NCBI RefSeq assembly: GCF_016743215.1
Contig: NZ_VRZC01000017.1
Coordinates: 1-38,298, forward strand
DNA: 38,298 bases
Origin: Geminocystis sp. GBBB08
GTDB taxonomy: Bacteria; Cyanobacteriota; Cyanobacteriia; Cyanobacteriales; Cyanobacteriaceae
Direction: 5' to 3'
Position numbers and translations under genes: made by a program. Every line of letters begins with the position of its first letter. Positions within the stretch are counted from its first letter, which is position 1. Positions 1 to 38,298 of this stretch are shown here, piece after piece. The notes under the pieces were generated by a model. It was not told the DNA's origin. It ran no database searches and worked only from the letters and a program-made list of their open reading frames with translations.

Positions 1-252
1 AAAAAATAAGAATTGTGTTTATTTAAAAAAATATTTTAAATTTTAAAAGAAATAATTTGTTTTATAATAAAATGTAACTAAATAACTATAGTAAAATTTC
101 TCTCAAAGAAGCAAAGACGAAAAACTTTATTATACTTCATTATCTCAATATAAGATTAGTAATAAACAAGATATTCTATTTTATACAAGTAACTAAAATA
201 AACTAATAAATCTTATTTTATCAAAAAGTTTAACAACTAATTATCTAAATTT

Positions 253-828
253 ATGCAACTAAAACCGCCAATGACAATGATGGATTTCTTTCGTAAAAGT
301 GAAGGAACTTGGTTTTCTCAAAGAACTGTACATCATTTTGATACTACTGCTGAACAATCTGGAGACTCCAATATTATCATTGAAGTTTTAGATAAAAATG
401 ACACTCGCATTATCAAAGTATGTGAAGAACAAAATATCCATCAAGATTTACCCGTTGGTGGTGCTAGTTTTTTATGGCAGGATAATTTAGATGATCCCAA
501 TCCGAATCCTAATTGGGCAGCTATTTTAGTGGATATTCCTGATCAAGAAGATCAAACCCGTGGCCGATTTCTTCGCAATAAAGGTTATGTAGAAGGGATT
601 CCCGTAGTTTGTCAATATAATTTTTCCCCTGACGGTGTCTTAACTATCATTACTGAATATGAAAAAAATCAAGGTATGGAAAGATGTTGGTTTATCACTG
701 ATGATTTTCGAGTTCGTGTTAGTACTGTTAAAATGATGAATGGTGTTAATCTTATGGGTTATTGTTCTGAGCGTCGTTGTGTTTCCCCTGAAATGTTAGA
801 AAAAATGGCACAAAAATATTTTCTATAG
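253..828 (+). CDS. CpcS/CpeS-family phycobiliprotein lyase
   Basis: The 191-residue product has the CpcS/CpeS lyase pattern: an N-terminal F-x-K-S-x-G-x-W-x-S-Q-R-x-x-H-H motif (about residues 12-28), the R-G-R-F-L-R-N-K-G-Y segment mid-protein, and C-S-E-R-R near the end. The family is a lipocalin-like barrel that attaches bilins to cysteine-82-type sites of phycobiliproteins. It converges on cpeT and lies beside a second, clearly different CpeS-type gene, so it is a paralogue (CpcS, CpcU or CpeU subgroup not resolved). ATG codons at 253, 271, 277 and 280 are all in frame; homologues usually start close to the D-F-F motif, so the true start may be 277 or 280. No good ribosome binding site is visible. 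The last codons, CTA TAG, belong to the inverted repeat of a miniature element beginning at 823, which therefore supplies the stop codon. Confidence 0.85.
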   Translation: MQLKPPMTMMDFFRKSEGTWFSQRTVHHFDTTAEQSGDSNIIIEVLDKNDTRIIKVCEEQNIHQDLPVGGASFLWQDNLDDPNPNPNWAAILVDIPDQEDQTRGRFLRNKGYVEGIPVVCQYNFSPDGVLTIITEYEKNQGMERCWFITDDFRVRVSTVKMMNGVNLMGYCSERRCVSPEMLEKMAQKYFL

Positions 829-956
829 CAATCCTATTTGATTTATGGTATTTCCGTTGGCAAAAATTTAGAATTTAGAATTTAGAATTTACAAATGACT
901 TGAGTTTAAGAGTTATTAATAGTTAATTTATCACAACCTATTTAGGACTGCTATAG
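823..956. mobile_element. MITE copy 1 (TATAGCAATCCTA family)
   Basis: The left end reads CTATAGCAATCCTA and the right end reads TAGGACTGCTATAG, an inverted repeat matching at 13 of 14 positions over a 134 bp element. Two further copies with the same ends lie at 3119-3255 and 27780-27910. The TATA ends fit a TA target duplication of the IS630/Tc1-mariner type, but that family is inferred. It contains no ORF. Three copies of the heptamer TTAGAAT (868-888) are nested inside. It overlaps the stop codon of the lyase gene to its left. Confidence 0.75.
868..888. repeat. Heptamer tandem repeat (TTAGAAT)3
   Basis: Three perfect head-to-tail copies of TTAGAAT, followed by a partial fourth. The same heptamer recurs in tandem at 10199-10226 (opposite orientation, four copies) and 24027-24040 (two copies). 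It resembles the short tandemly repeated heptamers known from cyanobacterial intergenic DNA. Confidence 0.8.
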
Positions 957-1026
957 TCAATTAGCGTAACCAATTTTGATCTAGGATTTGTTTTAGAAGT
1001 GCAATGAGATTTTTAGATGTTATTGA

Positions 1027-1620
1027 TTAAAAATATAATTCTGAAGAGAAATCTGTGATTTTTTCAAAGTATAAAGCCCCATGATTAGATCCCCATTTTT
1101 GTTCATGGGTATTAACATCCATTCCTCGATCCAGACTTATAAAAGTATTTTCCGTTAACTCAACTTCACTTACTAAATAAGTTAATACATCACCCTTTTT
1201 AATTAAACATTTATTTCCTTCAACACCGCCATAAAATTTGTCATCTTTTTTAGTAAAAACCATAGAACAATTGCAACGTCTTTCAATCACTTTAGGGGTA
1301 ATTGTTTTTAGAATATCTTGATTATGTCCTGAACCGGCGTAAAGAATAGGGTCATTTAAACTATAATTTTCGACATAAACTTGATTTTCTTGTGCCACAA
1401 ATCGATGCACACCTTGACGGTAGGGAGTCCACATATTATAATCGTAAACTTGTTCTGAATAAAAACCGATTCCCTGAAAAAAATCCCAAGGTAATGGGCG
1501 AAAAAAAACATGAATATGAGCAAATAATTGAGGATGATCAAAAGATTGTTTTTTGTTGCTAAATTCTCCAGCTATCCATTTTGCTAAAGTTATTATTAAT
1601 TCAGAGTTTTCATTTCCCAT
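1027..1620 (-). CDS. cpeT: CpeT-type phycobiliprotein lyase
   Basis: The 197-residue product matches the CpeT/CpcT lyase family, whose members attach phycoerythrobilin or phycocyanobilin to the cysteine-165-type site of beta subunits. Family marks visible are L-A-x-W-I-A-G-E-F-S-N at the N-terminus, a central Y-R-Q-G-V-H-R-F stretch, the C-N-C pair with following M-V-F (about residues 116-121), and E-G-N-K-C-L-I. Length is normal for the family. It is the last gene of the minus-strand row cpeC, second linker, cpeS, cpeT, starting 54 bp after cpeS; this is the order of the cpeCDESTR operon known from Fremyella. The phycoerythrin context favours CpeT over the phycocyanin enzyme CpcT. The activator gene cpeR, which follows cpeT in that operon, is not present here. 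Confidence 0.9.
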   Translation of the reverse strand: MGNENSELIITLAKWIAGEFSNKKQSFDHPQLFAHIHVFFRPLPWDFFQGIGFYSEQVYDYNMWTPYRQGVHRFVAQENQVYVENYSLNDPILYAGSGHNQDILKTITPKVIERRCNCSMVFTKKDDKFYGGVEGNKCLIKKGDVLTYLVSEVELTENTFISLDRGMDVNTHEQKWGSNHGALYFEKITDFSSELYF

Positions 1621-1674
1621 TGCTTAACTTTTCAGATTTATCAATAATTGCTAATATTATTTTGATTATTCATT

Positions 1675-2199
1675 TTAATCAGACTTTATTTCTGAAGAAA
1701 AAGAGGCAGTAGTCACTCCTTTACCGTCACTGGTTTTAATCATAGAAACACGAAATCTTAATTTTGGATTAATAAACCAAATTTTTTCTTCGGCACTTGC
1801 ACGATCATAGTTAGTCGTCAACACAAAAGTACCATCATTTAAAATTTCATAATTAGCGATCGCCGCCATAGTTTCCGCATAACCTCGATCCCTTAAAAGC
1901 CTTCCTTGAGCGGGATTATCACCATTGGGGATGGGAACTAATACAGTTGTTCCTTTTAATTCTTCTTTTTCATCCCAATCGGACTCACCTTCCCAAGTCA
2001 TTCTAAAAGGACTTTCAACCAAATCAGGATCAACATTATGTTGTTTACATAAACTAACTACTTCTGGATCATCCCTATTTAAAGAAATAATTTCTATATC
2101 CGATTTTACCTCTTCTAAATAACTAAAAGCAAGATGGTGAACACTACGCAGCGATCGCCAACTACCTATAGATTTTTGTACAAATTCAGCAATAGCCAT
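1675..2199 (-). CDS. cpeS: CpeS-type phycoerythrin lyase
   Basis: The 174-residue product is a CpcS/CpeS-family bilin lyase: S-x-G-S-W-x-S-L-R-S-V-H-H-L near the N-terminus, a W-E-G-E-S-D-W-D segment, then G-R-L-L-R-D-R-G-Y, K-I-W-F-I-N-P-K-L-R-F-R-V-S and a terminal S-F-S-S-E-I. The family catalyses thioether attachment of bilins at Cys-82-type positions. Its place between a phycoerythrin rod linker and cpeT is the place of cpeS in cpe operons, so phycoerythrobilin and phycoerythrin are the likely substrates. It is only distantly similar to the other CpeS-family protein at 253-828. A palindrome-rich 109 bp spacer separates it from the linker gene upstream. Two HIP1 palindromes lie in the coding region, at 1856 and 2151. 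Confidence 0.88.
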   Translation of the reverse strand: MAIAEFVQKSIGSWRSLRSVHHLAFSYLEEVKSDIEIISLNRDDPEVVSLCKQHNVDPDLVESPFRMTWEGESDWDEKEELKGTTVLVPIPNGDNPAQGRLLRDRGYAETMAAIANYEILNDGTFVLTTNYDRASAEEKIWFINPKLRFRVSMIKTSDGKGVTTASFSSEIKSD

Positions 2200-2230
2200 T
2201 TAACTTTTCCAACACAATAAATAAACAATT

Positions 2231-2285
2231 ACGGGAGGAAGCCCGTCTCACCAGATTAACGTGAGTAGGGTGGGCATTACCCACC
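2231..2285. repeat. Palindrome cluster between linker gene and cpeS
   Basis: Three successive hairpins lie in the spacer: ACGGG/CCCGT (2231-2246), CTCAC/GTGAG (2247-2265), and GGTGGG-CATTA-CCCACC (2269-2285). A relative of the last, with CATTGCCCACC, recurs at 30239-30257. Inside the operon these hairpins could slow 3' exonucleases or attenuate cpeS-cpeT expression relative to the linkers; that role is inferred. No T-run follows on the minus strand, so a simple terminator is unlikely. Confidence 0.65.
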
Positions 2286-2308
2286 TCAAAAAGATAAATA
2301 ATTAAAAT

Positions 2309-3070
2309 TTAGGCAACTTCAGAGATACTGACAATAGTACCACCAGCACGGTGAATACGTTGAATTTGGGGAGTCATTTTTGCACCAGAAACTAAATAAA
2401 CAGTATTACTAACTCGGCGAGGAGCATCAAATTTAGAGCCTTTAACCACAATCTTAAACTGTTTTTCAGTAGCATCTTTATAGCCAGTACGACCACCAGT
2501 AGAAGGTAAAGTAATTTTATTATCACCATTGGTAGCGATGGCTTCAACTAAACGAGAAGTTTTAACCGCACTATCAACAGAAGCATAACCACCCCAAACA
2601 TTTAAAATACGGTTATACTCAGATTGTTTTTGACCATTTTGAGTAGAAGCACCTTGATAGTAAGGAACGATATTTTCACCAAATTTAGCTTGATATTCTT
2701 GACTATCTAAATAGGAATCGATTTCAGCATTATAACCTTGTTCAATGGTAATGCGAATATGTTCAGAAAGTTCACTTTGATCTTGAGGTGCACGTCCTAA
2801 TAAATGTTTAAAATTAAGTTCAACAAAACGATAAGGTGAGCAAGACTCAAAATAACGACGGCGATAGAAATCAGATTTTGCCACTTCACGAACGAAATCA
2901 CGGACACTCAACTCACCATTACAAAGGCGAGATTCAGCACTGGTTAAGCGTTCACTTTCCATCACATGAGGATTACCCAAAACTTGACGATATACAGAGC
3001 GAATAACTGTTTGGAGTTCATCAGCATTGAGACTACGCAATTCAAGGGGAGTATCTAAAACTAAAGTCAT
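2309..3070 (-). CDS. Phycoerythrin-associated rod linker (CpeD/CpeE type)
   Basis: The 253-residue protein is a phycobilisome rod linker. A PBS linker domain covers about residues 15-145, with the hallmark I-R-S-V-Y-R-Q-V-L-G-N-x-H-V-M-E-S-E-R, G-E-L-S-V-R-D-F-V-R, F-V-E-L-N-F-K-H-L-L-G-R and G-E-N-I-V-P-Y-Y motifs. A CpcD-like capping domain closes the protein from about residue 203 (F-K-I-V-V-K-G to the end). Rod linkers set hexamer order in phycobilisome rods. Length fits CpeD or CpeE (about 250 residues), and I cannot separate the two by eye. The usual operon has both between cpeC and cpeS; only one is here. A miniature element sits in the 257 bp spacer to cpeC. Confidence 0.88.
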   Translation of the reverse strand: MTLVLDTPLELRSLNADELQTVIRSVYRQVLGNPHVMESERLTSAESRLCNGELSVRDFVREVAKSDFYRRRYFESCSPYRFVELNFKHLLGRAPQDQSELSEHIRITIEQGYNAEIDSYLDSQEYQAKFGENIVPYYQGASTQNGQKQSEYNRILNVWGGYASVDSAVKTSRLVEAIATNGDNKITLPSTGGRTGYKDATEKQFKIVVKGSKFDAPRRVSNTVYLVSGAKMTPQIQRIHRAGGTIVSISEVA

Positions 3071-3118
3071 ATTGTTAGTATTTTAATGTTAATGTAGTTT
3101 GAAATTATTAAAACAAGA

Positions 3119-3255
3119 TATAGCAATACTAAATCAGTTGTGAAATATTTAAAGATAGGAAATAATGTTTTACCTATTATTCAACAAGGGGTTTAAACCC
3201 CTTGCCTTTAAATTTGTAGTCCTTATTTTGCTACGAATCATTTAGGATTGCTATA
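3119..3255. mobile_element. MITE copy 2, inside the cpe operon
   Basis: The left end TATAGCAATACTAAAT and the inverse of the right end, TATAGCAATCCTAAAT, agree at 15 of 16 positions, and similarity continues several bases further in. The element is 137 bp with no ORF. It carries at its centre the perfect 20-base palindrome CAAGGGGTTTAAACCCCTTG (3185-3204). It sits between cpeC and the next linker gene, so it is transcribed if the operon is read as one message. It is the same family as 823-956 and 27780-27910. Confidence 0.75.
3185..3204. repeat. Dispersed 20-base palindrome
   Basis: CAAGGGGTTTAAACCCCTTG is a perfect palindrome. Near-identical copies occur at 19671-19690 and 30361-30380, and weaker ones near 23978 and 25073. 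All are intergenic. Confidence 0.8.
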
Positions 3256-3327
3256 TGTTTTTTAAAAGCAATAATGCTCTGAAGAATATTTTTACTCTCC
3301 ACCATCAAAGGTAAGAGAGCCAAAATG

Positions 3328-4203
3328 TTATACCGGAGTGATACTAGAAATAACTCCACCTTGGCGGTGAATGCTTTGATATTTATCAGAAAGTTGAGAA
3401 AAAGGGACAAAATAGACCTGATTACTGCGGCGGAACTTGGAAATTTGATTAATCTTAGCTTTCGTACGATAGCCTGTTACTTCAATACGATAGACTTTGC
3501 CTTGATCGCTTCCTCCAAGACCAACACGACTTGAAGCACTTCTGTCTGGTTCTTGGAATGCCCAACCATCGCCCACAGAACCTCCTGAAGGTGGTATGAT
3601 AGGTACGGGAATTTCTTGAATGACATACTTATTGAGAACAGGAGCTTTACCGGCTAAACTACCTTTAAAGTCACTGCTAGAAGCACCACGAAGTATAGCA
3701 AACATATGAGTAAATTCAACCATGGTCCGTTCAGGGGCAGTTTTGTAACCACGATAGTAAGGAACTATGTTTTCTCCGTAAGCATTTTGATACTCTTCGC
3801 TATCAATGTAAGAATCGATTTCCGCCTCATAACCTTGGGTATCTAAAATAGTACTATGAGTTCTCATTTCTTCTAAACCTTCAGGAGTACGACCTAAAAA
3901 ATGTTTAAAATTGAGTTCAATGAAACGATAACGAGGAGCAGTTTCAAAAAAGCGAGAACTGTAAGCAGAACTTTTAGCTAAAGCACGGACAAATTCTCTG
4001 ACACTTAATTCCCCACTTTTAAATTGAGATTCAGCTACTACTGCCCGTTCACTTTCCATTACATACGCATTCCCTAAAACTTGACGATAAACAGCACGAA
4101 TAATTACATCTAAATCTTCAGATGAACTATTAGGAAATCTTTCAAGGGGTGAAGTCTCTTCAAATAAACTAACTCCGAGTTGTGATGCTGGTCCAAAAAC
4201 CAT
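3328..4203 (-). CDS. cpeC: Phycoerythrin rod linker CpeC
   Basis: The 291-residue product starts M-V-F-G-P-A-S-x-L-G-V-S-L-F-x-E-T, the typical CpeC N-terminus. A PBS linker domain follows (about residues 30-160) with I-I-R-A-V-Y-R-Q-V-L-G-N-A-Y-V-M-E-S-E-R, S-V-R-E-F-V-R and E-L-N-F-K-H-F-L-G-R. A CpcD-like domain ends the protein (about residues 236-291) with V-Y-R-I-E-V-T-G-Y and S-K-F-R-R-S-N-Q-V-Y-F-V-P. It links phycoerythrin hexamers in phycobilisome rods. Length and both domains match the family. It is the first gene of the minus-strand cpe row and is preceded by a strong ribosome binding site (AGGAGG, 6 bases before the ATG). In cyanobacteria that tune pigment to light colour, cpeC promoters are typical green-light targets; no regulator gene is present here. 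Confidence 0.93.
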   Translation of the reverse strand: MVFGPASQLGVSLFEETSPLERFPNSSSEDLDVIIRAVYRQVLGNAYVMESERAVVAESQFKSGELSVREFVRALAKSSAYSSRFFETAPRYRFIELNFKHFLGRTPEGLEEMRTHSTILDTQGYEAEIDSYIDSEEYQNAYGENIVPYYRGYKTAPERTMVEFTHMFAILRGASSSDFKGSLAGKAPVLNKYVIQEIPVPIIPPSGGSVGDGWAFQEPDRSASSRVGLGGSDQGKVYRIEVTGYRTKAKINQISKFRRSNQVYFVPFSQLSDKYQSIHRQGGVISSITPV

Positions 4204-4560
4204 TACGATCCTCCTGTGTTATATTAAGATATTTTTTGATTGTGAGAAAAAAGGTTCACAAATGAATAATTGTTATATTTTGTCTAATACAATTGATGGT
4301 ATTAATTTCATCAATGAAAAATATTGAAAGTTCAAGATTTTCCCTAGGGGTTAGACATCAAATTAGACTCTATTGGTAAAATATTTAACAGGAATTTATG
4401 ACCAACATTTATTAAAATTTGTAAAGGGTTTTAGCCATTGATTACTCATATTAAATTAAGTTTTATTACTTTGTTTTCAGGATAAAGAGGTAGAAGGTAA
4501 GAAAGTTATAAATTAGGAAATATAGAATCTTTAAAAATTTTAAAATCACCATCTAACTTT
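4204..4560. promoter_or_regulatory. Divergent control region between cpeC and pebA
   Basis: This 357 bp AT-rich spacer separates the two divergently transcribed phycoerythrin units, so both promoters must lie in it. On the minus strand AGGAGG (complement of 4210-4215) stands 6 bases before the cpeC ATG. No clear -10/-35 pair could be fixed for either side. One 11-mer at 4416-4426 (AATTTGTAAAG) is one mismatch from the inverse of the CcaR box CTTTNCNATTT, but the tandem second copy expected of a real site was not found. Confidence 0.5.
4210..4215 (-). promoter_or_regulatory. Ribosome binding site of cpeC
   Basis: The minus strand reads AGGAGG, with 6 bases to the ATG at 4203. Most genes in this window lack such a site, so it supports both this start and high expression of the linker. 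Confidence 0.75.
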
Positions 4561-5286
4561 ATGTACAAAGCCTTTCAGGAATTTCTCGAAAAAGAACTCT
4601 TTGAGCATTTTGAGTTACGCCCTCGTGCTATTCCCTCTGGATTAGAAATGAAAATTAGTGAGAGAGGAAAAAATCCGGCTAGGATAAAAAGTTGGTGTTA
4701 TGAATGTCCACAACTAAGAATAATACGTTATACCTACATAGATGCATGGGAATCAGCACAAAGATTTAATAGTGCGATTTATTCCTCATATCATTACGAC
4801 TTCCCTTTATTAGGTATTGACTTTCTTTCTTTTGGTAAGGTAAAAAATTTAGTAGTTTTAGATTTTCAACCTTTATTTCAAGATGAGAGGTATCTTCAGA
4901 AATATATCGATCCGATGAGTGGTGTTAGAAATAAATATTCTGACTTGGCACAAAATTTAGAAATGAAATTTTATGACGCTAATCGTTATTTTTCTCGAAA
5001 TTTGCTATTTGCCAAAACTGATACAGAATCAATTTTTAATCGTCTTTTTCCAGCTTATCAGGAATATTTACAGTTATATTGGCAAATGGTAGAAGAAGCT
5101 GAACCTTTATCTAATTCTTGGGAAATTGAGAGAGTAGTTAAGGCTCAACAAGACTATGATCAGTATAGTGCAGAAAGAGATCCTGCTCATGGTTTATTTA
5201 GTAGCTATTTTGGTTCTGAATGGGCTAACCGTTTTTTGCATGAATTTTTATTTGAAGATTCCCTTTCTTTAACGGTGGCGAAATAA
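4561..5286 (+). CDS. pebA: 15,16-dihydrobiliverdin:ferredoxin oxidoreductase
   Basis: The 241-residue product belongs to the ferredoxin-dependent bilin reductases. PebA makes the first two-electron reduction of biliverdin IXalpha, giving 15,16-dihydrobiliverdin, which PebB converts to phycoerythrobilin. Visible marks are P-Q-L-R-I-I-R, the F-P-L-L-G-I-D-F segment carrying a likely catalytic Asp-87, L-D-F-Q-P-L-F-Q-D, and A-E-R-D-P-A-H-G-L-F with Asp-207. Length is normal. The assignment to PebA rather than PcyA or PebB rests on the sequence subtype and on the gene order pebA-pebB. It diverges from cpeC. The 176 bp gap to pebB is long for this gene pair and contains two tandem copies of ATAATCTCCTT (5341-5362). 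Confidence 0.9.
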   Translation: MYKAFQEFLEKELFEHFELRPRAIPSGLEMKISERGKNPARIKSWCYECPQLRIIRYTYIDAWESAQRFNSAIYSSYHYDFPLLGIDFLSFGKVKNLVVLDFQPLFQDERYLQKYIDPMSGVRNKYSDLAQNLEMKFYDANRYFSRNLLFAKTDTESIFNRLFPAYQEYLQLYWQMVEEAEPLSNSWEIERVVKAQQDYDQYSAERDPAHGLFSSYFGSEWANRFLHEFLFEDSLSLTVAK

Positions 5287-5340
5287 AAGATAGAATTGTT
5301 GAAAATCCGAATGAAATCAAAAATTGAAGATAATAACTTA

Positions 5341-5362
5341 ATAATCTCCTTATAATCTCCTT
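5341..5362. repeat. Tandem 11-mer in the pebA-pebB spacer
   Basis: Two perfect adjacent copies of ATAATCTCCTT. A stretch reading TTTGCGTCTTTGC follows (5362-5374); its inverse is imperfectly repeated near 10065-10090. Function unknown. Confidence 0.6.
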
Positions 5363-5462
5363 TGCGTCTTTGCAACGAAAGCGAAAGATATTCTCCTGTT
5401 TTTGTTTGACAACACAAAAAACTCGCAAAACATTAATTTAACCTCATATTTTTAAGTTTATT

Positions 5463-6200
5463 ATGTCCCTTTATCAACCTTTTTTAGACTATGCTATTAA
5501 TTTATTACAAGAAAGATTAGAACTAAAGGATTATCCTATCCCCGAAGGTTTTGAACAGAAAAAGACGATTACGGGAAAAGGAAAAAAAGAGCAAGAAGTC
5601 GTTACTACCAGTTATGGTTTTGCTTCACCAAAATTACGTCAAATTAGAGCCGCTCATGTGGAAGGTGGAAATTCTCTTCAAGTACTCAATTTTGTTATTT
5701 TTCCAGAATTAAACTATGATTTACCATTTTTCGGAGCAGATTTGGTAACATTGCCAGGGGGACATTTAATTGCTCTTGATATGCAGCCATTATTTCACGA
5801 TTATGATTATGAACAAAAATATACTCAACCAATTTTGCCTATTTTTGAGCAATATCAACAGGATTTAGAATGGGGAGGAGATTTTCCTGAAGAGGCAAAA
5901 CCTTTCTTTTCTCCTTGTTTTTTATGGACTCGTCCCCAAAAAAATGAAATAGTAGAAACTATAGTTTTTTCAGCATTTAAAGATTATCTTCATGCTTATC
6001 TTGATTTTGTAAAACAAGCAGAAAAAATTACTGATGATAATAGGTTAACAGAAATTCTCGAAGCTCAAAAAAGATATTTGAATTATCGAGCCCAAAAAGA
6101 TCCTGCTCGTGGTATGTTTACCAGATTATACGGTACACAATGGACGGAAGAATATATTCATGGATTTTTGTTTGATTTAGAGCGAAAATTAGTAAAATGA
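5463..6200 (+). CDS. pebB: Phycoerythrobilin:ferredoxin oxidoreductase
   Basis: The 245-residue product is a ferredoxin-dependent bilin reductase of PebB type. It reduces 15,16-dihydrobiliverdin, passed on from PebA, to phycoerythrobilin in the cytoplasm. Marks are [17 protein letters not shown] (residues 53-69), Y-D-L-P-F-F-G-A-D with Asp-93, L-D-M-Q-P-L-F-H-D, and [10 protein letters not shown] with Asp-213. Length is normal. It follows pebA on the same strand. A short stem AGCC-CCTT-GGCT followed by a T-rich run (6207-6230) lies just after the stop and may end the transcript. The product feeds the lyases encoded at the left end of the window. Confidence 0.92.
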
Positions 6201-6206
6201 TGATTG

Positions 6207-6230
6207 AGCCCCTTGGCTTTTATTTTATTT
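6207..6230 (+). terminator. Possible terminator after pebB
   Basis: A four-pair stem AGCC/GGCT with a CCTT loop is followed by TTTATTTTATTTAT. The stem is short, so the call is weak, but it falls directly after the pebB stop. Confidence 0.4.
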
Positions 6231-6311
6231 ATCGAATAATTTAACAATTAACTGAGGTATGCTAGGGTTATAATTTCAAAATGTTAAATAAATTATCCCC
6301 GACGAAGTTCT

Positions 6312-7475
6312 ATGATCGTATCGTCAGATATAATCGCTAGTATAGCCAATGATTTAAGTCGTTCACAGGAAGCCAAAAGGGCAAAAAAATTAATTTTTTA
6401 TGTGAGTCAAAGATATTGGGAATCTGATTTTGCCGTTGTTAATAGTTATTCTTTTGAATCTTTATTGCAAAGTCTTTATGAAAATAATCCTACTACTGAA
6501 GATCTTAAAGCCTTACTATCTCATGCGGTTAATACTTTAAATCGAAAAGAAGTTTATAAGAATATTGCCAAATATGTATATCAAAGAATGTCAGAGTTGT
6601 ATAATAATCCTGATACAGATTCTGGTGTTCAAAATGTGATTCAAGGCAATGAATATGAATTAATCGATCGCATTGTGGAAAATATTGAATATCATGAAGA
6701 ATCCCCTAGAATCAAGAAATTAATTTTCGCTGCTTGTAAACAATATTGGGAAAATGATATTAATGTAATCGAAATGTATGATCTTCGAGAACTATTACTA
6801 GAATTACATCAACTTTACCCCAATGCCAAAAAATTAAAACAAGCCTTTGATAATATAGTCGCTACCATTAATCGTCAAAATTTTTATTCCTTTATCGCTG
6901 ATACTATTCTCGGAGAATTGAATTATTTATATAAACATGAAACTCAGGAAATAATATCAGATTCAAATACCGGAGAGGAAGAAGAAACTAAATTAATTAA
7001 GGCTAAAAGTAAAAGTACCTCTCATCAACCATCCCCTGTTACTACAAATCAAGAAATTATTACTGATATTCAATCCTCTACAGTAGAAGAAAGTTTATCT
7101 TCAGAGCCTGAAGCGGTGGTTTCGCCTAGTAGTGTTCCAGAAGGGCAAATTATTCCCTGGCTAAAAATCGATAGTCTTTTTGATCTTAAACAAGAGATCA
7201 TGCAATATACTAACCCTTTAAGAGCAAAAATAATTTTATTCTATGCAGTCTATCAAATTGATCCTTCCGAACAACATTGGTCGATCGTTCGAACTTGCAG
7301 TATAGATGATTTACTGGTGAAAATGTTTCAACAAAATGATAAAGATATAAAAACTGTTGAATCTCAATTATTACAAGTAGGCAACTCTAGTATTGAAGGC
7401 TTAGAAACCGAAGAAAATCTTCAGGCAGCTATTGCTGTGATTGAATCTATTAAACGTTTCTATAAAAAATTATAG
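6312..7475 (+). CDS. Unrecognised protein with two or three internal repeats
   Basis: I do not recognise a family for this 387-residue protein. It contains a duplicated unit of about 78 residues. The first copy (about 20-97) begins K-R-A-K-K-L-I-F-Y-V-S-Q-R-Y-W-E-S-D, and the second (about 131-207) begins P-R-I-K-K-L-I-F-A-A-C-K-Q-Y-W-E-N-D. Both continue through an L-L-x-x-L motif and end in T-x-N-R and a Y-(I/L)-A-(K/D)-x-x-x-x-x-(M/L)-x-x-L-Y pattern. A third, more divergent copy starts near residue 300 (L-R-A-K-I-I-L-F-Y-A-V). A low-complexity Ser/Thr/Glu/Pro linker (about 215-280) separates copies two and three. No signal peptide or membrane segment is visible; predicted content is mostly helical. 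It lies 111 bp downstream of pebB, probably behind a weak terminator, so a link to pigment synthesis is unproven. Confidence 0.8.
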   Translation: MIVSSDIIASIANDLSRSQEAKRAKKLIFYVSQRYWESDFAVVNSYSFESLLQSLYENNPTTEDLKALLSHAVNTLNRKEVYKNIAKYVYQRMSELYNNPDTDSGVQNVIQGNEYELIDRIVENIEYHEESPRIKKLIFAACKQYWENDINVIEMYDLRELLLELHQLYPNAKKLKQAFDNIVATINRQNFYSFIADTILGELNYLYKHETQEIISDSNTGEEEETKLIKAKSKSTSHQPSPVTTNQEIITDIQSSTVEESLSSEPEAVVSPSSVPEGQIIPWLKIDSLFDLKQEIMQYTNPLRAKIILFYAVYQIDPSEQHWSIVRTCSIDDLLVKMFQQNDKDIKTVESQLLQVGNSSIEGLETEENLQAAIAVIESIKRFYKKL

Positions 7476-7831
7476 CCCACAATCTATTTTGTCTAAGTAC
7501 TTAAATAATTTTTTCCTAAATTTAATTATTTTTTTGAGAAAGTTTTATTTTGTTAGAACTCTTCAAGGCTTATTATAAAAAGGTTTTTTCATCAAGTTCA
7601 GATAACTTTATATTTTCACTGATGAATACATATATTAATTCCTTTAATCAAAACATTATAAGGTAGAGATAAAGTATCAGTATTATTACTGATTTATCTA
7701 TCATAAATAATTTGTAAAAGTCAATTATCCGTAAAGATTGATAATTAATCAAATTTTTAAAAAAAAGTTTTAATGGGAATAAATTTAGTGTACAATATCA
7801 AGATAAATAACTTAACTATTTACCCCAAATC
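7476..7831. other. AT-rich spacer, no gene seen
   Basis: No ORF with coding character is visible. Just before the PEP-CTERM gene, TACAAT (7792-7797) could be a -10 box, with TTTTAA 17 bases upstream as a poor -35. Nothing else stands out. Confidence 0.4.
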
Positions 7832-8584
7832 ATGATGACACAAATAAAACCTTTTTCTCATCAGAAAGAGTCTAACAAAAAATTATCTTTAGCTTTCTCT
7901 TTGGCTACCTTAACTGGTTTAGCCTTTACTGTGGGTGTTAATCCTGCTCAAGCATTAACCTTTACTAACACTGTTCCTACTATCGATATTGGTTTTATGA
8001 GTGATTCTTCGAGCACCTCTCAACCCCGACGAGCTGATAATTTCACTTTAAGTAGTCAATCTTTTGGTGCTAATCTCACTACTATTCGCTGGTCAGGATA
8101 TTACTTTGGAACTACTAATTTAGGTACTGATAATTTTACCATTAATATCCTTGATAATTCTAGTAATAAACCTGGTACTCTTGTAGCTAGTTTTTCTGGT
8201 ATAAATTCAACTTCGGCAAATCGAACTGCGAATGGTACTATTACTACAGCACAAGGCACACGGAATAGATATGATTTTACCTATAATCTTTCTCAACTTC
8301 TTAATGCTAATACGCAATATTGGTTATCTATTGTTGACAATACACCAGAAACAACGACAAATTTTTACTGGTTTGGGTCTAATAGTGGAGGTGATGGTTT
8401 TAGCACACAAGCAACATCAACAAGTAGTTGGCAGACTGACAGTGCAAATAGTGCAGGAAACTTAGTGTTTAGTCTAGATTATGAAGCGGTACCAGAACCT
8501 ACTTTAATTTTAGGTACTCTTACTGCTGGACTTGTGGGAACGTTTATGAAAAAAAAATCGAATAGCATCAATCAAAAAGGTTAA
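7832..8584 (+). CDS. Secreted PEP-CTERM protein (choice-of-anchor type)
   Basis: The 250-residue product has an N-terminal signal peptide: a Lys-rich start, a hydrophobic core about residues 19-37, and probable cleavage after N-P-A-Q-A at about residue 42. The mature part is rich in Ser, Thr, Asn and Gly and looks like a beta-sandwich of the choice-of-anchor R kind found in cyanobacterial PEP-CTERM proteins. The C-terminus has the sorting signal V-P-E-P-T, a hydrophobic helix (I-L-G-T-L-T-A-G-L-V-G-T-F-M) and a basic tail K-K-K. In known systems an exosortase recognises this tail at the cell envelope; no exosortase gene is in the window. The substrate is unknown. Two adjacent ATG codons (7832, 7835) are possible starts. 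Confidence 0.85.
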   Translation: MMTQIKPFSHQKESNKKLSLAFSLATLTGLAFTVGVNPAQALTFTNTVPTIDIGFMSDSSSTSQPRRADNFTLSSQSFGANLTTIRWSGYYFGTTNLGTDNFTINILDNSSNKPGTLVASFSGINSTSANRTANGTITTAQGTRNRYDFTYNLSQLLNANTQYWLSIVDNTPETTTNFYWFGSNSGGDGFSTQATSTSSWQTDSANSAGNLVFSLDYEAVPEPTLILGTLTAGLVGTFMKKKSNSINQKG

Positions 8585-8713
8585 TAGTTCAGAACAAGTG
8601 TTAAAACAAAAGTACTTACAAAGTACAGTTAAAGTAAATTTACCAAAAAGTCATAAATCTGTTAATTTAAGCAACAATAGATTAACAGGTTTTTTTATGG
8701 GAAAATATGCCCT

Positions 8714-9706
8714 ATGGAAGTTAATGAATTTATTCAACGTTATACTGCCGGAGAAAATAATTTTACGGGAGCAATGTTAGCCGGAATTGATTTAGTGGGG
8801 GGAGATTTAATTGGTATTATTCTCCATAAAGCTAATTTACAGAAAGCTAATTTTACTTTTTGTTATTTAAGTCGAGCAAATTTCAGTAATGCTAATTTAG
8901 AGGAATCTAATTTTAGTGGTGCTAATCTGAATCAATCTAATTTCACGGATGCGAATCTTCATCGTTGTGAATTTCATGGGGCTATTTTACAAAAAGCAGA
9001 CATGAGAGGAGCACAATTAAGTTTAGCTAATTTATTAGATGCGAATTTAATCGAGGTAGATTTTCGATCTGCAGATCTAAGTAATGCTAACTTAAAAGGT
9101 GCTTGTATGAGAGGAGCTAATCTACGTCTGCAAAAACGGGGTAAACCGACTAATTTACAGGGAGCAAATTTAGATAAGACAGATATGAAATATGTTGATC
9201 TTCAGGGAGTAAACTTAAAAGGTGCTAGTTTAGTAGGGGCAAATCTAGCAGACGCTAACTTTCGTCATGGGTTGTTAACGGGTGCAGATTTAACCCAAGC
9301 AAATTTAAAAGGTGCATCTTTAACGGATGTAGATTTAACTGGTGTAAAATTAATCGGTGCAAATCTTTCTAATGCGAAAATGGAAAGAGCTAATTTAACC
9401 GATGCTGACTTAACTATGGCAAATTTAGAAAATGCGACTATGCCAGATGTTAAATTAATTCGTGCCAATCTTATTCAAGCCAATTTAAGTTTTGCCCGTC
9501 TTAATCGGGTGGATTTGAGTCGTGCTAATTTATATGGTGGTATTTTGCGCAATGCTTCTTTAATGGAGGTATTTTTTGCTCGTACCAATTTAACTTCTGC
9601 GGATTTAACTAATGCTAACTTAATTGGTGCTGATCTGAGTAGTGCAAATGTTACTGGGGTTAATTTTGAAGGTGCAATTATGCCTGATGGTCAAGTTTAT
9701 CATTAA
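8714..9706 (+). CDS. Pentapeptide-repeat protein
   Basis: The 330-residue product is almost entirely pentapeptide repeats A-(D/N)-L-x-x, starting near residue 15 and running to the end, so it should fold as a right-handed quadrilateral beta-helix. The short start M-E-V-N-E-F-I-Q-R-Y-x-A-G-E-x-N-F is typical of cyanobacterial members, which supports this ATG. One irregular insert (about 135-150, L-R-L-Q-K-R-G-K-P-T-N) breaks the helix and may form a loop. There is no signal peptide or membrane segment, so it is probably cytosolic. The role of most such proteins in cyanobacteria is unknown, and a DNA-mimic role as for MfpA/Qnr should not be assumed. Codons repeat strongly (GCT AAT TTA type), which produces spurious ORFs on the other strand. 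Confidence 0.92.
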   Translation: MEVNEFIQRYTAGENNFTGAMLAGIDLVGGDLIGIILHKANLQKANFTFCYLSRANFSNANLEESNFSGANLNQSNFTDANLHRCEFHGAILQKADMRGAQLSLANLLDANLIEVDFRSADLSNANLKGACMRGANLRLQKRGKPTNLQGANLDKTDMKYVDLQGVNLKGASLVGANLADANFRHGLLTGADLTQANLKGASLTDVDLTGVKLIGANLSNAKMERANLTDADLTMANLENATMPDVKLIRANLIQANLSFARLNRVDLSRANLYGGILRNASLMEVFFARTNLTSADLTNANLIGADLSSANVTGVNFEGAIMPDGQVYH

Positions 9707-9801
9707 TTAGAGGTTGCCTCATAGTATTAGTGATTAGGGAAGGGGCAGCTTACAAGGGCAAGTTTTTAATATTTGGGGGAAGGCAAGACAAGGGAGACTA
9801 A

Positions 9802-9841
9802 GTGACTAGGTGACTAGGTGACTATAAGACTATAAGATTAG
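9802..9841. repeat. Decaying octamer tandem repeat
   Basis: Five consecutive octamers read GTGACTAG, GTGACTAG, GTGACTAT, AAGACTAT, AAGATTAG, so identity falls from left to right. This is a small simple-sequence array in the spacer after the pentapeptide-repeat gene. Confidence 0.75.
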
Positions 9842-9879
9842 AGAAATGTTATATAGGAAAAATGGTCTTTTGAGAAATT

Positions 9880-10030
9880 TTTGTAGCCCAATCAACCGAA
9901 CAGGTTTTGTACGGTTTTCCTCCCTATTAGACTTTCGGAACTTTGTCCTCCAAGTTTAGTTAACACCTGTTAGTAAAAAACCGACCTCTGTGAGGGAAGG
10001 ACACACTCCTTTATCCCCCCTTACAACGCT
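9880..10030. other. Unexplained GC-richer segment with pairing potential
   Basis: This part of the 524 bp spacer between the pentapeptide gene and infC is richer in G+C than its surroundings. It contains AACAGGT (9898-9904) pairing with ACCTGTT (9966-9972), a hairpin CCTC-TGT-GAGG, and AAGGA-CACAC-TCCTT followed by six C. No ORF is evident in it. It could be a small RNA gene or a decayed mobile-element fragment; I could not match it to tRNA, tmRNA, RNase P RNA or 6S RNA. Confidence 0.35.
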
Positions 10031-10198
10031 TTTCAGATCAACAAGCCACATTCTTTATTTCTAGCAAAGACACAAAGGCACTCTTTGCGAAAATCCAAAG
10101 TGTAGTTTAAGGAAATGAAAACCGCTGCTCTAAAAGGTGGGAAGGAAATAAACAATGGGCAACTGGGCCTCGCTCGGGGCAATGGCTAAATTTTCTTC

Positions 10199-10226
10199 AT
10201 TCTAAATTCTAAATTCTAAATTCTAA
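10199..10226. repeat. Heptamer tandem repeat (ATTCTAA)4
   Basis: Four perfect copies of ATTCTAA, the complement of the TTAGAAT heptamer at 868-888 and 24027-24040. It lies 4 bases beyond the infC stop codon. Confidence 0.85.
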
Positions 10227-10230
10227 TGTC

Positions 10231-10770
10231 TTATTTTTTTGGCGAAAGAAACATAATCATATTACGTCCTTCTTTTTTAGGTTTTTGCTGAATTTCTGCC
10301 AAATCAGTTAAATCTTGAGCCATGCGTTCCAGTAATTCTTGTCCTAAGTGAACGTGTTGGGCTTCTCGTCCTCTAAAGTTAATGGTGGCTTTAACCTTGT
10401 CTCCCGCATTAAGAAAACGTTTTGCTTGACTGACACGCACTTGATAGTCATGCTCATCAATTTTATAACGCATTTTAACTTCCTTTATATCCGCAGTATG
10501 TTGCTTTTTACGGATGGCACGAGCTTTTTTCTCCTGTTCAAATTTGAACTTACCATAATCCATTATACGACAGACAGGAGGATCTGAGGTTTCACTGACT
10601 AAGACTAAGTCTAATTCTTGCTCCTCAGCCATACGATTTGCGTCTCTGGTGTCGAGGATACCTAACTGTTCTCCTTCCGTACCTATTACTCGTACTTTAG
10701 GAAAACGAATATTGTTGTTGATTTTCGGTAAGTCTCTTTGATTGGTTCTTTTGTTGTTACTATAGGTCAC
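10231..10770 (-). CDS. infC: Translation initiation factor IF-3
   Basis: The 179-residue product is a full-length IF-3, which binds the 30S subunit, keeps it apart from 50S and checks start-codon/initiator-tRNA pairing. The N-domain begins N[11 protein letters not shown] with E-L-D-L-V-L-V-S and [15 protein letters not shown] lysine-rich linker ([10 protein letters not shown]) joins the C-domain with [14 protein letters not shown] and the terminal [16 protein letters not shown]. The start at 10770 gives a short polar leader before the conserved region, as in other cyanobacteria. It is a single gene here; rpmI and rplT, its partners in many bacteria, are absent on either side. Confidence 0.96.
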
Positions 10771-10974
10771 AGGTTTTGATTAACTTCTCCAATATGCGAT
10801 CGAATAATTGAATAAAAGCGGTTGATGGTTTAAATAATATTTTTTCTTCATAGTCAATATTATAATTGCTGATTGCGAATCTGTTAGATTTTTTCTAAAG
10901 GATTCATCACAGAAAACTTTAAGTACTGGTTATTTCGTCATAATATTAAAAAAAATTAACAATTTTAGATTTTA

Positions 10975-11829
10975 ATGGATACAATTCAATCACTTTTTAA
11001 TGGTGTGGCGGTGGGTAGTATTATTTCTTTGGCTGCGGTTGGTTTAACTTTAACACTGGGAATTTTGCGATTATCAAATTTTGCCCACGGTGATTTTTTG
11101 ACAGTAGGTGCTTATATAACATGGTTAGTTAATGATCATGGTATTAATATTTCGTTATCGATGATGGTGGGTGCTATAGCTACGGTAATTTTAATGTTAA
11201 TCAGTGAGCAATTATTATGGAAACCGATGCGGGATAAACGAGCAAATAGTACTTCTTTGATTATTCTTTCCATTGGTTTAGCCTTATTTTTACGCAACGG
11301 AATTTTGTTTATTTGGGGTGGTAGTAACCAAAACTATGACTTACCTATCCTAGAAGCGCTTGATATTGGAGGAGTAAAAATTGCTTATTATCGAATTATT
11401 GTTATTATTTTAACTATTTTGGCCATCGTCGCATTACATCTAATTTTAAAAAAGACTAAAATTGGCAAAGCCATGCGCGCAGTGGCAGATAACACTGATT
11501 TAGCCCGAGTTTCCGGCATTAATGTAGAGCAGGTGATCTTTTTTACTTGGATTATTACTGCGGTGTTGACGGCTATGGGGGGAGGATTATATGGCTTAAT
11601 TACGGCGGTACGTCCAAATATGGGTTGGTTTTTGATCGTACCAATGTTTGCCGCTATTAGTTTAGGCGGAATTGGTAATCCTTATGGAGCGATCGCCGGA
11701 GGCTTAATTATTGGCATCGCCCAAGAGTTAAGGGTGCCTTTTTTTGGATCTGAATATAAACTGGCAGTAGCTTTAGTGATTATGATTATAATTTTATTAT
11801 TTCGTCCCCAAGGCATTTTTAGTAAATAA
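10975..11829 (+). CDS. natD: Branched-chain/neutral amino acid ABC permease (LivH/NatD type)
   Basis: The 284-residue polytopic protein is a LivH-family permease, one of the two membrane subunits of an ABC importer for branched-chain and neutral amino acids. About eight hydrophobic segments are visible. The N-terminal G-V-A-V-G-S-I-I-S-L-A-A-V-G-L-T-L motif, L-R-L-S-N-F-A-H-G-D-F, the T-K-I-G-K-A-M-R-A-V-A-D-N stretch (cytoplasmic coupling loop) and a terminal L-L-F-R-P-Q-G-I-F fit the family. Length is normal. Genes for the binding protein, second permease and ATPases are not next to it. In Synechocystis the nat genes are likewise dispersed, which favours NatD over a LivH of a compact operon. 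The family is certain; the symbol is a judgement. Confidence 0.85.
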   Translation: MDTIQSLFNGVAVGSIISLAAVGLTLTLGILRLSNFAHGDFLTVGAYITWLVNDHGINISLSMMVGAIATVILMLISEQLLWKPMRDKRANSTSLIILSIGLALFLRNGILFIWGGSNQNYDLPILEALDIGGVKIAYYRIIVIILTILAIVALHLILKKTKIGKAMRAVADNTDLARVSGINVEQVIFFTWIITAVLTAMGGGLYGLITAVRPNMGWFLIVPMFAAISLGGIGNPYGAIAGGLIIGIAQELRVPFFGSEYKLAVALVIMIIILLFRPQGIFSK

Positions 11830-11830
11830 G

Positions 11831-12031
11831 CGGTCATATAATCTAAATATCAAAGAAGGTAAAGATAATTTCCGTAAACATCATCAACTTGAAGATTAAA
11901 ACTATTTTCAACAAGTAAAAGTTATCCATATTGCGATCGCATGGCCCCATGAGCAAGACATTAGCCCTGATACTCTTTATCTTGATTCAGTGAAAATCCC
12001 GACTCCTTCTTTTAGTAATCTTAGAAGCTAA
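11831..12031 (+). pseudogene. Possible relic of a coding sequence
   Basis: One frame reads R-S-Y-N-L-N-I-K-E-G-K-D-N-F-R-K-H-H-Q-L-E-D, a TAA at 11897-11899, then N-Y-F-Q-Q-V-K-V-I-H-I-A-I-A-W-P-H-E-Q-D-I and on to a TAA at 12029-12031. The second part has a protein-like composition, richer in G+C than the surrounding spacer, and holds a HIP1 site (11933-11940). I do not recognise the family. It may be the tail of a lost gene after the permease, or chance. Confidence 0.3.
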
Positions 12032-12183
12032 TAAAGTTCAATAATTACCTAAAGTTTTAATCTTAATTCTTAAACCTATTACCCATGATTTAATCATTCC
12101 CTATAATAATATGTAGAAACTGAAAATGATGATTAATAGGCATCAATTAAATACTGGTAGAAAATTAACTGTATATTTCCCTT

Positions 12184-12312
12184 TCGTAGTGACGGCTTTA
12201 GCCGTTATAAATAAAAAATAAGTCCTCTTTGACTCATTACAAACATAGGAATAATTTTACCTATCATGATCTACTGAAATTAGTAAGATAAGGGATAAAT
12301 CCCTGACTACGA
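12184..12312. mobile_element. REPIN/MITE-like element with a hairpin at each end
   Basis: The ends TCGTAGTGACGG and, in inverse, TCGTAGTCAGGG match at 10 of 12 positions and bound 129 bp. Each end has its own small hairpin: ACGGCT-TT-AGCCGT on the left and AGGGA-TAAA-TCCCT on the right. Two inverted hairpin units around a short core is the layout of REPIN-type non-autonomous elements. There is no ORF inside. It lies 77 bp before the Uma2 gene. Confidence 0.55.
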
Positions 12313-12389
12313 GCCGATAAACTCAATAATTGACTTCTATTAATTTTAAGTAAGAAATATATATAGCAAATAATGCGGAGTTTAATTTT

Positions 12390-12956
12390 ATGGTGACAGT
12401 AATCAATGTTGAATCTCTAACAAAATTAACCAGTGAGGCATTTTATCAATTATGTCTTGGGAATCCTGATATATCGATGGAAAGAAGTAATCAAGGAGAA
12501 TTAATTATTATGTCGCCTGTTGGTGGAGAAAGTGGAAATAGAGAAGCAAATTTAATCGGTAGTGTTATTATTTGGAATCTCAAAAGTAAGTTAGGATTTG
12601 TGTTTAGCTCGTCAACTATCTTTAATTTACCTAATGGTGGCGATCGCTCACCTGATGTTTCATGGGTTAAAAAAGAAAAATGGGAAAATTTAACAGAGGA
12701 AGAAAAACGTAAATTTCCCCCAATATGTCCAGATTTTATCATCGAATTACGTTCTGAAACTGATAGATTAAAACCGTTACAAGCAAAAATGGAGGAATAT
12801 TTAAACAGTGGTTTACAATTAGGTTGGTTAATTAATCCTCAAGATCGAGAAGTAGAAATTTATCAACCAGAAAAACCTGTTAAAATAATGAAAATGCCTT
12901 GTTTCTTATCAGGAGAGGATATATTACCAGATTTTGAATTAAAAATTAATTTTTAA
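12390..12956 (+). CDS. Uma2-family (DUF820) PD-(D/E)XK nuclease-fold protein
   Basis: The 188-residue product matches the Uma2 family, greatly expanded in cyanobacteria, with a restriction-endonuclease-like fold and mostly unknown role. Family marks are S-P-V-G-G-E-S-G-N-R-E (about 43-53), F-N-L-P-N-G-G-D-R-S-P-D-V-S-W-V (putative metal-binding Asp in S-P-D), and P-D-F-I-I-E-L-R-S-x-T-D followed by K-M-E-E-Y-L-x-x-G (E-L-R in place of the usual E-(V/L)-x-S pattern). The end W-L-I-N-P-x-x-R-x-V-E-I-Y is also typical. It is a lone gene in a repeat-rich spacer, 77 bp after a REPIN-like element. Copies of this family near transposon-like DNA are common, and mobility by transfer is plausible but not shown. 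Confidence 0.9.
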   Translation: MVTVINVESLTKLTSEAFYQLCLGNPDISMERSNQGELIIMSPVGGESGNREANLIGSVIIWNLKSKLGFVFSSSTIFNLPNGGDRSPDVSWVKKEKWENLTEEEKRKFPPICPDFIIELRSETDRLKPLQAKMEEYLNSGLQLGWLINPQDREVEIYQPEKPVKIMKMPCFLSGEDILPDFELKINF

Positions 12957-13037
12957 GTTTTAAGGTGACTTTAACAATTAGAAATTAGCGGTAAGATGCC
13001 TAGATGCCTATTCCAAAACCCCATCACAAATGACAAA

Positions 13038-14222
13038 TCACTTTATGACAAATGGCAAATCATTACCTAACACCTGAAACCCTATTGAATCTTGATTTTT
13101 GGCTAAATAATGGGCAAAATGCCTAGCTAAAGGCGGTACAAATACAAATGGACTCGTAAACCCAGAAAATATTGATAATCCTTCAATTTGCTTAATTTTA
13201 CCTCCTTGAAACGGCATTCCTTGACTAAACGCTACTTGACAAGTATGCCATGTTCCTTGTAACACTGATAAGCTCGGTAAAACTTTAGCGATCGCCTTTC
13301 TAATTCTTCTTTCACTGGCTTTAGCATCTATCGGAGTATCTATATTCGTAATAATTTGACTAATTTGACCTAAACAAAAACTACCATCTAAAAATTGAAT
13401 TGCTCCTGCTTCCTCTACGTCACTTTGTAACTCGTCATTAGGATTTTGCCACATAGATAAGTTTTTTTTGTCGGTAACTTTTTTTTCTGTATCTAAACGT
13501 TTACTGGTACAAGGCATGACTAAAGTGCGTAATTTTATTTTTGAGGGAAGGGTTTTAATTAGTTGTGCATGACTAAAATAAATAGGTAAATTTAAACCTA
13601 ATTTGACTAATAATTGACGAGAAAATGCACCAGCACAAATGATAACTTGCTCACTAGAATAGGTATAATTATTCGTTTTTACTCCTTTAATTTTATGATT
13701 ATTTGTTTCTACAGAAATAACTAATTCTTTTTTTATTTTTCCTCCTAATTTGATGAAGTTTTTTTGATAAGCTAAAATCATTTTTAGTGGATTAACATGA
13801 CCTTGGGGAAATCGTAAACACCCAGCGATCACATCAGGATTAAATAAAGGTTCTAAACTAATACTTTCATCAATATTTAAAAATTGAGGTTTGATATAAA
13901 ACTTTTGATAATCGAGCAGTAGTTGATTTATATTTTGACTAGGATTAATAGTAAATAACAAATCTAGTTCTCGAAATTCAATATCTTCTGATAATTCTTC
14001 ACCTAAATTACGATAAATATTAATAGCTTCTTCACATAATTGATTAGTTAATTTATCTGTGCCACACCAATAAGAAATACCACCATAACTATAAGTCGTT
14101 GCGTTGTTTAAAAAAGAATCTTTATCTAATAATAAAACTTTAAAATTGTTTTTTGCTAATTCATAACTTAAAACTGAACCAGTCAATCCTCCACCGATAA
14201 CAATTACATCATAATTATTCAT
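13038..14222 (-). CDS. FAD-dependent oxidoreductase (D-amino-acid oxidase/DadA family)
   Basis: The 394-residue product opens with the Rossmann dinucleotide motif V-I-G-G-G-L-T-G-S-V-L-S-Y-E-L-A (residues 8-23), followed by a strand ending in D-K-D, the site that binds the FAD ribose. The second FAD region, V-I-I-C-A-G-A-F-S-R-Q-L-L, is near residue 193. The C-terminus has G-L-S-I-F-S-G-F-T-S-P-F with a flavin-contacting loop. This places it in the DAO superfamily with glycine oxidase, D-amino acid dehydrogenase and sarcosine oxidase; the substrate cannot be told. There is no signal peptide. Asn/Lys/Ile content is high, in line with the local AT bias. It is divergent from the channel gene to its right, with an 81 bp shared promoter gap. 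Confidence 0.8.
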   Translation of the reverse strand: MNNYDVIVIGGGLTGSVLSYELAKNNFKVLLLDKDSFLNNATTYSYGGISYWCGTDKLTNQLCEEAINIYRNLGEELSEDIEFRELDLLFTINPSQNINQLLLDYQKFYIKPQFLNIDESISLEPLFNPDVIAGCLRFPQGHVNPLKMILAYQKNFIKLGGKIKKELVISVETNNHKIKGVKTNNYTYSSEQVIICAGAFSRQLLVKLGLNLPIYFSHAQLIKTLPSKIKLRTLVMPCTSKRLDTEKKVTDKKNLSMWQNPNDELQSDVEEAGAIQFLDGSFCLGQISQIITNIDTPIDAKASERRIRKAIAKVLPSLSVLQGTWHTCQVAFSQGMPFQGGKIKQIEGLSIFSGFTSPFVFVPPLARHFAHYLAKNQDSIGFQVLGNDLPFVIK

Positions 14223-14303
14223 AAATTAATTAAAGATCACAAAAAAGAAAAGGATAGGTTAATATTAACATAACAGTTAAAAATTGTTAATCTTCAAAGT
14301 GTA

Positions 14304-16277
14304 ATGCTAATTATTCTCCAAAAAAAAATTTCCTTTTTATTAACTTTTCTTTGTAGTTTAACTTTGCTCCTAAATTTACAACTTCCTCTTCAAGCACAAA
14401 TTCCTTTATTGTCGCCATTATCTACGGAAGATGCTATCAGTCAATTACCCCAAACACCGGCCTGGGATTTGAATAGAGCCGAACCTTGTGGTAGATTTTT
14501 GTGTAGTCGGGTTTTTTTCTTTGGTGATGGTGATTTACTCGGAGATAGAATTATTCTTGCGATACCAAGAGATAGAACAAGAAATGTTAGAGAAGTCGCC
14601 TTAGAAGTAGAACAAAGAGCGAGATTTGTACAAAATATTTTTATTGGTATTTTTCAAAATTTACAAGATGTAGTTAAAAATGATCCCATTCAAGAACGGA
14701 AAAAAACAAGATATTGGTTAATCACTCATGAAAATCCCCCTCATCCCAAAACCCCCAAAGTTGAAATAGGCATAGAAAACGGTCAAACAGTACTTTTTAT
14801 AGGACGACAAGAAGAATTGGGAATCCTTCAACAAGTAATTCTGACAGTTACGGAAGTAGATGCTAATGCCAATGCAATGACTGTTGAACAGTTAGCCAAA
14901 AATTGGCGTAAAAAGATTCAAATTTCTTTAAGTAATGCCCTTTGGGGTTTAGAGATGGATTACCAAAGACCTTTATTAAGAGTATATACTTCTATCTGGG
15001 TTGTCGTAGTAGCTATAGTATTAATTCTTTCAGAAAAACAAATTAATAAGTTATTAAAAAAATGGAAAAAAAATCTTGAACATCAATTAGAAGAAATTTA
15101 CGAAAGTTTAAAAATTGATCCTGAAACCATTTCCATTAAAAAGAACAAAAATAATGTATTTACTACCGATTTAGAAGATAACTTAGAAAAAAAATCAGAC
15201 CAACTTGATTTTTCTTTTATGCAAAAATTACTCACTAAAGGAATAAGAAATAGTAAACAAGTAATAGCTGGAGGAATGTTTTTATCAGCAAAACTTTTAC
15301 CAGACATATTTCGACAAAAACAAAATTTGATCAGACAACAAATTAACTTGATCGAATTAGCTTCTAATCTTTTATTCCTCAATCAAATCACCATAGTTTT
15401 TTTGGCAATTACGATTATTACCATTACCTTTAGAGAAACCCGTTTTTTGTTTAACCTCTTTTTTACTCAAGCCTTACTAATACCTTCAATTTGGATTCTC
15501 ATGGTATTTTTAGATAAAATCATTGATTTTTGGATTGATAGTTCTTTAAATGAATGGGCAAAAGCAAAACAAGAATTAAATCCTCAATCTAATCGCCCTA
15601 TGTTACGAGTGAAAACTTATTCCCCCGCTTTAACTGGTGCTACAACAGTGTTTTTTGGTATTGTAGGTATTTTTTTAACTTTAGGTGTAATTGGTTTAGA
15701 CATCAATATTTTAGCAGGAGCTGGGGTTTTAGCCGTAGCTTTTGCATTTCTTTCTCGTAATCTACTAGAGGATTTACTTAATGGTATTTTAATTTTAGCT
15801 ACTGATCGCTATGTTGTCGGCGATGTGGTGCAAGTGGATCAATTCGCCGGTTTAGTAGAAAGTATGAATCTTTATACAACTTCTTTACGAAATTTGGATG
15901 GACAATTAATCGTGATTCCTAATAGTAAAATTACGACAGTTATTAATATGACAAAAAATTGGTCAAGGGTGAATTTTACAATAAAGGTATCATGGGATGC
16001 TGATTTACAAAAAACCATGAACATCTTAAAAAGTGTAGGAGATCAGATGTATAAAGAACCAGAATGGCAAGAAAAAATGTTTGATACTGCGGAGATTTTA
16101 GGTATTGATGAAATAGATCATAAAGGCGTACTAATCAGAGTTTTAATTAAAACATTACCCTTACAACAATGGATAGTCGGTAGAGAATATCGTTGGCGAG
16201 TTAAACAAGCGTTTCAAATGCAAGGAATTTCTCTGGGGATTCCTCAAAACCAAATTTTTTATAAAAACAATGAATAA
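14304..16277 (+). CDS. Large MscS-type mechanosensitive ion channel
   Basis: The 657-residue product has an N-terminal signal sequence (about 1-31, ending L-Q-A), a periplasmic domain to about 220, and membrane segments near 225-243, 358-376, 387-406, 445-466 and 470-490. An MscS core follows. Its pore-lining helix is the Gly/Ala-rich stretch L-A-G-A-G-V-L-A-V-A-F-A-F-L-S-R-N-L-L-E-D (about 472-492), followed by the beta domain V-G-D-V-V-Q-V-D-Q-F-A-G-L-V-E and V-I-P-N-S-K-I. Such channels open on membrane tension after osmotic downshock. It is longer than E. coli MscS (286 residues) and has an extra N-terminal sensor region, as many cyanobacterial homologues do. A charged coiled linker lies at about 244-300. 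It stands alone on the plus strand. Confidence 0.88.
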   Translation: MLIILQKKISFLLTFLCSLTLLLNLQLPLQAQIPLLSPLSTEDAISQLPQTPAWDLNRAEPCGRFLCSRVFFFGDGDLLGDRIILAIPRDRTRNVREVALEVEQRARFVQNIFIGIFQNLQDVVKNDPIQERKKTRYWLITHENPPHPKTPKVEIGIENGQTVLFIGRQEELGILQQVILTVTEVDANANAMTVEQLAKNWRKKIQISLSNALWGLEMDYQRPLLRVYTSIWVVVVAIVLILSEKQINKLLKKWKKNLEHQLEEIYESLKIDPETISIKKNKNNVFTTDLEDNLEKKSDQLDFSFMQKLLTKGIRNSKQVIAGGMFLSAKLLPDIFRQKQNLIRQQINLIELASNLLFLNQITIVFLAITIITITFRETRFLFNLFFTQALLIPSIWILMVFLDKIIDFWIDSSLNEWAKAKQELNPQSNRPMLRVKTYSPALTGATTVFFGIVGIFLTLGVIGLDINILAGAGVLAVAFAFLSRNLLEDLLNGILILATDRYVVGDVVQVDQFAGLVESMNLYTTSLRNLDGQLIVIPNSKITTVINMTKNWSRVNFTIKVSWDADLQKTMNILKSVGDQMYKEPEWQEKMFDTAEILGIDEIDHKGVLIRVLIKTLPLQQWIVGREYRWRVKQAFQMQGISLGIPQNQIFYKNNE

Positions 16278-16353
16278 GTGAGTCTTAAACCCTTCTTAAT
16301 CACAAAATTTAAGACATCGAACTCAGGTTAAAGTAAGTAAATAGTCATAATTC

Positions 16354-18369
16354 CTAATCCACCGTTTCATAATCTCCCGTGATAGTCTCATCTTTATCAT
16401 AATCAAAATCAAAATCGTTAGGATCTTCCGAAATCTGACTTAAACCGCTTAAAATTTCATCTTCAATACTCTTAAATTCATCATCACCATCATTATCTAA
16501 AGACTCATAAGCCGTATTATTATTTTCTTCAAAACCAGCGAAAACAGTAGGATCTTGAGGAGTTTGATAAGCCTGTGCACCAATATTAACTACTAGATTA
16601 CGAAAATCACTCATTAAATTTTCTACTTGTTTAACCGGAATTAATGGCGAATCGATCGCCTCTTCAACTTTACGTTTACCGATTTCGATTTGATTTTTTA
16701 AATCTTTACTAACAAGATGAGGATTTTTGCTTAAAGTTAATTCATAACTGTACATCAGACTATCTAATTGTTTCTTGATTTCTACCAATTCTACTCGACG
16801 ACGATCTTCTGTTGCAAATTTTTCCGCTTGATGTTTCATGGTGTCAATTTCCGAAGAACTTAACGCTCCAGTATTGGTAATAAGAATACTTTGTTCTTGA
16901 CCTGTACCTTTATCCTTAGCCGATACTTTTAAGATACCATCCACATCGATGTCAAAAGATACCTCTATTTGTGGTACTCCCCTAGGAGCTGGAGGAATAC
17001 CTGTTAACAAAAATTTACCTAAACTCTTATTATCTTTCACCATCGATCGCTCACCCTGTAATACATGAACTTCTACAGAGCTTTGTCCATCAATAGCGGT
17101 AGAAAATATTGGAAAACTCTTGGTGGAATTTGTCTTTTTTCTAAAAATATTTCAGTAAACCATCACCATAATGCTCCTAAACTCAAAAAAAAAGGGGCCC
17201 ACCTCCAAAACAACAAATTTTCAGACTCCCCCCCCTAACACTCCACCTTGAACCGCCGCTCCTAAAGCCACAGCCTCATCAGGATTAATAGATCTATCGA
17301 TAGGGATATTTGCCCCAAAATACTTTTCAATTTGTTGAGAGATGACAGGAGTACGAGTAGAACCTCCAACCAAAACAATACGATTTATCTGATCACGACT
17401 TAAGCCCGAATCCTTTAAAGCTTGTTCCATCGGGTGGATAATATCCGCCACTAAATCCTGGATTAACTCCTCTAATTTAGGGCGAGATAATTCTAATTCT
17501 AAGTGTTTTGGTCCACTTTCATCGGCTGTAATAAAGGGTAAATTAATAGAAGTTTCTGCCATATTTGATAACTCTATTGTTGCCTTTTCAGCCGCCTCTC
17601 GCAGACGTTGCAAAGCCATTTTATCGGATCGCAAATCAATCCATTCTTGTTGTTTAAACTTGGCGAGTAACCAATCCACAATTACTGCATCAAAATCGTC
17701 TCCTCCGAGTTGATTATTCCCAGACGTAGAAACAACTTCAAAAACACCATTTCCTAATTGTAAGATCGAAACGTCAAAAGTTCCACCCCCTAAGTCAAAA
17801 ACTAAAACGTGTTGATCTTCATTTTGTTTATCTAAACCATAAGCTAAGGCGGCCGCCGTAGGTTCATTAATAATACGCATCACCTCTAAACCAGCGATCA
17901 CCCCTGCATCTTTGGTAGCCTGTCTTTGGGCGTCAGTAAAATAAGCAGGAACAGTAATTACCGCCTGAGTAACAGTTTCCCCTAAGAAAGTTTCCGCATC
18001 GGTTTTCAACTTTTGCAGAATCATGGATGAAATTTCTTGAGTAGTATAACTTTTACCCTGAATATCCACGCAAACAGTATGATCTTTTCCCATAACGCAG
18101 TTATAGGTAACTCTTTTGCGATCTTCTTCTGTTTCTTCCCATCGTTGCCCAATAAAACGCTTAATACTATAAACAGTATTTTCAGCATTTGTGACGGCTT
18201 GTCGTTTAGCAAGTTGACCAACTAATCGTTGATTTCCCTTCCCAAAACCGACAATACTAGGGGTTGTTCGTGAACCTTCTTGATTGGTAATGACAATGGG
18301 TTTGCCACCTTCTAAGACGGCAACACAACTATTGGTTGTTCCTAAATCTATTCCTATGACCTTTCCCAT
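16354..18369 (-). pseudogene. dnaK: Chaperone DnaK (DnaK1 type), interrupted
   Basis: Hsp70 chaperone gene in two pieces of the same reading frame. The ATPase part (18369 to 17224, 382 residues) has [25 protein letters not shown] and L-V-G-G-S-T-R-T-P. The later part (from about 17103) resumes with [22 protein letters not shown], then the substrate-binding domain and an acidic tail (ends 16354). Between them, about 130 bp reads as noise with in-frame TGA at 17221-17223 and 17152-17154. The spacing is exactly that of an intact gene (45 codons), so full read-through would give 671 residues. The grpE neighbour and the acidic tail suggest DnaK1. Cyanobacteria usually carry other dnaK genes, so loss could be tolerated. 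Local sequence error is at least as likely as real decay. Confidence 0.85.
17101..17229 (-). other. Degenerate tract within dnaK
   Basis: Expected DnaK sequence here runs from G-G-E-V-K-D-L-L-L-L-D-V-T-P through F-T-(K/E)-I-I-E-R-N-T-T-I-P to Q-V-F-S-T-A. The observed tract keeps patches of it (L-E-V-G-P in frame; F-T-E-I and I-P shifted by one base), with long homopolymers: eight C at 17228-17235, nine A at 17185-17193, and GGGGCCC beside the A run. Both flanks are fully conserved. Confidence 0.6.
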
Positions 18370-18452
18370 AGTTAGCAGTGATGGCGGTTTAATGTGTGAT
18401 TGAATTATTGTTACCTAATTATAGTCAGAACTAAAATTTAGAGCAAATTTTC

Positions 18453-19271
18453 TTAGTTATTTTCTGAACCTACATCGGTGGTTTCTGCTTCTGTAGATTC
18501 ATCTTCAGCAGGAGCGGCAGCTACTTTTACCATAGCATAACGTAAAACCTCATCATGGAGAAGATAGCCTCTAACTAGCTGTTCCATAATAATTCCTTCT
18601 TCATATTCTTTTGTCGGTTCTCTTAACATAGCTTCATGGTAATTAGGATCAAAAGGTTCACCTTCGGGGCGCATGGCAGATACACCAATTTTTTTCAAGC
18701 TATCCACAAAAGTTTTATAAACACCTTGATAACTCTTATGAATCGTCATTTCACCATCATTAGAGGGTTTTAGTTGAGTTCTAGCACGTTCAAAATTATC
18801 GACAACAGGTAATAGTTCAAGAATAGTTTTTTTCTTAACAATATGCTCTAATTCTTCTTTTTCTTTACTGGTGCGACGACGAAAATTATCAAAATCTGCT
18901 GTCAAGCGCATATATTGACCTTGAACACTTTTGAATTGTTCATTTTGGACTTCTAGTTCTGCTTTTAAGGATGCAATTTCGGCTTCTAAAGAACTAATTT
19001 GGGCTTGGGTAGCTTCATCGATGAGGGATTCTTCCACCACAGATTCTTCTGCATTTGTCTCCAATTCAAGATCTTTTTCCTCCGAAGAGTTTGCTTGTGG
19101 AGGGGAACTTTTTTCTGCCTCCTCATTGATTGACTCATTATCGGTTTGATCTGATTTAAACTCAGTTTCGGATATGCTTGAAGTGTTCCCTGTTTCTGGT
19201 GAATTTTCTAGGTTATCCGCAATATCCATCTTTTTTTCTAAATCAGCGTAGTTGTCCGTTTCACTCATCAT
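18453..19271 (-). CDS. grpE: Nucleotide exchange factor GrpE
   Basis: The 272-residue product is GrpE, which releases ADP from DnaK in the Hsp70 cycle. The first ~85 residues are acidic and low in complexity. A long coiled coil follows (about 88-150, [16 protein letters not shown]), with the family motif [15 protein letters not shown]. The beta-domain has [12 protein letters not shown] and [21 protein letters not shown]. The acidic N-terminal extension is usual in cyanobacteria. It is upstream of dnaK on the same strand (83 bp gap), so the two probably form an operon. A plausible promoter lies at 19337-19366. The start M-M-S-E at 19271 has a second ATG directly after it (19268). Confidence 0.95.
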
Positions 19272-19336
19272 AACTGCAATGTTTTCTACTTACTTATAGA
19301 TTAGATAGTAAACTATTTTTTGGATCTCCATTTTAC

Positions 19337-19366
19337 ATTGTACTAGAAGGGGTAAATATTTGTACA
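19337..19366 (-). promoter_or_regulatory. Probable grpE-dnaK promoter
   Basis: On the minus strand TGTACA (-35-like, 19361-19366) and TACAAT (-10-like, 19337-19342) are 18 bases apart, about 65 bases before the grpE ATG. The boxes match a principal-sigma promoter at 4/6 and 5/6 positions. No CIRCE inverted repeat is visible. Confidence 0.5.
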
Positions 19367-19670
19367 TTAGTTTTCTTTCTCAGTAAAATATAATAAAGAT
19401 TAAGATCAAATTTTTAAAACTGATTATCTAATTAAGTTTCTTTGGGAGAGTTTTGCCAAATATTCAAGCTATAATTTCTATAGTTTTATCATTAAACTTC
19501 TTGATCTAAATAATAACAATCTGTAATTATTGATGATCTATTACTGATTAAGCATCTGTATAAAATAAATTGTCTGAATATATGCAACTAATTTGGATAT
19601 TTGGTTATTTTAAGATTTTTGATTAGCTTAATATAATGATTTTACCAATAGTGAGAGAAGTTCATCTAAG

Positions 19671-19690
19671 CAAGGGGTTTAAACCCGTTG
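19671..19690. repeat. Dispersed palindrome, one mismatch
   Basis: CAAGGGGTTTAAACCCGTTG differs at one base from the palindrome at 3185-3204. It stands just left of the element at 19707-19857. Confidence 0.75.
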
Positions 19691-19698
19691 TTCTGCTA

Positions 19699-19865
19699 AG
19701 TATGACTGAGATCTTGCATCTCTATCATCAATTCTCGATGAGGATAGGGAAAAGGGAAGAGAGAAGAGAGAAAAGTAATCAGAATTGATTTTAAAACTCC
19801 TAAAATTGATTTTTCCCGTTTTGTCTCATTGGTATTATTGCACTGGTGCAAGATCTGAGTATGAC
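19699..19865. mobile_element. MITE with 8-bp target duplication
   Basis: A perfect direct repeat AGTATGAC flanks the segment (19699-19706 and 19858-19865). Just inside are inverted ends containing AGATCTTGCA (19709-19718) and TGCAAGATCT (19847-19856). The inner element is about 151 bp with no ORF. An 8-bp duplication around short inverted ends is the classic trace of transposition; the parent insertion sequence is not in the window. It lies in the 668 bp spacer between grpE and pilB, 75 bp before the pilB start. Confidence 0.65.
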
Positions 19866-19939
19866 CAAAAATAAAATTCTGTATTAATTTTGCTTACTTA
19901 CTTTTCATTATCGTCAATTTTTTATTGTAATTAAACACT

Positions 19940-21994
19940 ATGACTAAAACTCCTATTTCTTCGGCAGGGGAAAAACAAGAAAAGCTCAAAACTGCTCTTG
20001 TTAGTCCTGATTATTTTAATCCTTTTGGGAATAAATTAATTCAATCAGGTTATATTGATAAAGATCAATTAAAAAAGGCACTAGTAGAAGTAAGAAAAAG
20101 CAAAAAACCTCTAGTGAGAGTTCTAGAACAAATGACTCAGAGGGCATTATCTCCTGAGTTAGTGCGTCAATATAAACAACATCATCTTTTTGAGTTAAAA
20201 ATTCTTTATGGAGTTGATTGTGTTGATCCTGAATCTGATGAAATTGCTTCGGGGCAGATGACAGATTTATTTGACTCGGTAATTGGGATACAAATATGCC
20301 GTCGTCATAAACTTCTCCCTTTACAGCGTCTGGAAGGAGAACCGCCATTATTAGTTATTGCCATGGTGAATCCTGATGATTTACAGGCTTTAGACGACAT
20401 GAAAAAATTGTTACGAGCAAAAGGCTTGGGAATACAAAGGATTGTAATCACAGAAGAAGATTACGATAAATTACTAGAAAAATATTTTAAAGAAGAAAAA
20501 GAACGTAAAGAATTACAATCGGCTCAAGAACAGAAGAAAGAGTTAGAAAGGTTAGGAGATGTCAGTGATATTGTTGAAGATTTAGGAGATCATAACCTAG
20601 AAGATGCTCAAGAAGATGATGGAGGAGATTTAGCTTCTACTAATGAGGCAAACCAAGCACCGGTAATTAAATTAGTTAATACAATTTTAATTAAATCTAT
20701 ACAAGAAGGAGCTTCGGATATTCATGTTGAACCTCAAGAAGAAAATTTTCGAGTCCGTTTGCGTAAAGATGGAGTATTACGTCAATATTTTACCCTTCCA
20801 AAACATATTAATAAAGCGGTAACAGCTCGTTTTAAAATCATGGCTGAATTAGATATTGCCGAACGTCGTCTTCCTCAAGATGGTAAAATTCGGAGGATTT
20901 TTCAGGGAAGAACGGTGGATTTTCGGGTAAATACTCTTCCTAGTCGTTACGGCGAAAAAATTTGTTTACGGATTCTTGACAATTCAGCTACTCAATTAGG
21001 TTTAGACTTCCTTATCAGTGATGAAGAAACTTTGAATAAGGTGAGAGATATTGCTAGTCGTCCTTTTGGACTAATTTTAGTGACAGGCCCTACTGGTTCT
21101 GGTAAATCCACCAGTTTATATTCGGTGTTAGCGGAAAGAAATGATCCGGGGGTTAATATTAGTACAGCAGAAGATCCCATCGAATATGCTCTTCCAGGTA
21201 TTACTCAATTACAAGTAATTCGGGAAAAAGGGATGAATTTTGCGTCTATTTTACGAGCATTTATGCGTCAAGATCCTGATATTATTCTTGTGGGAGAAAC
21301 CAGAGACGCTGAAACCGCAAAAACGGCTATTGAAGCGGCTTTAACCGGTCACTTAGTATTAACGACTTTACATACTAATGATGCGGCAGGGGCGATCGCC
21401 CGTTTAGATGAAATGGGGGTTGAACCTTTTATGATTTCTGGGGCATTATTAGGGGTATTAGCTCAACGTTTAATGCGTCGGGTGTGTAGTGAATGTAAAG
21501 AAGCCTATAATCCTACCAGAGAAGAATTAGCCCGTTATGGATTATCAGCATCTAACGAAGAATCCGTGACTTTTTATCGTGCGAAAACTTTGCAAGGAGA
21601 GGGTTTGCAAACGGCAACAGCTAACGGGACAGTTTGCCTGAAATGTGGCGGTAGTGGTTATAAAGGACGTGTTGGGGTTTATGAATTTATGGTTATGAGT
21701 GAAAGAATCGAAAAACTGATCAATAAAGGGGCAACTACGGACATGATTAAAGAAGCAGCCGTAGAGGAGGGTATGACTACCATTTTAGCTTATAGCCTTA
21801 ATCTGGTACGTCAAGGGCATACCACTTTAGAAGAAGTAGAACGGGTTACATTTACTGATTCTGGTTTGGAATCGGAGTTAAAAGCTAAACGAAAAACATC
21901 TTTAGTTTGTAGCACTTGCGATGCTGAGTTAGAACAACAATGGTTAGATTGCCCTTATTGTATGACTCCTCGTTTTGGTGAACACAAATCATAA
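19940..21994 (+). CDS. pilB: Type IV pilus assembly ATPase PilB (GspE family)
   Basis: The 684-residue product is the hexameric cytoplasmic ATPase that drives pilin polymerisation at the inner membrane. An MshEN/GspE N-terminal domain covers about 30-190. A charged coiled segment (190-235) follows, then the secretion ATPase core with Walker A G-P-T-G-S-G-K-S-T (about 383-391), Asp box and Walker B with D-I-I-L-V-G-E-T-R-D (about 449), and the His box T-L-H-T-N-D-A. A zinc-binding C-S-E-C...C-L-K-C set is near 516-570. A second C-terminal zinc ribbon, C-S-T-C...C-P-Y-C (about 655-674), is an extension seen in cyanobacterial PilB. In cyanobacteria PilB supports twitching motility and natural competence. 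pilT and pilC, often found right after pilB, are absent here; uvrC follows after 77 bp. Confidence 0.95.
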   Translation: MTKTPISSAGEKQEKLKTALVSPDYFNPFGNKLIQSGYIDKDQLKKALVEVRKSKKPLVRVLEQMTQRALSPELVRQYKQHHLFELKILYGVDCVDPESDEIASGQMTDLFDSVIGIQICRRHKLLPLQRLEGEPPLLVIAMVNPDDLQALDDMKKLLRAKGLGIQRIVITEEDYDKLLEKYFKEEKERKELQSAQEQKKELERLGDVSDIVEDLGDHNLEDAQEDDGGDLASTNEANQAPVIKLVNTILIKSIQEGASDIHVEPQEENFRVRLRKDGVLRQYFTLPKHINKAVTARFKIMAELDIAERRLPQDGKIRRIFQGRTVDFRVNTLPSRYGEKICLRILDNSATQLGLDFLISDEETLNKVRDIASRPFGLILVTGPTGSGKSTSLYSVLAERNDPGVNISTAEDPIEYALPGITQLQVIREKGMNFASILRAFMRQDPDIILVGETRDAETAKTAIEAALTGHLVLTTLHTNDAAGAIARLDEMGVEPFMISGALLGVLAQRLMRRVCSECKEAYNPTREELARYGLSASNEESVTFYRAKTLQGEGLQTATANGTVCLKCGGSGYKGRVGVYEFMVMSERIEKLINKGATTDMIKEAAVEEGMTTILAYSLNLVRQGHTTLEEVERVTFTDSGLESELKAKRKTSLVCSTCDAELEQQWLDCPYCMTPRFGEHKS

Positions 21995-22071
21995 TCTTGT
22001 TTAAGGTAATAAGTAATAGATAATTTTGTCCAATAAAAGTTATTAGTAAAACCAGAAAATTTGTCATTATT

Positions 22072-23751
22072 ATGATCGATAATTTAGAAAATTTATTACA
22101 CAATTTACCTTCAGATTATGGGGTTTATTTTATGAAAGATAAAGAGGGTAATATTATTTATATTGGTAAAGCTAAAAACTTAAAAAAAAGAGTAAAATCT
22201 TACTTTCAATCTTCCCAAAAACAGACAAATCGTATTACCTTAATGGTATCACAAATTCAAGATATTGAGTTTATTGTTACGGATACCGAAGCCGAAGCAT
22301 TAGCCTTAGAAGCAAATTTAATTAAGCAACATCAACCTCATTTTAATGTTTTACTAAAAGATGATAAAAAGTATCCTTATATTTGTATTACTTGGTCTGA
22401 AAAATATCCTCGTATTTTTATTACTAGAAAAAGGCGATTAAATAGTAAATTAGATCGTTATTATGGTCCTTATGTGGATAGTAGAAAATTAAGAGAAACT
22501 CTTGATATTATTAAACGTACTTTTCCCCTCAGACAGCGCTCGAAACCTTTATATAAAGATCGTCCTTGTTTGAATTATGATATGAAAAAATGCCCGGGTA
22601 TTTGTCAAAATTTAATTACACCTGAAAACTATCGAGAAATTATCAATAAAATTGCTTTAATTTTTCAAGGAAGAACGGATGAATTAATCAATCAATTAAG
22701 GCAACAGATGGAAATAAATGCCCAAAATTTAGACTTTGAAAAAGCAGCTAAATATCGAGATCAAATTATTAGTTTACAACAATTATTTTCCAGTCAAAAA
22801 GTAGCATTACCCGATGATACCATCTCTCGTGATGCCATTGCTCTAGCTCAAGATGATAGTCATAGTTGTATTCAATTATTTCAGATTAGAGCAGGACATT
22901 TAATCGGTAGATTAGGATTTTTTACCGATAATAATAATAATGACGAAAAAGGGGAGATTTTACAACGAGTTTTAGAAGAACATTATTATAATATTGATTC
23001 CTTTGAAATTCCTTCAGAAATTTTAGTTCAATATCCGTTAGCAGAAGAAGAAATGTTGACTAATTGGTTAAGAGAAAAAAAAGGGAAAAAAGTAAATATT
23101 ATCACCCCTCAAAGGCAACAAAAAGCAGAGTTAATTTCTATGGTGGAAAGAAATGCTCAAATTGAATTAGAAAGAAGTCAAAAATTCAGTCAAACTAACT
23201 TAAAAGCTATGGAAGATTTAGCAAATATTTTAGATTTACCTATTTTACCTAGAAGAATAGAAGGCTATGATATTTCTCATATACAAGGCTCAAATGCAGT
23301 AGCTTCAAGGGTTGTTTTTATTGATGGTTTACCCGCTAAACAATATTATCGTCATTATAAGATCCAAAATCCAGCCATACAAATAGGACATTCTGATGAT
23401 TTTGCCTCTCTTCAAGAAGTAATTAAAAGACGATTTTTGAAAGAGGAAGAATCACCAGATTTAATCATGATAGACGGTGGTAAAGGACAACTTTCTTCTG
23501 TATGTAAAATATTAGAAGAAATGAATTTATTATCGAAAATAAATGTCATCAGTTTAGCTAAAAAAAGGGAAGAAATTTTTTTGCCTAATCAATCGCAACC
23601 ATTATCGACTAATTCTGAACAAATAGGAGTACAATTATTAAGAAGATTAAGAGATGAAGCGCATCGTTTTGCCATTACTTTTCATCGACAACAAAGATTA
23701 AAAGCTAGTCGGAGATCAATTTTAGATGATATTAATGGATTAGGATTTTAG
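22072..23751 (+). CDS. uvrC: Excinuclease ABC subunit UvrC, truncated by an in-frame TAG
   Basis: UvrC makes both incisions in nucleotide excision repair together with UvrB. The 559-residue ORF has the GIY-YIG nuclease domain (about 12-92; V-Y-F-M-K-D...[13 protein letters not shown]), a cysteine cluster ([13 protein letters not shown]), the UVR motif (about 205-235) and the RNase H-like endonuclease domain ([33 protein letters not shown]). It stops at TAG (23749-23751) directly after the first helix-hairpin-helix glycines (I-N-G-L-G-F). The same frame then continues for 43 codons with the rest of the HhH domain. A single A-to-T change in an AAG or AAA codon would explain it. The intact protein would be 603 residues, normal for the family. 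Confidence 0.93.
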
Positions 23752-23883
23752 CGTCAAAAGTTATTATTAGCTCATTTTAATTCTATTGACTATATCAGAG
23801 AAGCAACAATTAAACAACTGCAAGAAGTATCAGGCATTGGGGAAAATTTAGCCCAAACTATCTATAATTATTTTCACCCATAA
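23752..23883 (+). pseudogene. uvrC: Detached C-terminal HhH tail of UvrC
   Basis: In frame with uvrC and directly after its TAG, 43 codons read [20 protein letters not shown] and on through [16 protein letters not shown] to TAA at 23881-23883. This is the second half of the UvrC tandem helix-hairpin-helix, which helps DNA binding and 5' incision in E. coli. No start codon or ribosome binding site precedes it. The sequence is undecayed, so the stop is recent, suppressed or an error. Confidence 0.88.
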
Positions 23884-24026
23884 ACTGTAGAAAATGAACA
23901 GTTTTAGCAATGAGTTTAACCCTTTGTTTACTTAAAGAATAGGTAAGTATTATAAAATTACATACTCTGATTCTAACAATGGGCTTAAGCCCCTTAGTAA
24001 ACTATTAAAACTATTGCCCAAAGAAT

Positions 24027-24040
24027 TTAGAATTTAGAAT
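24027..24040. repeat. Heptamer tandem repeat (TTAGAAT)2
   Basis: Two perfect copies of TTAGAAT after a partial one (GAAT, 24023-24026). It is the same heptamer as at 868-888 and, inverted, 10199-10226. A hairpin TGAGCA-TCGT-TGCTCA follows at 24049-24064, downstream of the coiled-coil gene read on the minus strand. Confidence 0.7.
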
Positions 24041-24116
24041 CAGGAAATTGAGCATCGTTGCTCATTCCTTTCCCACCTTTTGAGGAAGGATAAAGGGAGG
24101 TATCCCTAGTTAGTTG

Positions 24117-24416
24117 TTATTCTTTGTCTTGAGAGAATTTAGAAACTGCATCCTCAAAAGCGATACTTAAATCATGCCAAGCGTTTTGAAAACCGGTAGT
24201 TAAACTTTCCCAAGCATCATCACCAGAAGATTTTAATTCTACTAATTTAGCTTCTAAGTTGGTTTTTTTTGTCTTTAAAGCCTCGATTTTTTCATTTAAT
24301 TCAGCTTTAGCATCTTCTCCTTTTTCATCGATTTTAGCTTTTAAATTGTCTAATTTTGCACCCCATTCTTGAAGTTTAGCTTCCATTTCACCTTGATAGG
24401 CTTCTTTATTAGTCAT
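24117..24416 (-). CDS. Small coiled-coil protein of unknown function
   Basis: The 99-residue protein is highly charged, with Lys, Glu, Ala and Leu in heptads from about residue 5 to 65 (for example A-K-L-Q-E-W-G-A-K-L-D-N-L-K-A-K-I), so most of it should be one long coiled coil. The last third (D-D-A-W-E-S-L-T-T-G-F-Q-N-A-W-H-D-L) is amphipathic helix with regularly spaced aromatics. There is no signal peptide or membrane segment. It resembles short coiled-coil proteins of unknown role found in many cyanobacteria and proteobacteria, sometimes annotated as apolipoprotein-like. It lies downstream of ylqD on the same strand, but an inverted repeat and 150 bp separate them, so it probably has its own promoter. 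Confidence 0.8.
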   Translation of the reverse strand: MTNKEAYQGEMEAKLQEWGAKLDNLKAKIDEKGEDAKAELNEKIEALKTKKTNLEAKLVELKSSGDDAWESLTTGFQNAWHDLSIAFEDAVSKFSQDKE

Positions 24417-24504
24417 GATTTTTAATGCTACTAAGTAATCAAGAATATAATAACATAAAAAAATAGAAGTAAGTATCTTTAGGCAATTGCTAAGAAAATT
24501 TTAT

Positions 24505-24535
24505 AGGGGTTAATGGCCTTAACCCTTATTTTTTC
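24505..24535. terminator. Inverted repeat between ylqD and the coiled-coil gene
   Basis: GGGTTAA-TGGCC-TTAACCC forms a seven-pair stem (24507-24525). On the plus strand it is followed by TTATTTTTT, but no gene ends nearby on that strand. On the minus strand it lies 36 bases after the ylqD stop and is followed by a weaker T-containing run. It probably ends the ylqD transcript. Confidence 0.45.
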
Positions 24536-24570
24536 AGATTTTAATTATTATTTGTTAATTAATTATTCTT

Positions 24571-24999
24571 TTAAATTTTTCCTCTTATTTCTTCAATAAT
24601 ACCGTCTCTAAGGATAATTTCAATATTCAGTTTTTCTACTAAATTATCTCCTTCTTGAACATCAAAAAAACTTTCCATTTGTGCTTGAAACACTTCTTGT
24701 CCTAATTCTAATAGTTGAACTTGTTGCATTTGTTGTAAAAATTGATTTTTTTGTTGCAACATTTCCCCTTTTTTTTGGTTAACTTGTCCTTGGATATTTT
24801 CTATTTGTTGAGGTGCTTGTAAACTACCTTGTTTTCTAATTTCAGCGATGGCACTTTGACCTTGTTGATCTAATTGTATCATTTGTTGATCAATCTGACT
24901 AATTTGAGCTTGTAACTGTTTTTGAGCTTCTTCTTGCCATTCTGGAGTAACAATTACTTTTACATTTACTGGACGTTTTAAGATTAATTTCGATGTCAT
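24571..24999 (-). CDS. YlqD-family protein
   Basis: The 142-residue product matches the YlqD family (Bacillus YlqD and cyanobacterial relatives), whose function is unknown. It opens with I-L-K-R-P-V-N-V-K-V-I-V-T-P-E-W (a beta strand pair), then has a long Gln-rich coiled coil (about 22-100) with Q-I-S-Q-I-D-Q-Q-M-I-Q-L and N-Q-K-K-G-E-M-L-Q-Q-K-N-Q-F. It ends in a small beta domain (V-Q-E-G-D-N-L-V-E-K-L-N-I-E-I-I-L-R-D-G-I-I-E-E-I). There is no signal peptide. It is between the acyl-ACP synthetase gene and the coiled-coil gene on the same strand. Gln-rich codons (CAA) give the spurious T-rich look of the plus strand here. Confidence 0.82.
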   Translation of the reverse strand: MTSKLILKRPVNVKVIVTPEWQEEAQKQLQAQISQIDQQMIQLDQQGQSAIAEIRKQGSLQAPQQIENIQGQVNQKKGEMLQQKNQFLQQMQQVQLLELGQEVFQAQMESFFDVQEGDNLVEKLNIEIILRDGIIEEIRGKI

Positions 25000-25106
25000 G
25001 ATGGTTAAATTTTCTCCATTTTTAAAGTTGATTATTGATGGTTAATTATTAATTCTTATTATTAATTCCTAACAAGAGGTTTACACTCCTTGCTAATTCT
25101 TAATTA

Positions 25107-27029
25107 CTAATTATTAAACATCGAATTAATCATATCCTGATAATGGCTTATTATGACAGGACGTTTAATTTTTAGAGTTTGGGTCATCATACCATTATCC
25201 AGAGAAAAAGGCTCTAATATTAGGTTAAAAACGGCTATACGGTCATCGGGACGGTATCCTGCTCTATTTTTGACCTCACGATTTAACTCTTGTTTATAAA
25301 GGCTTATAACTTCTTTAGAGTAAAGATCACTGTTTTCAATGATTTCTCTGGTAGCAGTATGATCAGGAAATGTTAAACTAGGATTTTGAGATAATGCCCA
25401 TTTTTGCAAAGCATCGAGATTTGGTACAATTAACGCTCCTAAATATTTTTGATCTTGTCCTACCACTATAATCTGATCAATATAAGGACTGCGTACACAA
25501 GCATCTTCAAGAGGTTGCGGTTCGATGTTTTCACCGTTACTTAAAACGATGGTATCTTTAGCTCTTCCTGTAATTACTAAGTCATTGTCTGGTGTTACCC
25601 AACCAAGATCACCACTATCAAACCACCCTTCACTATCAATAGCCTTAGCAGTTGCTTCTGGATTTTTATAATAACCTTGCATTACTTGAGTGCCTCGAAT
25701 ACAAACTAAGCCAATTTCACCTTGAGGAAGAGATTGTTTGGTTTCTAAATCAATAATTTTAATTTCAGTTTCTGGTATTGGTTGCCCTGATGCACCAACA
25801 ATATTACGATCGAATCTTCGGGCATTGGTGACAGGGGAAGTTTCTGTTAAGCCATAACCAACGATGAGGGAAATACCGACAATTTGAAAAAAGTTATCAA
25901 TATGTTTTGCTAATGATCCACCACCACTAATCCAAGTTTTAACACAACCGCCAACGCCGTCTCGTATTTTTTGATACACCAATTTATCTCCCAATTTATG
26001 CAAGGGGAATAAAAATAATGCAGTAATTTGAGCGATAATTTTTTCTATGGCACTAGGGTTTAAATTTTCGAGGGTTAAACCTTTAGAAATCCGTGTTGCT
26101 TCCAGATATTTTTCTGATGCCCAAAGAAAGAAGAAGACGATTTTTTGTTGATTTTTACTACTATCTCGGAATTGTTTTTGCACTCCTTCATAAATTGACT
26201 CCCATAAACGAGGCACTCCCACCATAAAATGAGGTCGATATTCTTTCAAATCTCCTTTAAAATAGCGAATATTAGTGTAAATTAAGGTTGTGCCTCTGGA
26301 TAATAAGAAATACTCCGCCGCCCTTTCGTAAGAGTGCCAACTTGGTAATATACTTAAAATGCGATCGCCGGGTAATGGTTTTATCACGGTTTCTAAATAA
26401 CGCACTTGATGCAATAAATTACCATGGGTTAACATTACTCCTTTCGGTTGTCCCGTTGTACCTGATGTGTAAATTAACGTAGCCAAATCATCGGGAGTTT
26501 TCGATACGGGAGTGAAGGTATGATTTTCTCCTAATGCCATAAATTGCCCAAAATTGTAGATAGGTTGAGACAATTCAACTTCTATAGCTTCATCAGATAA
26601 TAAAATGATTGATTTTAGGTTAAATTTGCTCAATTCTGGCTGTAATTTTTTAAGAGTAGCTAAATTTTCAATAACCAGAACAACACTATCACTATGACTT
26701 AAAATGTATAATAATTCTTCTCGATGGGCTTGGGATGATCGAACAGCATCAACACAACCATTACGAATTATACCTTGATCTGCTATTAACCAACGGGGGC
26801 TATTATCAGAAAATAAAGCGATTTTTTCCACTGATTCAATACCTAAGAATTGTAAAGCAGCAGCGAATTGTTTAATTTTTTTGTCAACTTCTCGATAATT
26901 TAACTCTACTGGAACTTGACTATGAGGATCAGATAAAGCGATAATGTCACCAAATTGAGAAACGACTAAATCCCACATTTCACCAAGGGAATTAAGCTGA
27001 AAATATTGAGAATTATTAACTGGATTCAT
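25107..27029 (-). CDS. aas: Long-chain acyl-ACP/acyl-CoA synthetase (Aas type)
   Basis: The 640-residue AMP-forming ligase activates free fatty acids; the cyanobacterial enzyme (Slr1609 type) is an acyl-ACP synthetase that recycles fatty acids released from membrane lipids. Visible are the P-loop-like motif T-L-I-Y-T-S-G-T-T-G-Q-P-K-G-V-M-L-T-H-G (185-203), L-P-S-W-H-S-Y-E-R, I-V-G-Y-G-L-T-E-T-S-P-V (adenylate-binding), G-W-F-D-S-G-D-L-G, and G-R-A-K-D-T-I-V-L-S-N-G-E-N-I-E-P with the hinge. Length matches the long-chain group with its insertion after the S-W-H-S-Y-E-R motif. Aas and FadD-type CoA ligases share these motifs; the ACP preference is from family knowledge. It is transcribed away from coaD, with a 210 bp divergent gap. 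Confidence 0.9.
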   Translation of the reverse strand: MNPVNNSQYFQLNSLGEMWDLVVSQFGDIIALSDPHSQVPVELNYREVDKKIKQFAAALQFLGIESVEKIALFSDNSPRWLIADQGIIRNGCVDAVRSSQAHREELLYILSHSDSVVLVIENLATLKKLQPELSKFNLKSIILLSDEAIEVELSQPIYNFGQFMALGENHTFTPVSKTPDDLATLIYTSGTTGQPKGVMLTHGNLLHQVRYLETVIKPLPGDRILSILPSWHSYERAAEYFLLSRGTTLIYTNIRYFKGDLKEYRPHFMVGVPRLWESIYEGVQKQFRDSSKNQQKIVFFFLWASEKYLEATRISKGLTLENLNPSAIEKIIAQITALFLFPLHKLGDKLVYQKIRDGVGGCVKTWISGGGSLAKHIDNFFQIVGISLIVGYGLTETSPVTNARRFDRNIVGASGQPIPETEIKIIDLETKQSLPQGEIGLVCIRGTQVMQGYYKNPEATAKAIDSEGWFDSGDLGWVTPDNDLVITGRAKDTIVLSNGENIEPQPLEDACVRSPYIDQIIVVGQDQKYLGALIVPNLDALQKWALSQNPSLTFPDHTATREIIENSDLYSKEVISLYKQELNREVKNRAGYRPDDRIAVFNLILEPFSLDNGMMTQTLKIKRPVIISHYQDMINSMFNN

Positions 27030-27239
27030 AATTTAAACTTTTTTTTCTATGGTTTCGTTTTTATCATAAACCGTTGCTTCTTGTTTCTTGAGGATAACTA
27101 GGCAAGATAGACAATTGGCACAAAGCAATTAACAATTAGAAATTAGTAATTAGTCATAAACCTGAGTTCGATGAAAAAAACCTAAAAAATAAGGCTTTGA
27201 TATTCTTTTCTTTTTTTCCCTAAACAATTTTTTAAACCA

Positions 27240-27719
27240 ATGATTGCAATTTATCCCGGCAGTTTTGATCCTATCACCCTCGGACATCTTGATTTAATTG
27301 AGCGCAGTAGTATTTTATTTGAGAAAGTCATTGTTGCTGTCTTAAAAAACCCCCATAAACAACCCTTTTTCACCGTGGAAAAAAGAGTGCAACAAATAAA
27401 AAAATGTACCCAAAATATTAAAAATGTCGAAGTCGATAGTTTTACGGGTTTAACCATCGAATATGCCAAAATGAAACAGGCAGGAGTATTATTAAGAGGT
27501 TTAAGGGTAATGTCTGATTTTGAGCAAGAGCTACAAATGGCTCACATAAACAAGACTTTAGAGCCGAACATTGAAACTATTTTTTTAGCCACAAATACCG
27601 AACTTAGTTTTATTAGTAGTAGTGTTGTCAAAGAAATTGCTAAATTGGGAGGTGCGATCGATCATCTTGTAACCTCTGATATTGCTAAAGATTTATTTTC
27701 CGCAATGAATGGAGGATGA
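27240..27719 (+). CDS. coaD: Phosphopantetheine adenylyltransferase
   Basis: The 159-residue product is CoaD, which transfers AMP from ATP to 4'-phosphopantetheine, the fourth step of coenzyme A synthesis. The nucleotidyltransferase motif [16 protein letters not shown] (about 4-19, with T-x-G-H) is intact, as are [17 protein letters not shown], which holds the adenine and pantetheine pocket, and the [10 protein letters not shown] motif (about 124-133). Length is normal for bacterial CoaD. The product supplies CoA and, through ACP priming, the partner of the acyl-ACP synthetase encoded divergently next door. A miniature element (27780-27910) lies in the gap before argJ. Confidence 0.96.
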
Positions 27720-27779
27720 AAAGGAAAGAGAAATTGACATCCTTAAAATAACTGATTAATTTTTAGCTAAAATAATGGC

Positions 27780-27910
27780 TATAGCAATCCTATGGTAGAT
27801 TTTTAGAGGTGTTAGCTATCAGCTTTCAGTGGTCAGTTTTAAGGTATAGTAAGATTTACAGATTTATTTTTTAATCTTTAATTCTTCACGAATGATTTAC
27901 GATTGCTATA
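27780..27910. mobile_element. MITE copy 3 (TATAGCAATCCTA family)
   Basis: The left end TATAGCAATCCTA and the inverse of the right end, TATAGCAATCGTA, differ at one of 13 positions; length 131 bp. The inner right end (TTCACGAATGATTTACGATTGC) resembles that of copy 2 at 3230-3255. There is no ORF. It fills much of the 322 bp coaD-argJ spacer. Confidence 0.72.
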
Positions 27911-28041
27911 TTCATTCTTATTTTTAAGTCATTTTTTTCCTTTTCTTCTTTATGCTTTTGATAACTGTTCATCATTAACTATTCATCTGATCACCATTCA
28001 CTTTTAATTATTCATTGTTAATTATTTATTATTAGTTATTT

Positions 28042-29283
28042 ATGTCTGACTGGAAAGTAATTGAAGGAGGTGTTACCGCACCTAAAGGCTTTAAATCTTC
28101 AGGTATTACTGCCGGGTTAAAAGCCTCTAAAAGTCCTGATTTATCCCTAATTTTCTCGGAAACTGATGCCATTGCCGCCGGAGTATTTACTACTTCTGAA
28201 GTTCGTGCCGCTTGTGTTGATTATTGTCGCCAAAAGTTACAAAAAAAATCTAGTGCTAGGGCAATTATTTGTAACTCAGGACAAGCTAACGCTGCTACAG
28301 GTGAACAAGGTTGGCAAGATGCTTTAGACACTGCCAGTGCTTTAGCTAAGGAGTTGAATATCGATGCCGACTCTATTTTACTCGCTTCTACGGGGGTAAT
28401 CGGACAACGCATCAAAATGGATATATTGGTTAATGCTATACCTCAATTAGTAGCCGAATTGTCGGAAAATGGCGGAGAAGCTACTGCAAAAGCAATTATT
28501 ACCACTGATTTGGTAACTAAATCTATCGCCCTTGAAACTACTATTGACGATCGCCCAGTTCGCATTGGTGGTATTTCTAAAGGTTCAGGTATGATTCATC
28601 CTAATATGGCTACTATGCTTGGCTTTATCACCTGTGATGCGGCGGTTTCTACCCAACTTTGGCAACAAATGTTAAAACGGGCAACGGATAAAAGTTTTAA
28701 TCAAATTACTGTTGACGGTGATACTAGCACTAATGATAGTTTAATTGCCCTTGCTAATGGTCAATCTCGCACTCCTGCCATTACTAGCCTAGATGAAAAT
28801 GGTCAAAAATTAGAAGGGATGCTTACGGAAGTATGTCAATATTTAGCTAAGGCGATCGCCCGAGATGGTGAAGGTGCAACTTGTTTGATTGAAGTAGAAG
28901 TTCAAGGAGCGACAGATGAAACATCAGCTCGTCAAATTGCTAAAACCATTGTCGGATCATCTTTGGTCAAATCCGCTATCTTTGGAAGAGATCCTAATTG
29001 GGGAAGAATTGCTGCCGCCGCTGGTAGAGCTGGTGTACCATTTAATCAAGATGATTTGATGATTAAACTTGGTGACTTTTTGTTGATGGAAAGAGGACAA
29101 CCTCAAAATTTCGATCGCCAAGGAGCTAGTAACTATCTCAAACAAGCCGCTGCCGGAGAATATTTAAAAACCGATACTGTAGTGATTTCTGTATCTGTGG
29201 GTAACGGTTCAGGTATTGGTAAGGCTTGGGGTTGTGATTTAAGTTACGATTACGTTAAAATTAATGCTGAATACACAACTTAG
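28042..29283 (+). CDS. argJ: Bifunctional ornithine acetyltransferase/N-acetylglutamate synthase
   Basis: The 413-residue product is ArgJ, which moves the acetyl group from N-acetylornithine to glutamate (and in bifunctional forms also makes N-acetylglutamate from acetyl-CoA), driving the cyclic arginine pathway. The precursor cuts itself at K-G-S-G-M-I-H-P-N-M-A/T-M-L-G-F, here between Ala-190 and Thr-191, giving alpha and beta chains with Thr-191 as nucleophile. Other marks are C-N-S-G-Q-A-N-A-A-T-G, the oxyanion pair S-T-G-V-I-G, and D-P-N-W-G-R-I near residue 320. Length is normal. Whether it is mono- or bifunctional cannot be read off. It is a single gene, preceded by a miniature element and an AT-rich leader. 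Confidence 0.95.
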   Translation: MSDWKVIEGGVTAPKGFKSSGITAGLKASKSPDLSLIFSETDAIAAGVFTTSEVRAACVDYCRQKLQKKSSARAIICNSGQANAATGEQGWQDALDTASALAKELNIDADSILLASTGVIGQRIKMDILVNAIPQLVAELSENGGEATAKAIITTDLVTKSIALETTIDDRPVRIGGISKGSGMIHPNMATMLGFITCDAAVSTQLWQQMLKRATDKSFNQITVDGDTSTNDSLIALANGQSRTPAITSLDENGQKLEGMLTEVCQYLAKAIARDGEGATCLIEVEVQGATDETSARQIAKTIVGSSLVKSAIFGRDPNWGRIAAAAGRAGVPFNQDDLMIKLGDFLLMERGQPQNFDRQGASNYLKQAAAGEYLKTDTVVISVSVGNGSGIGKAWGCDLSYDYVKINAEYTT

Positions 29284-29636
29284 AAAAGACAATAACTATC
29301 TTAAGAGTTCGAGATAAAATTTTAATAAGGGGAAGTAATAGGTAATGGGTAAAAGATAAAGATTTGAAAAATTGATATTAACTATATGAAAATCAGATTA
29401 TGCAAATTAATAAATAAATCCTAGTTTTACTCCCAAAATTTTCTTTTAATTCCTCTCAAATTCCTATTATTCAAAGATTCTTACAGTTCACTCAGGTTGT
29501 ATTTGGTTTGAATTTATAAACAAAGAAGTGCCTTTTAAAAAGGGGATAAAATATATTTCTAGTAACTAGAATATGGTAAAAAAAAATCAATTACTGATAG
29601 GATTATTTTTATAACTAAATCATTTAATTAATAATT
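29284..29636. other. AT-rich spacer between argJ and the DUF2854-type gene
   Basis: I see no ORF, clear hairpin or named repeat in these 353 bases. They hold only AT-rich, weakly repetitive sequence. Confidence 0.5.
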
Positions 29637-30179
29637 ATGTGGCGTAAAATTCCTTTAGCATTAGTAGGTTTAACCATTGGTTTCATTTTGACAGTAACAG
29701 GATTTATTGCCTATGGCATTGGTAACTCAACTTTAAATTTAGCTGGTTTTTTCTATGGAATACCTTTATTATTAGGAGGTTTGGCACTAAAAGCCGCAGA
29801 GTTAAAACCAATTCCTTTTGCTGAAGAAACTTCTCCGGAAGTTATCGTTTTAAGAAAAGAAAAAGCAACTGATACTCAAAATCAATTACGCAATGATGTA
29901 ACTCGTTATCGGTACGGACAAGAAGCTCATTTAGATGAAGCATTACAGCGTCTTGGTTTAAGCCCCACTGATGATGAAAGACCTATCTTAACTAAAATAA
30001 AAGAAGCAAATATTAATAATAATTATGCCCTAATTTTATATTTTGATTCCCCTCTTATTAGTTTTGAAATTTGGCAAGAAAAACAGGAAAAAATTACTAA
30101 GTTTTTTGGACCTGGTATTACGGCAGAAGTTTCTCAAACCGAAAATAATGAAGTTGAATTAGCTTTAATTTCCGTGTAA
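29637..30179 (+). CDS. DUF2854-type membrane protein
   Basis: The 180-residue product has two membrane helices near the N-terminus, I-P-L-A-L-V-G-L-T-I-G-F-I-L-T-V-T-G-F-I-A-Y-G (about 5-27) and A-G-F-F-Y-G-I-P-L-L-L-G-G-L-A-L-K-A-A-E-L (about 35-56). A soluble domain follows that starts with V-I-V-L-R-K-E-K-A-T-x-T-Q-N-Q-L and D-V-T-R-Y-R-Y-G-Q-E-A-H-L-D-E-A-L. This is the layout of the DUF2854 family, conserved in cyanobacteria and plant plastids, whose role is unknown. It has no signal-peptide cleavage site, so the first helix is probably retained. It is a lone gene between argJ and a palindrome-rich spacer. Confidence 0.78.
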   Translation: MWRKIPLALVGLTIGFILTVTGFIAYGIGNSTLNLAGFFYGIPLLLGGLALKAAELKPIPFAEETSPEVIVLRKEKATDTQNQLRNDVTRYRYGQEAHLDEALQRLGLSPTDDERPILTKIKEANINNNYALILYFDSPLISFEIWQEKQEKITKFFGPGITAEVSQTENNEVELALISV

Positions 30180-30214
30180 AAATAGTTAATAGGTATAGTT
30201 AATTCAATTAAGAT

Positions 30215-30300
30215 TGAGACAAATTTAAAAACTTTGTAGGGGGGGCATTGCCCACCATTAGATACTTTGCGATAATTAATAGTCATACAAAACTGTCTCA
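30215..30300. mobile_element. Small inverted-repeat element with nested hairpin
   Basis: TGAGACA (30215-30221) and TGTCTCA (30294-30300) bound 86 bp. Inside is GTAGGGGGGGCATTGCCCACC (30237-30257), related to the hairpin at 2269-2285. There is no ORF. A palindrome, AAGGGGTTTAAACCCCTT (30362-30379), follows 60 bp further on. Confidence 0.45.
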
Positions 30301-30360
30301 TTATTATTTAAAATGACTATAAGTGGTGGAATAGGCATCTATCTTGCCCGTAATTCCTAA

Positions 30361-30380
30361 GAAGGGGTTTAAACCCCTTG
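30361..30380. repeat. Dispersed 20-base palindrome, third copy
   Basis: GAAGGGGTTTAAACCCCTTG is identical to the copy at 3185-3204 except for its first base. Confidence 0.8.
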
Positions 30381-30424
30381 CTCATTAATCATTCCTCATT
30401 ATTGATCTCTAATTATTTGAAGTT

Positions 30425-32068
30425 TTAATCAATATCTAAAACTAATTTATCTAAACCTAACTTTTTACTATCAACTAATTCCCCATAAAATAGATATAAA
30501 ATATCTTTAGGTTGCGGATTACCACGAGATGAACCCTTTGCACCCATAGCAATAATAATACCACAATAACCATCAAATTTAGCAACATCTTCTTGCCATT
30601 TTTTTAATTGTCGGCTAAAATTATTGTTTTCATCATCCTGTGCAATTTGGGAAAAAATATATAAATTTTCTTCTTGAGTTTGTAAAACACCTAAAGAATA
30701 ATTTATTTCGTCATAAGGATCATAACCTTGATTAAAAGTGATATTAACAACTCCTTCTTCTTCTATTAATTCTTCTATAATTAATTGGGCTTTTGGTCGA
30801 GTTGTTTGTAAAATAATAACAGGAAAAAATGATTTTGAGGCTTTATTTTTGATTTTTTCTAAGGTTTTTACAGGAATATTACTATAAGATTTATCTTGGA
30901 TAAAATTAAATAATTGATACTCCATTTTACTTAAAGAAACTAAAGTACCTTCTGGAATTAAAGTATCATTAATTTCTGGTGAATCGTCATCATCAAAGTC
31001 AAAGTCAAAATCATCGTCATCATCGCCGAAAAGTTCACTCAATTCCTTTGTCAATTCAGGAATAGTGGATACATTGATTTTTAACCATAAATCATCAAAA
31101 GGTACATTTAAAGTATAGTCTCGACTAATTAACTCTATCTCTTCTTCTAATAATTCGTCTTCACATTCTCGATGAAATCTACCAAATGCTTGTAATGCTA
31201 AGTAAATCGGGTAAACTTCTTCCTCTTCTTTCAGAGGTCTAATACCTTCGTAAGGGTGAATACTTCCAAAAACCGCAGTAGCTTTATTTTCTGACAATTC
31301 TTTAGAGTTAAAAGACAAATTTTCTTCCTCTTCTTCAGAAAAATTAACAAACCAACAATCTTGTTGCAAAAATATAGCTTCTAATTCCGCTTCGTCGGCA
31401 GAATCACCTATTTCGATGACTTGTTGACGAAATTTTTTCAGAGAATCTAAAGAACGGTATAAAATTACACCAAATTCTTGTCCTAACATCCCCATGACAC
31501 AAGCATAAAGACTGTCAATATTCCAGTGATTAATGTCGATTTTGATAATTTCTTCTTCTGATAGGGAATTCCAAGGTTGTTGCTCCCAAATTTCGGATAA
31601 AGCTATTTTGTTTAAAGCGTCTAATAATTCAGGCTCAATATTCCCTGTTATGACAGAATTTATGCTTTGAAAATTTTGCCACAATTCATCTAAAAGAGGC
31701 AATTCTGGTTGATAATCAACAATAATATCTAAACCCTGTAAAGCTCCACGCAAAAAAAACTGTAACTCTCTATCTTTTACCACAATTTTTTTTGGACGAG
31801 CAGGTTGGGCAGGATTATGAGGGTTTTCGATAGCTTTTAATAACGTCCTTACCATTATTTCTGGACCAGTTTGACATTGTATCACGTCCATAGATCTCAC
31901 AAAACCTTCTGTACCATCTACCCAAAGAATACATTCTCCATTATCGACTAAATTGGGATCAAGATTTTCCATCATGCCTATAATAGAACGGCGATCGCCT
32001 TCCCACACATGAGGTATTTGAGGAATACGTTTTAGTCTGTGTTTTGTGGTTTCTGGTAAAGAAGTCAT
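30425..32068 (-). CDS. Large acidic cyanobacterial protein of unknown function
   Basis: This 547-residue protein is not assigned to a function; it looks like a cyanobacteria-specific family (possibly the one called DUF6930, not certain). The N-terminus has R-L-K-R-I-P-Q-I-P-H-V-W-E-G-D-R-R and L-W-V-D-G-x-E-G-F-V-R-S-M-D-V, followed by V-R-T-L-L-x-A-I-E-x-P, A-R-P-K-K-I-V-V-K-D-R-E-L-Q-F-F-L-R-G-A-L. A Glu/Asp-rich middle contains D-D-D-D-D-F-D-F-D-F-D-D-D-D (about 353-366), and the C-terminal part is globular (P-V-I-I-L-Q-T-T-R-P-K-A). There are no membrane segments or signal peptide, so it is probably cytosolic. It lies between cimA (upstream) and a palindrome-rich spacer. A period-21 repeat lies just before its start. 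Confidence 0.8.
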   Translation of the reverse strand: MTSLPETTKHRLKRIPQIPHVWEGDRRSIIGMMENLDPNLVDNGECILWVDGTEGFVRSMDVIQCQTGPEIMVRTLLKAIENPHNPAQPARPKKIVVKDRELQFFLRGALQGLDIIVDYQPELPLLDELWQNFQSINSVITGNIEPELLDALNKIALSEIWEQQPWNSLSEEEIIKIDINHWNIDSLYACVMGMLGQEFGVILYRSLDSLKKFRQQVIEIGDSADEAELEAIFLQQDCWFVNFSEEEEENLSFNSKELSENKATAVFGSIHPYEGIRPLKEEEEVYPIYLALQAFGRFHRECEDELLEEEIELISRDYTLNVPFDDLWLKINVSTIPELTKELSELFGDDDDDFDFDFDDDDSPEINDTLIPEGTLVSLSKMEYQLFNFIQDKSYSNIPVKTLEKIKNKASKSFFPVIILQTTRPKAQLIIEELIEEEGVVNITFNQGYDPYDEINYSLGVLQTQEENLYIFSQIAQDDENNNFSRQLKKWQEDVAKFDGYCGIIIAMGAKGSSRGNPQPKDILYLFYGELVDSKKLGLDKLVLDID

Positions 32069-32108
32069 TTAGAAATTAAGAATTAAGTTTTAGAAATTAG
32101 GAATTAGG
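32068..32108. repeat. Period-21 direct repeat before the acidic-protein gene
   Basis: TTTAGAAATTAAGAATTAAG and TTTAGAAATTAGGAATTAGG stand 21 bases apart with two mismatches; a degenerate third copy follows to about 32130. It lies in the spacer between cimA and the next gene, just touching the latter's start codon. Confidence 0.6.
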
Positions 32109-32185
32109 TTTTAGATCTTAGGTGTTAGAAATTAAAAGTTCATAATTATCGAATAGATTACTCATTACCCATTACTCATTATTAT

Positions 32186-33823
32186 CTAACTTTTTTGTAA
32201 CAAGTCTGAAGAATTTAATTCTGCTTTACGGATTAAGATACCATATTCTATACCTTCAACCACTGCTTGATAAGAGGCATCAATTATATTAGTAGACACT
32301 CCAACTGTAGTCCATCGTTGTTCACCATTGCTAGACTCGATTAAGACTCTAGTTTTAGCAGAAGTTCCTTTAGCTCCATCAAGAATACGCACTTTATAAT
32401 CTGTTAAGTGGAATTGAGCAATTTCGGGATAAAATTTTACCAAAGCCTTACGCAAAGCCTGATCTAACGCTGAAACAGGACCATTTCCTTCGGCTACTTC
32501 TAACAATTCTTCGTCATCAACAATCACTTTTACTGTTGCTAAAGCATGAGTATGGGGAGTTTTTCCCTCTAAGGTAATATCGGAGTGTACTTGAAAACCT
32601 TTGATCTCGAATAAAGATTTTCTTTGATTTAAGGCTTCTTGTAAGAGTAAAGCAAAACTAGCTTCTGCCGCTTCAAATTGATAACCTTCACTTTCTAAGG
32701 ATTTCAGTTTTTGTAATATTTCTCGACAAGTGGGATCATCTTTATCTAATGCGATGCCCAAAGTTTTTGCTTTACTGATAATGTTACTTAATCCGGCTTG
32801 ATCTGATATAACTATCCTTCTCTCATTACCAATAGATTCAGGCTCAATATGCTCATAAGTTAAAGGATTACGAGCTACTGCTGATACATGAATACCACCT
32901 TTATGGGCAAATGCCGATCGCCCCACAAAAGGAGCATGATCATCGGGGGCAAGATTGACAATTTCGCTGATTAAACGACTATTAGGGGTTAATTTGGTTA
33001 ATTCTTGAGATTCTAGGCATTTATAGCCTAATTTTAGCTGTAAATTGGGAATTAAAGTACACAAATTAGCATTACCGCATCTTTCTCCATAACCGTTAAT
33101 TGTACCTTGTACCATAGTGACTCCTTTCAATACTGAAGCGATGGCATTAGCTACGGCAGTACCACTATCATTATGAGTGTGAATACCTAATTGTGGACTA
33201 TAAGCATCATCTAAATTAAGATCAAGTTTGGTCACTACTTCTGAGACAATTTGACTAATTTCATGGGGTAATGTACCGCCATTAGTATCACAAAAAACAA
33301 GCCACTTTGCCCCTCCTTTAATTGCCGCCTGAAGAGTTTTTAAAGCATAGCCGGGATTATTTTTATAACCATCAAACCAATGTTCTGCATCATAAATTAC
33401 TTTTCTTCCTTGCGATCGTAAATAGGAAATAGTATCTTCAATCATAGCTAAATTTTCATTGAGAGAAGTTTTTAAGCCCTCTGTAACGTGTAAATCCCAA
33501 GATTTGCCAAAAATTGTCACCCAATGGGTATTAGCGGCTAGAATCGCTTTTAACATGGGATCAGCATCAGCCGATTGATTAGGGCGACGAGTTGAACAAA
33601 AAGCCACAATGTTAGCTTGTTTTAAAGGTTGTTCTTTTAACTGCCAAAAAAATTGTACATCCTTTGGATTAGCACCAGGCCAACCGCCTTCAATAAAAGG
33701 GATACCCATATCATCTAATTTATGGGCAATTTTCAACTTATCAGCTAAAGAAAGTGAAATCCCTTCCCTTTGTGCTCCATCTCTTAAGGTGGTGTCATAT
33801 AACCAAATTTTTTGATTTTTCAT
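32186..33823 (-). CDS. cimA: (R)-citramalate synthase
   Basis: The 545-residue product is a LeuA/HMGL-type condensing enzyme of the citramalate synthase group: pyruvate plus acetyl-CoA gives (R)-citramalate, the entry to isoleucine synthesis that bypasses threonine. Marks are Y-D-T-T-L-R-D-G-A-Q-R-E-G (9-21), the metal-binding H-T-H-N-D (His-215, His-217), G-T-x-N-G-Y-G-E-R-C-G-N-A, H-K-G-G-I-H-V-S-A-V, and a C-terminal LeuA dimer/regulatory domain (about 400-540) where isoleucine feedback acts in relatives. The D-G-A-Q-R-E-G form and overall length separate it from 2-isopropylmalate synthase. It is transcribed toward the acidic-protein gene and away from the polysaccharide set. Confidence 0.93.
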   Translation of the reverse strand: MKNQKIWLYDTTLRDGAQREGISLSLADKLKIAHKLDDMGIPFIEGGWPGANPKDVQFFWQLKEQPLKQANIVAFCSTRRPNQSADADPMLKAILAANTHWVTIFGKSWDLHVTEGLKTSLNENLAMIEDTISYLRSQGRKVIYDAEHWFDGYKNNPGYALKTLQAAIKGGAKWLVFCDTNGGTLPHEISQIVSEVVTKLDLNLDDAYSPQLGIHTHNDSGTAVANAIASVLKGVTMVQGTINGYGERCGNANLCTLIPNLQLKLGYKCLESQELTKLTPNSRLISEIVNLAPDDHAPFVGRSAFAHKGGIHVSAVARNPLTYEHIEPESIGNERRIVISDQAGLSNIISKAKTLGIALDKDDPTCREILQKLKSLESEGYQFEAAEASFALLLQEALNQRKSLFEIKGFQVHSDITLEGKTPHTHALATVKVIVDDEELLEVAEGNGPVSALDQALRKALVKFYPEIAQFHLTDYKVRILDGAKGTSAKTRVLIESSNGEQRWTTVGVSTNIIDASYQAVVEGIEYGILIRKAELNSSDLLQKS

Positions 33824-33905
33824 CGCTAATTTTATCTCAATCTCACGGTATAGCTAATCTCTTTGACCATTTTAACGCATTAATTAACGCATTAATTTAG
33901 ATAAT

Positions 33906-35657
33906 TTATTTACTTGATTCTTTGTTTTTAATAAAATCAATCAGGGCATTATACTTAGGAGATTCTTTTTGTTCAACATATTCTAAAGCACCCCAACTAC
34001 CAAATTTATTCGGTTTACCTATATCCACAAAGTGCATAAACAATCCTCCACCAGATTTTTCCCAGTTATTCAACAATTGTGTATATATATCATACATTTT
34101 GGGATGGCGATTTAACTCCATAAAAAAGTCGTTTAATTCTTGATTATTATTAACTTTACCGACTCCGACTATATGTTGTCCTCCTTCATAGGCAACTAAC
34201 TGTAAACCTCTTTCTTGGGCAACTTGTTGATGATATATAAATAAATCAAGAAGATCTTTTAAACTATCTTGCCCTTCACCTTTAAATAATCCTCCTTTTT
34301 CTAACTGTTCAAAGCCTTTATCAAATACCCATTCAGGATCATTTAACCAATATTTTCGTAACCAGGAGGATAGTTGTGCCTCATTTTCTTCATGGCCAAA
34401 ACTACCACCAAAATATCCTGTAATTCCATAAGCCGAAATACCATGTTGATAGCAAGGCTTATTCCCTTCTTTTACCCATAAAGGGCAGTCTAAAGCTGCT
34501 TTTTCTAATCCTTTCCAAGCTGTTTGAGTAGAGATAACACAAATTACTCGATCTTTTTGATTTGCAAACACCTGTTTCCAAATATCACAGGTTTGAGCAG
34601 CACGCATTCCATACCACTGCATATAAGCATCGCCTTCTTGATTCCATTTTACTTTACCTTGTTCTAAGGCATAATGAGCTTGTTTAAATTGCCAATTCCA
34701 CACTTCATTAGAAAATTCTACATAAATTTTCAGATTAGGATTTAAATTAGATTTAACCAATTGGGCAAATTTAGTTATATATTCATCAGTAGCTTGATGA
34801 GGCATATTAAACCAAAGATCTTTTTTGAGTTTATTACCTAAAGCCACCATTGTTTCCACAGAAACTCCTTTTAAAGCATAGGAAGAAATCTTAGATGTAG
34901 GTCTGTCACTCCATTGTTTTTGCTCAGAATTGTTGGTTGCCATCCAATCCATGAAACGAAAAGTACTAAAAGGCTTGACTTTCTCTAAAAATAAGGGGTT
35001 AAAAATTTCTCCTTTATTAAATAGCGGTTCGTTTTTAGCTTCAATAACTCTAATATTGCGGATATAGTTTCCCGTTTTTTTGGGATCTGTGGCGGTTATG
35101 GTAATTAAGATTCCCCCATCGCTAGTAGAATCTACTTGAAGGACATCTCTTCCTGGTTTTGATTCTGATGTAATTTTTTTAGCACCCAAACTATATTCGA
35201 TCGTACCTTCTCCGTCATATAAAACAAGATATTTACCACCAGGAAATTGATTCGCTATATCCCTAAGTACCATTGTTGTTACACGAGTAAATTGTGGTTT
35301 ATCTTCAGGTTTGGGTAAAGATTTAACCCATCCGTTTTCATCTAAATCTAATAAGTTATTTTCGTCCGTACTCCATTTTCCTTCACAATTAGGATCAGAG
35401 TTAATACATTGAGTAATCCATGATCTAGCAGTTTTAAAGTAGTTCAAAAAAGGATGTTGAGTTGACCAATCAGCGATACCATTTAAACCAATGCCCAATG
35501 ACATTTTTGCTGGTGTTGCTGTGGTGGATGTTTGATAATTAATCTCCGTAGAAGATGATTGAGTAATATCAATAGGAGGAGATTGTTGACAACCAAAAAG
35601 TAAACTCCCTAGATATATGCAAGATAAGATTTTTAGGTTTTTGATTAGCATTATCAA
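33906..35657 (-). CDS. Lipoprotein with glycoside-hydrolase-like (clan A) fold
   Basis: The 583-residue product has a lipoprotein signal ending in the lipobox L-F-G-C (Cys-23), so it should be anchored in the envelope. The rest resembles cellulase-like TIM-barrel proteins annotated as cellulose-binding in some genomes. Y-V-E-F-S-N-E-V-W-N-W puts an Asn-Glu pair (Asn-317, Glu-318) where clan A enzymes have the acid/base, and L-V-A-Y-E-G-G-Q-H has Glu-491 where the nucleophile would be. Additional Trp-rich surfaces suggest a sugar ligand. Activity and substrate are inferred. It is the third of three minus-strand genes with a polytopic polymerase-like protein and a 2OG oxygenase, which points to extracellular polysaccharide trimming. 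A second start at Met-3 is possible. Confidence 0.78.
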   Translation of the reverse strand: MIMLIKNLKILSCIYLGSLLFGCQQSPPIDITQSSSTEINYQTSTTATPAKMSLGIGLNGIADWSTQHPFLNYFKTARSWITQCINSDPNCEGKWSTDENNLLDLDENGWVKSLPKPEDKPQFTRVTTMVLRDIANQFPGGKYLVLYDGEGTIEYSLGAKKITSESKPGRDVLQVDSTSDGGILITITATDPKKTGNYIRNIRVIEAKNEPLFNKGEIFNPLFLEKVKPFSTFRFMDWMATNNSEQKQWSDRPTSKISSYALKGVSVETMVALGNKLKKDLWFNMPHQATDEYITKFAQLVKSNLNPNLKIYVEFSNEVWNWQFKQAHYALEQGKVKWNQEGDAYMQWYGMRAAQTCDIWKQVFANQKDRVICVISTQTAWKGLEKAALDCPLWVKEGNKPCYQHGISAYGITGYFGGSFGHEENEAQLSSWLRKYWLNDPEWVFDKGFEQLEKGGLFKGEGQDSLKDLLDLFIYHQQVAQERGLQLVAYEGGQHIVGVGKVNNNQELNDFFMELNRHPKMYDIYTQLLNNWEKSGGGLFMHFVDIGKPNKFGSWGALEYVEQKESPKYNALIDFIKNKESSK

Positions 35658-35700
35658 TAATTTCTTTTTCGAGGTCTAATGTAAGTTTAAGCAATGAAAA

Positions 35701-36531
35701 TTAATTCAGCAAAGATTTTTTTAGATCTAGTAAAATCGGAGGGATAAATTTTTTTAGTAGTTCTTTAGTTTGGATCGTCTCTTTTTTAGGAATTAACTTT
35801 TCTCCTGGGCGCTCTTTAAAAATTGTAGAATGATTATCTGCTTTTTCTTCTTCTGGTCTTCCCTGAGAATAATAATATAATGCTAATGATTTTCTAGTCC
35901 ATTGATCAGGACAAGTAAGAGGTTCTGGATGACCATGATAGGAGATTTCTGAAGTACTAAAAATAACACATCTATTGAATATAGGCAAGAGTTTTTTTTC
36001 ACATATGGTTACGTCTGGATTCCATAATTCAAAATATCCACCATATTCTTCTTCCCAATCTTTGTTTAAATAGATTAATAAATTTAAGCGACGATCTAAA
36101 TTCATTTTGCTATGTTTATTAAAATCCACATGAACTTTTAAAAAACCACCTTTTTTGATTTGATGAAGGCCTCCACCGATAAAATGAGGATCAGGAATAA
36201 TACCTTCAATGCTTGTTAATCTTTCTAAAAAATTGATAAAAACACTGGAATTAAGTTGATAGAGTAAAAATCTCGTAGCTTCTCCCATTAGTAATTCTGA
36301 GGTTGATGCTAGTTTACTCTCTGCGACGGTATCAAATTGTTGCCATTTTATTTGATCAGGTTGAGGAAATTCTGCTAAAACGTCTTCTAAAACTGCTTCA
36401 GGTAAAAAATTATCGATGACAATGTGCGGAAATGGTTTAGCCGTAATATATTGTTTACTATATTTAGTCACTAAACTATCTAAATATTCAGGCTCAAGAC
36501 AAAATTTTAACTTTGATTTAAGTGTATTCAT
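35701..36531 (-). CDS. 2OG-Fe(II) oxygenase family protein
   Basis: The 276-residue product belongs to the 2-oxoglutarate/Fe(II)-dependent dioxygenases of the prolyl-4-hydroxylase type. An early F-P-H-I-V-I-D-N-F-L-P segment (34-44) is typical of the group. The iron triad is visible: H-V-D with His-134 and Asp-136, then Y-H-G-H-P with distal His-199, and Arg-213 (T-R-K-S-L-A-L-Y-Y-Y) for 2-oxoglutarate. R-R-L-N-L-L-I-Y-L-N-K-D-W lies between. Such enzymes hydroxylate proteins, small molecules or sugars; relatives near capsule and O-antigen genes are common, and the flanking genes favour a polysaccharide or surface-protein role. There is no signal peptide, so it is cytosolic. The lipoprotein gene starts 43 bp after its stop, suggesting cotranscription. 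Confidence 0.82.
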   Translation of the reverse strand: MNTLKSKLKFCLEPEYLDSLVTKYSKQYITAKPFPHIVIDNFLPEAVLEDVLAEFPQPDQIKWQQFDTVAESKLASTSELLMGEATRFLLYQLNSSVFINFLERLTSIEGIIPDPHFIGGGLHQIKKGGFLKVHVDFNKHSKMNLDRRLNLLIYLNKDWEEEYGGYFELWNPDVTICEKKLLPIFNRCVIFSTSEISYHGHPEPLTCPDQWTRKSLALYYYSQGRPEEEKADNHSTIFKERPGEKLIPKKETIQTKELLKKFIPPILLDLKKSLLN

Positions 36532-36652
36532 ATTTAAAAACTACTATTTTTTATTGATATTAATTTCAAAAAATAAACAGAAAGGATTTTTTCTTAGGTT
36601 TTTATTCATTACCATTATTATAATATATAACAAGTATAATTATAATCGGTAT

Positions 36653-38077
36653 TTATTTCTGAGAATGACTAATAGTCGAAACTTGTTTAATTATTTTTTG
36701 AGGTTTCATTTTTCGAGTAACTTTTTTCCTTACAGGTTGAGTTTTAGAAATAAATAAACCAGATAAACCACCACTAATTAAAGGAAAAATTGGGTTAAAG
36801 GAAAAATTTAATAAATAATCAACTACAGCTAATGTTAGACACACCGCTAAAACTGCCGCAGAAGCAACTTGAGGATAAAACCATGCCTTTGGCGGATAAC
36901 GAAATAGAGTAAAACAAAATACTGGCAAAAGTAAGAAAGTTATTAAACTAATTAAACCAAATAAACCGTTATTACCAAAAACAATAATCCATAAACTATC
37001 TGTAATAGAAATATCTACTAAATCTCCAGCCCAATTTTCTGTGTAAACACGGTTTCTTCCCCAGCCTCCCCAACCGAACAATATTCTTTCTCTGGCTCGA
37101 TCTCCTAGTATTTTTTCATTGTAAAACCTAAACTCTAAAGATTGTACCCTTTCTTCTGGTGCAAAATTACCTAAAAAATTAACTATACTTTTACTATCAA
37201 AATTTCCCGTACTAGTAATCGTCAAATAAACAATTATCGCAACCATAACTAATATTAATGGTAAATTTAAACGTAGCCATTTAGCGGAAAAAAGAATAAT
37301 TAAACCTAGTAAAAATAACCCATAAGCTCCCGTAGATTTAAGGAGAATAAAAGTAATTAGGAGAATGATTGATACCCATTTAATAGGGATACGCCAGATT
37401 TTTTGGACAACTTTTCCCTGCCATAAGCTTAGGGCAATAAGAGTGGCACTCATCATAAAGAAACTTACCGTTAAACCATGTTGCATAAAAACTTGTGGCC
37501 TCCAACCGCCGTATCTCATGGTTTGAGCAAATTCATGAGGAAAATAACCGTAAACCATGTTATGTAATTGAGGACTCATGCGAACTTCATAAAGGCATAA
37601 GGGAACGTATAAAAGTCCTCCTTTGACTATATTTATGGCTAATTCTGTTAATCCCTTCAAGTTATTAAGATATAACCTTCCCAGAAAATAAGGCATTCCC
37701 CAAATAACAATCTGAGTTATGGATTGGTTAACACCATCGTATAAAGCTAAAATGGTATCGATACTAGAAAAATTACTGAGGCTAGAAAAAAGGGGGCTAA
37801 TACCAAATAAAATCACTGGAACATCAATCCATTTAAGTTGAAATTTACCAAGTATTTGGGAATCATAGATAAGGATACCAATAAAAATACCGTAACAAGT
37901 TGCCGCCATTCCTTGATAGTCAGGAATAAGAGGTAATTTAAAACCTGCTTTTTGAGGTAAAAATAACAAACCACCCAAAAAACTAACAATCACAGCTTTT
38001 CTTGGGGGAAATTTAGAGAATAAATATAATATGACCGGTAACCATAAAATCATTACCAATTGGGCTTGAGGAGACAT
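36653..38077 (-). CDS. Polytopic membrane protein, O-antigen ligase/polymerase-like
   Basis: The 474-residue protein has about 11-12 hydrophobic segments, spaced over the whole length except a large extracytoplasmic loop near 300-370. That loop holds R-V-Q-S-L-E-F-R-F-Y-N-E-K-I-L-G-D-R-A-R with G-W-G-G-W-G-R-N-R-V-Y and D-S-L-W-I-I-V-F-G-N-N-G-L-F-G-L. A large loop of this kind, ending in a G-W-G-x-x-G motif, is the layout of WaaL/Wzy-type O-antigen ligases and polysaccharide polymerases. The exact reaction cannot be told. It heads a minus-strand set with a 2OG oxygenase (121 bp gap) and a glycosidase-like lipoprotein. The C-terminus is Lys-rich and cytoplasmic. The 221 bp between its start and the right edge of the window hold no gene that I can support. 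Confidence 0.8.
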   Translation of the reverse strand: MSPQAQLVMILWLPVILYLFSKFPPRKAVIVSFLGGLLFLPQKAGFKLPLIPDYQGMAATCYGIFIGILIYDSQILGKFQLKWIDVPVILFGISPLFSSLSNFSSIDTILALYDGVNQSITQIVIWGMPYFLGRLYLNNLKGLTELAINIVKGGLLYVPLCLYEVRMSPQLHNMVYGYFPHEFAQTMRYGGWRPQVFMQHGLTVSFFMMSATLIALSLWQGKVVQKIWRIPIKWVSIILLITFILLKSTGAYGLFLLGLIILFSAKWLRLNLPLILVMVAIIVYLTITSTGNFDSKSIVNFLGNFAPEERVQSLEFRFYNEKILGDRARERILFGWGGWGRNRVYTENWAGDLVDISITDSLWIIVFGNNGLFGLISLITFLLLPVFCFTLFRYPPKAWFYPQVASAAVLAVCLTLAVVDYLLNFSFNPIFPLISGGLSGLFISKTQPVRKKVTRKMKPQKIIKQVSTISHSQK

Positions 38078-38298
38078 AAGCTAACTCAAAAATAAAGTTT
38101 TAAAACTATTAAAATAGCCATATTAGTTATTTTGCCATTATTTATTGCCAAATAATTACTCGTGCAAAATTAATTAATTGTATAGAACCCATTTGGTATC
38201 TTTTTTAGAATGGTTACATAATAATGATTTCAGAAGAAATACTTTAATCTCGTCAAAGCCTTTTGTTATTTGGGTTACAGGCGTAAATATCAAATAGG

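Follow-up and report, generated by a model that had tools for sequence, protein, structure and literature searches.

RUP is a 107-bp repeat with ends similar to those of an IS630 element, a TA target and an intergenic distribution; its description also reports stops in all six frames and proposes mobilisation by IS630-Spn1 (PMC2229807). In cyanobacteria, ISY100 of Synechocystis is an IS630/Tc1-mariner element with 24-bp imperfect ends, whose insertions fall almost exclusively at TA and double that dinucleotide (PMC2170065). Where QMITE elements of Coxiella burnetii have inserted in annotated genes, they lie at 3' ends and alter C-termini and stop position; QMITE2 has 7-9 bp direct repeats, and in one case MITE sequence gives 33 C-terminal residues (PMC5896051).

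Here we document, in a 38,298-nucleotide contig of Geminocystis sp. GBBB08 (the window), a MITE at the 3' end of a phycobiliprotein lyase gene, together with its repeat family, shared ends, target preference, reading frame and the match of its joined flanks to a relative. With RUP it has in common a short length, IS630-like ends and a TA target; RUP differs in host phylum and end sequence, and the likely parents of the Geminocystis MITE were found only in other genomes. Like ISY100, it is cyanobacterial, of the IS630 family and TA-duplicating, but ISY100 is autonomous and 947 bp long, and we liken the two by description, not by end sequence. QMITE insertions also change C-termini and stops but belong to a separate family. 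Nezha, reportedly an active MITE in cyanobacteria, has TA as its target and is likened to our element by host group and kind, not by end sequence. IS630 itself is said to prefer TA within CTAG, according to the title of a 1991 study.

The lyase insertion and its probable empty site

The features of the locus are listed below; G003 is the closest relative with the lyase gene.

253-828, plus strand: CpeS-family phycobiliprotein lyase gene (ORF, 191 aa, last codons CTA TAG; PF09367, E 6.8e-61)
824-825, plus strand: left copy of the TA target duplication, second and third bases of the Leu codon CTA (joined-flank fit to G003, MTAK preference)
826-828, plus strand: lyase stop codon TAG, formed by bases 1-3 of the element (sequence, frame analysis)
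826-953, no strand assigned: MITE proper, IS630/Tc1-mariner type, 128 bp, ends TAGCAATCCTA / TAGGACTGCTA, common to elements beside IS630-type transposase genes
954-955, plus strand: right copy of the TA target duplication (joined-flank comparison)
956-964, plus strand: GTC AAT TAG (Val-Asn-stop), the ancestral lyase tail, displaced beyond the present gene end (joined flanks align gap-free to G003 GTT AGT TAG)
1027-1620, minus strand: convergent CpeT-family gene (ORF; PF06206, E 3.3e-61), with its stop about 70 bp past the element

The inverted-repeat element that the original prediction placed at the lyase 3' end is present: CTATAGCAATCCTA lies at 823-836 without mismatch, its inverted partner lies at 943-956 with one mismatch, and the element with both TA copies spans 824-955. 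Both outermost bases, C at 823 and G at 956, belong to the flanks, and this copy's own target is C-TA-G. Thus, of the two terminal codons CTA TAG first assigned to the element, TAG belongs to it and CTA does not, its C being flank and its TA target. The Leu codon is target DNA, as G003 has Leu (CTT) there too, and the stop codon alone is element DNA. A short tandem heptamer (AATTTAG repeats) occupies 864-894 within this copy; many weaker genome matches span the heptamer part of the query alone, and runs of this kind apparently also occur outside the family.

G003 carries a 96% identical lyase gene without the element, ending KYSLVS-stop. When the window flanks are joined with a single TA, they read KYFLVN-stop, the same length as the G003 orthologue, and align with it gap-free for 12 bases past the TA (143/164 identical). 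Against G003, the joined flanks score 103 with one TA and 97 when it is omitted or doubled, and the left flank by itself scores 86. This fit draws on a single relative free of the element, and the site there differs, reading CTTG instead of CTAG and lacking a TA. Past the TA, the alignment is limited to 30 bases of G003 against 27 of the window and needs two gaps; a shuffled downstream flank reaches the joined score in 3 of 1000 trials. In G001 and G005, the alignment ends 5-9 bases before the junction. Since the joined flanks fit G003 best with one TA, the likeliest outcome of the insertion is the loss of Val-Asn and a new TAG stop contributed by the element's first three bases. The claim that the insertion fixed the present C-terminus is thus borne out by the joined flanks, and a Leu-stop at the same position occurs in none of the 15 other orthologues compared; two distant orthologues (L071 and L072) have the same length as the window lyase and other residues.

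Very probably, then, an IS630/Tc1-mariner MITE inserted at CTAG with the help of a transposase provided in trans, duplicated the TA and cut two residues from the protein. The transposase would have placed the MITE just inside the lyase 3' end, with duplication of the TA target. As the element starts with TAG right after the TA, a TA at codon positions 2-3 yields NTA-TAG and an immediate stop. In this way ...Leu-Val-Asn-stop would have been replaced by ...Leu-stop, leaving the old stop unused at 962-964, and the element-free ancestral allele would read CTAGTCAATTAG.

Loss of these two residues is most likely neutral, because the lyase tail varies freely among species. The PF09367 domain reaches residue 176 of the 191-residue protein. 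Across the 73 of 96 loci parsed by pattern (window included, a few genomes present twice, the 23 unparsed loci left out), the tail after the SERRC motif ranges from 14 to 31 residues, apart from one locus with 4. It comprises 15 residues in the window lyase vs 17 in G003, and a 15-residue tail recurs in 2 of the 72 other parsed loci, with different residues and a stop formed without the element. We infer both transposition in trans and near-neutrality.

The reverse history, in which the ancestor already had the element at this site and precise excision later removed it from G003 and other relatives, draws on the age of the family, which must be old because its end motif occurs across the order. 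We give this history scarcely any credence: G003, G001, G005, G007 and G010, all of the same family, lack such an end in the stretch compared after the stop, and G003 retains no TA in its CTTG. Moreover, a scan of 95 orthologue loci at up to 1 mismatch (some genomes twice, some loci with little downstream DNA) found an end within 300 bp downstream only in a Richelia MAG (L236) and in Okeania SIO1I7 (L207). In the latter, the lyase gene is followed at about 190 bp by a single end; at 6750-6830 of that locus, a MITE-like end is directly followed by a fragment resembling the lyase C-terminus, FDGFNLMSYCSESRC (translated by eye), as if the lyase 3' part had been duplicated.

A genome-wide family and its likely parents

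The end motif recurs genome-wide far beyond chance. In the host assembly (4.10 Mb, 325 contigs), the 13-mer TATAGCARTCCTA has 102 exact occurrences, the positions of 100 being listed, vs 1 for its reversed control, in a search that copies with both ends decayed escape. At up to 2 mismatches, TATAGCAATCCTA, a sequence with no occurrence in the literature searched, is found 382 times in the genome vs 186 in the control. The window alone is mildly enriched, with nine matches to the single motif at up to 3 mismatches vs a shuffled mean of 4.4 (5 of 100 shuffles reached at least 9). In a comparison of 60 genomes, the exact TATAGCARTCCTA is present in 42, host included, with 92 occurrences in the host and 0-70 in the others.

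In the fetched stretches of the genome, 57 end pairs were found, or 55 after dropping two alternative pairings of one right end, together with 37 single ends. Setting aside three pairs longer than 190 bp leaves at least 52 paired copies of 119-186 bp, which make the family multi-copy, short and free of a transposase gene. Behind the same ends, at least three types of interior can be told apart by eye. Immediately outside TATAG, 102 of 110 flanks have A or C. The full (A/C)TA(T/G), or MTAK, target describes 44 of the 52 copies, and the CTAG found at the lyase gene 6 of 52, against 19.2% and 1.8% of the TA sites sampled over 400 kb. Assignment of the element to the MITEs of IS630/Tc1-mariner type, RUP-like in character, is well supported.

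Other genomes of the order contain candidate parents. In G044, an element of 1152 bp has an exact 13-mer at both ends and encloses pieces of an IS630-type transposase, as two overlapping frames with HTH_33 and DDE_3 domains; it has an internal stop and looks broken. Elsewhere in the order, several transposase matches lie between paired ends that have an identical or almost identical motif and a spacing of 1125-1331 bp, and the MITE ends share 16 to about 24 bases, TATAGCAATCCTAAATSATTYGTG, with these transposase-bearing elements by eye. Most transposase-bearing relatives with matching ends are broken or split in frame. Unbroken transposases with both DDE_3 and HTH_33 are encoded in L281 (345 aa; the right end alone found, with 2 mismatches) and L294 (360 aa; variant ends TATAGCGATCG), and L296, a sister copy of L281, has both ends (2 and 1 mismatches) and a gene in two frames. 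The G004 copies bear the variant ends TATAGCAATCAGG/TATAGCAATAAGG. Among the IS630-type loci from the genus search, a few have one end at 2 mismatches and none has the exact motif. As a separate observation, the transposase reads as one frame in L281 (1492-2529) and as two overlapping frames in L296 (897-1932) and L150, which suggests frameshifting or decay.

The first transposase frame of G044 is matched in 19 of the 60 genomes searched, among which the host has no match. PF13358 and the 345-aa protein likewise match nothing in the host genome; the search with the 345-aa protein ran without a positive control, and the similar first-frame search is the one that matched 19 of 60 genomes. As the host has no transposase match, either the family is orphaned there or its IS is absent from the assembly, from whose 325 contigs repeats may be missing. 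Present mobility of the family in the host is at most a candidate property.

The message end and other copies in the window

Two further copies lie in the window.

3119-3255, no strand assigned: second copy, 137 bp, with an interior of another type, located in the cpe cluster between two phycobilisome linker genes (fold z -5.46)
27780-27910, no strand assigned: third copy, 131 bp, between coaD and argJ

The same ends had been noted at both positions, and pairs were indeed found at each, at 3118-3131/3243-3256 and 27779-27792/27898-27911. The coaD-argJ spacer is too diverged for an alignment to cross the 27780-27910 junction. Around 3119, no syntenic relative occurs among those fetched, G001 has a different gene order at the corresponding site, and the BLAST matches there are fragments. 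Elsewhere in the window, the dnaK-like gene that follows grpE is disrupted: it reads as two HSP70 ORFs of 382 and 229 aa on the minus strand (16354-18369), and the apparent frame changes in the stretch between them may reflect either a pseudogene or a sequencing error.

The inverted repeat at the lyase gene could instead be a selected terminator or RNA hairpin between convergent genes, its overlap with the stop codon being incidental. The element does sit between convergent genes and its ends pair in predicted RNA. A Richelia MAG also carries a different 104-bp element of the same end type, with one mismatch per end, directly after the TAA stop of the orthologue and facing cpeT. Nevertheless, we consider this explanation very unlikely. 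None of the four terminator-like sites called in 1-4500 falls within 824-955, intrinsic terminators being marked by a G+C-rich stem with a T run after it. Fold z scores against shuffles are only -2.13 and -2.25, the closest orthologue (G003) lacks the element, and Rfam has no family at gathering score in the window. A terminator role was accordingly rejected for want of a called site, a strong fold and enrichment at convergent ends, and the original suggestion that the insertion affects the message end of the convergent cpe operon finds no support.

Between which genes the copies lie was counted for 54 paired copies (90-190 bp, up to 3 mismatches, crude ORF calls of at least 80 aa). Tandem, divergent and convergent genes flank 27, 15 and 7 of them, with 5 at locus edges, whereas intergenic bases in the 400-kb sample divide 53/22/25% among these classes (chi-square about 4.2, 2 degrees of freedom). 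Convergent junctions thus hold 7 of 49 classified copies vs 25% of intergenic bases; set against these shares, the copies have no preference for 3' ends.

A better candidate for a transcript effect than the lyase copy would be the copy at 3119-3255, going by predicted folding: its RNA in the operon sense folds much more strongly than shuffles, it holds the palindrome CAAGGGGTTTAAACCCCTTG, and it contains one of the four called terminator-like sites, on the opposite strand.

Among the 95 orthologue loci, scanned with up to 1 mismatch allowed, the Richelia element is the only full end pair near the stop. The two bases next after the TAA stop form its TA target copy, and we take the element as an independent insertion because its interior and exact site differ from those in Geminocystis. 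At 6699-6760 of this locus, a convergent cpeT-like gene ends IAVDS-stop in TATAGCAG, followed by TTGACAG heptamers; this is possibly another decayed end supplying a C-terminus.

Copies at the ends of other genes

Copies that supply a gene's stop are real but uncommon. Scanning 156 end boundaries yielded four open genes of at least 60 codons that end at or inside a copy; a fifth row of this list (L010, 2687) was discarded as a chance motif inside a long open gene. In the 54-copy set, three paired copies overlap the stop end of a gene and none lies inside an unbroken ORF. The count of copies ending ORFs, called for in the original prediction, comes to these three and one decayed copy, and most copies end none.

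One such gene encodes prephenate dehydratase (PF00800), which now ends ...GDRYSNPI-stop; as the joined flanks read ...GDR-TAG, the stop codon itself was the target. A glycosyltransferase-28 gene (PF03033/PF04101), which we take to be murG, now ends ...ESYIATLNHL-stop, and its joined flanks read ...ESYNIDD-stop. A hybrid histidine kinase beside a decayed copy ends YSNSI-stop. The predicted ancestral tails have a residue-for-residue match in none of the 13 prephenate dehydratase and 12 murG-like orthologues, which end at varied positions. These two cases are therefore supported by frame, not by a matching relative.

In their stops the ends recall RUP, for which stops are described in all six frames (PMC2229807). 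Reading 104 ends inward, a TA at codon positions 2-3 meets TAG at once in 101, and a TA at positions 1-2 meets a stop by base 18 in 44; in the third frame, a stop appears by base 18 in 8 and at base 22 in 42. All three frames are closed by base 30 in 31 of the 104. In the last two frames, 65 and 61 of the 104 have a stop by base 30 vs about 41% with the inner part shuffled, figures that come from related, not independent, copies. Given the moderate size of this excess and the relatedness of the copies, selection for stops is no more than a candidate reading.

In a stronger form of that reading, the ends would be landing-safe termini, able to rewrite the C-termini of important genes (murG and prephenate dehydratase among them) and leave those genes functional, in parallel across cyanobacteria. 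On entering a TA within the tail of a gene or within its TAG stop codon, they would bring TAG at once in one frame and often a stop within about 10 codons in the others (TGA after YSNPI/YSNPK). On present evidence we regard this as unlikely.

The lyase insertion itself is an ordinary and probably harmless event with a small effect on one gene. It nonetheless offers a clean example, complete with an element-free relative, of a miniature transposon resetting a bacterial stop codon, and the family to which it belongs parallels RUP in cyanobacteria, with likely parents of IS630 type. Differences of a few C-terminal residues between close strains can be transposon scars, not adaptation.
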